From assembly GCF_000003815.2 (NCBI RefSeq), contig NC_049984.1:15814360-15878359 (forward strand): 64,000 nt of DNA, in the 5' to 3' direction. Positions within the stretch are counted from its first letter, which is position 1. The number at the start of each line of letters is the position of its first letter. Of the stretch, positions 1 to 64,000 are shown in pieces. The stretch comes from Branchiostoma floridae. Lineage: Eukaryota; Chordata; Leptocardii; Amphioxiformes; Branchiostomatidae. The notes beneath the pieces were generated by a model. That model was not told the DNA's origin and ran no database searches. It saw only the letters and a list, made by a program, of their open reading frames with translations. Position numbers and translations under genes: made by a program.

Positions 1-818
1 GCCTTCTGTTAGTCCTCCGTGATTACTAAAATTATGATAGTAATAGACTAATAGCTCTGCCAAGTTTCATGAATCTCATGCTAATGGAAATGGGCCAAGG
101 GCATTACTTATCGAACGCCCCTCGTACACACTTCCGTTTTTCATGGAGGTAAAAATGATGAAACACGTGGTGTCAAATTAGATATAAAATACTCCATTCA
201 TGTCGTTTGTAAACATGTATTGATGTAATAACTTGTTGCTGTGGCTTAAGGAGTTATGACTTATGACTAAGGATAATTAATACTTATGTCTTTATCTATT
301 GCTCACGAGAACCTTTGCACAATATTAATACATTTCTAACATGTGTGCATGATCCAAGGTGCGTGACAATTCGTAGCGCATCATGATCCATTCACTATTA
401 TATTATATAGATATTTTAATCGGTCGAAAAATCGCAAAACTCAATAGATAAAAGAAGAAAAAAGTCCTCAGACGGTTAAAACAGATTAATGTGTAGGTAC
501 AAGATATGATTTGATTATAATCATTTTGTCTAACTTATCTTTTTAGTACTAGTCATAGGTGTCATTACATTTACGAGACATGTTTTATAATTGAGAGATA
601 ACAGACCGTGAGATGATGCCAAGGCGCCAGGCAATGAGTTAACACGCAAGGCACGCCCTGCTGTTCAGGAAAGAATCCCATCTAATTTTCGAGACATCTG
701 ATGACGATGACCTTTACAGTAATCTACGGCACCAATTGATAGATGAAAGCCTCTCTACCCGCGAAATGCAATCTTTGATCACGATTGGTGTACGTGTAAG
801 AATACAAGAGATCACTTA
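1..818. other. intergenic, no gene seen
   Basis: AT-rich sequence without a convincing exon, RNA gene or tandem repeat on either strand. Confidence 0.5.
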
Positions 819-821
819 TTA

Positions 822-1067
822 AGGTGCGCTCCCACCGCACTTGTGTCAAGCTTGCGTCACTGCGGTGTTCGAAAGATTCTCAACGAATTTCAGAGATAAA
901 GAACGAATTATCTTTATCTTTGTGTATTTTATTGTCTTCTTAGTCATACCTTTACGTATTACGCAATATCTAAATTATAAAAAATCGGAGCAAATAACTA
1001 AAAAGTGACGCAGTGAACGAACCCCGCAGTGACGCAAGCTTGACACAAGTGCGGTGGGAGCGCACCT
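822..1067. mobile_element. MITE, PIF/Harbinger-like, with TTA target duplication
   Basis: Terminal inverted repeats of about 48 bases (822-870 and 1019-1067) start AGGTGCGCTCCC and end GGGAGCGCACCT. They are nearly perfect and enclose a ~150-base AT-rich core with no coding capacity. The element is flanked by a TTA on both sides (819-821 and 1068-1070), the 3-base TWA duplication typical of PIF/Harbinger superfamily insertions. Superfamily assignment rests on the duplication and the structure only. An open frame across it on the minus strand is a by-product. Confidence 0.75.
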
Positions 1068-1070
1068 TTA

Positions 1071-2529
1071 GGTTGTATGTGTCCCTGTGATTTGTGCACA
1101 GTACATAGATCTCACAACGTGGGAACGTAGTATGAAGGGAATCGTACGCGTATTCGTAGCATGTAGTGACCTCTAGTGTACCCCTGTCGTTTGTACATAT
1201 ATATTTCTTACAGCAATGATGATGATAAATCTTACAGCATGGGAAGTTAGAAGAGCCCAACAGCTATTCGTCTCAGATACTGATATGAATCTTTTTATCG
1301 AAACCACCGTTGCCAACAGGAATAAATACTAGGCTTGTGGCTCCAAGTCTTTTTTGATACATCTTAAAAGAGGCTGCGCAATGTCAGATTGGATTTGATT
1401 ATCCCATATCTTCCTTTTGTTATCTTTTTGAAAACTTGAATTTATGCTTTGGTCTATCATTAAACTTTATAATTTTCATCTTCACGGAAGATAAATATGT
1501 TGCTTTTGCTCCGTTTCATCTTCTTCTTCTCCAAAGAAATAAGGTCAATGACTTTGCCAGAAGGATGTTACCACTGGTTAGTGGTTGAAAAGCAGACATT
1601 ATGCATTGTTTGATTGCATAATGTAGCAAGTAGCAGGACAGCTGGAGGTGGGGTCTGCTGACCACGCATATGAAAGAAGTAACAGTAATTTGGCTAGACT
1701 ATATGAAGATTTACTTACAAATTTAAATTAAATTTGCTTACAAATGTTACATTTTGATTTATTTTGCCAATTGCATATAGACATGTTCCTGCATTTTTTG
1801 TTTAAACAAAGAGCATTCTTCAAACCAAAAATACGAGCATCTGACTTTGGTATGATAGCGTGTGAAATAGCGCATATATATCAGGATTGAAGCTACTGGT
1901 AAAGTCGCACTAAATTTGAAATAAAAGGATGTGACAAAATGTATACCCTCGTACGTATGCGTACCCATAGATGACTTTGGATAACCTCTTCCATAGTTAC
2001 TCTATAGTATTCAATGCATGCCCCGCACTACAAGAGAAAACCTCACGCAAAGCTACCCTTATTTGGCTTGAAGTCTTCAAAGGTATAAAAATAGAAATGA
2101 TAAATGCATTATATATTCTCTAAACTAGACATCAGCCCACCGATTTGAATGATCATCAGATATACAAAACATAACCCACAGTCACGAAACCTCTGATTGC
2201 CAACAGGTCCTTTGTAACCAAACATACATTTGGCACGTAATATCACATTTTGGCACGCTTCCTATGCCTTGAAAGAAAGGGATCAAGACATTCAATTCAA
2301 CCAAGCCACCCAAACTACTTCGAAAACAAGCCACTCAAATGTCACCCGCGGCTGACTTGAGCCGAAGTTGTTAACTTCATTTCAGCGTTTGAATGGGCTC
2401 AGAGGCAATCATGGTTCGATCCACCGTCAACCAATCGTGGCCACCTGCCCATCCATTGTTGCTAGTCGTCACGACTCACGCTGCCGCACTCAGGACCATC
2501 TGTAGAGCGGGTAGATTTTATCGAAGCTG
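1071..2529. other. intergenic, no gene seen
   Basis: No exon-like frame with splice signals and no obvious repeat. Short frames here lack any recognisable domain. Confidence 0.45.
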
Positions 2530-2850
2530 CGGAACTGATTCGTGAGTTGTGTAACTAGTAGAGCGTTCGGCTCGGAATCGAGAGGAACCGAGTTCAATGC
2601 CCTCCGTGCCCTCGACGTTGTGCCCTTGGGAAAGTTACTCTACACGACCTTCTTCGCTTTACCCAGGTGTAAAATGGTACCTGACTTCGGTCGGGGGGGG
2701 GGGGGGGTCGTAAAAGAAAAAGAGACGCCCTTTACCTTCTGTCTACTCTGTGTATGTGGCACTGTTATATAAGCTTCTAACTTGAGTGCAGTGCAGTGCC
2801 ACACTGTGTCCTCGTCTTTACAACAAAATCTGTGCATCTGTGCATATTTG
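2530..2850 (+). mobile_element. tRNA-derived SINE (copy a)
   Basis: The head resembles a tRNA, with GTAGAGCGTTCGGCTCGGAATC followed at 2590 by a degraded B box (GAGTTCAATGCC). The body has TGTGCCCTTGGGAAAG, CAGGTGTAAAATGG and GTACCTGACTTCGG blocks and continues into a tail ending near CAGTGCCACACTGTGTCC. The same blocks recur at 3915-4170, 4850-4990, 5215-5360 and 12838-12976, which shows a dispersed family. The usual short G run inside the body is expanded to about 14 G here (near 2694-2707). The arrangement of tRNA head plus conserved central domain matches known animal SINEs; I cannot name the family. Confidence 0.65.
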
Positions 2851-2859
2851 AAAGAGCGA

Positions 2860-3600
2860 TAAAGGAATTTCAATGGGAAAAGCATGCATCTTTTACGCTT
2901 CGTTTGTTTTTTTAAGGCGTTTGCTCAGTGTACCACTTCTAAGCACTGAATTACGCTCTCTGTAGCAACATCTCTTCTTACTCAGTCAGAAACATCGAGC
3001 TTCAGCAAGTTCAACTATTTGTCCCATTAGGCAAAGCAGGGGTTACAAAAGGCTGCTAGGGAAAACTCCCTACCCCAATTAGCTGGAATGTTTTTTTTTT
3101 AATAACACTTGTATGTATTGCATCGTATTCTGTTTTAATGTCAAAGATAATGCGAATCCAGCTTAGGACGTGCCGTGGCTTCAGTAAGATACATGCGTAA
3201 AGCCTCGGAAAGTTTATTTTCAATCTTCAAAAAATTGGAAATTGTCGTTAAAAGCCCAGGCAGCAGCTGGGACTGAAGATATACTAAGTATAAACACGAT
3301 GGGGAATCTACCGATAGATCAAGACGGGTCCTGTGGATATACCAGTAACGTTTTCTTTGAAATCAAGGCAAATTACCTACCAGTACATACTGTTGGGACT
3401 GGGAGCTAACGTCGCATTTAGAAACCGGCACCTTGCCGGACTGTTTATGGATATGTATACGTACAAATATACACAAATAATATATGGTTAAAAGTCGTTC
3501 GTCGAGATTGCCTATTAGTCTTTTAACGTCGTCTGAATAAATTTTGAAAAATTAATGTCGGGAGAATCCTTTTCTTTTGGAGTTAGCTGAAAGTAGAGTA
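2860..3600. other. intergenic, no gene seen
   Basis: Nothing recognisable in this AT-rich stretch. Confidence 0.4.
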
Positions 3601-3609
3601 GGATGGATT

Positions 3610-3912
3610 GTAGGCTGCTCCTAGTGGCTTAGGGACCGTGAACCCTACGTGGTCCCGTGGTACATATTGTGGCCCCCGGGGTAATTTTTGGCCCGGTCGG
3701 GCACCGTGTTGAATCTAAGTCAGACTTAATTGATGAACCCGCGACCCGGTAACAAATAGACGCCATGACTTACCCGTTGGAACACCGCCCACTCCCTCGT
3801 CCCCCGCATGTATACGTGTACCCAGCAGTCCACCGGGACAAATTTGTGGCTGCGGAGCCCGGCAGGGGATACATCCCTGACGGGCATCGTCGCAATTGGG
3901 ACCTAAGCCTAA
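3610..3912 (-). repeat. dispersed repeat, second copy at 17490-17900
   Basis: Read on the minus strand this stretch contains AGGCTTAGGTCCCAATTG, then GCCCGTCAGGGATG, CCGGGCTCCGNAGCCA and TTGTTACCGGGTC. The same blocks in the same order occur on the plus strand at 17490-17900 (the first block also near 17508). It is therefore an interspersed repeat. No transposase or reverse transcriptase frame is visible. The open frames here on both strands (88 and 69 codons) are not supported as genes. Confidence 0.55.
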
Positions 3913-3914
3913 CC

Positions 3915-4170
3915 AAGTGCGGCGTCTGGCGTGGCTTAACAGGTAGAGCGTTCGGCTCGGAATCGCGTATCTAGAGGTCATGAGTTCGATCCCCGCCGTG
4001 CCCCCGACGTTGTGCCATTGGGAAAGGCACTTTACACGACCTTCCTCACTTCACCAAGAATGGGTCGGGAGGTACAAGACTACCTTTACCTCCTGTATGT
4101 ACCGTGTATGTGGCACTGCTGATATAAGTGACAGAACTTGAGTTCAGTGCCACATTGTCCTCGTTTGTCG
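3915..4170 (+). mobile_element. tRNA-derived SINE (copy b, best preserved head)
   Basis: This copy shows a clear A box region (GTGGCTTAACAGGTAGAGC, 3932-3950) and a good B box (GAGTTCGATCC, 3982-3992), spaced as in a tRNA gene with an extra-long anticodon region. The SINE body follows (TTGTGCCATTGGGAAAGGCA, CACGACCTTCCTCACTTCAC) and a tail ends in CAGTGCCACATTGTCCTCG near 4165. It shares head, body and tail with the copy at 2530. Part of the body is deleted around the GTGTAAAA block. Confidence 0.7.
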
Positions 4171-4730
4171 AAAAGCAAATATAAAAAGAAGTGCGAACCT
4201 TGCCTGGAGAGAAATCGGGAGCAAAGTCGTGAAACGGAAGGTCCTTAATGTGTGACAGGGGCTTACACCAACAACTTTGCTGTCTTGGATACAAAGCCAC
4301 AACTCTCTCACCGAGTGTCCTTCAGGTCTTACCTTGAAATTTTCAAAGGCTTTTTGATAATCCAAACATCCTGTACTCGTGTTGGTCCATAGCATGATTT
4401 GGCGGCTGTGGCCACATTGACTGCAGTATCGGTAATGCCACTATCTTTATGTGTTGTTTAGGAATTGGACAACGCTTTTGGTAAAACGTTATAGAATGTA
4501 CAATGGATAATTTGTAAGGGATCACTTGGAAAACAGTTACGTTAAATGAAGAAACCACCCTGGAGATTCATAGATAATTAATTGCATGGTAGTTTAGAAA
4601 TGGTTTTCATGTCAACTGCCACTCAACATCCACCATCTTGACTGCTGTGAAATGTAGAGGAGTGATATACACAGTTTCGCATGACCTGCCTTCTGGTATA
4701 CATTCTTGACCAACTTTCTACCAATTGTCC
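4171..4730. other. intergenic, no gene seen
   Basis: Several overlapping minus-strand frames of 70-85 codons occur here but none carries a domain or splice signals. Confidence 0.4.
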
Positions 4731-4734
4731 AAAT

Positions 4735-5365
4735 CCCGCCCGATGTTGAACGCCCCAGCACTGTGCCGTGCCCTAACCGTCGCGTCGTGTGGTATAGACT
4801 GCATGGTATTTGGTCTAGAACCCAAATGTCTGGCCATGGGTTTGCATACTTTTGTGCTACTTTTCTGTTGCCCTTTGAAAAGGCACTTTGCGGGACTTTT
4901 CTCGACCAGGTAAAAAAAAACTTGGCACCTGACTTCGCTTTTGGAGGTAAAAGGCCACAAAAGAAGAGGAATGGGCTTCATTAATTCACCTTCCAACACC
5001 GTGCCCTAAACACAGTGGATAGAAACCCTGTTGTTGTTGTTGTCTCTCTAAACGCTTCAAAACCTCGGTAATTGGTGCTTTCCTTCTCTTCCGTCTCTTT
5101 CTGCACTTCCATCTCATCTGCTCCTCACTCGCTACTGTTTCCAATTGGTCGACTTTTGCACACAGTAGGCGGTCGCTTAAACTCTCAGCGTAATTTAAGG
5201 ACATAAGTTTGTTTTTGTAGACACAGCCCTCTGTCCCTGAGGCCCCGGAAAGGCTTCACATGACTACCTTTACCTTCTGTCTGTCATTTGTATGCGGCAC
5301 TGTTGAAATAAGTCACTTACCTGTGTACAGTACCGCGTACAGTGCCCTTGTCTAAATTTAAACTT
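4735..5365 (+). repeat. decayed SINE fragments
   Basis: Two pieces of the SINE family are separated by ~230 bases. The body piece is at 4850-4990 (CCCTTTGAAAAGGCACTTTGC, then TGGCACCTGACTTCG). The tail piece is at 5215-5360 (CTACCTTTACCTTCTGTCTG, then GCGGCACTGTTGAAATAAGT). The intervening sequence includes a short GTT repeat (about 5030-5042). Probably one old SINE interrupted by an insertion, or two fragments. Confidence 0.45.
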
Positions 5366-5379
5366 AAAAAAAACCAAGA

Positions 5380-7125
5380 CGTTGAAATGCCTTAAGTGGG
5401 GATGTACAGGTGTGATAATGCAAAGAGCTTTCGCCAACTTTGTTGTAAGTGGTGGTCTTCTACTGCACGGGGACACTGTAAAGGCTGGCTATCTTTAAAG
5501 TCTACATCAACAGCATGTTAATCACCGTCAACGGTTGAAAATTTAATGTTTGTAATGTGATATACCAGAGCGCTTTCCGTCAACTCTGTGGTAAATGGTG
5601 GTCGTCTACTGCATGGGCACATTACAAAGGCTGCCTATCTTTAGAACCTGCATCCTGAGCATGCTAAGTACCATCAACGGTTGAAATGTTTTCCAACCAC
5701 TTTACTTAGGCCTTTTTTCTTGATACTTAACATATACGGTGCCCTTTCGTGAAGTTTTGTGGGCATCAACTTTACATCCGTCCTATTTGTATCCATTCTA
5801 TCATAGCTTCAGTAACAGCTTTGATCGCTTTCGAGCAAAATACCCTGCAGAGAAGCGACCGGTCTTTGGTACCAAAGTCAAAGAAGCGGACAGAAGCTTG
5901 GAAAGGGTGGATACCAGGGTAGACATCGCATGATCTATTGTCAACTCACAAACTACAAAACTTGACATCACGGCTTCCGAATGTTCTCTTACGTCGAAAT
6001 AATGTATCTATATGTATTTAAAAGCCTATCGCTAGTCACGCACAAGGAATTAAAGAAAACGTTTTACGACGATATGTCTTTATGAATGTGCTTAAAAATC
6101 GGATTCCGTGTATTGACCGCTGGTAGCTTTTCTTACATATTGAACGTAACCCAGAGTAACCGGGTGCTCAGTGAATGGAGTTGTATCGGCATGATATTGT
6201 GGAAAGCTTTCCGTCAATTGTGGTAGGTGGTGGCCGTCTACTAGTTTACTGCAAATTACAAAGGTTGCCCATCTTTAGCACCGGCTAAGTACTATCAACG
6301 GTTGAAGTGCTTGTCAGCCACTTTACGTAAGCCATATTCTTGATACTTAACATACACGGTGCCCTTTCGTAAAGCTTTGTGCAATTGTGGGCATCGCCTC
6401 TGCATCCGCCCTATTTGTATCAATTCTATTATTATATAGCTTCGGTTTACTGCTTTGATCGCTTCCGTGCGGAGTATACAGTGCAGAGAAGCGCCCAAAG
6501 TCAAAGAAGCGGGAAGGAGATATGAAAGGGAGGGTGCCAGGGTAGACATTGCATGATCGAAATATTGTCAACAAACGTGACATGTCGGTAACCAAATTTT
6601 CTCTTGCGTTCAAATAAATATATGTGAATTTAACTTAAAATTCTATCGCCAGTCACGCACAATGAAGCAACCTGAATTAGAAAAAAAAATTTCAATTTTT
6701 TTTATCTTTATGTTTTCACGACTATGCTTTACCAATACTTTGCGTGTGGTTTAACAACAGATTTCTTGTAGTGACCACTGTAACTGTAAGTTGTGATTCC
6801 TAGAGTAACCGCAGGTGCTCGGTGAAAGCAGTTCAATATGTGGATTTAAAGGTGTAAAACCGAGGAAAGCTTGATAATGGTGGCCTTCTACTGATATATC
6901 ACACTGCAAAGTCCGCCTTCATCAACAGCATGCTAACGTACTGTAGTTTACGCTCGAAATGCCAGCCGCTTTACTTTGGCCATATTCTTGATACTTTACA
7001 TAAACGGTGCCCTTTCTTGAAGATTTGTGGATCTGCCTCTGCATCTGTCCTATTTGTTTCCATCTTATTCTAGCTACTATTCTAGCCTTCCCCTTTGACC
7101 GCTCAAGTGGCAAAATAAAGGAGAT
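5380..7125. repeat. tandem array, ~640-base unit, about three copies
   Basis: The block ACGGTGCCCTTTCNTGAAG recurs at 5738, 6357 and 7005, and each is preceded by a shared stretch with GTGGTGGNCNTCTACTG and a TCAACGGTTGAAA-like motif. The first copy also has its 5' part duplicated (5400-5530 and 5560-5690). Spacings are about 620 and 650 bases. On the minus strand all copies can be read as a peptide containing RKGTVYVKYQE, which may be a relic of a coding element or simply the result of similarity. No domain recognised. Confidence 0.6.
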
Positions 7126-7429
7126 TAGTTTTTAACTAGAAAGGCCGACATTTGCTTGAGAGCAAATACAGCATATTTCAGCCATCTCCCTCATGCAACA
7201 ATAGGCCTTGAGGTCGTTGACCCCTTTGGCCATTGGAAAATGACCAAAAAAATCCCAAATATATCATTTTAAAGTGGTCCATGCCCAAAAGTATACATGG
7301 GTCATTTGAATAGATATCTAGAGCACCTCTTTACCAATTTACGGGTCCTCATCTCACCTCACCTAGTCCCATCCTCATCAGGAGGGTCGGGGACTATGGT
7401 TGCCTCCAGCACAAGTCTTAATTTACGGG

Positions 7430-8275
7430 TCATTAGGTTGTAAATCGAGGGAACAGGAGCCAAAAATGTTCAAATTTTGTCAAAAAATGGCCATAAAATC
7501 GCAAAATTAAGCATTTTGTTGTACCGTATGGGAAAACTTTTATTGAATTTATGTGCACATAATTGAAGGGCACTTTTATACCAAATTTCAGATCATATGG
7601 TTGTAAAACGAGGCTACAGGAGCCAAAAATGTCCTTTTTTGGTCAAAAAATGGCCAAAAATCGCAAAATTAAGTATTTTGTTGTACCGTATGGGAAGCCT
7701 TTTATTGAATTTATGTGCAAATAATTGAAGGGCACTTTTATACTAAATTTCAGATCATATGGTTGTAAAACGAGGCTACAGGAGCCAAAAATGTCCTTTT
7801 TTGGTCAAAAAATGGCCAAAAATCGCAAAATTAAGTATTTTGTTGTACCGTATGGGAAACCTTTTATTGAATTTATGTGCAAATAATTGAAGGGCACTTT
7901 TATACCAAATTTCAGATCATTTGGTTGTAAAACGAGGCTACAGGAGCCAAAAATGTCCTTTTTTGGTTAAAAAAAATGGCCAAAAATCGCAAAATTAAGC
8001 ATTTTGTTGTATTGTATGGGAAAACTGTTATTGAATTTATGTGCACATAATTGAAGGGCACTTTTATACCAAATTTCAGATCATTTGGTTGTAAAACGAG
8101 GCTACAGGAGCCAAAAATGTTTTTTTGGTCAAAAAATGGCCCAAAATCGCAAAATTAAGCATTTTGTTGTACCGTATGCCAAAACTGTTATTGAATCTAG
8201 GTGAGCATATGATCAAGGCACCTCTGTACCAAATTCCATGTCATTCGGCTGTAATACCAGGGCACAGGAGCCCGA
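7430..8275 (+). repeat. central direct repeats, ~162-base unit, five copies
   Basis: The block AGGAGCCAAAAATG recurs near 7455, 7619, 7781, 7942 and 8106, giving spacings of 161-165 bases. Each unit also contains ATCGCAAAATTAAG, TTTTGTTGTACCGTATGGG and TTCAGATCATNTGGTTGTAA. The inner copies are almost identical, the outer ones diverged. A further degraded unit start follows at ~8267 and a partial one precedes the array near 7215. Confidence 0.85.
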
Positions 8276-8433
8276 AATATACATGACAAAAACCTCAATA
8301 AAATCATTTTAAAGGCAGATATGAAAAAAATGAAAAAAAACACCTGGGGGTATTGGCTTACTCTATCTTTGTGCCACATTTCAAGTCAATCGGTTAAACA
8401 ATGGCGGAGTTGATTCGATTTGAAGATTTGACA

Positions 8434-8594
<161 letters not shown>

Positions 8595-8611
8595 CACATT
8601 ACGAATACAAT

Positions 8612-8645
8612 ATATTTCACCATACCTATGGTATGGCTGAAATAT
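8612..8645. repeat. imperfect 34-base terminal palindrome
   Basis: ATATTTCACCATACC pairs with GGTATGGCTGAAATAT around a short TAT loop, with one bulged base. It marks the 3' end of the HINE-like element and recurs at 56884-56910. Confidence 0.75.
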
Positions 8646-8756
8646 AATGATGTGGAAGTAGCTCTGCTATATATAGTTCGCAGCGAGTTCACCCCCTATC
8701 TGGAATGGGGGGGGGGGGCTCGTTAATTGGATATCTCTGAATCATTAAAGGGGGAA

Positions 8757-8888
8757 ATTAGTAGAAATTGGACAGATATACATGCATAACATGCCTGACA
8801 AACTAGCCGTACGATGAGTATGGTTTGTGACCCAGCTAACCTTTCTGGCATGTTATCTGTCTATATCTATAAAATTTCTACTATTTTT
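8757..8888. mobile_element. short hairpin MITE
   Basis: AATTAGTAGAAATT at the left and AAATTTCTACTATTTTT at the right are complementary, and AACATGCC / GGCATGTT pair further in. The arms are about 40 bases with a 3-4-base indel, around a ~45-base loop. No flanking duplication is certain. Confidence 0.55.
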
Positions 8889-8889
8889 C

Positions 8890-9838
8890 CAGCAACCTTT
8901 GGGGCCTGGCATGATCAATAAGTTGTTGGTAAGCGCTTTATTTTGTGTACGGATATAGAGTGTTAAATTGTAACATAACAAAGAAATAATAATATTTTTT
9001 CAAGCCTTGTGCATTTTGCTGTCACATTAATCTCGTACAGTCTGCATGACATTCCCATCATAAAGTCAAGGGTAGCAGAAATTCACTTCAGAGCGCGCAG
9101 CTACGCCGCCAACGAACCTAAATCCAGTGAGATACTCCTTTACAACCAGTCCTCGAGAACTTCATCATGCAAATGTGGAGTGAGAAGCAAAGAAGAGCTG
9201 CCAATATCGATTTTTTTTCCACAAGTTGCCTTGGACACGGCCACTGGTCAAATCTTGCCTGACCTCGACCTTTTCGGAGTTTGACTTATAAGTTGCAGCC
9301 GACCTTTTGGTCGTAAAGCTCGGGGTTATACATATACTCCTGTTTGAAGTTTAGGGGCAGGTCGTATCCTCTTAATGGATGGAGTGGCTGAAAGTATTGC
9401 CGTAACCTCAGAAGGTGGCTCAATAGAGATAGCTTAGGGGAAAAAACCCCTGCATATGAAACATCGCCCTATGAATGTAAAAAGAGCAATTTCTCATCTT
9501 CGTTCTTTGCAGTGCATTGCTAAAGAGATACTGCACTATATAGCAGATAGAAAGGCTTAACATACAATCAGTCATTATATCCGTGTTTCCGTAGTCGTAA
9601 GTTCATCGAAGATAGACGGGTATTATTGTGTTCATTGCTTTCTTATTGTTGATATGCATCGTGTACATCTCTCGACTGGGGAAAGAAACTTTATTCACTT
9701 TTAACATTTTATATTCACATTCTATTGCTTCTCGGTTGCTTTTTGATGTAAGTTTTGTCTTACAATGGAAAGTCTAAACGAAAATGAGCTCTTATAAAAT
9801 ACATTTGTAAAAGAAGTTGTGAATAATGTACGTACAAA
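8890..9838. other. intergenic, no gene seen
   Basis: A 91-codon plus-strand frame at 9009-9284 has no recognisable domain and no clear splice context; near 9120-9135 it contains a block (TCCAGTGAGATACT) shared with the dispersed repeat starting at 17489. Confidence 0.4.
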
Positions 9839-9839
9839 T

Positions 9840-10480
9840 CGAAAGATGGGATACAGTGGACACTCTGGACACAGCTATTGAGGACCTAGACTTTGCGATG
9901 ATCTGGCACTTCTTCCACGCAACCACGGGCAGATACACGATAAAACAGCTCATCTTGACACAGCAGCAATTAGCACAGGACTCAATATCAAAGAAAGAAG
10001 ACTAAACTCATGAAAATCACCACTACAAACAATGCACCGGTCACAAACAAAGGGATATAAGTGGATGAGTTCTTTGTGTACCAATCCGAGACATGGAGAA
10101 CCACAAAAGCAACACAGCACAGGATACAAACCTTCATTAACACCTGTCTGAAGAAGATCTTTAAAATCAAGTGGTCAGGCAAGACTTGAGCTGTGGGACA
10201 GACCCGGACAAAAATCAGTGGTCAGTCAGATCCTCAAGAGGAAGTGCTCCTGGATAGAGCAGACACTCTGAAAGCCACCATCCAGCATTACACACCAGGC
10301 CCTAACCTGGAACCCCACAGGGCAAATGAAAGAGGGGAGGACCAAGAACAGCTGGAGAAGGGACACTGAGGGATAGATGAGGAGCATCAGTAACAGCTGG
10401 CACGACCTGAGAAGGAAGACCCATACCAGAGACGTGTACAGTGGAGGACTATCATCGGCGGCCCGGGTGCAAAGGGCCTA
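9840..10480 (+). pseudogene. degraded non-LTR retrotransposon reverse transcriptase (3' part)
   Basis: Translating across frameshifts gives the C-terminal half of an endonuclease/reverse-transcriptase polyprotein. IEDLDFA followed by DDL (9879-9912, one frame change) is the RT motif around the catalytic FADD. It is followed by VDEFFVY (~10062), SETWRTTKATQHRIQTF (~10088-10137), NTCLKKIFKIKW (~10140-10175), a region like LTWNPQGK (LEPHRANERG, ~10310) and WRTIIGGPGAKGLS (~10444-10485). These are hallmark blocks of RTE/BovB-like (CFDP2-like) LINEs. Frame changes and an in-frame stop after GKT show it is dead. The 5' endonuclease domain was not found. The clade name is from memory of the family and should be treated as likely, not certain. 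Confidence 0.75.
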
Positions 10481-10485
10481 AGTAC

Positions 10486-11220
10486 AGTGGAAAACGAACA
10501 CACATTTTATTTCCAACTATTCATTTGACCACCATGAATGAAGTACATTGCCTAAAGACGTCACCACAGCCTGCCCCAACTTTCCCTTCTTCACGGACTT
10601 ACAGAAAGCCACTTTTCTCTAAAAAAAACGAGATATCAAACCCAACTCGTCTAGACATATAGCCAACACTAATTTCTTTTGTAGTTTGTTATGATAACGC
10701 CAATCAGCTGACCACTGTCTCATGCGTGTCTCCTATGTTTCTACCATGTTCTTACAATTAGTCTTCAAGTATTTTTATAGCTAAAGTTGTGCGAGTAATT
10801 CTCAGAGTTCTCGATTTGCCAGATGTATAGACAAGGTTTTATTTCCCATGTGATCCAACAATCATTAGTGCCAGACAGTTAAAAACTAGTTCGGCAGCCT
10901 GACTCAACCCACCGGGACTATCGGCTAAGTAGCAAGGCGTGGAAGGTATTAGAGCTGATAGGTATTAACAACTGGGCCGATGGTTATATTGCCACTCCTC
11001 TCACGCATACCATCAGGCCTTCACCCTGTTATTGGTCGTTAAAAAAACTTATATATGAAGACAGGTCAGCCTGGATCATGCTTTTAAGATTGTTTTCTTG
11101 TCTCCAATTTCACATCACTTTCATATGAGTTATAGCGACAATGATACATAGAATGTAATAGGGGGTAGCAGACTATATAATATAAATAAACTTTCATTCA
11201 TTTCAGCTTTCAAACTGTCA
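10486..11220. other. intergenic, no gene seen
   Basis: Nothing recognisable. The sequence could include the untranslated tail of the LINE relic. Confidence 0.35.
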
Positions 11221-11780
11221 CTCTCTCTCTGTCTCGCTCACTTGCTCCATCACTTATCCATTCATTCATTCACTCACTCACACTCTCTCTCCCTTTCTCG
11301 CGCGCTAACACATTCGATTACTCACCGTCGCTCGCTCACTTCCTCGCTCACTCACTCACTCACCCATTTATCAATTCACACTCTCATTCATTCACTCAAT
11401 CACTCACTCACTCACCCATTTATTAATCCACACTCTCATTCATTCACTCGATCACTCACTCACTCACTCACTCACTCACCCATTTATTAATTCACACTCT
11501 CATTCATTCACTCAATCACTTACTAACTCACCCATTTATTAATTCACACTCTCATTCATTCACTCAATCACTCAATCACTCACTCACTTACTCACTTACT
11601 CACTCACTCACTCACCCATTTATTAATTCACACTCTCATTCATTCACTCAATCACTTACTAACTCACCCATTTATTAATTCACACTCTCATTCATTTGTT
11701 CACTCACTCACTCACTCACTCACTCACTCACTCACTCACTCACTCACTCACTCACTCACTCACTCACTCACTCACTCACT
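11221..11780 (+). repeat. (TCAC/ACTC)-rich compound minisatellite
   Basis: A 4-base ACTC periodicity runs through the whole block. Nested in it is a longer unit containing CCCATTTATTAATTCACAC and TCTCATTCATTCACTCAATC, repeated about six times (near 11365, 11414, 11479, 11529, 11618 and 11667) with variable numbers of ACTC between copies. The last ~80 bases are pure ACTC. The 82-codon frame of His/Ser/Leu/Thr repeats is an artefact. Confidence 0.9.
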
Positions 11781-12834
11781 TGTAACCCCTCTCTCAATCC
11801 CCTTCTGTGCCTGTTAGTGCTTGAGGCTTCAGCAGTCCCACGTGTGACATTTGAGTGACGTGTTTTTCTGACCCCCGGGGCACATCAGTTAGGTAAACGT
11901 GAGTGTGTACCAGTGTCTCTGCAAAGAACCCGAGACATTCCAAGTCTCCTGCCAACTTTTGGAGAAAGTGACGAGACAAGAGGCGAACCATGTCTCTGTT
12001 AGCGAACGACGTGAGTTGAACGCATAAACTTTATCATAGATTCATACAGTACGGCTGAGAATCATTGGTGTGTAAAACGAGTAGCTATAAGCCCAGTGAG
12101 AGTTTCAACTGCATTTTATAAATAGAAACCTTGTCTAGACGATCATAATCGCACATGCATTCAACGTCTTTGTGTGCGTTAGAAACAATTAACCATCATT
12201 CATACAGCTGCTGGCGTCTTTTCACGGCTTTCAACTGGTCAGATTTAAGATTGTAACAAAAAAAGCCTCCAGGCATGATTAAGAGAAAGCTAAGATCGAC
12301 TTGTTGTTGTATTGTGTGAGTCTACCGTTGTTAAGCGATCGGCTGTGTGGCGTTTAATGTCCCCACAGCTCTCTTAGTGTTGCAGAGTTGTTATAGTATG
12401 AGCTATGCCCGCAAACAGAGTAGCCAAACGTGGGTGCAAATGCATAGAAGGTTGGCAAAGCAAATAGGTGACGATTTTTGTGGTGAAAACTTTCTAACTC
12501 AGTGCAGAACAAACAGGTATAAACAAGTTGACCTTGACCCTCTGAAACATTTTGATTCGTTGTAGCGTATATAAGAAGGCCACAAAACAAAGAATACACA
12601 CAAAAAGGATACTTTAAAAGGCACGGTGGTAGGCAAAAATGTAATTTAATAATCCCGTACCTAAGCTGTTTCAGGTTTTAAAAAAGGTAACAGGTAAAGG
12701 TAGATATAGTTCCATAGCCTTTTTGAGGCTGTAGGGGTAGTGGGTTCTTATCTAATGTGTCTCGGATACGGTATTGGAAAATGGAAAACAACCCTCCCCT
12801 TCCATCGTCTTTTACATCCCCAAATTACCGATCT
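11781..12834. other. intergenic, no gene seen
   Basis: Overlapping frames at 12347-12599 on both strands have no domain. No repeat detected by eye. Confidence 0.4.
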
Positions 12835-12978
12835 TGTGCCCGTGAGAACGGAACTTTACACGGCTTTCCTCGCTTCAACCAGGTGTAAAAATGAGTACAT
12901 AAAAAAAGTTAGGTACCCATTTTTACACCTGGCTGAAGTGAGGAAATTCGTGTAAAGTTCCGTTCTCAAGGGCACAGG
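12835..12978. repeat. SINE body fragments in inverted orientation (hairpin)
   Basis: TGTGCCCGTGAGAACGGAAC ... CCAGGTGTAAAAATG on the plus strand (12837-12894) is followed by its reverse complement (12915-12976). Both arms are the GTGCCC...CAGGTGTAAAAATGGGTACC block of the SINE family at 2530 and 3915. The arms are ~60 bases around a ~20-base spacer. Confidence 0.7.
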
Positions 12979-12979
12979 A

Positions 12980-14280
12980 TCAGTAGCATGATAGGAGTTT
13001 GTAATGTAGAAACTGTATCCGCAGAGAATAGTGCAGGTATATATATATAGGTTGTCTAATTGATTTCATTACAATGTGTATTTATCCAGGGAACACATGT
13101 CGCCAATTGGGCGGCTTTCAATTAACCCTGTGGGTAAAGATAAACAAGACAAACTAGTATATGATTGAATAACAAAACATGGACATAAAGTGCCAACTAA
13201 TTTAGGTTGTATTCTAAGCAAATAAAGATAAGACTGCAAAATAATGAAGTGAATGGAAAAAAAAAATTAAATAGATATAAACAAATTCCGTAAACAATGG
13301 GCTTCACACATTCTATGTCTGATGTCTAATATCAATGTGAAATAAATGCTGAAACAATATTGTAATATGAAATATGATCCAGATTTAAACATGTACAATA
13401 TGGTTTTCATTCATATGGAAAGTATTGGAAGTGGGTTTGACCAGCATTATGTATCGAGTGATATCAATAGAAGGAATGCAGAGCTGTATACTCGTATGAT
13501 TGTACGAAAGATGATTTTTTTCACATTCAAAATGTTACGATAGTTGCACTTAAGTAGTTGCACTTAAAAAGGTATGATTAATTTTTTTATTGATTGCAGA
13601 CAACTTGGCAGAGACATGAAAAAAAGCAATCCGTCTTTCAAGAAAATGGGTATTACAGAAGTTGTTTTGGCACACTGAAAAGGTGTCTGTATACATTAGT
13701 CATACTATTTGTCATGCCCTAGCTGCTTCGTATTTCTGATGCATTGAAGAGTCATGGAGACACACTGTGGTACTACTGTTAGGCAGAATCGATCCATCAT
13801 TTGCAAAAAAATATGCAAGTCGCCAATAATATAGGATTTAAGAATGATGAGCCAATTTTCCAGTCTCCAAGCTTCTAAGGTGACGGGGAGTGGGAGGGGG
13901 GCAACGTTTGTTGTTGCCTAACAAAGATGACCTTTCAATGATTATTGTATCAAGCTTTAGTGTCATTCCTAGTTGACTGCATTGGTCAGGCATAAGTAAT
14001 CTGAACGGTATAACATGACTATGCTATACGTGGTCAAATTGCGAGCCAAGTTTCTACTTGGACTTAGTTGTGGTAGTTGCAAACTGGTAAGGCTTGCCCC
14101 CCTCCCCCGTCCAATAGGACATGCCCTTATAAGTGAGTCGAGCCCTGCCGTATTTCAAATGAGGTTTATATCACCCTCTACTTTCAACTCCCCCCGTTAT
14201 ACTTTATTACTTCCTGTAGAACAGGATTCGAACCATTAACTCTGCGATGATCCCGATAGACCTATTTACAACAACAACGC
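12980..14280. other. intergenic, no gene seen
   Basis: AT-rich, without a convincing exon. Short frames at 13346-13543 and 14015-14239 lack domains. Confidence 0.4.
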
Positions 14281-14286
14281 AACCAT

Positions 14287-14427
14287 TATTGAACTAGTTT
14301 AACTGTGTATCAAACACAAAATCTTCAATCTTTGTCGATCAAGAAAATGACTGGTGTTGTTTATTGGAAAATTTGGGTGAGTCCAATTTCTGTGTTGGAT
14401 ATTACAGTTCCGAACTAGTTAAATAAT
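14287..14427. repeat. weak inverted repeat, possible MITE
   Basis: GAACTAGTTTAACTGTG with AAACACAAAATC on the left faces CCGAACTAGTTAAATA and TCTGTGTTGGATATTACAG on the right as a diverged inverted repeat. Part of it (GTGAGTCCAATTTCTGTGTTG) resembles 30006-30030, so the sequence is dispersed. Confidence 0.35.
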
Positions 14428-14959
14428 GACTTCTAACAAGAAGAGCGATGAACTATCAAGTTAACAACACAACCGGAACACTCGAGATGAATCACTAAGA
14501 AACTCTAAATGGTCAATCATGTTTGCCTGTCTACTCACGAGGTGCCTGGGGCGAACACATGTGTGTTGAGAAGGATAATTGATCTTTTAGTTCAGACAAG
14601 TCAGACGGAAACGTAACGAGTTGGCACCACCTGAAACCTCCCGTGGGCAAAATCTCGGAACGAGTTTGATCAAGTTTGGAAGACGCAGTGTGGGATTGAC
14701 AAATGGTGCTATCTAATGAGGAAACTTTGTACTACAGCAGTCAAAGAAACGTTCCAACTCAGCTTGTTATGCCGGTTTTCTGGATAAGGGTTCAAGGCTG
14801 CTGTCAATCGATCGGTAAAATCCAACTTGAAGTGTGAAGGGAATGCGTCCCTAAAGAGGAAATTCTGGTCTATTAGCGTGTAGATGTGGCAAAGTTGGCA
14901 CCGAATGTCTACCTCCGTAATGGTGAATCGTTGACGCAGTGGAGCAATTTCCGTCACAG

Positions 14960-16350
14960 AGTGGTGTCATCAGAGTGCTATAGAGCATTCCTGTCTTAAC
15001 TCTTCACTCCTGCAGTAGACGCGCGTATATGACCTTTACAAGCTGTTTAAGTGGCAATACGAAGGAAAGCTACCATCGTTATGTACCGTACAGGAGTTGT
15101 GAGGGTCGGCCCCTTTGCATATATCTATTGAGAGGTGCAACACACAAGAGAAACCCACGAACAGTTAATGAGGATTTGTTTCACATTCGTGGACTTAGAT
15201 GCTGACAAACGGAATAGAGTTAAACAAAACACAGGTCCGTACGAAAACCTCCGAGGCAGAGTAAATAGAAATTGAAACTGAAGTGGTACGTTCACTGTCA
15301 AGGTCATTGGGCATAGTCAAAACTTATTATTTCTAAAGCTAACCGTTCAGAGTAGTGCTATGGAGCATTCCTGTTTTGGCTCTTGAATAACCCCTGCAGT
15401 AGAAGCTTGCGGTTGACCTTTTCGAGCTGTGTAAGTGGCAATGCGAAGGGAAGGTTCCATCGTTATGTACCGTCAGGAGTTGTGAGGGTCGGCCCCTTTG
15501 CATATATCTATTGACAGGTGCAACACACAAGAGAATCCAACGAACAGTTAATGAGGATTTGTGTCACATTCGTGGACTTAGATGCTGACAAAAGGAATAG
15601 AGTTCTACAATACACAAGTCCGTACGAAAACCTCCGAGGCACAGTATAGAAAAGTAAAGTCAGGAGTTGTGAGGGTCGGTCCTTTGCATACATCTATTGA
15701 GACGTGCAACACACAGGAGAATCCCACAAACAGTTAATGATGATTTGTGGCGCATTCCGAACGATACAGAGTCAAACATACCATCGGTCTGTACGAAAAC
15801 TTCAAAGGCACAGTAAAGTAAAGCAAAAACTGAAGTGGCATGTGCACTGTCATGGCCATCGGAATTAGCCAAAACTAATTATTCATAAGGGTAACCGTCC
15901 AGAGTGCCATGGAGCATTCCTGCTTTGACCCTTAGGTAACCCCTGTATTATAGACGCTTGCCTTTCCAAGATGTGTAAGTGGCAATGCGAAGGGAAGTTT
16001 CCATCGTTCTGTACCGTCATGGGTTGTCAGGGTCGGTCCCTTAGCACATATCTATTGAGAGGTGCAGCACACAGGAGAATCCCGCGAACAGTTAATGATG
16101 ATTTGTGTCACATTCGTGGACTTAGATGCTGAAGAACGGAATAGAGTGAAACAAAACACAGGTCCGTACGAAAACATCCGAGGCATAGTAAAGAAAAGTA
16201 AAAAACTGAAGTGGTACGTTCACTGTCAAGGTCATCGGGATTAGTCAAAACTTGTTATTTATTCGGGTAACCGTTCAGAGTGCTATGGAGGATTCTTGCT
16301 TTGACTCTTAGATAAACCATGTAGTAGACGCTTGCGGTTTGCCTTTCGAG
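14960..16350. repeat. tandem array, ~370-base unit, about four copies
   Basis: GCTATGGAGCATTCCTG-type blocks occur near 14978, 15357, 15907 and 16280. ATATCTATTGAGAGGTGCA-type blocks occur near 15120, 15502, 15687 and 16048. The shared CACATTCGTGGACTTAGATG block marks three copies. Spacings differ because the third copy has an internal partial duplication. Minus-strand frames of 60-70 codons with shared peptides follow from the repetition; no domain recognised. Confidence 0.65.
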
Positions 16351-16943
16351 CTGTTTAAATGGCGCTCTCTCTGCAACCTTAAATTTGACATATATACATA
16401 CACCAAACCATGACACTGCCTCCACCAAGCGCTACGCGCTGTTACGCTCTATCCGTGCGTCAGCGTGACATTCTCCATGCCACCCCCGTACCTTGATTCG
16501 GTCATCCAACTGCCGAAAGGGCACATATACTCTACTCAAATGTAAAAGATAATCTTGGATGTTCTGTATACCAAAGATTACGTGAAAAAAGGATAGATTG
16601 AATCATTGACACCCGCATCCATACCAGCAGGATGATACAGAGTTGAACACAAGAAGGAAAATTTGGCACTTTTTTTCGCGACCCACTCACGTAAGCAGCC
16701 CTGGTGCTCGTTCCACGAATTTCTAATCATAAGGAGTTTGACACCATATAAAAGGAAATCACACACGCTCTCTATTGATATATAATATGATGAAATTGAT
16801 GCAGAAACAACCGAAATATGATCAGCCAAAGTTGATATTCTTGATATACTCTTTTTGGGCCGAGTTTAGATAGATATTGATGAGTCTATATGGATTCTAC
16901 TGTCAGAAACTTGTCACATATAACCGGTCATGGCCTCTTAACC

Positions 16944-17058
16944 TCATATTGAAGATTTTCCGCTGTCTTGCAACACCAAAAATAGCTTACCTCGAATTTT
17001 CAGTCGCACTTCCGTCGACATTTTTGATGTTGTAAGACAGTGGAAAATTTTCAATATG
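16944..17058. mobile_element. hairpin MITE-like element
   Basis: CATATTGAAGATTTTCCGCT at the left and CAGTGGAAAATTTTCAATATG at the right are complementary over ~39 bases with a few mismatches, enclosing a ~40-base loop. No coding capacity. Confidence 0.6.
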
Positions 17059-17287
17059 TACTACATCAGCACAGATGAGCTTTCATGCCTCTTAACCTCC
17101 TTCAGACCATGGTTAGGAGTGATTCGAGGTCGTCTGAGGTTGGGATTTAGTCGGCGAGCTCGAGGTTGCGTCCTAACAGTCTTTGAAAGTACTCTTAGAA
17201 AGCTGACTATGAATTTGTCAATAGGAAGTCTGGAAATTAGCATTCTACTTGCATGCAATCAGAGGAGCAAACGGAAGCTAGAATAGA

Positions 17288-17490
17288 ATGGATGAAGTAA
17301 CGTTAGATATCTCACTGAAGCCGCGACACATTGGCGGCGTCGCTGACAGAGCTCTCAGAGAATTCCATCGATTAAAAGCGAATCGTTTAGTGTTTTGTAT
17401 ATTTTGCTGTCTGTTTTTAGTAATACCTGTATACGTTTTGCGTGACATTTTCTCTTTAGAACACAGCGACCCGCGAACGCATCGGGGTCC
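17288..17490 (+). CDS. possible first exon of a type II membrane protein (unproven)
   Basis: The frame from the ATG at 17288 encodes 73 codons. Residues 1-33 are hydrophilic, and residues 34-52 form a hydrophobic segment (LVFCIFCCLFLVIPVYVL) followed by a charged patch, the layout of a signal-anchor protein such as many Golgi enzymes. A donor-like CCA|GTGAGA lies at 17489-17495, exactly where the dispersed repeat shared with 3610-3912 begins. The exon may therefore end there or have been cut by the insertion. No downstream exon was found and no family was recognised. A chance frame is quite possible. Confidence 0.2.
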
Positions 17491-17905
17491 AGTGAGATAC
17501 TTGCTTTAGGCTTAGGTCCCAATCACACCGATGTCCGTCAGGGATGCAATCCCGACCGGGCTCCGTAGCCAGAAATTTGCCCCAGTGGACAGCCGGATAC
17601 ACCGGGGACGTCCCTCAGTGTTTCTTATCGGAAATTCTCGGCGTTGTATATGACACACCAGTATATGTTATCCCTCCATGTGCAATAGTACTTGACTGTA
17701 CAAACACTAGTCTTAGTGGTTGACAAATGTACCATTGTTGTTGTTGTTTTTAATTTAAAAAAAAAAGATAGCTCAGAAAAAAAAAAGTCTCGGCGTTGAT
17801 TTGTTACCGGGTCCGACTTAAAGTCAACCCAGGCGCCGGCAGGGTCCCAAAATACCCCGCGAGTTGTGAGGTGTCCCACGGGCCGGGGCCACGTACGGGT
17901 CACCC
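17490..17905 (+). repeat. dispersed repeat, second copy at 3610-3912
   Basis: Blocks AGGCTTAGGTCCCAAT, GTCCGTCAGGGATGCAAT, CCGGGCTCCGTAGCCA and TTGTTACCGGGTCCGACTT are shared in order with the minus strand at 3610-3912. An internal A-rich/GTT-repeat segment (17735-17790) splits this copy. The 156-codon frame at 17796-18266 starts inside the repeat and has no domain, so it is not called as a gene. Confidence 0.55.
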
Positions 17906-18539
17906 TCGAAAGTGCACGAACAAGAAACAAACCGTTAACTGTCCGGCAGGGCCCCTGTTTCAAATCGGAACCTTATCCCTGATGTTGTTATGCCTATACA
18001 CAGCACAAAAACAACTTTTTAAGCAAAGTTTCAGAGATACGTATAAAGCCCTTAAAGGCGGAGAAATATTTCAGCAGATTTTAAAATCTATCAAAGGCAT
18101 CGGAAACATACATTTGGCATTTACGGAAGATTTCAGCGTTTGTAAATCTAACTTAATCTGTTGTGTTTCTTTACGTGAATTTTACATGTATTTTAGTATG
18201 CCGAAACGACAACTTAAATGTCTCAAAAATATTTTCTGTCAAAACGGACAAATACCGTTTCTCTAGATCTGTTACAAAATACATGTTAACCGGCTAAGTC
18301 AAATGTAATAAGCCTATTTGTCTGGTGTTAGATAAAACATTGCGTCATCTGTTTTGTAACAGTGGCAAGATTTACAGTCAAAACTGAAAATTATTGCGCT
18401 TTCTGGTACAAAACGTTATGTTTATACCTCAGCAAATACAAATACAATACAATACAAAGTCAAATACAATAATCTTCTGTGTTTTTTAGCTATTCCGAAA
18501 ACATTTGACGTATTCAAACTTTCTGTGCGCAAGGTTTAA

Positions 18540-20420
18540 TTCGAACAGGGGAGAACCTCTCACGGTTAGCTTATATGCGCTATTTTACGTTATATGAAAT
18601 GTTGCGTATACCATGGTCAATATTGACCGAAGGATGCCATAAATATAATTTATTTCGAACCGTCATTTACGCAAAGATGGGAAGACCTCCCCCGTTAATA
18701 TATTTGCCAAGACGTATATGAAATGTTGCGTATTTCATTTGAACATACGACATGTTTATTCTTTGAATCCGCGCAGTTTAAGCGAACTAGGGGAGACCTC
18801 CCCCGCTCAGCGTATATGTTGCCAAAACGTATATGAAATGTTGCGTATTTGTTTTGAATATACGACATGTTTAATCTTTGAATCCGCGCAGTTTAAGCGA
18901 ACTTCGGGAGACCACCCCCGTTTAGCTTAAATGTTGTCAAGACGTATATGAAATGTTGTGTATTTCTAAAACATACAACAAGTTTAATCTTTGAATCCGC
19001 GCAGTTTAAGCGAACTAGGGGAGACCTCCCCCGTTTAGCTTAAATGTTGTCAAGACGTATATGAAATGTTGCGTATTTCTGTAAAACATACAACAAGTTT
19101 AATCTTTGAATCCGCGCAGTTTAAGCGAACTAGGGGAGACCTCCCCCGTTTAGCGTATATGCTGCCAAAATGTATATGAAATGTTGCGTATTTCTGTTGA
19201 ACATACGACATGTTTAATCTTTGAATCCGCGCAGTTTAAGCGAACTAGGGGAGACCTCCCCCGTTTAGCTTATATCACGGTTGCCAAAACGTATATGAAA
19301 TGTTGCGTATTTCTGTTGAACATACGACATGTTTAATCTTTGAATCCGTGCAGTTTAAGCGAACTAGGGGAGACCTCCCCCGTTTAGCTTATAAGCTGCC
19401 AAAACGTATATGAAATGTTGCGTATTTCTGTAAAACATACAACAAGTTTAATCTTTGAATCCTCGCAGTTTAAGCGAACTTCGGGAGACCACCCCCGTTT
19501 AGCTTAAATGTTGTCAAGACGTATATGAAATGTTGTCTATTTCTAAAACATACAACAAGTTTAATCTTTGAATCCGCGCAGTTTAAGCGAACTAGGGGAG
19601 ACCTCCCCCGTTTAGCTTAAATGTTGTCAAGACGTATATGAAATGTTGCGTATTTCTGTAAAACATACAACAAGTTTAATCTTTGAATCCGCGCAGTTTA
19701 AGCGAACTAGGGGAGACCTCCCCCGTTTACCTTATATGTTGCCAAGACGTATATGAAATGTTGCGTATTTCTGTTGAACATACGACATGTTTAATCTTTG
19801 AATCCGTGCAGTTTAAGCGAACTAGGGGAGACCTCCCCCGTTTAGCTTATAAGCTGCCAAAACGTATATGAAATGTTGCGTATTTCTGTAAAACATACAA
19901 CAAGTTTAATCTTTGAATCCTCGCAGTTTAAGCGAACTTCGGGAGACCACCCCCGTTTAGCTTAAATGTTGTCAAGACGTATATGAAATGTTGTCTATTT
20001 CTAAAACATACAACAAGTTTAATCTTTGAATCCGCGCAGTTTAAGCGAACTAGGGGAGACCTCCCCCGTTTAGCTTATATCACGGTTGCCAAAACGTATA
20101 TGAAATGTTGCGTATTTCTGTTGAACATACGACATGTTTAATCTTTGAATCGCGCAGTTTAAGCGAACTAGGGGAGACCTCCCCCGTTTACCTTATATGT
20201 TGCCAAGACGTATATGAAATGTTGCGTATTTCTGTTGAACATACGACATGTTTAATCTTTGAATCTGCGTAGCTTAAGCAAACTTGGGGGCACTACCCCC
20301 GTTTTATCTATTAGCTAATACCGTCTCAAAGCTTTTATGAAACGTTGCCTTTTTCTGCTGAACATACGGCATGTTTGAAGCGCAGTTTCTGCGAACAGGA
20401 GGAGACCCTTTCCTTTTTAT
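18540..20420 (+). repeat. ~115-base satellite, about 15 units
   Basis: The block AATCTTTGAATCCGCGCAGT recurs at ~18758 and then 18873, 18985, 19101, 19215, 19334, 19450, 19563, 19678, 19793, 19909, 20021, 20140 and 20254, with spacings of 112-119 bases. Each unit also has CTAGGGGAGACCTCCCCCG, a 6-base stem with a 2-base loop (GGGGAG-AC-CTCCCC), and ACGTATATGAAATGTTGCGT. Variant types alternate, and the stretch from 19334 recurs nearly exactly from 19793, a ~459-base higher-order unit. The edges are diverged. Short frames inside are not genes. Confidence 0.92.
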
Positions 20421-20717
20421 TTTATACCGCATATATGTTCTGAAATTCCAGGGTCTACATCAGGGTGAGGCCGCCTGTTTTCTTTGTGGCAAGTTGACAC
20501 TCGAGCTAAGAGACGGTAGAAATCCCGACTACTGCTATGAATATCTCCGCGACTCAACCTCTGCTTGAAGAATAAGGATGTAGTAGGTATATAGCGTTTT
20601 GTGCAGAGAGTTGTGTTTTCTCTATAAAACGGCAAGCAGTTCTTACTACAGGTAAATGTACGAAATATGTTTATTTCTTTATCTACAATCAAGCGTCGAG
20701 AAAGAACAGTTTGTGCA

Positions 20718-20835
20718 CACAGCACCCCCACCTAACTCCTTCTGCTTTTCCCCCTACCCGTTCACCTTTTCCCCCGGACTTCTCCTTAACCCCCGCTGTA
20801 CTTCATCTGTGCCCCCGTCATTCCTCTTTACCCCC
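20718..20835 (+). repeat. left arm of an inverted repeat, C-rich
   Basis: A pyrimidine-rich segment in which CCCCC runs recur about every 20 bases (TTTTCCCCC, CTTAACCCCC, TGTGCCCCC, CTTTACCCCC). It is the reverse complement of 21719-21836 with almost no mismatch. It runs straight into the assembly gap. Confidence 0.85.
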
Positions 20836-20935
20836 NNNNNNNNNNNNNNNNNNNNNNNNNNNNNNNNNNNNNNNNNNNNNNNNNNNNNNNNNNNNNNNNN
20901 NNNNNNNNNNNNNNNNNNNNNNNNNNNNNNNNNNN
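20836..20935. other. assembly gap, 100 N
   Basis: Exactly 100 undetermined bases, the conventional size for a gap of unknown length. It lies inside the inverted repeat whose other arm is at 21719-21836. Frames spanning it are meaningless. Confidence 0.98.
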
Positions 20936-21718
20936 GTGCGTCTGTATTTGTGTTTGTGAACAGTATAACTCAAGGAAGGGTGGCTGGATCTTTGGCATGC
21001 AGAACGTGTGGGAACAGTCGAAATGCAGCAGGGCGTACAATACATGCGAGTAACAAGAAATGTATGAAGAGAGCCCATGATATCTTGGTACTAAGGGACT
21101 GTAAATGGACACATAGCGAGTTTGTAAAAAAAATAAAGGGTATACATTTGTATTTGAAATGTACTCTTTCTTTACTAAGCATACCGAGAAGTCACAGTGA
21201 GATAAAAAAAATAGTTGGGTCCCACTATGCTGGTCGGGCTGAGACGCAGTGCATATTCACGGGCGCGACCTTGCTCCTCGGATCGACACGGGGACTTTTA
21301 CCTGCGTTGTTTCCAACCTGGATCGGTGTGTCCCTCTTGAAACAGAACAGCCTATTAGTCCTGGGCTCCTGGGTAACCATATCGGTGCCGAAGTTAGCGA
21401 GTCGCCCGATCGTCATAGCACAGCGTGCCGGCCTCAAGCGCTCCACCACCCAGCCTCCAGGAAGTACATGTAGTAGTGGAGCGCCACAAACGACGCGCTG
21501 CTGACGGCACATGGCTTTTCAGTTCAGAATGGGAAGGAGTTGTGAAACGCCACTTGGCAGAAAGGTGGTCCTGAATGTGTACTAGAGCATAGGCTATTTC
21601 ATGTTCCGTGGCGCAACGGTTATTGTTACTTTCCGAACGATTTTCGTGTCGACTACGTGAAATTCGGGTTGACGGCGGCCATTGGGGGTAAAGCAGAAGG
21701 GCGGGGGAAAAGCAGAAT
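20936..21718. other. spacer between inverted arms, no gene seen
   Basis: Sequence between the gap and the right arm. Overlapping frames at 21225-21512 on both strands have no domain. The right arm continues inward with further GGGGG-periodic sequence (21685-21718), which the left arm would be expected to match inside the gap. Confidence 0.4.
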
Positions 21719-21836
21719 TACACCGGGGGTAAAGAGGAATGACGGGGGCACAGATGAAGTACAGCGGGGGTTAAGGAGAAGTCCGGGGGAAAAGGTGAAC
21801 GGGTAGGGGGAAAAGCAGAAGGAGTTAGGTTGGGGT
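21719..21836 (-). repeat. right arm of the inverted repeat
   Basis: Reverse complement of 20718-20835, with GGGGG runs about every 20 bases. Confidence 0.85.
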
Positions 21837-21839
21837 GCA

Positions 21840-22680
21840 CAGGCGGTGTCTTCTCGTGTTGCTCGTGTTTGTTTGGGTTAATTATGGTGATTTGCGTGGG
21901 CAGGCAAGATGTAAATTTATTCAGCGTTATTTCGTACTCGCCATGGGGCGCACACCTCCGTCCGTCCAAGGAGGTTGAACTTAGGTCCGTCTGTGGCACA
22001 GCTGTGTCATGTGATAGGATGTATCCAATGGCAGAAAAGAGTGGGGGGTTCAAATCTACGGGGCATACGTACGACAAGGAGCGGTTATTTTCCAGGCGTT
22101 CATTTTTGAAGAGAAGTATTGAAGAAAGTTTGGGCCTGTTCTAGCCTTCAAGTTGTGGCCGCGACACCGCTTTTACCGCCTAGGACCCCCGGTGACGGAA
22201 TTTGACTCAAAGATACGAGGTGGCTATCATTCTGTACAAGCTGTTGTTGTTGGAAATCGACACAGAATGGAAATCACGGCCCTTGTACCATCCGGATTAA
22301 TAGAAGCCGACACTGCAAGCTGAACATGTTTCGCGTTCACAGAATCCAGGACCATCCAACAGCACGAGTCATATCGGCCACTACTCTAGATCTTACCGGA
22401 TTCTTATTCCTGCGGTGACCAGATGGAACTGTACATGTGTGCTCTTTTTAACTTACGCCGAGACGCTTCACCCGACACTGGAAATGGGACTGTGGACTGC
22501 TGCACGGAATTGCGCAACCGTTGTGATTGTTTCAACTGCCGACTACATCAGAATGAAAGGCCACAAATACCTAGTAGGCTGTAGGTTCTTTTTACTTTTT
22601 CCATGTAATATTTTCTCGTAATTCAATAAAATTTCAAAGTTTCATCCATTGTATTTTCTTGCTTTGAAATGTGCTAATGA
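21840..22680. other. intergenic, possible 3' end signal only
   Basis: Frames at 21830-22144 and 22415-22621 (+) have no recognised domain. An AATAAA at 22624-22629 follows the second by a few bases and could be a polyadenylation signal, but no upstream exon supports a transcript. Confidence 0.3.
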
Positions 22681-23530
22681 TTATTCTCCTAAAATGGCAC
22701 TTATCCACACGTTATAATCAACTTAATGCACACGTATATGAGATGTACAGAGGGAACTTTAAACATGTCTTAAGGGTGTTTTAGTACGTATTTATGACAA
22801 CTTTAAGCTGCTAAAAAGAAAAATATAGACACATTAAATCCTCTTAATTCACACGTATATGAGACGTAAATAGGCTTTAGATCAAATAGACGTGGAGTTT
22901 AAACATGTCTTAAGGGCGTTTTAATAGATATTTATGGCGAATTTAAGCTACTGAAAAGGCACCTAAACACGTTATAATCCTCTTAATGCACACGTATATG
23001 AGACGTAAATAGGCTTTAGATCAAATAAACGTGAAGTTTAAACATGTCTTAAGGGCGTTTTAATAAGTATTTATGGCAAATTTAAGCTGCTGAAAAGGCA
23101 CCTAAACACACGTTATAATATCCACTTAATGCACACGTATATGAGACGTAAATAGGCTTTAGATCAAGTATACGTGAAGTTTAAACATGTCTTAAGGGCA
23201 TTTTAATAGATATCTATGGCAACTTTAAACTGCTGAAAAGGCACCTAAACACACGTTATAATCCTCTTAATGCACACGTATATGAGACGTAAAGAGGCTT
23301 TAGATAAAATAAACGTGAAGTTTAAACATGTCTTAAGGGCGTTTTAATAAGTATTTATGGCAACTTTAAGCTGCTGAAAAGGCACTAAAACACACGTTAT
23401 AATCCACTTAATGCAATTGTATATGAGACGTAAAGAGGCTTTAGGTCAAATAAACGTGAACTTTAAACAAGTTTTAAGGGGGTTTTAAAAATCATTTACG
23501 ACATCTTTAAGCTGCTGAAAGACAACAGGA
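22680..23530 (+). repeat. ~140-base satellite, six units
   Basis: The block GCACACGTATATGAGACGT (with variants) recurs near 22729, 22849, 22989, 23132, 23273 and 23413. Each unit carries TTTAAACATGTCTTAAGGG, CTTTAAGCTGCTGAAAAGGC and CACACGTTATAATCC. Units 3-5 are the most alike. The ACGTATATGA core is also present in every unit of the satellite at 18540-20420. Confidence 0.9.
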
Positions 23531-23690
23531 AAACCGGAAAATAAGGACTAACACGGACCTACAGAAAGACCACTTAAAGGCAATATTTACGTACTCGTAT
23601 AAGTGGTGTATAGAGCCGTAAAGGAGGAAAATACGTCAACATTACGCATGGTTTCAGCATCCTTAAATACCGTTTTTCGTGCCGTGATAG

Positions 23691-23816
23691 ATGACGCCGG
23701 TGAGCAGGCTAAGCAGACATGAGGTGGCTGTTTCTCTGGACACCATCAGAGCCCTGCAGGAGATGGTCCGGCAGCTGAACGAAAGTGTCACCACGACCAA
23801 AACAGCTGCACAAGAG
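23691..23816 (+). CDS. coiled-coil protein, exon 1 (or first recognised exon)
   Basis: 42 codons, from ATG to the donor GAG|GTGATC, ending in phase 0. The helix VSLDTIRALQEMVRQLNE occupies residues ~14-31. Its GC-rich codon use contrasts with the AT-rich surroundings, which supports coding. Reading past the donor meets a stop after six codons. Confidence 0.45.
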
Positions 23817-26800
23817 GTGATCTCAGATTTCCAGTAATATAAAGATGAATGTATTGTAAAATCATGCCCGTGGACTAATTGTAACTTCAAGCAAACATTA
23901 CATATAATGATGGTAAATGTACATGGTGCTAGCTTGGTTGGGTTTGGCTTCTTCTTTTGTGGCAATGCTAATGGCAGACGAATTTACCTACTTCTTCTAT
24001 GATATGTACTAGGTTTTTCTTTGACCTTAATATTCAATTGTTCTTTCATGGGCATTGATAGTGAGAAATTGAGCGTGTATTGAAGACACGCTGTTATAAA
24101 TAATTGGTGTCTTATGTCGTCAGAAAAGAGATGAAATGGCTGTCGTCTTCCACTGTGTTCGCGGATCAATACTTACAAATCCTCTCCGAAACTGGTGGTT
24201 TCCTGTATCGTCCCTTTTCATGATCGATTTCCAGGGAGAGGGCTCTATCTTACTTATTATTACTTCAGAACATGCGATTGTCATTACGCAATAGACATTA
24301 GTTGAGAGCACGTTTTGAGCATTTGATTACTTGCTAAATACAGCGGTTAACTTTGTACACACTTCTTGCATTTCAAATCAAAATTAGTATGTACAAAGGT
24401 AACCACTATTTCCAGTAAGGGAATATCGTCACTCATTATTCACTTGAAAGATAATGGCATCATACTCACGCACTGTAACACTCACCAAAGCTACTCATCC
24501 TAAAATAAGCACCAGCTTTTGGAAACCCTTGTATTTTGAACACCCTTTATCATAATCAAATTGTCAGTCTATAAAGTTGATAATGAAATGTTTTATTGCA
24601 AATTCATGCCCACGGGGCTAATTGCAAGTGAAGAAAGACTAGATACATGAAATGAACGAATGTGTTCTAAGTACATGACAAGGTAAATTCAAACATACAG
24701 ATATTAAGTGGGTAAATGTATGCATACGGTACAGAATAGTGAATAATGCATGCGCTTCTTTCATGCAATAAAATAGAATCACCACGCTTTCGTTCTAATC
24801 ATCTCGTATATCCACCGTTGGCACTTACACTGGTATGACACATGAATGTTTTCAAGTCTTTCTACCAGTTTCAATTAGCAGACTGGTGAACACTGTATTG
24901 CCTAATAAGACAGATGTGCCAAAACCTGATTTGTCCTTACCCGACCTTATGCCACGTGTACAGAACACAGTTTTTTGCCTAAGGCCACAGCAAGTAAATT
25001 TTATGGATGACATCCTCTGCAGACTGCAAAAATAGGGCGGAAAAACAAGATGGGTGAAAAAAAAACAAGGTCACATGGCCACATATTTAAAAATAGGCAC
25101 CATAAAGTTGTGGTGAATGTTGTAACAAGAATTAAAGGGACAAAACATGTTATCAGAGCCAACAAGGCATTCATTCCTGTATTCAAGACATGTTCTGGTG
25201 TGGTAAAAGTGACACTAGTGTGGTAGACTGGCATCACCAACAAAGTTGGTAACCACACTCAAGGCTTCCATATTGGTGTCACTTTTACAACTATCCAATA
25301 AGTTTCATTTATACAACTACAGCCCTGGGTACCTCCCAAGTGTCACTTCTACAAGTACAATTATTAGGCTACAACACAACATATTTGCCCATTTTGGTAC
25401 TTTATCGTCATGTTGACCATCCCTGCAGAAGACCTTTTTTTTCTGAAATCAGGCGAAAATTAATGCGCGTGCTGTTGTCATCCATAAAATTTACTTGCTA
25501 TGGTCTAAGGGGATTTACATGGTTAAGGACTCGGTTAAGGACCCCAAAGGACCCAAGCACGTTCAAAATGTTTAGCAGGTACTCTGAATAAATCTTGCTT
25601 ATAGCAGTCCGTCCAACTTCCGCCGGCCTCTGCGGGGAGGGGCCAGTAGAGTTTGTGTTACATAGACTATATAGCAGGGTGCAGAAGTAATTTACCATGT
25701 TTACAAGAATTTGATATGTTGACGCTTTGTATATTGTGTTGTAAGTCATAGATAACACAAAGCCAATTTACATCACAGCGAGTTCGCAGCAAGGTTGCCG
25801 TCTAGTGCAATGGGACTCTTGGGAAGAAGTACCATAAAAGTCATAATACATTACAATCTGCGTATAGCTTCCTCATTTGTGTAATGAGCTTAGTATGTAA
25901 GGCAGTAACAAAGAACACAGGCTTTTCATTTGACGTCAACTGCGCCATGTTGAATTACAGTGTATTGCCCACAGAGCACACGATGATGCCATGCCATTGC
26001 TTAATCCATTTTCCCACCAACATGAACACCGGGGATTCAAATCATAAGTACTATGAAAACCCTGCAAAGTGGAATCACGCTGTGACTTTCTTCTTGAATA
26101 GATTTGCGAGCAGGCAGACGCCATGCAGCGGACTACACATCAACTGCAGATGACGCTGAGTACTATCTACACCAGAGAGGTCCATGCAAAAGCGATGGAA
26201 TTCCATGATCAATCAGAGACTTTGCTGGGTAAGATTTCTATGTAAATTATGATATATCCTAATATTTCTGCAGGTTACAGCTATAAATATCAAATCTATG
26301 GCTGCCTTGACGTATCTGTTCTCTGTACAATCAAGTAATTAAAAAAAACTGTTATGATGATTTTCTGTTGTTGTTTTTTTTCAGCAAGAATAAAATGCAC
26401 GTTTCTAGAGAGTCGCTGTGCGAGGTATTGAACTGATAGCCGTGTTTCGTGTTTATCTGCAGGCCTTGATATGTCAAGAAAAGTTGTTCTTTGATAATCA
26501 GTTATAATATGTCATACTCTACTTGCATTAATGCTATTCTTTGATAATATAACTTGTGTAAGATGCAATATTAGACTTTGATTCTATACTTTGATAATAT
26601 ACCTGGTGTATCATACTTTGAAGCTATACTTCGATGACCTAACAGCTACAAGATGCCAAACTATACTTTGATGCATAATACTTTGAAAATATAACTGGTA
26701 TAAGATGCCAAACTATACTTTGATACTATATTTTGATAAAATATATCTGGCATAAGATGCCATACTATACTTTGATGCTATACTATGATAATATAACTGG

Positions 26801-27083
26801 TACAAAATGTGGCATACTTTGAAGCTATACTTTGATGACCTAACAGCTATAAGATGCCCAACTATACTTTGATGCTATACTTTAGAAATATAACTGGTAT
26901 AAGATGCCATGCTATACCTTGATGCTATTCTGAGATGACATAACAGCTATGAAATACCATCCCATTTCAGGCGAGTTGTCGCTGATTAACAGCACACGAC
27001 GCCTGTCCAGATCCCCGAAGAAGAAAGGCCGACGATCCGCCTCACAGATCCGTCAGACCCAAGACATGTTTTCATCTACTTAA
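23691..27083 (+). CDS. small coiled-coil protein with basic tail (three exons, function unknown)
   Basis: Three exon-like frames join in phase with GT-AG introns: 23691-23816, 26114-26228 and 26971-27083. If the ATG at 23691 is the start, the product is 117 aa. Residues ~10-85 are heptad-rich and helical (VAVSLDTIRALQEMVRQLNE, then DAMQRTTHQLQMTLSTIY and HAKAMEFHDQSETLLGEL). A basic stretch follows (RRLSRSPKKKGRR), resembling a nuclear localisation or DNA/tubulin-binding patch, and the protein ends QDMFSST. I do not recognise the family. The first frame begins directly after TGATAG, which could be an acceptor, so 5' exons may exist and this may be only the C-terminal part of a larger protein. 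Splice joins are inferred from phase and signals, not proven. Confidence 0.5.
23820..26110. other. intron 1 of the coiled-coil gene
   Basis: AT-rich; contains the terminal-inverted-repeat element at 24978-25510. Short frames here have no domain. Confidence 0.4.
24978..25510. mobile_element. non-autonomous element with ~60-base terminal inverted repeats
   Basis: Left end CTAAGGCCACAGCAAGTAAA ... TTTTATGGATGACATC (24978-25040). The right end is its reverse complement (25440-25510, CATCCATAAAATTTACTTGC...). The interior contains short GTGTCACTTNTACAAC motifs. A related element lies at 27098-27890. No transposase frame. Confidence 0.6.
26114..26228 (+). CDS. coiled-coil protein, exon 2
   Basis: 38 codons plus one base, starting in phase 0 after GCGAGCAG and ending CTG-G at a strong donor G|GTAAGA. 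It encodes ADAMQRTTHQ...SETLL, amphipathic throughout. An alternative acceptor CAG at 26115-26117 would change the phase. Confidence 0.5.
26480..26950 (+). repeat. AT-rich minisatellite in intron 2 of the coiled-coil gene
   Basis: CTATACTTTGATGCTATAC and ATATAACTGGTATAAGATGCC blocks recur about eight times with irregular spacing of 20-70 bases, up to ~20 bases before the exon 3 acceptor. Confidence 0.8.
26971..27083 (+). CDS. coiled-coil protein, last exon
   Basis: Follows a good acceptor (CCCATTTCAG). Two bases complete a Gly codon, then 36 sense codons and TAA. It encodes ELSLINSTRRLSRSPKKKG and ends in QTQDMFSST. SPKKKGRR is a typical basic patch preceded by a proline-directed serine. No polyadenylation signal is obvious in the next ~300 bases. 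Confidence 0.5.
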
Positions 27084-27097
27084 GACGTGGACTTCTG

Positions 27098-27890
27098 CAT
27101 AAGGCCATGTTGATTTGATTTTATGAATGACATCCTCGCGCGCATCAGTTTTAGGCCGTTTAAGAAAAATAGAAAATACCCTCGTGGCTACCTCGCTAGT
27201 GTCTCTTCTGCAACTACCGACCTTCATGTAGTATCACTTAATTTCATTTCATCAAGGACGTTACATCATTTCATTTAGTACAAAACCTTTTAGCCTAACT
27301 TGGCCAATTGGCTAGTCTTCCCAGGTTCACAAAATTTATACAGCTACATATACAAAGTTCACAACACTTCTACATCTATTCTAATGGCTACCTCACTAGC
27401 GTCTTTTCTGCAACTACCGATCTTAATGTAATTTCACTTCTACAGCTACACTCATGACTTTACCCCACCTGTGTCTTCTTATCAGCTTTGACAAACTAAA
27501 TGACATGTAGTTCAACTTCTACAGCTACGCTCATGACTTTACCCCACCTGTGTCTTCTTATCAGCTTTGACAAACTAAATGACATGTAGTTCCACTTCTA
27601 CAGCTACGCTCATGACTTTACCCCACCTATGTCTTCTTATCAGCTTTGACAAACTAAATGACATGTAGTTCCACTTCTACAGCTACACACATGGTTACCT
27701 CACTAGTGTCACGATTTCACTCAAGGCTATGATACGACATTTTATTTTCCTATTTTCGGTATATTTGTGTCGTGATCAGAGGGGGAAAAGGTTCTGGAGT
27801 GTATGTGTTTTTCTTCACAAAATATAGCGAAAGTCAATGCCCGCGTTGATGTCATCCATAAAATATAATTGCAGTGGCCTTGGGTGTCTT
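27098..27890. mobile_element. second terminal-inverted-repeat element, with internal tandem repeats
   Basis: Left end AAGGCCATGTTGATTTG ... TTTTATGAATGACATCC (27098-27165). The right end is its diverged reverse complement (27810-27890, GATGTCATCCATAAAATATA). It begins just after the stop codon of the coiled-coil gene. The inside holds three near-identical ~75-base units (27440-27690). Confidence 0.6.
27440..27690 (+). repeat. ~75-base tandem repeat, three copies
   Basis: CTCATGACTTTACCCCACCT, GTCTTCTTATCAGCTTTGAC and AACTAAATGACATGTAGTTC recur near 27451, 27529 and 27608. The copies are almost identical. Confidence 0.9.
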
Positions 27891-27894
27891 TGTC

Positions 27895-29795
27895 TCTATC
27901 TAAAGGCTTATTCGCCAACGCATTTTCCAGTATATATACATATATGTATTTCTGTGGATTACTTTGGGTGTTGAATCGTGCATTTCAATGCTTCGTGCAA
28001 TCAAATACGTCTTCTACATACACCCATTCAGTCAATCCGTACGTACTGTTCCAACGCGGAGTCTATCAAAATGCAAAGCTTTGGACTTACGCTTCTTAAA
28101 AAGTCATAAAGATAACGATTTTGGTGGAGATTATAGCGAAGATCTACAGCCTTCAATAGTAGAGGATCTTTGGCAATAGTCCAAGACAAACTATTACGTT
28201 TTTATGGGCCAGTAACTATATATCCAGACAGAAACAGTTTGGTGTTGTTGGACTATGATTGGAGAAACTAACAAGAAAATATCGAGCGTTATATCTTCTT
28301 TTATGCTCCAGATTTGGTTTACTACTAAAATGACACAATTGGGCAATAGAATAAGGTGTCACATGAATCTAAATAGCTCTGCCGACATCCTCTCCGTTTA
28401 TTTATTTATCAAATAAGATTTTATTGTCAGAAAAAGATGAGCAAATGTTATATTTTCTAAACATTTTATGTCGCTTGTATAGGCACTGTAACCCTTGTTG
28501 GGCTTGGGTCACATTTCCAAACCGGGGACCGGTCGGGATGTTTTAAGAAACGAAAAACTAAAATGTAAACCTATGAATATACACAAATCTTTCCCATGAA
28601 TTATTCTGTGACATTTTGTGTATCTTAATGTCTTTTATATCACCCTTTTCGCTTCCTAAAGCTGTCCTGTTTGAAAATTTGACCTAGCTTTACACAGCTT
28701 ACCTTGGCCACTTAACCCTCTCAAGGCCATGGCTGTTATTCAGTCATATGTCCAAAATCATTCATGTTTGGGAAATAGTCATTACAAAGGTCATGTTTGG
28801 CTGGGAGTTTCCTCCGAAACAACCTACTATACGTTTGGAAATTTCAAAGTCGGAAAAAGAATATATTCTTCTTGGATGAGATCAGATTAGCAAGCTGGAG
28901 CTAGAATAGGATTGTTTCCAGACTACTCTCAACCTAACGCCGACCATGGTTGGGGAGCGGTCGGGAGGGAAGTCGTAAGAAGGTCGTGAATATCTAAATA
29001 GGGGCTTAGAAAGCAATGCTTTGCCGGTGTCTTTCAATTACAAATTATCATTGTTCCATAATCTAAATACAAAATATCCTTCCGCCTAGCTTGAATAGGA
29101 AAATTTGTATGGCGGAAATAATTGTCATTAGTTCCAAACACTTAGAAAAGAATTTACTTACTTAAGCCATCAGAGGAACAGCAAGCAACTTTTAATAATA
29201 ATAGTAATAGTTTCATTTATGATCAATCTATATTCAGTCGATAACAATTCTTCACTTGCGAATAATTGATATTATATCATTCCATTTTTGCATATGATAT
29301 TTGATACATGGCTTGGCTGATTTGACCAATGTTCGTGGTTGAGTATTGAGTTATCTATTAAATACAGATATGGATTCCCCATTTGTGTGACATCGGGAAA
29401 TATTTACACCACCATTCCTCTAGACAGCGATCGCGCTGCGACCTCGCTGCGATTTACATTAAATGTTTGTAACCCTTGACTTAATAATTTGAATATTATG
29501 CAAAGTGTAAAAGCAACGTAAACAATATGCAAAGCATGAAAATATTCGTTTTTCATCGGTAATATTTGTTGGGCTTTTTGTCGAATTTATGTCTCAGCAT
29601 TGTTTCAGCGAGGATTCCGCCCTTGGAACTGAAGTTTTACCGAGAACTTAGTTCTACGAATTCCTGTATGGTATGGATTCTAGGTTTGTACCAACCAATA
29701 TTGAAATGTATTCAATTTTTCTCAAATACCTAAGCTTCGCCTTGAGGCTATTCGATATTCTCGATATTCTCTGAGTGGCATGTTATACTATAAGC
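27895..29795. other. intergenic, dispersed repeat scraps
   Basis: No gene recognised. At 28525-28545 and 28940-28980 there are pieces (ACCGGTCGGGATG; GACCATGGTTGGGGAGCGG followed by AAGTCGTAAGAAGGTCGTG) similar to 17107-17140, so scraps of a dispersed repeat are present. Confidence 0.4.
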
Positions 29796-29799
29796 ACAT

Positions 29800-29885
29800 A
29801 TTAACCCTGTTCAGACCGGGGGAAAGACTATGGCGCCCACCGTCTATGGCGCCATAGACTTTCCCCCGGTCTGAACAGGGTTAAT
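29800..29885. mobile_element. near-perfect 86-base hairpin
   Basis: The left arm ATTAACCCTGTTCAGACCGG ... CTATGGCGCC (29800-29837) and the right arm (29848-29885) are complementary except for one position, with a 10-base loop. The loop side extends into a palindrome around TCTATGGCGCCATAGA. A related start (ACCCTATTCAGACGGGG) lies at 62865. Likely a very short foldback MITE; it would also form a long RNA hairpin if transcribed. Confidence 0.75.
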
Positions 29886-29889
29886 GTCT

Positions 29890-32595
29890 GCATGCGCAAC
29901 TGATAATCCACAGCTTACCGAGTCACGTGTTCTATCTGCATAACGTGACGTCACAGAAGCAGTGGATTTTTTATTTCAAGACTGGAACTGATAAGTCTAT
30001 AATCTGGGTAAGTCCAATCTTTGTGTTGAAAATTACAATTCATCTTGTTCCAGATATATAATAAGCGTAGCTTTCGATCATATAGATAATCTCTCAAGGT
30101 CCACCGACCCTTTCCCGAATAATTCTCTTACAAAGTTTACGACAAAACCAGCCCTGCAGTTCAAAACAAGTCGCCCAAGTGCCCCGAACATACACCAGTT
30201 ATTTCCTACTCCGAAAGCTATCAACCACTTAAAAATCATGAACCTTGCACATGAAGGTCCATCTATTATATAATATCTCGAGTTATGCTGCCCACATGGC
30301 AAACACACTGCAGTACTGTAGATTAACCATTTTCAAACTTGACCTTCCTTTCTACAACGGCTTCACACCTACTAGACATCACCAAGATCTATCCACAACT
30401 TCTCGAGTTATATAGCTGTTGACCTACGTCAGAGTTGCTTTGCACAGTAGAGGGTACAATAGAATGGGAATTGCCGCTTAGATTCTTTAAAAAAGCCTTC
30501 TTTTCTTGAAAAACTTTGCCCAATCTGAATTTTTTTAGTTAGAAGGGACAGGTAGGGTGCTAGTGCTTTCCTTCTGTGGTCAAATTTTTTTCAGCAGTTT
30601 AGTAGGTGTATGGACAGATTTGAGTTGTTGGGTGCTACTGGTTGAATCAGGAGAGAACTGGGGTCAAAGGTGAGATTTCTTTCACAGAACGAGCTGTCAA
30701 ACAACCCCCTGTTTTCTTTGAATGATTACAAACTAGACCCAAGTAACTTTCTGGTGGAGAAGAAGTTCAAAGATTGAAATATGGGTTAGCACTTTTTTGA
30801 AGACTTCTTTCAGTGCATGCTTTCCTATGGACAGCCCTAACTCCGACCTCTGCCCTCAAACGTTTACATAGCCTAATGCGCCATTTAGTCCAAAGGTCAG
30901 CGACCGGTAGAGCGAACAGAATTACCGTTACATTTACATTATAACATTCTCTGTTTGAACGACCTACAAACCACCTACCATTGACCTACAAACGACCTGT
31001 TTTGTTCCGACCCGAACATCCTTATCTTTGGACATCTCTATATAGGGTAGGTTATATTTCATTCTTTCTTCTTAATAAAACCATCAGCAACTTGATGTAC
31101 AAATCTAGGGGAGGGGCAGTTGTCGAAAGGGGGAGGGGCTGGTACGCTACATGTGTAGACATTTTTGGCCATGGAAATCTCTTGGTTTCTTGGGAGGGGG
31201 TACACAATGATATAGTCTCGTTCAATGATAAAGACTTGCCCCGGCATTGATCAGGGGTGCACCAGGATGTTATTCAACTTACAGATAACTCGAGTAGCGA
31301 TAGCGACTCCATGTTTGCTGCAGTCATTTTTGTTCAGATCTCATTGGAATATCGAATGAGATCTGACCGCCCGAAGTCGTGCAAAATCTTCAAAGTTTTG
31401 CATGACAGACCTTGAAATTTGATATTCCAAATTGTATCTGAATACGAATGTCTGCAAAATGTACTACACGAAATAAGTACTGTGAAACTACAAACACTGT
31501 TGGCAAAAAAAAAATTCTGCAATTTTATTTGGCAACAGACGACATACAGCCTTGGCGTTAGATCCATCAATGTTTAATCATATCAAGATTTACGTAATAA
31601 AGGGTTACGTAATATACAGGCTTTCTAAGGATAGATCGGCTTTAAAAAGACGGAGACATGATCAACTGAGGTGAAATTTTTAAAACCTTTTACGTTGATT
31701 ATCATTTTACATCATCAAACGTAGTCATGTGTACTGTAAAGAAACACATTGTACCCTATGCGATGATATTCGACTTTGTCTATTTTGATATACTACTTGT
31801 CATCACGTTTTATACAGCATTTGACACAACAGTAACATTAAACAGACTCATTAGAACTTAAACTGTATCTCTGTTACATAAGTTTCCTGACCCTTGCCTC
31901 TTCCCTCGTGACCTCAATGAAAAGCAGCCTGCAGGCCGATTTGAGCTTTTATGAATAAACAAAGGTTCTCAACACAAACAAACAAAAAGTAGTATTCACG
32001 GCGTATGAAAACAACTAAATTGAAGTTGTTTTGTCGTGGGAATATTTTAAGTCTCACAACTAATTGACTTGTCAGGCTTGGCCAACTAGGATCTTCTTGA
32101 TATGCTACCAAACAAGTGCTTTTAAAAAAGCTGGCATTTTGCCAAGGTTTGCGTGTGTGAACGTTTTTTTCTAGTTATCAGAATTCATCTTAATAGAACA
32201 GAGTAACTAAACCTGATATGGGCACATGGAGAGATTCACAAATATGCAAATGACTTTATGTCCAGAAATATGAAAATGAATATGTTTAGTGAAAATTTTT
32301 GTCATACAGTATGCAGATATTTTCGAGAAAATCAGTTTGTTCTTGTGTAATTCTGTGATATAGATGTTGTATGGGCATTTTATGGAAAGTTAGAACGACA
32401 TATAAGCAGAGTATCGCACGTCTCACGGTTCGTTCATTCAAATATCCCAACATCGAAAAAATGCAGAAGTAGAACAGGTGCAAAGGTGAGTTTCTATGAT
32501 GTTCTATACAAAAGTATTGTTAATTAGTATTTCAATGGATGTAAAAATTAGTATTTTGATGGATGTAAAAAAAGAAAAAAAAGAAGGTTAAAAAG
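29890..32595. other. intergenic, no gene seen
   Basis: Several frames of 60-90 codons (30078-30308 -, 30981-31250 +, 31334-31570 -) have no recognised domain or splice context. Confidence 0.4.
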
Positions 32596-32598
32596 ATA

Positions 32599-32667
32599 TT
32601 GCCTCCCCGGAATCGAACCGGGTGCATTGGTTTACAATGCGCAAATTTCCCACTGCGCTAGAGCGAC
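32599..32667 (-). tRNA. tRNA-like sequence or tRNA pseudogene
   Basis: On the minus strand the A box TAGCGCAGTGGG and the B box GGTTCGATTCC are both excellent, and the T stem (CCCGG/CCGGG) is perfect. A GCATT/AATGC stem could hold the anticodon loop GTAAACC. The acceptor stem pairs only about 4 of 7 positions and the D stem is weak. It is therefore more likely a pseudogene, a SINE head or an odd tRNA than a working gene. The anticodon is not assigned. It lies 24 bases outside the left end of the foldback element. Confidence 0.4.
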
Positions 32668-32690
32668 CACTGCAAGTGGCAAAATCAATA

Positions 32691-34810
32691 GGGGCTGCAC
32701 GAGCAACCTCCATGGAGGAGCTCTACAGAGCTGACCTCCATGGAGGTTGCTCGTTCAGTCCTCCAGCTCCACCGTGCGAGCTCTATGCGCTATGAATACA
32801 AACACTTGGTTCTCGTCACCTTCATGGAATTTTTAGTACGACATGGAGGAGGTTCTCTCGTAGAGGACAAACAACCGGACTGAACTAGCAGCTGTACGCA
32901 AAACATGGTACACGGGCTATGAATGTTTTTTGATTCACGTCACCCAAAACCAATTGATCTTAGCGCTCTATACAGTAACAAAGGGCTGTTTGAGTAGCGC
33001 TCTACGGGTTATGACTGTAAACACTTGGTTCACGAAACCGAAACAAATCGGTCTTAGGGCTCCATTCAGAGATAAAGTAAACAACAAACACACGGAGCCG
33101 AAAGCTGTTTGAGCAGCTCCACGGGCTATATAAATGTAAACACTTGGTTCACGTCACCATCAACAAATCGGTGTTTAGGGCTCCATACAGAGATATTGTA
33201 AGCAACAAACACACGGAGCCGATAGCTATTTGAGCAGCTCCACGGGCTATATGAATGTAAACACTTGGTTCACGTCACCATCAACAAATCGGTGTTTAGG
33301 GCTCCATACAGGGATACTGTAAACAACAAACACACTGAGCCGATAACTGATCGAGCAACTCCACGGGCTATATGAATGTAAACACTTGGTTCACGTCACC
33401 ATTAACAAATCGGTGTTTAGGGCTCCATACAGAGATACTGTAAACAACAAACACACGGAGCCGAAAGCTGTTTGAGCAGCTCCACGGGCTATATGAATGT
33501 AAACACTTGGTTCACGTCACCATCAACAAGTCGGTGTTTAGGGCTCTTTACAGGGATATTGTAAACAACAAACACACAGAGCCGATAGCTGTTTGAGCAG
33601 CTCCACGGGCTATGAATGTAAACATTTGGTTCACGTCACCCAAAACAAATCGGTCAGAGGTCTGTCCAAGCAGCGCTCCACGGGCTTTGAATGTAAACAT
33701 TTGGTTCACGTCACCCAAAACAAATCGGTCAGAGGTCTGTCCAAGCAGCCCTCTACGGGCTTTGAATGTAATTGTAAACATTTGTTTCACGTCACCCAAA
33801 ACAAATCGGTCAGAGGTCTGTCCAAGCAGCCCTCTACGGGCTTTGAATGTAAACATTTGGTTCACGTCACCCAAAACAAATCGGTCAGAGGTCTGTCCAA
33901 GCAGCGCTCCACGGGCTTTGAATGTAAACATTTGGTTCACGTCACCCAAAACAAATCGGTCAGAGGTCTGTCCAAGCAGCCCTCTACGGGCTTTGAATGT
34001 AATTGTAAACATTTGTTTCACGTCACCCAAAACAAATCGGTCAGAGGTCTGTCCAAGCAGCGCTCCACGGGCTTTGAATGTAAACATTTGTTTCACGTCA
34101 CCCAAAACAAATCGGTCAGAGGTCTGTCCAAGCAGCCCTCTACGTGCTATGAATGTAAACATTTGGTTCACGTCACCCAAAACAAATCGGTCAGAGGTCT
34201 GTCCTAGCAGCGCTCCACGGGATTTACAGAGATACTGTTAACAACAAACACACGGAGCCGAAAGCTGTTTGAGCAGCTCCACGGGCTATATGAATGTAAA
34301 CACTTGGTTCACGTCACCATCAACAAATCGGTGTTTAGGGCTCCATACAGAGATATTGTAAACAACAAACACACGGAGCCGAAAGCTGTTTGAGCAGCTC
34401 CACGGGCTATATGAATGTAAACACTTGGTTCACGTCACCCAAAACAAATCGGTGTTTAGGGCTCCATACAGAGATATTGTAAACAACAAACACACAGAGC
34501 CGATAGCTGTTTGAGCAGCTCCACGGGCTATATGAATGTAAACACTTGGTTCACGTCACCATCAACAAATCGGTGTTTAGGGCTCCATACAGAGATATTG
34601 TAAACAACAAACACACGGAGCCGAAAGCTGTTTGAGCAGCTCCACGGGCTATATAAATGTAAACACTTGGTTTACGTGACTATCAACAAATCGGTGTTTA
34701 GGGCTCCATACAGAGATACTGTAAACAACAAACACACGGAGCCGATAGCTGATCGAGCAGCTCCATGGGCTATATGAATGTAAACACTTGGTTCACGTCA
34801 CCCAAAACAA
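32691..34810 (+). repeat. foldback element, left arm
   Basis: From outside in: a terminal hairpin (32701-32752, GAGCAACCTCCATGGAGG with its complement), ~300 bases of single-copy sequence, about four 121-base units (33122-33602), eight 75/81-base units (33603-34215), then about five more 121-base units (34216-34810). The frames of ~205 codons open in two plus frames and one minus frame arise because 75 and 81 are multiples of three; they are not genes. Confidence 0.85.
33603..34215 (+). repeat. 75-base tandem units, eight copies
   Basis: CACGTCACCCAAAACAAATC followed by GGTCAGAGGTCTGTCCAAGC recurs at ~33638, 33713, 33794, 33869, 33944, 34025, 34100 and 34175. Two units are 81 bases because of an extra 6 bases (AATTGT). 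Two variants (CAGCGCTCCACGGG and CAGCCCTCTACGGG) alternate in blocks. The consensus half CACGGGCTNTGAATGTAAACA is shared with the 121-base unit, so the two unit types are related. Confidence 0.92.
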
Positions 34811-37800
34811 ATCCACCCATCCTTGTCGGATACGGGTTATGAGGTAAAACTTCCTGGGAACGAGGTTAGCAACAGGTCTAAATATTTCTTTTATGCAACC
34901 ACATGTTGTTTTTGCAAAGTGGGCAACAGAACGCCCCCCCCCCCCTCCCCCGAAACACACGCGCGCGCGCGCAATGCACACAAACACTAGTAATAATTAT
35001 TAATTTTTTGTATGGTTTGATCAAGGAGCTTAAAAAATCCTTGGTTTGATACAAAGGTTGAAAGAACAAAAAACAACCCGCTTATTGAATGAAGCAAGCA
35101 GTGCATTGTTTATGTCGGCTCTCGCAAGGAAAGCTGAAAGTTCGCACCTCCGTGCTAATCCGAAATCGTCTCAAAGCGCGCCCTTGCCACACCAGAACAC
35201 TGACGCCAGAAGCAGCTGGCTTTCTGGCCTATGACGTAGTCCCCAAACAGAGGTCCGTGGGGAAAATCGTGACCATTTCCTTTGATTCATATTTTTTTTT
35301 GAAGGTCGAAAAAAATTATGAAAGGAAAAGGTCGCGATTTTCCCACCAACCTCTGCTTGACAGAACAACGAGCCTCTCGAAACCTCTGTATGAAGTAATT
35401 TGTTGCAAAAAACCTTTCCATACATGTACAAGTGTTGATTCTGAGGATCATGAACATCAAAGATAGGTTGGTCAGTAACTGGCAGTAACATAACATTTTT
35501 CTTTAGAACCATTTGAGCTGTAAATCTAAACTTGGCCTACCGTGTGCAATGTTTATATGGATAGAGATCAGTGGGTGCTGTAGGTATCTAATGTATTTTT
35601 CATCAGTTGTACATGTACAGTGCTTTATGCCTTTGTTAACAGTTACTCTAGAAAAATTGATAAAGCAAAGGTTATGTCGTAACATAAAAAAAATACAGAT
35701 AATGATATATGTATAAACCCCCTGCGGGTACTAGTGTATCCTCAGTTGCAGCCTTCGAACAGGTCTGGTTATTATTGGGGTGGGGGGAAGGGGGTTACGA
35801 TTTTCAACGTTGGCTAGGTTGTCTTGTGCCAGTTTGCTGTGGAAGACGAAACTCCCTTCCTCGGCAAACTCCCTTCCTAAGCGAACACCCTTCCTCGGCA
35901 AACCCCCTTCCTCGAACGTCCTTGCTCGAACTTATGTAATGTCTAAGAGAACTTATGTAGTGTTTAAAATCGCGAACCAAGATCCCCCCCCCCCCCCCCC
36001 ATAAAATACAGTCCCGTTCGAAGACAGTGCACCGAAGGCGACTGCGGGTACATTCTATTAAAGTGGAGCGGGATACGTGCTTGAATGGGAGAAACCTCAT
36101 ATTAGCGTGCAAAGTTCTCCAATAGAATAATGATATAGATTATATAATGGTACTTGATAATTGGTATGTAGTAATGATGGTTTATAACAGTACCCACCAA
36201 TGTTGCAAACCTCGTACTAAGAAAGTTTTCTCACCTCCTTGCTTGTACCCACCATTAGTGTTGGATATTAAAACCTAAGGCTTGTACTTTGACTTTATCA
36301 CTTTAACGGACAATATGACCAAGCCAGCATGTACAGGTTTGTAGAGAACATCTTGACCTTCACATGTGCCGGTAGGACCAATGAAGAAAGTGACATTGGA
36401 GTAAAGGATTACACTTTTCTGCACCAGCCTCTGCTTGGAAAGTTATAGGCCTCTCTAGTCAGGAAGCTGTTTTCGGCGTGGTAAAGCCGATGTCCGTCGG
36501 ATTAGCACGGGGTGCGAACTTCCAGCTTTCCTTGCGAGAGCGAAAAACATTTCACCGATTGCTTCATTCAATGAAAGGGTTGTTTTGATTTGCCATGAAA
36601 GAGAAAAATCATTGTTACAGTCGTGTTTGTGAGTGTGGTGGGAAGGGGGTGGTTTGAGAAATATGATTTCTTGAAGGTGAAGCATACATGATGTACCATG
36701 TCTGTCGTTATGCATACAGGGGTGTATTCAGGACATATTTGCGGAATTCATACGAGCTCTAAAGGTTCGTATGGATTCCGTAAAACTCATATGAATTAAG
36801 TCAGATTTGTGTGTTTCTTTGATCGCCAATCAGATCAGGCCTAAGGTTAATAGACTTAATAAGTACCAAACTCAGACGAAGGAGTGTAGTGATCACAATA
36901 GGTGTCCTTTGCCTGAATTGTGAAGAGCTTACAAACTTGTGTTCAATATTAAAACCTTTGAGATTAATATTGATTCAATACTAGTAGTCAAAGATAGTTT
37001 GCGAAAACAGTACTTTGACATTATAGTACTCTTCCCAAGGACCTTATATCATTTTTGCTCTACCAGACTACATGACCCACTCTCCAATCTAGCATGTACA
37101 GGTTAGTAGAGTCTGCAACATCGTGAACATCTCATATGCCGGTAGGACCAGCGGGGAAATTTTACTCGACCAACATCTGCTTGGAAAGTTATACGACGAT
37201 AAGCCAGCTGCTTCCGGCGTCAGTGTCCTGGTGTGGTAAGGGCGATTTCGGATTAGCACGGAGGTGCGAACTTCGGGCTTTCCTGGCGAGAGCCAACAAA
37301 CCGCTTCATTCAATTAATGGGTTGTTTTTACCAATGTCTGATAGAACGTCCTTGTTTTTACGGAATGCATAAGAGCTCTACTAGTCGCAAATTTAGTGTG
37401 CATTTCGCAAAGCTCATTTGAATTCAAATCCGTGTGTTTTTTGGTAATGAATCGTATAAAATAACTATAAATTCGTACATTTTACGAAAGCCGTTATATT
37501 CTTATAAAAGCAGGCACCCCTTCTTTAGAGATCTCCTCATAACAGGTCAAAATATATCTTTATGAAGCCATATGTGTTGTTTTTTTCGTATTGAACCAAA
37601 AATGTTAATCTCCAAGCAGATTTCTCCGGTGGCATTAAAAAAGTAACATAAGCTGGGGAAGGAATTAGCCAGCAAAGGAGGATAATTTGCCAAAGATGTC
37701 TACAAACTTGTTACAGGGCTGAGCCTGAAGTAAACCAAAACAGAATTAGCATAAAGGTGCGAAGTTTCTGCATTCTTTACAATGGCAAACAAGTATCAGT

Positions 37801-37935
37801 ATTCTCTCAGCAGAGGTTGGGTCACCACGTGAAGGGAGCGAACCGATAAATTCCGACTACTAGTACTTTTCCCAACTCACTATTCTGTGACCAAAAATCC
37901 GCTTGAAGAAACAAATATTCACTTTCTTGGGTAAT
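34811..37935. other. core of the foldback element, no transposase seen
   Basis: The core contains a module with CTGCTTGGAAAGTTATA, GATTAGCACGG and GGTGCGAACTT present twice in plus orientation (about 36320-36600 and 37085-37340) and once, partly, in minus orientation (about 35050-35250). Poly-C runs (34934-34945, 35985-36000) and an alternating CG tract (34960-34973) occur. Several frames of 60-125 codons have no transposase, integrase or helicase motif. Confidence 0.5.
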
Positions 37936-40055
37936 TCACGTGAACCAGATGTTTACATATATAGCCCGTAGAGCTGCTCAAACAGCCCTCCGTTTACCGT
38001 ATAGAGCCCTAAGACCGATTTGTTTGGGTGACTTGAATCAAATTTTTACATTCAAAGCCCGTGGAGCGCTGCTTGGACAGACCTCTGACCGATTTGTTTT
38101 GGGTGACGTGAACCAAATGTTTACATTCAAAGCCCGTAGAGGGCTGCTTGGACAGACCTCTGACCGATTTGTTTTGGGTGACGTGAACCAAATGTTTACA
38201 TTCAAAGCCCGTAGAGGGCTGCTTGGACAGACCTCTGACCGATTTGTTTTGGGTGACGTGAACCAAATGTTTACATTCATAGCCCGTGGAGCTGCTCAAA
38301 CAGCTATCGGCTCTGTGTGTTTGTTGTTTACAATATCCCTGAAAAGAGCCCTAAACGCCGATTTGTTGATGGTGACGTGAACCAAGTGTTTACATTCATA
38401 TAGCCCGTGGAGTTGCTCGATCAGTTATCGGCTCAGTGTGTTTGTTGTTTACAGTATCCCTGTATAGAGCTCGAGCCCTAAACACCGATTAGTTGATGGT
38501 GACGTGAACCAAGTGTTAACATTCATATAGCCCGTGGAGCTGCTCAAACAGCTTTCGGCTCCGTGTGTTTGTTGTTTACAGTATCCCTGTGTAGAGCCCT
38601 AAACACCGATTTGTTGATGGTGACGTGAACCAAGTGTTTACATTCATATAGCCCGTGGAGCTGCTCATACAGCTTTCGGCTCCGTGTGTTTGTTGTTTAC
38701 AATATCTCTGTATGGAGCCCTAAACACCGATTTGTTGATGGTGACGTGAACCAAGTGTTTATATTCATATAGCCCGTGGAGTTGCTCGATCAATTATCGG
38801 CTCAGTGTGTTTGTTGTTTACAGTATCCCTGTATAGAGCCCTAAACACCGATTTGTTGATGGTGACGTGAACCAAGTGTTTACATTCATATAGCCCGTGG
38901 AGTTGCTCGATCAGTTATCGGCTCCGTGTGTTTGTTGTTTACAGTATCTCTGTATGGAACCCTAAACACCGATTTGTTGATGGTGACGTGAACCAAGTGT
39001 TTACATTCATATAGCCCGTGGAGCTGCTCAAACAGCTTTCGGCTCCGTGTGTTTGTTGTTTACAATATCTCTGTATGGAGCCCTAAACACCGATTTGTTG
39101 ATGGTGACGTGAACCAAGTGTTTACATTCATATAGCCCGTGGAGTTGCTCGATCAGTTATCGGCTCCGTGTGTTTGTTGTTTACAGTATCTCTGTATGGA
39201 ACCCTAAACACCGATTTGTTGATGGTGACGTGAACCAAGTGTTTATAATCATATAGCCCGTGGAGCTGCTCGATCAGCTATCGGCTCCGTGTGTTTGTTG
39301 TTTACAGTATCTCTGTATGGAACCCTAAACACCGATTTGTTGATGGTGACGTGAACCAAGTGTTTACATTCATATAGCCCGTGGAGTTGTTCGATCAGTT
39401 ATCGGCTCAGTGTGTTTGTTGTTTACAGTATCCCTGTATAGAGCTCTAAACACCGATTTGTTGATGGTGACGTGAACCAAATTTTTACATTCATATAGCC
39501 CGTGGAGTTGCTCGATCAGTTATCGGCTCAGTGTGTTTGTTATTTACAGTATCCCTGTATAGAGCCCTAAACACCGATTTGTTGATGGTGACGTGAACCA
39601 AGTGTTTACATTTATATAGCCCGTGGAGCTGCTCAAACAGCTATCGGCTCCGTGTGTTTGTTGTTTACAGTATCTCTGAATGGAGCCCTAAGACCGATTT
39701 GTTTTGGGTTTTGTGAACCAAGTGTTTACAGTCATAACCCGTAGAGCGCTACTCAAACAGCCCTTTGTTACTGTATAGAGCGCTAAGATCAATTGGTTTT
39801 GGGTGACGTGAATCAAAAAACATTCATAGCCCGTGTACCATGTTTTGCGTACAGCTGCTAGTTCAGTCCGGTTGTTTGTCCTCTACGAGAGAACCTCCTC
39901 CATGTCGTACTAAAAATTCCATGAAGGTGACGAGAACCAAGTGTTTGTATTCATAGCGCATAGAGCTCGAACGGTGGAGCTGGAGGGCTGAACGAGCAAC
40001 CTCCTTGGAGGTCAGCTCTGTAGAGCTCCTCCATGGAGGTTGCTCGTGCAGCCCC
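37936..40055 (-). repeat. foldback element, right arm
   Basis: Inverse of the left arm. From outside in: the terminal hairpin (39994-40045), single-copy sequence to ~39700, about eleven 121-base units (38300-39700), three to four 75-base units (38010-38300) and a degraded inner edge. The unit numbers differ from the left arm (about nine 121-base units in two blocks and eight 75-base units there), so the arms are not simple copies. The 146-codon plus frame at 37940-38380 is repeat-driven. Confidence 0.85.
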
Positions 40056-40493
40056 TTCTCGGCAAAATGCAAAAAAATTAGGCGACATCTCGTGGCTTGG
40101 TGTGAGGGTGTCGTGGAAATATTCAAATTAGATGCGTACTATATTGTCAATACTATATTGTTACTGTCACCAGAATGTTTGGTACACTATTAAACCGCGA
40201 GGTGAGGTGAGTGTTACACAGTAGGTGGTATGGAGAAATGAATGAATGCGAACTAAGAGATGTCTTTGTAAGTATTCGTGTGTCTTCGCCATAGCAAGCA
40301 CCTCAAATATTTCATCATGGCTTGACAATATATAATACGTGCATGTACATAGTGAGAAGGGAGTGTCGTAGGCGGCGCATGCAGAAGACAGAAATGTCTG
40401 CGGTGGTTTGGAGCTCGAAGCAGCCACCGCGAAAATGGCGAAGATAAAACCACCGCGAAAGTTTCTGCATTAACAGTATATTTTGTTACAGAC

Positions 40494-41100
40494 ATGGGTT
40501 GGAAGATCACCACCTTCATCGTCTTGGTTGCCGTGGCAACCGGACTCTTCCTCAGTGGAGTCCTCAAGACGCCACCGGAACCGCTCAAGTTCCAAGACAA
40601 CTACTGGGGGAGGGGGGCAAAACCTTCATCCGAACCAAAAGATCACGACAAGATTCACGAAATCTCTGTAAACGTGCCGAACGCCACTCTAATAGATCTC
40701 AAAAACCGTTTGCAAAACGTACGCTTGTTCGAAGCTCTTGAAAATGTGGAGTTTCAATATGGCTTCCGTCTCGACTACATGAAAGACCTTGTCACCTATT
40801 GGAGGGACAAGTATGATTGGCGAAAACAAGAGGCATACTTAAACACGTTTCCCCATTATAAAACAAACATTGAGGGAATTGATCTACACTTCATTCACGT
40901 TAAGCCCAAACTAAAGCAAGGGCAAACTGCTAAGCCCCTCATGATCGTTCACGGTTGGCCAGGCTCGGTGTTTGAGTTTTATAAGATCATCCTAATGTTG
41001 GTAGATCCCACTAGTCATGGGGGGAGTGAGGATGATGTGTTTGAGGTCATTGCCCCCTCCATCCCTGGTTATGGCTTCTCTGAGATGCCTCACAAGAAAG
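40494..41100 (+). CDS. EPHX1: EPHX1 exon 1 (anchor, N-terminal domain, HGWP)
   Basis: 607 bases, ending AAG-AAA-G at GTGGAT (phase 1). It encodes residues 1-202 with the membrane anchor, the N-terminal domain (NYWGRG, YGFRLDYM, YWRDKYDWR, FPHYKT) and HGWPGSVFEFYK. In human EPHX1 this part is split (the Tyr113 and His139 polymorphisms lie in exons 3 and 4), so introns differ here. The coding ATG is chosen because it gives the full hydrophobic anchor and follows the acceptor directly. Confidence 0.95.
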
Positions 41101-44100
41101 GTGGATGTTTCTTCCTCTATCAGAAAGAAAAGGAATAGATCAATACCATCATCGTCAACAATTTTCGTTTACGTAGTATATATATTTAACGTAATTCTTC
41201 TTGTACACATTGTCATCTTACAGCTATTAATATGTAATATTTTCCCGAAGGAGAAAACATGTTGTTTTTGCTGTGTGTTTTTTTTAACCAATCGACCTAT
41301 CGACCTTAATGTAATAATAAAAAAAATTCTCACAAGACAAGAGGGAAAACATTCTGCATTATTGCATAAATGTTGCCTTTCTATAGTTGTTCATCCATCG
41401 CCATACAGGTTTTGACCAGATTGCTGTTGCCCAGATGTTCCTGAAGCTGATGGAGAGGCTGGGGTTTGAGAGGTTCTATGTACAGGGAGGAGACTGGGGT
41501 GCTCTTATTACACGTATTATGGCTCTATTAAAACCAAGGTAGGCTATTGGTGATTTTACCTTTATCCTATCAATTACGTTTATTCTGTGTTTCCAAAAGG
41601 AAAGCTAATAATAATAAGTATTATTCTGGTTTTCTCTTCTTTGAGATGTAACATACATTCGCATAATTCCACCAGGCAGGTGTCATTATACGTGGTTATT
41701 CAAAATGGTCAGAAAATATCTAGTTGTTCAAAAGCTCCTAAATTATGATTCGCTGTAATGCAAATGAGAAACACCAACATGGCGTTGGTAGATACAGTTA
41801 TGACGTCAGGTGAAGATGCTCTCTGATTGGTCTCCTCCATTCTACCCTGAATGCAGTGTGATAACAGGACTGCACAACAACATGATTATCTCTGACGCCG
41901 GTAACCCTGTGTCGCTGGTCCGTACGATGGTAGGCAGTGTGTTCCCTTCGGTGGTGGGGGTCAAACCCGAGGAATATGACCGGGTATGTACTTTTGTAAA
42001 TTAATTTTTCAATGATGAATAAAATTTATTGTAAATTATCACATAGCCAGGCGCCGCGGACCAATCAGAAGGCCCCGTTGCATGTTGGGTATGACGCCGT
42101 AACACATAGATTCCAGTCAGCCCGGTGTTTATCGCTCCTTCTGATTGGTCGGTGTCAATGTCGATTCATTCTGACCAATCAGAAGGAGCGATACAAATTA
42201 GGCATTGGCCAAACAAAATGAGCAAAACATATGCCAGAGCAGAGGAAATAAGTACAGACTGTCAGTGGGAATTGCTCCTTCTGTTAACATTGATAGTGAC
42301 TTTTGTTTTTCTAGGTTTACCCCTACGGCAAGAAGATTATGCAATTGCTACAGGAAACAGGATACATGCACATCCAGGCAACTAAACCAGATACTATCGG
42401 TAAATGGATAAGATTAAACTTTGTTCTCTTGCCACTAGCAGTGAAACCCTGGTAAAACATATAGCAACACAGCATGTATTTGAATCTGTATTGAATTTTG
42501 AATCTGTACAACTGGAAAATATACCAATCTTTCGCGTAACACGCCAGCTTCTAGTTATCATGGAAGCTCATCTGTGTTGTAGTAATCATAGTGCAATGCC
42601 AAACGTTAATCCAACACGGATCAAATTTTCAATTACCACTATGGCATTCGTCAGGATCAATACATTCATCAGTGCTGATCCTGAAGTAGGCGACAGTGGT
42701 CGTTGAAAATTTGATCCGTGTATTCTTTTGTGTTGTAAGAAAATTTAGCATTGTACTAAACTTCTGTTTATATTATACCAGGGCTTTAGCCAGCGTCCGT
42801 TTTTCCGTCAATTGACGGAAATTTGCTGCGTGTGACGGAAAAAAAATTCAACCAATCCGTCAACCTTGACGGAAAAAAAATCGTTGATTGAAGCAAGGAG
42901 GCCAAGTTGAAGAGAGGGAAGCTACGGCTTGGGGACGCCCGGACAGCCCATTGTCGGAAAGCCACACACTGTTTGTTTTGCTATTGTCATGATTGTTGAC
43001 GATTGTGTGTCGGCACCCTTTCGCATACGATAATCTCATTAAAAACCCGTTTTTCAAGGTCTCACTCCAAGAACAGTGCATTCTACGAACTTTGTTTGGA
43101 ATCTTGACACTCATCAAAACCTGACGTACGCTAGCGTGCCGGGGCTGGCCGTACAAATTATTTTCGCTCGCCCAGCCGCGCCGCTTGCGACAACGCAAGG
43201 TGCCAGTCGCAGCTAAAAGAACCGGCACATCATGCTATCCACAAATAGTTTGATCAAAAACATAATCTTTAGGATCTAAAATGTTGCACGGTTCTCTTCA
43301 GCGGGAATTTTGTTTTTGTTTTGACGAGAAAACGCTAAATTATTTTGCAGCGACACAGATGAGATACCCACGCCACGTTGTTGTTGGCACACTTCCGGGT
43401 TAATTGAACGCCAAAATTATACTGAACGACCTGTCACACCTAACCTTCGCACATGTAGCTGTATAATGGTTGTTCAAAGCTATCTAAAGACGATACCCCT
43501 ACAGAACTTGACGACAACGACTCCCACTCTACGATATAGTTCTTTGGTAATACATTTTTTCAGCGCACCAATCCAAGATTGATAACTCTGGTACTTGAAT
43601 ATTTTGAATCTTTCTTAAATTATGTTACTACTTGATAGTTGTTACACTCACTAGTGTATGGATCATTTTACTACGTCATACATGGTCCGGGCATTTTCAG
43701 AAGTTATTAAACATGTACATAGAAGTTACAAGCAAACAATCAATCGATTAATCAATTCAAAAACTCTTGTCTGTTAGTTAATAGTATTTTTCATCAAGCA
43801 ATGACTACTTTTTAAAGGTACACACGTACCTCCATATTTTTATGGCTATCAGTCCATCTTGCTCACGGAGTGACCTAGTTCTCCCAACTTGCAACTCTCG
43901 CGAGAACTAGCCATCGAAAATTTGGAGGTATGTGTGTTTACCCTTGAAAAGTAGTCACTGCTTGAAGAAAAAATCTATTAACTGTGTACGTACTTGACTG
44001 ATGAATCTCTTCAACGATATTCGTGTCTGTTAGGCTTTGCCCTAAATGACTCCCCTGTGGGTCTGGCCGCCTACATCTTGGAGAAATTCTCCACTTGGAC

Positions 44101-45774
44101 AAACCCAGCAAACAAGGACTTGGCTGATGGAGGGCTGGAGAAATACTACACCAAGGTAGGACTTTTCTCTCCGGTTGCATAGTCCCTGGTAATGTCGTGT
44201 AGTTGTGGCAAAATCATGGTCGATACAAGGAAGAACAACGCAATGAACTGTCATCTGACAGTCGAGCTGATTAGTTAGTCAATAGGATGATTGACCAATC
44301 AGCTTCCTGTCCTCCTTCCCAGGGCCAATCTGTGTGTCCTCCTTCCCAGGATGCCCTGATGAATATCCTGTTCTCCTTCCCAGTGTAATCTCCATCTTGT
44401 GTTCTCCTCCCCAGGATGAGCTACTGACCAGTGTGATGATATACTGGACAACTGGCACCATCACTTCATCCATGAGGTTTTACAAGGAGGCGTTTGCTGG
44501 AAAAGCATTGGAAACCAGGGGGTAGGGTTTGTGTTATTGGTGGTTATAAGCTTTGAACCTAAGCAACCCATGGCATGGCTAAAGCGTTTGTTTTTTTTTT
44601 TTTTAAATAGATTCAGAGAGTGTAGTTTTAAACTTCATTTGCACTTTTTACAGTTATTATGAGCTTTATGCAATTCAAATCCACAGGTCGACCATTTCAA
44701 AAGTCTTTGACACACACTTCTCTTCGAAACCTCTGAGCAAATGAACACATCATAGCAAAACCTATTTTGTTTTCATCCACGTCCTGAGGCGCCACCATGT
44801 TGGGTCTTACGTCATACACGCGCCATCTTGCATCCTTATAGATTGCGCCATGGTAAGCGGGGTGACTTCTGATGGGAAGATGCTTCACTTCAATTGTATT
44901 TTTCTCCTTTCTAACTCTTTCTAAGTCTGACATCAAATTATTTTTGTTGCACTTTTTCTGTGACGTAATAGCAATGACGTGTTTACTTAGTGCTCGATCA
45001 CAAAGGTTGTGCGATCGTCGTACGATTTTGATGTCATAAAACTTTCAAGGAGGCTGTGCCATACCAATCGCAACCACTGACAAGGATCTGAGACAACTTT
45101 TCGTGTAGAAAGACTTTTCAGGACTCATGCAAAGCCATAAGGGCGCGGTCACATATGTCGTGCGACCGTCGTACGATTTTGATGCAATTTAATTTTCAAG
45201 AAAGCTGTCAAGTAACCAACCACCTACAAGGATCTAAGAACAACCTTTTATGTAGCAAGCCAGCGTAATTTCGCAGCATAAAAGCATGAGTGTCCCCAAA
45301 AATCGTACGATGATCACACGACGTTTGTGACCGATCGTAACGATCGCAAGACTTACATGACCGCCGTTGATGAGATTCATTAGTCACGTATGTACGCAGT
45401 TAATAGACTTTTTCATCAATCAGTGACTACTTTTTAAAGGTAAACATACTAACCTCTAAATTTTCGATGGCTATCAGTCCATCTTGATCACGGAGTGACC
45501 TAATGCTCGCGAGAGTTGGAAGAGCTAGGAGAGTACATGACCACGTCTTTACTCTCTCAGCATGCAGGTAACCGTACCGACTGGAATGGCGGCGTTCCCT
45601 CACGAACTAGGCCACATCCCGGAGGCCTGGTGTGCCCCGTTCTACACTAATCTCGTCCACTACACTCTCATGTCGGACGGAGGGCACTTCGCTGCCTTCG
45701 AGAAGCCTGACTTACTGGCCGCGGACATCCGAACTTTCGTCAAGAAGGTCGAAAGTCTTCATACATCCAATTAA
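40494..45774 (+). CDS. EPHX1: microsomal epoxide hydrolase (complete, seven coding exons)
   Basis: It hydrolyses epoxides to trans-diols at the endoplasmic reticulum membrane, a detoxification and lipid-epoxide enzyme of the alpha/beta-hydrolase fold. Exons 40494-41100, 41409-41538, 41857-41983, 42315-42399, 44034-44155, 44415-44521 and 45561-45774 join in phase to 463 aa (human protein 455). Residues ~5-24 form the N-terminal membrane anchor. The epoxide-hydrolase N-terminal domain comes next, then the HGWP oxyanion-hole motif (153-156) and the nucleophile Asp231 in GGDWG. Tyr305 (GYMHIQ) and Tyr380 (RFYKE) are the lid tyrosines, Glu408 (FPHEL) the charge-relay acid and His435 (GGHFAAFE) the base. 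These match human D226, Y299, Y374, E404 and H431. An acceptor-like TTTTGTTACAG ends three bases before the ATG, suggesting a non-coding first exon. An ATTAAA at 46441 is a possible polyadenylation signal. Confidence 0.96.
41409..41538 (+). CDS. EPHX1: EPHX1 exon 2 (nucleophile)
   Basis: 130 bases between CCATACAG and AAG|GTAGGC. It encodes residues 203-245, including YVQGGDWGALI with the catalytic Asp231. Confidence 0.96.
41857..41983 (+). CDS. EPHX1: EPHX1 exon 3
   Basis: 127 bases after AATGCAG, ending CGG|GTATGT. It encodes residues 246-288 (SVITGLHNNMIISD ... KPEEYDR), the start of the lid region. The human counterpart begins SHVKGLHLNM. Confidence 0.92.
42131..42192. repeat. hairpin in EPHX1 intron 4-proximal region (intron 3)
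   Basis: Perfect 20-base arms ATCGCTCCTTCTGATTGGTC (42131-42150) and the complement (42173-42192) around a 22-base loop. A further GACCAATCAGAAGG copy stands at 42059-42072. Confidence 0.85.
42315..42399 (+). CDS. EPHX1: EPHX1 exon 4 (lid tyrosine 1)
   Basis: 85 bases after TTTTTCTAG, ending ATC-G|GTAAAT. Residues 289-316 include QETGYMHIQATKPDTI with Tyr305, one of the two epoxide-polarising tyrosines. Confidence 0.96.
42614..42721. mobile_element. foldback MITE in EPHX1 intron 4
   Basis: ACACGGATCAAATTTTCAA at the left pairs with TTGAAAATTTGATCCGTGT at the right. Pairing continues through ACCACT/AGTGGT and CAGGATCA/TGATCCTG, so the whole 108 bases folds on itself. No target duplication is obvious. 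Confidence 0.8.
43776..43983. mobile_element. MITE with ~60-base inverted ends in EPHX1 intron 4
   Basis: AGTTAATAG ... CATCAAGCAATGACTACTTT ... TACCTCCA on the left matches the reverse complement of TGGAGGTA ... AAAGTAGTCACTGCTTGAAG ... CTATTAACT on the right. The interior has a CGGAGTGACCTAG motif. A left-half copy is at 45398-45540. Confidence 0.8.
44034..44155 (+). CDS. EPHX1: EPHX1 exon 5
   Basis: 122 bases after TGTCTGTTAG, ending AAG|GTAGGA. Residues 317-357 contain ALNDSPVGLAAYILEKFSTW, almost identical to the human sequence. Confidence 0.97.
44415..44521 (+). CDS. EPHX1: EPHX1 exon 6 (lid tyrosine 2)
   Basis: 107 bases after CTCCTCCCCAG, ending GG|GTAGGG. Residues 358-392 contain DELLTSVMIYWTTGTITSS and RFYKE with Tyr380. 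Three more acceptor-like motifs stand upstream in the same intron. Confidence 0.95.
45147..45332. mobile_element. MITE with CGTACGATTTT inverted ends in EPHX1 intron 6
   Basis: GGTCACATATGTCGTGCGAC followed by GTCGTACGATTTT on the left; AAAATCGTACGATGATCACACG followed by TTTGTGACC on the right. Another left-end fragment (GTGCGATCGTCGTACGATTTTG) lies at 45008-45031. Confidence 0.75.
45398..45540 (+). mobile_element. truncated MITE immediately before EPHX1 exon 7
   Basis: The left half of the element at 43776-43983 (AGTTAATAG, TCAATCAGTGACTACTTTTT, GGCTATCAGTCCATCTTGAT, CACGGAGTGACCTAAT). It lacks the right inverted end and stops ~20 bases before the acceptor of exon 7. Confidence 0.75.
45561..45774 (+). 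CDS. EPHX1: EPHX1 exon 7 (acid and base of the triad, stop)
   Basis: 214 bases. The acceptor ACTCTCTCAG|C is preferred over the CAG seven bases on, because only it keeps the frame (GG-C, then MQVTVPTG); the later one gives an immediate TAA. It encodes Glu408 and His435 and ends LHTSN-TAA. Confidence 0.95.
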
Positions 45775-46735
45775 TGTACGCCAAACGTCAAGCCGCTAAA
45801 CCTTTCTAAGATCACGAAAGAAAATAGCTGTTTGAAGTGGCCACAAATTCCACCCAAATTTCTTCGCATTTACTGACAAAAAGAAAACAATTCTCCTTCT
45901 AACATCACAAAACCCCCACACAATAGAAAAGGTGGGATTTTTCGTCTTCCATTGTCGTCGAAAAAAAGGAGTCGAACCCAATAACCCAGGATTTACAGAA
46001 TTCACTTTCACTAGTTTTAGACTAGAGTAGACACTTGTGGTATTGTTTTTACACTGTTCGAATCTCTTATGTTACCTGCAATTAGCCAACGGGCAAGAAT
46101 TTGAAATTTGTAGGAAGTAAAACATGCATGCTACTTCACATTATACGATTAAGCACCCACATAGGTTTTCTCGTACTCTTGACCTACACACAGACCCTCA
46201 CAACGGCACACCCGAAAACATAACCTTCCTGACAAGGTGAAAACCTCAGAGGTATTGGAGCTAGTATGAGCGACCTCATGCGACATTAAGGGAAATTGCA
46301 TCACTGTGAAATATACAAAATGTTTTCAGTCAAGGTCATCACGGCAAAGATTGAAAATGTCCCGCGGGCACTTGTACGAGCGACCTCATGCGACATTAAG
46401 AGCTATTGCAGCACTGCGACTGCATGTGTCCGTTTGGTCGATTAAAATCAGCATTCAGGTCACGTAATGTGTAGTGGTTTATTGTTGTACCTTTATTTTC
46501 TCAAGATCAAAGCAAAGGAAAAAGTCATTCTGAGGTAATCATGAACTCTGAACAAAACCATTTTCCTCATAATTTTATATCATTTACGTATTGATGCCGA
46601 TCATTTCAAATTTCGAAACAAAGTTAGATACAATGGTCCAATCGTCTCGAGAACACCAAGTGTACACTGTAGCGGTACCGTCCCCTAATATGCACTATAG
46701 AAACAAAACAAACAAACAAACACACAAACAAAGCA
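45775..46735. other. EPHX1 3' flank, no further gene seen
   Basis: Contains a possible ATTAAA signal at 46441 and a GAGCGACCTCATGCGACATTAAG block present twice (46266 and 46378, ~112 bases apart). Confidence 0.4.
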
Positions 46736-46739
46736 TTTT

Positions 46740-47985
46740 ATTCTCTTAAAGACCAATAACTATTCCCCCCGATTAATATCTACTTGCGGTTTTTATCTGA
46801 TGCCTTTACCGAAGATCCCCTTCCATCATAACTTTCAACTTATAAACTCTTGAAGACAATAAAAGCAGTCAGAAGCGCCACCATGCGATATATACGTGCA
46901 ATGCATGCAACGTGTCCCTGTCGTCTCTTACATCGCCGAGAGGCTTACCAAATCAAGCAAAGTTGAGAAATGTCAGCACATCAAGAAAGGAAAATAATTT
47001 CATTAATGAAGTCACGGCCTTAACTATCCCTTCATGCGACGAAATAATAAATATTGCAACATGCAGCGATGTGACAGATCTCTGCAAATGAACTTCATTT
47101 CCATCGGTCACGGTTAAACGGAACACAGGCGCCGGCTCGTGTGTCTATGTGGGACTTCTCTCAAGCTCTCCGCACGATTTGTATATCAATATTCTCAATG
47201 TCAAGGCCGAGTAGAGGTAGGCTAGATTTATCATCTGACTCTGCAGCTGGAAGAGATGATAGTTCCACTATGGTCGTAAATTCAAACCTTATCTCATTCT
47301 TCTTTCAAGCCATTCCTTTCTATGCTGCGCCGACGGTTGTTAAAGATTTGGGTCTCTTAAACGTCAAAAACTGTTCCCCCGATTTATATCTACATGCGGT
47401 ATAAATCTGATGTCTTTACCGAAAGATTCCTTTCCATCATAACGTTCAACTCATAAACTATCCAAGACAGTCAGTGCAGTCAGAAACTTCCTATTGGCAG
47501 CAGCGCCGCCTTGTGATACATAGGTGAAATGCATGCAATGTGTCCCAGTCGTCTCTTCCATCGCCGAGAGGCTTACCAAATCAAGCAAAGTTGAGAAAAG
47601 TCAGCACATCACGAAAGGAAAATAATTTCATTAATGAAGTCACGGCCTTGACTATCCCTTCTTGTGGTAAAGAAATAAATATTGCAAAACATAGCGATGT
47701 GACAGATCTCTGCAAATGAACTTCATTTCCCTCGGTCACGGTTAAATGGAACACAGGCGCCGGCTCGTGTGTCTATGTGGGACTTCTCTCAAGCTCTGCA
47801 CGCGATTTGTATATTAATATTCTCAATGTCAAGGCCGAGTAGAGCTGTAGGCTAGATTTATCATCTGACTCTGCAGCTGGAAGAGATGATAGTTCCACCA
47901 TGGCCGTAACTTCAGCCCTTATCTCATTCTTCTTTCAAGCTATCAATTCCTTTCTCCGCCGACGGATGTTATACATTCGGGTAGA
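46740..47985. repeat. ~620-base tandem duplication
   Basis: TTTATCTGATGCCTTTACCG (46792) and AAATCTGATGTCTTTACCG (47403), then CAGGCGCCGGCTCGTGTGTC (47127 and 47755) and GGAAGAGATGATAGTTCCAC (47249 and 47879) mark two copies 611-630 bases apart. Frames in both copies (for example from 47141 and 47900) have no domain. Confidence 0.85.
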
Positions 47986-48111
47986 ACAAAAGAAACAACG
48001 CAAGAATGATGATACATCTGAATGGTCTGACACTAGAGAATATCTGCAGTTGCATGGTTCAATTTATTACTTGTGCCGAGAGGGGTTATGTTTTCGGTAG
48101 CGCTCAACTCT

Positions 48112-48113
48112 GT

Positions 48114-48157
<44 letters not shown>

Positions 48158-48175
48158 GTGTGTGTGTGCGTGCGT

Positions 48176-48224
<49 letters not shown>

Positions 48225-48255
48225 TTCGTCTGTGTGTGTCTGTGTGCGTTTGTCT
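48112..48255 (+). repeat. (GT)n microsatellite
   Basis: Nearly uninterrupted GT for ~110 bases with a few GC interruptions, then GTCTGTGT variants. Potential left-handed DNA. Frames of poly Cys-Val or His-Thr are artefacts. Confidence 0.95.
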
Positions 48256-48649
48256 GTAAACACAATACTCGAGAATTCCTTCATAGATTGCCTTAATATC
48301 TTTATGTGGTAAGATGTTGATAAGACCTAGAAATGATTAGATGTATGCCACCCCTGGCGGTTTTCCATGGTAGTGCAGCGGACGATTCCGTTTTTTTTGT
48401 TCTTTGGTCTCGTGTTCTGGACAAGCTATCGTTATGTGGTTTGATTGGAAGATAGAACTCGCAGCAAAGTATAAGTGTCATAAGTTTAGGCCATCTAACA
48501 TCTTCAAACTGGAGGGGAATTTTAGTGCTACAGACATTGATGTCAAGTCAAGATATCCTATGAATGATTTTCATCTTGTAATATGTTTTTTATAATGGTT
48601 TTTATGTCAGCTAAATATCGGTAGAATAACGAAGAGAAAATATTCACTT

Positions 48650-49115
48650 CACATTATGAACTGTATATGTATCTGTGTTATAAGTGTTAAGTGTACGCCT
48701 TAATACATCAATATTTCCCAAGCTTGGTTCACCCGGAAAAGTCAATGACCGCTTAAGAGAAGATATAGCATCGTTATGTTGAAATATTAATAGTGTGAAG
48801 AATACTGCTTTATGAACTATATGCACAGTGTAATAAGTGTTAAGGAAAAGCCTCAATCCATAAATACTTCTTAAGCTTAGTTCACCCGGAAAGGTCAATG
48901 ACCGCTCAAAAGAAAAGATAGCATCTATATGTCAAAAGATTGAAGGTGTGAAGAATATTTCATTATGAACTATATCCACAATGTGATAAGTATTAAACAT
49001 ATGACTCAATCTATAGAATAATACTTCTCAAGCTTGGTTCACCAAGAAAAGTCGATGACTGATTAGAATAAATTTAAAGATAGTATCGACATTTTAAAAG
49101 ATTGAAAGTGCGAGG
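48650..49115 (+). repeat. ~155-base tandem repeat, three copies
   Basis: GAACTATATNCACAATGTNATAAGT, then CTTAGTTCACCCGGAAAGGT and CAATGACCGCTTAA variants, recur near 48657, 48812 and 48966. The third copy is the most diverged. Confidence 0.8.
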
Positions 49116-49319
49116 AATAACCTTTTGTATCTTTCAATTATCCAAAATATGCGACGTGAAACCGAGAGGTCAACACATCGTCCATAATACATGATAAAGG
49201 AATTGTGATGTGGCGTTATTGATGGGAAGTGGAGCGAAAAATATTATGCTTTTCTTACATGAAATATTGCCGACAGGAACAACAGATTTATTAAGCGATG
49301 GTTGTTAATCTGAAAACTT

Positions 49320-49625
49320 GAAATATTACAGAAAATTAGCATATTTTAGACGTATGAATTATTTGCAATAAAGAGTATTGAAACATTTGTAATGCTTTAC
49401 ATTTCATGAAAACTTTATTGCCTTTCATATTGAAATTTACATCAAATACAACGTTGATGACTTATTACTAGAAATACTACAGAAAATTAGCATATTTCAG
49501 CTGTACAAATTATTTGAAATAAAAAGTAATGAAAAATTAGTAATGCTTTTTCATTTCCCTTTGGGAAAACTTCATTGCCTTTTGTATTGAAATGTACATC
49601 AAATACAGTGTTGATGATTTATTAC
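49320..49625 (+). repeat. ~145-base duplication
   Basis: ATACTACAGAAAATTAGCAT with TTTGNAATAAANAGTAATGAAA and TTCATTGCCTTTNNTATTGA occur in two copies (about 49322-49465 and 49466-49620). Confidence 0.75.
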
Positions 49626-51645
49626 AAACATCTATCAATTTTGAAAATGAACCCTCAAAAACTGATTTTGACGGCATTCAAGGTCAATCGCTGCCGCTAA
49701 CGTAAGTTGTACGGTACTGGAACGGTCCATATACTCCTATAGCGGTTGCTATTAATACTTTCGATTAGAAAGGGCAAATATAGCTATTTGTTTTCCACGC
49801 GCGGCGTTTTCTCATTAAGAAATTGGATGTGCAATATGTCTACACTTTCAGCCTCACCAGAGTGTAGGAAGAGGTGGTACACCTTTAAGCAAAATGTGTC
49901 GGGATATGAAGAAATGAAGCGAAGAAAATGACAAGACGATAGACAGAAACTAACAACACGTAATTAAATCACGAAGCCGAGTGTGACCTTCAAGGCACCG
50001 GGATTGATGAAGCTCTCTAGATTGCGGATACGGTGTACATTTTTATAATCATTCTTGATAAATTAACATTTTTAATGAAAATTAACAGGTTTTAAAATGA
50101 GCTTAAATTTAGTTCATCTAATACAATGGTCCGCCATCTAAAGCGTAAAAAATTATTATAATCTATGGATGTTTGATTATGTTAAATAAAATTAATTGCC
50201 AAATATTTAACTCATGTAATCAAATATCCTTAATATTGCAAGAAAACATGAAAAATATATTATTTGTTAGTACTGAAATTAAAAATCAAAAATGGCGGTC
50301 AAGAACTTTTCAAATTTTTGAAATTGTTGCCAAGGAAATTTTATAAACAGTCACTCAATTTGTTGGCTCTATCGTAAGCCGTTCTGGTGTTATTTGACAT
50401 TAAAGTTGGCACAGGTCTCAAAAGCCCCCTCACCCCACCCCTGAATAGGAGGGGGTCTTTAAAGTATGCTTTAGGTGTCGATCATGAAGTATGTCTTTAC
50501 TCATAATTTACGATGCTTAAGGTTCCGTGTAGTACTTTTATAGATGTACTTGAGGTTAGAACATTTCATCTCACTTCTACAAACTGGATGATTTAACTGT
50601 GCAATTTCTTTGCTAGCACGCCTTACATCGTGTGATTGAAACACTCATTACAACCCTTCATTTCCGCTTGCGTTCCATTGTGATTCTTCAAGTCATCGAT
50701 CGATGACTTCCAGTTGTATCCAAGCTGAAGTAGATGCCTGAGTCTGAGAACAGAATAGCTGACGGACTTATAGTCTGTGCCGTTAGACATACCAAAAACC
50801 TACCACTGGCACGATTCTGTCAATTTTGGTCATAGATTTCCTTGAGGAGACAACATTTGAGCGATCGTTACCTTTACTCATATATTTGAATTCCTTTGAA
50901 TATTTTAGAAACATTTTGAAAGTAACTGTGCAAAAATATCTTTATTTAGAATAATTGTGAAACCTCTGTGTGATTATTTCACATTTACAAATATTTACAA
51001 AAAAATGGTAAACCTGGTTAAATTAGTTTATTGCCCCCATAAAAGTAAGCCCTATTGTTGTATCTGTATATTTTTAGATTTCACTGCTGGGCACTGGTGG
51101 ATCCTTTGTGGAGGGCCATTGTTGCATGGCACCCAACCATACTTTGCAAGAATGTGTGAATTGCTATCTTCCCACTTCCCAGCCCACTAAACCATTTACA
51201 AAAATGGTAGAAAATGGTAAATAATGGTAGAATGCTGTTATCATTATTTAGAAACCATTAGAACTATCCAATTCCACACGATGAATATTTCCAAAGTTTT
51301 ACAGGACCAGGGAAATATTTATAAAGTTGAAACAGTGTTACAAATATTTCTGAAGTATCAAATGTCCTAGACATATAATTACAAAACTTTAAAATCAATT
51401 CCAAACAATGGCCACAAACATCCGCATGGTGTCTTGGAATGGACTCTAATGTCACTGAAAAGTTCTTTGAAAAGCAAATTCCATCAACTTTCATCTTTCT
51501 TTATGCCTCGATACACTTTTTTTTTATTTTCTCAGCTACAATAAATGATCGACATTGACCCTACGTTATGCATTAAAATTATACAAAATGAATCGTAATC
51601 TGTCATTCAACTTTCGATCCAAACTTATGTCTTGATTGCTCATTG
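49626..51645. other. intergenic, no gene seen
   Basis: AT-rich. Frames at 49746-49931 and 50957-51190 are open but show no domain or convincing splice context. Confidence 0.4.
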
Positions 51646-51649
51646 CGAA

Positions 51650-51791
51650 ACATTGTGAAGTCTCTCTACTAATAATACAAATTAAAGCAGCCAATGCTGT
51701 CTAATAATACAAAAAGAAATGCATCTATAATGCCCTTAAAGGTCAACCAACTGTCAATCCAACCTAATTTTCGCATCGGTATTTGTTTCCT

Positions 51792-51827
<36 letters not shown>

Positions 51828-53000
51828 TTAATATTGAAAAGTTATTCAAGTCGTATATATGTACCAAATAGTGCATCGGGCGTTGCCCAAGTCAGTTTCT
51901 GTAGCCTTGGGCCGCAGTGCTTTGACAATCACAACATCAGAAGGATAGTCCAATAGAATAGTGCAACAGAGGCATTTGTCACCAAGATTCATGAATACGC
52001 CAGAAGAGCTTTAATTATCCAAACTGCTTTCTTGATTCATCGAAAAATATTATAACTGTTTTCTTTACTAAATGTTAGTATTCAGCATTAACAATTCCCT
52101 TTCTCACCACTTCACATACATCAACATTTATGATTCCAGAAGAAGTCCACTAACTTCTAATGAAAACTACTTTCCAGCTTTATCGAGAAAAACATTCTTT
52201 TCTTTACCAAGTGTAAAAAAACAACTGGCCCTCGTCAAATGAATGTTTTACAGACATACATTATTAAGATTTATTAAACGTCCACTAAGTTTCAATGGAA
52301 AGTACTTCTTCATCAAGACTGTTCTTTTCTTTACCAAAAGCCAAACATAGCCTTTGCCATTACCAAGCAAATACGCTTAAATTCTAGAAAAAAGACGACT
52401 TACTTTTAGAAAGAATTTCCTCGAAAGGGATCAAGTTCTGCTTTTATCGTGTCAGTTCTATTATGAACATGTGAAAACGAAAGGATACAGACGCACGCAT
52501 GGTACTTCGTTCTACTCTCCTCTGTTCCTTTTCAAAAACCAACTTTTGTCTGTTGAATAGTGAACAGTAATCAAAAGAAAATGTGTGTTGTTGTCACTAT
52601 AAATTTGGTGCTAATTAATTTCTGTAACATGTGTTATGTTTCGTTTTTTCTAAGAAAAATTTGATTTTACGTACTTGAAATAAGACTACAAACTGTAGTT
52701 CAATCTTCATGATTCCTCGATCGGGATTACGATGTACTTTTTCCGTTCTATTTTGGACGTTTGCAAACGAAAGGATACAGACGCCCGCATAGTTCATCGC
52801 TCCACTCTCCTCTTTTCCTTTCCCTCCCCCACATCCATTTTTTGCCGGGCTGTTAAAAAGTGAACATCAAAAGAATATTAGTGTTGTTGTCTCTGTATTT
52901 TGAGTGATGATTTCTGTAGTCGATTTTATGTTACGTTTTTCCTACAAAAAAATAAATTTTCATGTAAAGGAAGACAACGTTACAGCGATGATTTATGTAC
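51650..53000 (-). repeat. segmental duplication, copy 1 (partner at 60040-61000)
   Basis: AAATAGTGCATCGGGCGTTG followed by CAGTTTCTGTAGCC (51867) matches 60231. ACGTTTGCAAACGAAAGGAT followed by CATAG/CATGG and CTCCTCTTTTCC (52757) matches 60803, and that block also occurs earlier in this copy at 52470. The order of blocks is the same in both copies. A (TA)n run lies at 51797-51823. The duplication extends to the CTLD exons at 53769-53929 and 61815-61966. Confidence 0.75.
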
Positions 53001-53579
53001 TGCTTGAAAATAATTCAATTCTGTCAAAACGAATTGAAGAATAACCATTTATCTGAAATGAGAAATGTATTGCATATGTTTTATTTTAAAAAATCCAGAA
53101 GTTAGCTGCCAACAATTTTACGTTTTCCATTTTTGGGTGTAGCCAGGGCAACCGTTAACAGGCCTTTTTGACGGAAATTATGTATAGATTATGCTACTTT
53201 AATGATGTTATTGTCGAAAATTCAAGATTGCGGACAATTTTACCAGATCAAGTATAACGAGCTTATTATCCGTTAAAATTCGTATTTACCTATTTTTTGT
53301 CATTCAAAAAAACTTCAAATGAACGTTTTTACTCAATTTATGGTGTCTTTTGCGATCTTTTGCTGACAAAAAGCTATTTTTGAAAATTAAAGGTGGCAGA
53401 CCTAAGATGGTGGACACAAATGGTATCTAAAACATGTATGACGTTATTTTATGGCCTCAAAAGCTAACCCCTGTCCCAGATTGACCCAAAAAGTCCGGTC
53501 TGAAAAAGCTGTTACTAGAGACCCCCAATTAACAAGAATTGCTCCGATAGGTATTTCTCATCCGTTCTAACCTATTTTA

Positions 53580-53730
53580 TTCTATTCTGTTCTGTTCCTA
53601 TGTAGTCTTTTACAAGTGAACACACCGATTTTACATCGTTGTGAATTCGCCATTGTCGTGCTCCATAAGCAGTACGAATGTCTCGCAACTTTGACTGCTA
53701 GGAGTTGTGACTCTACTTCGATCTAATACA
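53580..53730 (-). pseudogene. possible decayed last CTLD exon, copy 1
   Basis: After an acceptor-like CTCCTAGCAG on the minus strand, the phase-0 frame gives QWRIHNDVKSVCSLVKDYIG. This resembles the end of a CTLD (W-ND-x-C-x-x-x-x-Y-I-C), but the final Cys is replaced by Gly and WND is stretched. The corresponding place in copy 2 (61370-61560) is more damaged. It may be a working divergent exon or a relic. Confidence 0.3.
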
Positions 53731-53768
53731 GCAGATTGACCCAAAAATGGAAACAACTGAACACAAAC

Positions 53769-53929
53769 CTTGCTGTAAGTATACATTCCCACACACTTTT
53801 CCATTAGGAATAGGATCCCCGACTGACCAGGAGCCCATTTACTGAAGGAAAATGATGACCCATCCGTCCATTCGAAGCTTGTAACACCGTCACGTCTCAA
53901 CCCTATCCAGACAAGTGGATATTCTGAAG
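53769..53929 (-). CDS. C-type lectin-like domain exon, second copy (orphan or alternative)
   Basis: 161 bases with an intact acceptor (TTATATTGCAG) and donor (AAG|GTTTGT). It starts in phase 1 and ends in phase 0. It encodes SEYPLVWIGLRRDG, then FEWTDGSSFSFSKWAPGQSG and EKCVGMYTYSK: the WIGL beta-strand, the long-loop region and the third conserved CTLD cysteine. The place of the sugar-binding EPN or QPD triplet reads QSG. No partner for the first half of the domain was found within the ~8 kb upstream up to 62348. It is therefore either a duplicated alternative exon of the gene at 61815-63653 or a fragment of a dead copy. Confidence 0.75.
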
Positions 53930-53934
53930 CTGCA

Positions 53935-56880
53935 ATATAAGAAAAATAAACGCATTTTGTTTGGCCATGGGTACTTATTTCGTTTGTATGTGTGCGTGTA
54001 TGTAGGCGAATACTTGCTTAGCGCATGAATGCATAATTGTGCGTATGTGTCGTACGCAATCGAATCATCCCTTTAGATGGTAATAACAAGGGAAGGGTTG
54101 ACGGATCAATATTGTCAATATTGACAACTTGACACATTGAATGGACGTTTCTACAATGTGATATTATAAATTATAGTTTTTCTTTGTACAGCACCCTTTA
54201 CAGATCATTATTGCCGACTTGTTGCTTGCAACAGTGATGATGTAGCATTCTTTGTTTCACAATGCAGTCCACTACATTGTGCATCCTCTATGTACAATCC
54301 CTATAAACAATCTCATCAATGACTGCAAGTTACTGTGAAAAACAAACCCTGCTTTGTTCAACAATGCATTGTACCGGTAGTAACTGTTACATGTACAACC
54401 CTTTTAAAACGTATAATATAGGCCCCTGTAAACAATATCATCATTGCCCTTATTCATTGCCCTTAATCTACAGATTATCAAATCTTATAGGAAACGTTTA
54501 CACCCCATCATGTATAATGTACTGTCCCTATAGTACCATTGCCTTGTAATTGTCTGGTATATATAAGTCGTGCTGTCCTCTGTTGCGCAACTATGACCTT
54601 TGGGGTCACTTCCTGTGGGGACGCGGCCCATGCACAACTCCAGCCCACGCAGGATGACGTAACTCCTAAATATAAACCACTATTGCGTAATCGCCACACT
54701 TAGCACACTAAACACTATTTTTCAAGTACAAACATCCCCTGTAAAACCGTCAAAAGCCACTAGACAAAAAAAAAGCCTCGTACGTTTCTTCTCCTTCTCA
54801 AGAGCTACCCACATACTAAATATCAGATCAATCTGTGTTGGCGTGAAGGAGCTGTTCTGTTCACAGACACAGAGTGTTGAAGGTTTCTACACATACCTAT
54901 TGTGTTATGCAAATTACCACCTAATTTGCATAACAAGCATACAAGTATGTACATCATTACGTAAGCTATCTGCATACCTACAGTCATTAACATCCATCAA
55001 CCCCTTCTCGCATTATTCCTTCTCAAAACCTAAAATAAGAATTACTTTCACCGCCCCTGCGAAAACCCTAGGTGGCCAAAACTTACACACCTTACTATGC
55101 TTTTACACAGCTACCTACCACTTAAAAATCAAACAAGTCCCAAACAAAAAATAGCAAAACTGGAAGTTCCGCTGCAGTACCATAACACGCCGCTAGAGCG
55201 CCCTGCCGTAACGCAATCCCTGCCATTCCTTCGTCATGTCTAATCCTACCCACATACCAAATATCAAAACCATCCATTCACGCGTTCCCTAGTTATCAGG
55301 CTGACAAACGACCCCCTGACATCAAAACAGCACTGACTACAAACACTTCGATTCACGAAGTAAATAAGAGACGGTTAACCTCGCCCCTTTTAGATGCATG
55401 CTACCATGTAGCTAAGTTGTAGTCACATTAATGCTAAATTCCATAAACACACACGCACACAAATTTAAATGTTATACATATTTTTCTCTAGTTGAGAAAA
55501 ATGTTGTAAAGATAATCTGGTAGATGTAACTTGATCCAGACTGGTGGGGGGCTAAAAGTGCAAACGTCGTAAAAGTTCTAAACAGCTAGGACAAACTTGG
55601 TGACTTTTCGTAGAATATTGTTGGCAGCAATTTAAAAAAAGATTTTTCGTTGTGCCATGGCAGCGGATTTCTGAAAGGCATATATTACCTAGTCTCCATA
55701 GCAGGCTCTCTAGGGCCCCTTTTCCGTCTTTTTTTTTGGCTCATAATACACATTTGCTGAGCATTTATTGTTGTACTGGGTCGTTTGATCATTGACCCTG
55801 TAGAGCCAATGGTTAGGCGACCCAGTACAAACAAGAAAAATTCTGAAAAAAGCCGTTATATGTAATAAAAACGGCGCCATCAAACAGCCAACACATGGAC
55901 TGTATGCTACTTGCTTTCCATTTCTGTATATTTTTCTGCATTTTCCAAGTTGAACCCTCTTTTTTATCGGGCAAAAATATTTACTTAAAGCGAACATACA
56001 TAACACGGGAATTGACACACTGAATGTAGACCAACAAAACAAACTGACACATTACAAATCAGAAATACATCGTCAACGATGATAGAAATCAACGAGATCC
56101 CCTCTCACAGATCATCACAAACGGGCAATGTGTGATCTAATATCACTTGCCAATATGATTGTAAAATCTTGCTAACTATGTCTGTTCCAAAAATCCAAGT
56201 ATCATTTGTTTTTCAGCAAATGATAATATAAGAAAAAAAAGGCCAAACCTTTTTCTTGATGTAGCTTGGTGGTTCTGGGATCCAGTGGCGTTGGATCATG
56301 TTGAAAGGGTTCGAACCCCAATCTTGCTATTTTGAGCTCTCAGGACTCGCTATGAAAGACGAGGTCTTAGAAAATATATGAGGATAAAAATTGTCCAACG
56401 TCGTGACAGCTATAGAGATTTACAAATCACGTGATGACTCGTGATGTTCGGGACAATTCATAATATTTTCCCCGTATCCTTTTTGTGAGCTATCAAAAAG
56501 AAGTGCAAGCAGACATCTGATTGGTTTTGGGGCCTGGTCATTGTACAATTATACTATACCATTAGAATCACCAGCGCCCTATAGTGTTGTGTGCGACAAA
56601 AAAATTAAATAGATACAACAGGTTTTGCTATCACAAACCTGTAAAATGTGTTTACATATACAGCTCTGATTGGCCACTGGCAGATGTAAAAAAAAAAGAA
56701 CACACCGGCAAAAACAATATTTTCATACGGGGGAAACATAATATCAATGCATTATTAAAACCGAGCTAGCGCTCAATCTTGATTCACATTAAATAGCTAC
56801 AGGCACCAGAGCCTAGTCTCATTTCTGTGATGGTATCAATATTTATCAAAGGGCTTTAAAGTAATACAGGCTCTTTTTAT
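53935..56880. other. intron or intergenic, dispersed repeat scraps
   Basis: No exon recognised. ACCCACATACTAAATATCAG (54808) and ACCCACATACCAAATATCAA (55248) are copies of a motif also seen at 62750 and similar to the core repeat of the HINE-like element (ATACCAAATTTCAGATC). Scraps of that family are therefore likely. Confidence 0.4.
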
Positions 56881-56884
56881 ATTT

Positions 56885-58062
56885 CAGCCATACATAGTAT
56901 GGTGAAATATATTGTATTCGTAATGTTTCTTTCTTCTTCTTTCTTCTTCTTTCTTTCTCCTGTCAAATTTTCAAAGTGAATCATCTCCGTCGTTCGTAAA
57001 CCTGAAATTTGGCACAATGGTAGAGTGGGCTAATACCCTCGGGCGTTTTTTCCAATTTTTTTTCATATCTGTCTCTTAAGAGGTTTTATAAAGTTTTTTT
57101 GGTCAATTTTAGACCAAAACTGTATATTTTGACCCTGTACCCTGGTATTACAACCAAATGAGCTAAAATTTGACACAGATGTGCCTTGATAATGCCCCCA
57201 TATAAATTCAATAACACTTTTGGTGTACAGTACAACAAAATGCTTACTTTTGCGATTTTTTCCCCAACATTTTACCAAAAAAGGACAACTCCCGCCCTGG
57301 GCGACAGGTGGCAGGTGTCGGTCTGCTAATTAATTGAATTGCGCCGCCAGCCAATCAGCGAAAAGGAAGGAACACTTCGTCGCCAATTGGTATTAAAACA
57401 ACTAATGACACGACACTTGCCAAACAAAGCGCGAATTTCCAAAACTGAAGCTGATTGGCTAACATTGTCACGTGTGTATGTAGACGCAACCATTCGTATT
57501 TGGGAGGATTTTGAAATTTATGTTACTCAATAAAAGGTACTGCAAAAAATATAGGAAGATAATATGTGCATTATTTATATGTTAGCAATACGTAGCATGA
57601 TGAAATATATTGTGTTCGTAATGTATCTTCTTTCTCCTGTCAAATTTTCAAAGTGATGTGCCACCCTGTGCCCGGTTTAAAATTGTAGTTTGCGAGGATT
57701 TGGAGTTCAGACAGCGTCATTTGAGCGGTAGCGGACGGTACGCGTGCATTGAACGTTAGAATACAAGTCTTTGTCTTTGAATTTACCAACAATCCGCATG
57801 GCAATTGAATATGAATCTTTTTCGGCAGATTTGACTTTGGTAGGGATAGTTGAGACAATCGAGAAAATGTTATTTGGCGGAAAACGTGGGGAAATTTGCC
57901 AGTTTGCGTTTAGTTTTGATACGTAAGTTTGACAGTGGCGAGAATAACTTACTGTTAAAATGTTCCACTTTTGCGCAGGGGTGACTTGGAACAGTCCAAT
58001 GTTGCGTGGGAATGGGTATGGCTGAAATATGCTGTATTTGCACCCAAGCAAATGTCGGCCTT
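56885..58062 (-). mobile_element. Helentron/HINE-like element, rearranged second copy
   Basis: On the minus strand it starts at 58062 with GGCCGACATTTGCTTGGGTGC and ATATTTCAGCCATACC, and ends at 56885 with the (GAAA)/(GAA) tract (56926-56958) and the ATATTTCACCATAC palindrome. One core-repeat unit (57000-57290) matches 7985-8330. The middle (57300-58010) is unrelated to the first copy except for a second 3'-end scrap at 57590-57655. It appears interrupted or chimeric. Confidence 0.6.
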
Positions 58063-58069
58063 TCTAGTT

Positions 58070-60035
58070 TTAAGATTACAAAGATTACCAAGTTTTGTAG
58101 CTTTAGCAAAAGTCGTGCAGGAGTTATGCAACATAAAAACGCTCCACAGTTTGAATAGGTGGTTCTTGATGATAAAGATTGAAGAAGCATTGTTTGTTAT
58201 CGGCTGCATTAGGCTGATTCTTTGCGAGCAAGACTAGCTTTTCAGTGAAAGTTAGGTTTAAAAAAAATGACACAAAGATGTAACCTCAATTGAATTCTTT
58301 GTATTGCTTGTATGTAAGGGGGGGGGGTAAAAACATTGTATTTTTGACACATTTTTCAATATCACAAATCATGCCTAATCAGTTTACAGATTAAGTTGGT
58401 TTATAACATAAATATTTTGAAGAAATATTTTGTTACCATATAATTTATTATCAATCAATAGTTCGCTTGCATCAGTTGATGCGTGGCGGCTACAGACAGT
58501 TCGGACAGTTCTCGCCACGTTGTTCTGCACTGTGCATAGATAGTTCAGTAGGATCCCAAATGATTAAGGCTTCTCAAATCATAATTGAAAAATATAATTG
58601 ATATTTTACCAAATAATTTTACCATATGCACTTTACTTTCAAAAATCCAATAAACAAGATGATCATTGTATCAGACAATCATTGCAATTGTATCAGTCAA
58701 CTCTTAAGCCGCTTCCTCCAAATGATGTAAAACAATTGAATATGAAATTTCGTAACTTGTAATGACTTCAAATCTGAAATTAAAAAGCCCGCTGCAATAC
58801 CTTAGTAACAGCCGCTACACACCTAGAAATACAACGTATAATAAAGATCCACTCACAGCTTCTCGAGGTAAATGCTATTGTCCTACATACAATTTAAAAA
58901 CGCCTTGACTTAAATGAAAACACGGTCGTCTTGGCAAAGGTAAACAATACATAAAATAAATAAATAAAACTCTTCAGGAACATGTCTTACCACTAAAACT
59001 GATTAGGAATACAAATGGTCCCCAAAAGTTAGTAATACAAATTGTCACCAACTGATTCAAAACAAAAGTGTGTAATTTACTGACAAAAACTCTAATACGA
59101 TACAAAATACAATACACACTTTCATCTATTTTCTGTAGCAAGATTTATATTTTATTGTTGAGCATTAAATCCAAGTCTCGGACCTTGTCTCGTGTTCTCG
59201 CAGATGTTTTCAAGTGTCAATAATGAACCTTTTCAAAAACATTACAGAAAGCTGTGTTTAAAATCTAAAAGGAAAATTTAAAATCTTGCACACCACAGGA
59301 CTACAGATGAACTTTAAATTTAAATTACTTCATACAATTGAATTATTAAAACTAGTTGTAAACATAACAATCTTCCTTTTTGCTTTACACCATCGTAACG
59401 TACAAAGGTACTTAATTTTTATTCATTCAGGCCTCATGAAAAGTGCAACCCTCGCAGCGACTTGAAATGGGCTCTAGTTTACAATGATGTTTAACGAGGC
59501 AACTAATGTATATGTCTTCTACAATGTTCTTGAACAAATAAGTGGAAACAATTGAATCAATTTTCAAATAGATATCAGTATTAATCAAGTATACATTTCG
59601 GTTTATCTGCTAAACTCACTTAGACTTCTAAGCCAGAAAACAACACATTCAGATTTCTCTACCGCAAAAAAAGACATTTTTCAACCGTTGAAGTATTTTT
59701 TCTTTTAAAACTAATTTTTTTTTATTTCATCTTTGCAAAACGGAAAAAATACAGCATATGACATTTTATGATTTAGAACATTTAGATGAGTTCAATAATG
59801 GAAACACTCATGTATTTTATCTTTTTGTTGTCCTTGGTTCTCTAACCATTTTAGACGTTTCCATGTAAGAGATTCTAATGTAACTTCCATCAACATTCAT
59901 TTATCTTTATACTTTTTATTATTTCTTTTTTTCGTGATCTTGTATGTCTCATAATACATAACACTAAAATTAAAAAAAAATTAAAAATCTTTCTTTACAT
60001 TTCTAATTTAGACTAATTCCTTGATTCCGATTACA
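58070..60035. other. intron or intergenic, no gene seen
   Basis: Very AT-rich. Frames on both strands at 57870-58237 overlap the element end and have no domain. Confidence 0.4.
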
Positions 60036-60039
60036 AAGT

Positions 60040-61000
60040 TTTGTGAGGTCTCCCTACTTAGAATAAATAAGTAAACAATACTTTCTGCTGATCCAAGAGA
60101 AATGCATCTAATTTAAAATATTGCTTTAAAAATTCACCAACTCTCACCTCAGCCTAATTTCAACGTTAGTATTTGTCTTCTACAAAGATGTTTTAGATCA
60201 TGAAAAGCTATTTAAGTCCTTCATGCACCAAATAGTGCATCGGGCGGTGTCCATGTCAGTTTCTGTAGCCCCTAGCCTCACTGCTTTGTGCAATCACAAC
60301 AACAGAACGATAGTCCAATAGTGCAACAAAGGCCTGTCACCACCAGACATAGATTCAAGATTCAAGATGAATTAAAAAAAAATAGTCCAAACTTCTAACT
60401 TGATTCATCGAGAAAAACCTACTTGTTTTCTTTACTATGTGTTAGCATTTAACAATTGCCTTTGGTACCACCAGGTATACATTTAAGTTTCAAGAAGTGG
60501 TCCACTAACGTCCAATGGAGTGGACTGCTTTATCGAGACAAACTATTATCTTAAGCACCAAATTTAAAAGTCAACTTAGACCTACTTCATCATCAGGTAT
60601 CCATCAAAGATACATGGAACGTCCACAAAGATTCAACTACTTTCCTTCTTCATCAAGAAAAAAACTATTCTTTCCTAAATATTGAAGGCAACAGTGGTCT
60701 TCGCTATTACGGAACAAATAAGTCTACTAAGTTTTAGTCCAATCTAATTGGTTCTTTGATCTAGGTTAAGATGTACTTTTACCGTGTCAGTTCTTCTTCG
60801 GACGTTTGCAAACGAAAGGATACTGATCGCAGCATGGTCCATCGTTCCACTCTCCTCTTTTCCTTTTCACAAGCCAACTTTTGTTTAACTGTTGAAAAGT
60901 GAACATCAATCAAAAGAATATGAGTGTTGTTATCACTTTAATGTGATTGCTAATATCTATAGTATATTTTATATCTAGTTTAGTTTCTTATAAAACTACT
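60040..61000 (-). repeat. segmental duplication, copy 2 (partner at 51650-53000)
   Basis: Same block order as the partner ~8.0-8.4 kb to the left: GTGAGGTCTCCCTACT, AAATAGTGCATCGGGCGGTG and ACGTTTGCAAACGAAAGGAT. Divergence is substantial, with many indels. Confidence 0.7.
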
Positions 61001-61814
61001 TTATTTTTAAATTTAGTTCCTGATTTCGAATTCTGTTTTTCCATACTCTATTCTAGTTTTTTTTTCAAATTCTATTCTAGTCTGCATTATTGTTACAGTA
61101 CTAATTCATCATAAAATTGTATTTGCTGAAAATAAAAGTTGTCTGTAAAGAAAATAATCAGTATCTGAAAATTTTCGCGATTTACATATGGTCCAACCAC
61201 AAATACAAATTGTCTCCTGTTGCTGGTGTGCTGGTTTTGTAAAAAAAAATATGGTTCTTATTATGTCATTTTGGCTTCAAAATATGCTTGGTAAAGTGAA
61301 AGGTTCTTTACGTTTATTGTCTTTGTGTTTCGAACTACAATTAAGATTATAGTAGGATGTGCTACTACCTCATTTTTTAGTGAACAAACCCAGTTTACAT
61401 TGTTGTGAATTCAGCATTACCGTTTTCCTTATAGGGCCAAACTCTGGTCATTCTGACGGCATTTCGGCTCATTCTGCTTCTCTACTGAAGCGGCATTTAT
61501 TAGCAGTCAATCAATGCATTTTTTACTGCTAGAAGCTGTGATTCTACTTAACGCTAGTTCACCTTAACTCGCGAGTTCACCTTTATCCGTTGTATCTAAC
61601 ACCAGTGTATTTCGGGACAGCAAGTCGACTGATGGTGGTCTCAAATTACATTACCTTTAAAAAAAAGCAATTTGAAACCAGCGTCCATCTACGTGATAAT
61701 TCTGAATATTCTGTTTTTAGGTAGAACGGATATATGTTACCCTGCGAATAAACGTGAAATAGCGTTAGAACTAATATATCAGATTGACAAAAGTGCAAAC
61801 AGCTAAACACAAAC

Positions 61815-61966
61815 CTTGGTGTGCATTGCCACACACTTTTCCGTTAGGAACCCGATCCCCGGTTGCCCCGGAGCCCATTTCCTGAAGGAATATGGTGACC
61901 CATCCGTCCATTTGAATCCAAAACCGTTACGTTTCAACCCAATCCAGACATAGTTTTCTCTCAGAG
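61815..61966 (-). CDS. CTLD second-half exon, copy 2
   Basis: 152 bases, acceptor TATATTGTAG, donor AAG|GTTTGT, phase 1 to 0. It encodes ALRENYVWIGLKRNG, then FKWTDGSPYSFRKWAPGQPG and EKCVAMHTK. It is paralogous to 53769-53929, which has three extra codons. Confidence 0.88.
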
Positions 61967-63653
61967 CTACAATATAAAAAGAGGAAAACACATTTTAATG
62001 TACAGTATTTGTTCTCGTGCTGTGCATCTGTATATGTCTGTGCGTTTCTGCATACATGTGCGTGTTCATGCGTTTGACGTATGAGCACATAATGTCTATG
62101 TCTGCAGGTATAACCACACACACACACATACACACACGTGGGGGCTTGTATGTGTATGTACGTGTTTGTGATGAGATGGGTGTTACTGAGCGGATGTACA
62201 CACATGAGATATGACAAAAAAATACATATTAGATTTTATGACCGATGTATATTCTATGACCAATTCTCCAAGCAAGAGACTCTAACCCGTGCGACCTCTA
62301 CAAGCCTATCGAAACAAAACCTCTGCTTTGAGATGTGTGTAACCCACCTGTAGAGATGAAGTCTTCCATGAACTTGGCTTCCTGTGACGTCAGAATGGAA
62401 GCGAGGTTTGCACCCGAGCGTTTGCACATTGTGTCTGCTTTATTCCAGCTGACCCTTTTCTTCATCAGCTTGTAGTAGTGGCTGTTATGTTCAGTCCATC
62501 CAGAGATTGGATTGGCTGTAAACAAGAAAAGAAAAACTGCGGCATTAGATAAAGGTGTTTGACACGGGTTTCTTTATACACGTGGTTTTATGTAGTACTC
62601 AGTAAGTCAGTAAACATTTCCACAAAATACATGTTACGTGCATTTGAGTCGTCAAATGGAAAATACTGTAAATATAGCTTTTCCTCATTATGTATACAAG
62701 TTAATTTCAATTTTACACTTCATTATGTACATCTCTGCCACAGATACCTGCATACTAAATATCATGGAAATCCATCAGTCCTGTATCCCTTGATATTTGG
62801 CCTTCAAATAAGAATGAAACCATCTCAAAAATGGTCTAACACAATCAATCCTTCAACAATTAACAACCCTATTCAGACGGGGGGGGGGGGGTGCTGGTCT
62901 TTTGAGGGCTAGGACAACTTTCATGTCGTATAACGCCCGAACGGCCTGAAAGTTCGTTCGTTTCCTAAAATTTACACCAATTCACGTCTGTATTATGATA
63001 GAAATATTCTTGTCACCAGATGTATTATCCATAGGCTAGAAACAAGTGCAGTGAGATACCACCTATAGTGGCCACCTGTCTATAGTGGCCATATTTCTCC
63101 AGTCCCTTGAGTGGCCGCTATACACAGGTTTGACTGTAGTTTGCTCATGGTCAATTGATCAACATTTTCTCCATAGTGGCCACCTGTCTATAGTGGCCAT
63201 ATTTCTCCAGTCCCTTGGGTGGCCGCTATAGACACGTTTGACTGTACATGTGCTTAAAAGCAATTGTAGTCATTTTACATCCCAAGATATTTGGGCAATA
63301 TTACAAAATAGTACCGTCATCACCTTGTTGACAGTTCTGTCCAGTCCATCCACGTGGGCAGGTACACTTGTATCCGCCAACTTTGTTTACACAGCGTCCA
63401 TGTTCACAGCGGTTCCTGATACACTCATTTATGTCTGTGGAAAAACGACAACGGAATGGCTTGTAAGTGCGTTTAAAATCAATTGAAGTCATTTCACATT
63501 CCAAGATATGTGTACGATATTGCAAAATAGTAAAGTCATAACCTTGCTGACAGTTCTGTCCAGTCCATCCAGGTGAGCAGGTACACTTGTATCCGCCGTC
63601 TTTGTTCACACAGCTTCCATGCTGGCACGGATTCGTGGAACACTCATCAAGAT
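61815..63653 (-). CDS. EGF / C-type-lectin-domain protein (3' exons; 5' end beyond the window)
   Basis: Four minus-strand exons join in phase: EGF at 63653-63543, EGF at 63434-63324, CTLD first half at 62515-62348 and CTLD second half at 61966-61815. The EGFs are six-cysteine, calcium-binding type (DLDEC and DINEC openings, C-x-N-x4-Y-x-C hydroxylation consensus). The CTLD has SWNKADTMC, ANLASI, YVWIGL, WTDGS, WAPGQPG and EKC. The product should be secreted or a membrane ectodomain acting in adhesion or recognition. The EPN/QPD sugar triplet reads QPG, so classical Ca-dependent sugar binding is doubtful. The exon for the end of the CTLD is not intact nearby (61370-61560 has a stop and an insertion). 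The gene may use a more distant last exon or be decaying. The start, signal peptide and upstream domains lie outside the window. Confidence 0.85.
62348..62515 (-). CDS. CTLD first-half exon
   Basis: 168 bases, acceptor CTTGTTTACAG, donor ACAG|GTGGGT, phase 1 to 1. It encodes NPISGWTEHNSHYYKLM, SWNKADTMCKRSGANLASI and EAKFMEDFIST. The CP.GW and CY cysteines of long-form CTLDs are replaced (NPISGW, YY), while the helix cysteine (TMC) is present. Confidence 0.88.
63060..63247 (+). repeat. ~118-base tandem duplication
   Basis: AGTGGCCACCTGTCTATAGT, GGCCATATTTCTCCAGTCCC and GGCCGCTATAGACACGTTTG recur near 63069 and 63176. It lies in the intron between the second EGF exon and the first CTLD exon. 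Confidence 0.88.
63324..63434 (-). CDS. calcium-binding EGF-like exon 2
   Basis: 111 bases, acceptor TTTTTCCACAG, donor CAAG|GTGATG, phase 1 to 1, a complete symmetrical EGF module. DINECIRNRCEHGRCVNK continues to GGYKCTCPRGWTGQNCQQ with six cysteines. Confidence 0.93.
63543..63653 (-). CDS. calcium-binding EGF-like exon 1 (in window)
   Basis: 111 bases, acceptor TTGTTCATAG, donor CAAG|GTTATG, phase 1 to 1. DLDECSTNPCQHGSCVNK continues to GGYKCTCSPGWTGQNCQQ. It is similar to the next EGF exon, and the sequence after its donor is similar too, so the two arose by a 219-base tandem duplication. Confidence 0.93.
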
Positions 63654-63659
63654 CTATGA

Positions 63660-64000
63660 ACAAAATAGTATTTTTGCCTTGCCGCGCCAGCGGCATGGCC
63701 TTGTGGCCACTATTTTCTTGGTTGGATGGTTGGATGGATGGATCAATGGTTCAAACAATGTTAACCCAGCCCTTCCAAAGGCCCTTCCAAAGCCCCTTCC
63801 CAGTTCTCTTTCTCGTGGACAAACTTACGGCTTAGGCGACCAACAGTACATCCCCGTCAAGCTTTATACCTCCCCTTTACGCATTTGATAACAGTTGTGG
63901 TCGGTACTGAAAGCCTCTTAAATCTGGTTACATCGAATGAATGAAGCGTTCGTATATGGTGATATTTCAGATCCATTGGAGTAAAATATAATCAAGTGAA
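63660..64000. other. intron or upstream of the EGF/CTLD gene
   Basis: Contains GGATGGTTGGATGGATGG (63723) and a short CCCTTCCAAAG duplication (63770-63792). No further EGF exon is visible before the edge. Confidence 0.4.

What the first reader, a model, noticed from the sequence alone, without database searches (positions are those of the whole stretch)
32691..40055. 7.4-kb foldback element with 2.1-kb tandem-repeat arms
Two arms are inverted copies with sharp ends, single-copy tips and inner tandem arrays, enclosing a non-coding core. Foldback transposons of this build are well known in Drosophila. A structured element with two related unit sizes (121 and 75 bases) in a chordate-like genome would be worth describing. 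Seen: the inverted structure. Inferred: mobility.
Basis: partly seen in the sequence, partly recalled or inferred. Interest (0 to 1): 0.75.

Follow-up and report, generated by a model that had tools for sequence, protein, structure and literature searches.

The report
Amphioxus-type foldback transposon family
The inverted, tandem-repeat-armed structure is a real jumping element: dozens of copies sit elsewhere in the same genome, most of them between short duplicated target sites, and it carries no recognisable gene, so another element's enzyme presumably moves it.

Summary
The element is window 32686-40060 (7375 bp): two ~2.1-kb inverted arms (tips 98.6% identical) of 121- and 75-bp units around a non-coding core. 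Pairing end sequences across the 513-Mb genome (unnamed; amphioxus is my inference) gave 49 genuine inward pairs: 43 of 1.7-9.3 kb, 6 of 54-119 bp. Of 48 assessable, 39 have perfect target duplications (36 of 8 bp, 3 of 9 bp), 3 imperfect ones and 6 none; the window's is GGCAAAAT. The two ends carry different 4-bp caps outside the inverted repeat, CAAT type and GAGA type (48 of 49 pairs). Each tip is itself a hairpin, and similar 80-82-bp hairpins are inserted alone elsewhere. One copy splits a zinc-finger repeat whose frame rejoins without it. No transposase was seen in the copies scanned. One 48-bp motif underlies both unit sizes (20 and 19 copies per arm); I read it as a transposase-binding site. 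The anatomy best matches Tm1, a Mutator-related foldback family of nematodes, but the decisive transposase search did not complete, so the superfamily is unproven.

The parts
32678..32685 (+). left target-site duplication GGCAAAAT
   Evidence: 8/8 match to 40061-40068; chance of an 8-base match in 12-20 nt flanks 0.0005-0.003; same layout in most other copies
32686..32689 (+). CAAT cap, outside the inverted repeat
   Evidence: one CAAT-type and one GAGA-type end in 48 of 49 genuine pairs
32690..33043 (+). left tip (354 nt); outer 70 nt (32692-32761) a hairpin palindrome; three degenerate arm motifs, the third running past its inner border
33044..33600 (+). outer array of 121-bp units, left arm
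33600..34225 (+). array of 75/81-bp units, left arm (8 units)
34225..34813 (+). inner array of 121-bp units, left arm
34814..37936 (.). non-coding core; same core at 96-98% over its full length in 6 of 20 other loci fetched
37937..38022 (-). inner degenerate, tip-like unit of the right arm
38013..38292 (-). array of 75-bp units, right arm
38292..39702 (-). array of 121-bp units, right arm (about 12)
39703..40056 (-). right tip, inverted copy of 32690-33043 (98.6%)
40057..40060 (-). GAGA cap (TCTC on + strand), outside the inverted repeat
40061..40068 (+). right target-site duplication GGCAAAAT

Best explanation
A non-autonomous, recently mobile, cut-and-paste DNA transposon of the foldback type (the confidence given is for this). 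SHOWN: a dispersed family with asymmetric end caps (CAAT type / GAGA type), hairpin tips, motif arrays of variable length, a shared non-coding core, mostly 8-bp (sometimes 9-bp) target duplications, and short forms of 54-119 bp (five hairpins only, one with a piece of arm), four of the six with perfect duplications. INFERRED: a transposase made elsewhere in the genome recognises the tips and the repeated 48-bp motif (many sites per arm raise affinity, as proposed for Galileo), pairs one CAAT end with one GAGA end, excises the element and inserts it with an 8-9-bp stagger. Arms lengthen and shorten by unequal exchange between units and exchange sequence with each other; recombination between the inverted arms can flip the core. 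The superfamily I think most likely is Mutator-like (Phantom/Tm1-like), about 60%.
For: Copies. Target duplications: 39 of 48 assessable pairs perfect (36 of 8 bp, 3 of 9 bp), 3 more with 6-7 of 8. Asymmetric caps: 48 of 50 inward pairs, 48 of 49 without the false C16 pair. Zinc-finger frame rejoined without the element. Shared core and deletion forms; mean divergence of the core's 3' third 1.6% among 12 copies. Stand-alone hairpins: L055 69 of 72 identical to the window tip, L052, L081 and L054 less (61-65 of 72-75). One motif behind both unit sizes, 20 + 19 copies, 0 in window 1-31860 and 0 in the core. Core orientation relative to the CAAT end: of 18 copies, 10 like the window, 5 opposite, 3 unknown because the core is an N gap. 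No transposase frame seen in the window core or, by eye, in L045, L049, L051 and L057-L060; the longest frames there are retrotransposon pieces by eye. Superfamily: Tm1 (PMC3169594; passages, discussion part 1) has asymmetric terminal motifs outside tandem-repeat inverted repeats, 8-10-bp duplications, MITE-like forms and one copy with the same cap at both ends and no duplication, like C8:21092513 here.
Against: No transposase was found, and the Mutator-domain search of the genome did not complete. Most duplications are 8 bp, whereas Tm1 has mostly 9. A published survey could not find Mutator transposases in B. floridae (PMC6446971, passage). Six of 48 pairs have no duplication at all. No allelic empty site was seen. 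The zinc-finger run of L047 has a frame break further along in the flank, so the split gene may already be decayed or misread there. The caps were found with patterns that contain them, so ends with quite different caps would be missed. Binding to the motif is inferred only.
Confidence: 0.93

Rival explanations
1. Same foldback element, but driven by a P-superfamily transposase, as Galileo is.
For: Galileo has long, internally repetitive inverted repeats with extra THAP-domain binding sites inside the tandem repeats (PMC3688188, abstract and two sections). P elements make 8-bp duplications (recalled).
Against: PF21788 (TNP-like_GBD; that it marks P-type transposases is recalled) gave 0 matches in the genome, though it rang in 0 of 14 control genomes too, so this is weak. 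Three perfect 9-bp duplications. Asymmetric caps are reported for Mutator-like elements.
Confidence: 0.15
2. Same element driven by a hAT transposase.
For: Most duplications are 8 bp.
Against: The hAT target consensus nTnnnnAn (recalled) is not met: T at position 2 in 3 of 19, A at position 7 in 7 of 19; 9-bp duplications occur.
Confidence: 0.06
3. Not a mobile element: a local inverted duplication of a minisatellite, or an assembly artefact.
For: The window holds several unrelated minisatellites of 108-162-bp units.
Against: 122 and 83 end matches (overlapping sets) against 1 and 0 controls; perfect target duplications in 39 of 48 pairs; fixed ends.
Confidence: 0.01
4. The large elements arose when two hairpin MITEs came to flank other DNA and moved together; the arms grew later. 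(This concerns origin and is compatible with the best explanation.)
For: Each tip is nearly a complete stand-alone hairpin (69 of 72 with L055), and such hairpins occur alone with both caps and a duplication.
Against: The inner side of each tip lacks a cap (by eye), and the 119-bp form L082 keeps a piece of arm, so at least one small form looks like a deletion product of a large one. Direction of descent is not resolved.
Confidence: 0.35

Closest known systems
Tm1, Mutator/Foldback family of root-knot nematodes (PMC3169594; passages and discussion part 1 seen)
   Same: Composite inverted repeats made of tandem repeats in variable number; short asymmetric terminal motifs outside the inverted repeat; 8-10-bp duplications; MITE-like forms; one copy with the same motif at both ends and no duplication.
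   Different: Tm1 units are about 14 bp (here 75 and 121); caps 7 bp (here 4); duplications mostly 9 bp (here mostly 8); one Tm1 copy encodes a Phantom-type transposase, none found here; a terminal hairpin was not mentioned in the text seen.
Galileo (P superfamily, Drosophila; PMC3688188 abstract and two sections, PMC3573991 passages)
   Same: Long, internally repetitive inverted repeats of variable length; [quoted passage not shown] many non-autonomous copies.
   Different: Galileo has P-type transposase remnants; no PF21788 match in this genome (weak negative).
Tetris (Drosophila virilis; PMC4079207, passages)
   Same: Flanking domain, tandem repeats and variable non-coding middle; 8-10-bp duplications; non-autonomous; shares its ends with a MITE (DAIBAM).
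   Different: Unit about 220 bp; no asymmetric caps or tip hairpins in the passages seen.
Drosophila FB and sea-urchin TU elements (recalled; no TU paper listed)
   Same: Long tandem-repeat inverted arms; 8-9-bp duplications (recalled).
   Different: Sequence not compared.

Membership tests
Foldback-like DNA transposons | long inverted arms containing tandem repeats in variable number | tested here: met
Foldback-like DNA transposons | dispersed copies with target-site duplications | tested here: met
   39 of 48 assessable pairs perfect
Foldback-like DNA transposons | snap-back of single strands in vitro | not testable with these tools
   tips fold at z about -11 in silico
Mutator-like, Phantom/Tm1 type | 8-11-bp target duplication | tested here: met
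   36 of 8 bp and 3 of 9 bp among 48; range from PMC6446971 (passage)
Mutator-like, Phantom/Tm1 type | asymmetric short ends outside the inverted repeat (sub-TIR), as in Tm1 | tested here: met
   one CAAT-type and one GAGA-type end in 48 of 49 genuine pairs
Mutator-like, Phantom/Tm1 type | MULE transposase, often with FLYWCH finger, in an autonomous copy | tested here: inconclusive
   no transposase frame seen in the copies and middles scanned (Pfam run only on window frames); PF10551 search of the genome did not complete (16 tries)
hAT superfamily | 8-bp duplication with consensus nTnnnnAn (recalled) | tested here: not met
   T2 in 3 of 19, A7 in 7 of 19; three 9-bp duplications
P superfamily (Galileo) | P-type transposase (THAP, GTP-binding domain) | tested here: inconclusive
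   PF21788: 0 matches, but 0 of 14 controls too

The most novel reading that the evidence does not exclude
A recently active Mutator/Phantom-type foldback system lives in a cephalochordate, where a published survey could not find a Mutator transposase. Its unit of mobility is an 80-bp hairpin with two different caps, and pairs of such hairpins carry large non-coding cargo; one pair of elements 47 kb apart on C8 shares a single outer 8-mer and may have moved the whole stretch.
Probability: 0.3. Interest if true: 0.65.

Novelty: new member of a known kind. Interest (0 to 1): 0.5.

Why it matters
Foldback elements are best known from flies (recalled). A library search for 'Branchiostoma' with 'foldback' listed one paper, on a cattle tick, seen as listing only; a search for three of 'amphioxus', 'foldback', 'terminal inverted repeats', 'tandem repeats' listed 15 of 25 papers, none with both of the first two words. 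Repbase could not be searched, so an unpublished or catalogue entry may exist. The family gives 49 pairs of defined ends with mostly intact duplications, so it can test which superfamily drives foldback elements in chordates, why long tandem-repeat arms are kept, and whether paired elements rearrange chromosomes as Galileo does in Drosophila. It also bears on whether Mutator-like elements are active in amphioxus, which a survey left open (PMC6446971, passage).

Tried and rejected
Rejected: coding core; the weak Pfam hits to the translated 75-bp array score below the curated cut-offs and I take them as repeat noise. Rejected: equal arm length as a constraint. Rejected: different cores in L034, L039 and L040; these are assembly gaps. 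Not found: a transposase in three of the longest pairs, of which I saw only the middle 3.5 kb: C12:2221121 and C15:14331621 (with a 1.4-kb gap) hold the known core, and C234:82922 holds arm and core pieces and a reverse-transcriptase frame (named by eye). Led nowhere: tRNA search; PF21788 search; the amphioxus MITE paper asked for by a recalled DOI is not held. Not answered: PF10551 in the genome, and empty-site searches with joined flanks. Not done: scanning every fetched copy for open frames (L031-L033, L035-L038, L041-L044, L046-L048 and L050 were compared with the window's core by blastn only).

Pairing table: typed from the listings, neighbouring + and - ends within 20 kb. Caps with a changed or unread base (CAAA, CAGT, GAAA, NAGA and the like) were put in the nearer class. 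The listing was cut before all 122 places. Its rows that read GAGA/GAAA were left to the list. From one search's 83 rows I dropped 9: two already in the CAAT list and seven with 2 mismatches. Two of the dropped rows would form further short inward pairs that I did not check (C13:16462868/16462938; C19:4638191/4638260, the latter GAGA/GAGA). With them the count would be 49 of 52 mixed pairs. 49 listed ends stayed unpaired.

Full report
What is in the window. Searches confirm two inverted arms, 32690-34813 and 37937-40056, around a core at 34814-37936. Both arms run inward from a 354-nt tip (98.6% identical between arms) through 121-bp units to 75-bp units. The left arm then returns to 121-bp units before the core; the right arm ends in a degenerate, tip-like unit. 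The 121-bp units are about as similar between arms (92.0%) as within them (92.9% and 92.0%), and the junction units of the two arms are each other's best matches, so the arms share ancestry and have not drifted apart. One 48-bp motif underlies both unit sizes: 20 copies in the left arm and 19 in the right, including degenerate ones in the tips, with none in window 1-31860 on either strand (scanned in slices) and none in the core. The outer 70 nt of each tip is a palindrome that folds far better than shuffles.

Is it mobile? The genome search placed the window in a 513-Mb, 431-contig genome and scored 40 of 201 candidate places. In 18 long copies read at base level (the window's included), 34 of 36 tips start AGGGGCTGC and the other two have one change (L037, L040). 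Outside them come four constant bases, CAAT at one end and GAGA at the other (L031 reads CAAA), and then the target. In 17 of these 18 the next 8 bases are a perfect direct repeat. In 24 further pairs, 15 have a perfect 8-mer, 3 a perfect 9-mer (read from the printed flanks), one 7 of 8, and five none. Of six small copies (54-119 bp) four have perfect 8-mers and two have 6-7 of 8. One pair, C9:312162, could not be judged because of an N stretch. In all, 39 of 48 are perfect, 3 imperfect and 6 have none.

Ends. Listing both end types gave 50 inward pairs within 20 kb; 48 have one CAAT-type and one GAGA-type end. One exception (C16) is a truncated arm and no pair (L053, by eye). The other, C8:21092513, has GAGA at both ends and no duplication. 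Sizes fall in two groups, 54-119 bp and 1.7-9.3 kb. Rows dropped before this count, and the limits of the listings, are told in Tried and rejected.

An interrupted gene. Copy L047 lies in a run of C2H2 zinc fingers. Leaving out the element and one duplication gives an open frame of 125 residues with four fingers across the junction; with the element in place the frame runs into the tip and stops. This supports both the boundaries and the event. Against a fully intact gene: beyond this frame the neighbouring fingers are in another frame, so the run is broken there as well, by decay or by a sequence error.

Family structure. The window's core is present at 96-98% over its full length in 6 of 20 other loci fetched (L031, L032, L033, L035, L043, L046); others have internal deletions or insertions, and L049, L050 and L051 are older relatives with core stretches at about 70-86%. 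Mean divergence of the core's 3' third is 1.6% among 12 copies, below the 3.2-4.2% heterozygosity given for sequenced amphioxus species in the abstract of PMC12500494 (search listing), so many copies may still be polymorphic. That comparison assumes this is an amphioxus. Relative to the CAAT end the core points one way in 10 copies, the other way in 5, and is hidden by gaps in 3. A tree groups three of the five (support 0.80) and, rooted at its midpoint, places the other two outside, so one reversal is enough.

How it works. Shown: insertion with 8-9-bp duplication, constant ends, no transposase frame in what was scanned. Inferred: mobilisation in trans. For Galileo, footprinting and gel shifts found transposase-binding sites both near the end and inside the tandem repeats (PMC3688188, abstract, introduction and section 2.6). 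I propose the same role for the 48-bp motif. The pairing of one CAAT with one GAGA end suggests that the transposase complex tells the two ends apart.

Which superfamily? Tm1 of root-knot nematodes shares the unusual asymmetric caps, tandem-repeat inverted repeats, 8-10-bp duplications and MITE-like forms, and one Tm1 copy encodes a Phantom-type Mutator transposase (PMC3169594; passages, discussion part 1). A survey of Mutator elements reports an earlier claim for Branchiostoma floridae but could not detect the transposase (PMC6446971, passage). I therefore favour Mutator-like at about 60%, but no transposase was found and the search for it did not complete. hAT is disfavoured by its target consensus. 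P is possible.

Identity of the genome. No tool names it. Its size (513 Mb), the contig lengths seen (19-35 Mb for low-numbered contigs, under 1 Mb for C171 and above) and my recollection of the Florida lancelet assembly point to Branchiostoma floridae; treat this as inference.

Noticed in passing
G000 C8:21092513-21098294 and C8:21135812-21139321 (L113, L114): Neither element has its own target duplication, but the left flank of the first (GTGTCAAG) equals the right flank of the second, 46.8 kb apart. Either the two moved together with the DNA between them, or scaffolding or recombination joined halves: the first has unlike tips (93% and 82% to the window's) and two GAGA caps, the second a 100-base gap.
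   Followed up: partly
window 34814-37936: The core contains its own old repeats: 35069-35222 inverted to 37201-37329 and (in part) to 36497-36586, a direct pair 36319-36586 / 37084-37328, and a palindrome 35244-35359.
   Followed up: partly
window 40494: The element ends about 426 bp upstream of the first Met of an epoxide hydrolase frame (PF06441, E 5.5e-35), so it may lie in that gene's promoter region.
   Followed up: no
window 32599-32670: A tRNA-like sequence (minus strand, by eye) lies just left of the insertion; ARAGORN does not call it.
   Followed up: partly
window 21209-21494: Full-length match to metazoan signal recognition particle RNA, just above the Rfam threshold (72.7 vs 70 bits).
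   Followed up: no
window 7430-8272, 18679-20304, 22754-23520, 48652-49059: Several unrelated minisatellites with 115-162-bp units.
   Followed up: no
L032 (C13:3262443-3270834), C3:7037655-7044549, C8:1868042-1875425, C231:538547-540254: Complete pairs without target duplications, as could follow recombination between copies; no partner flanks noticed by eye among those read.
   Followed up: partly
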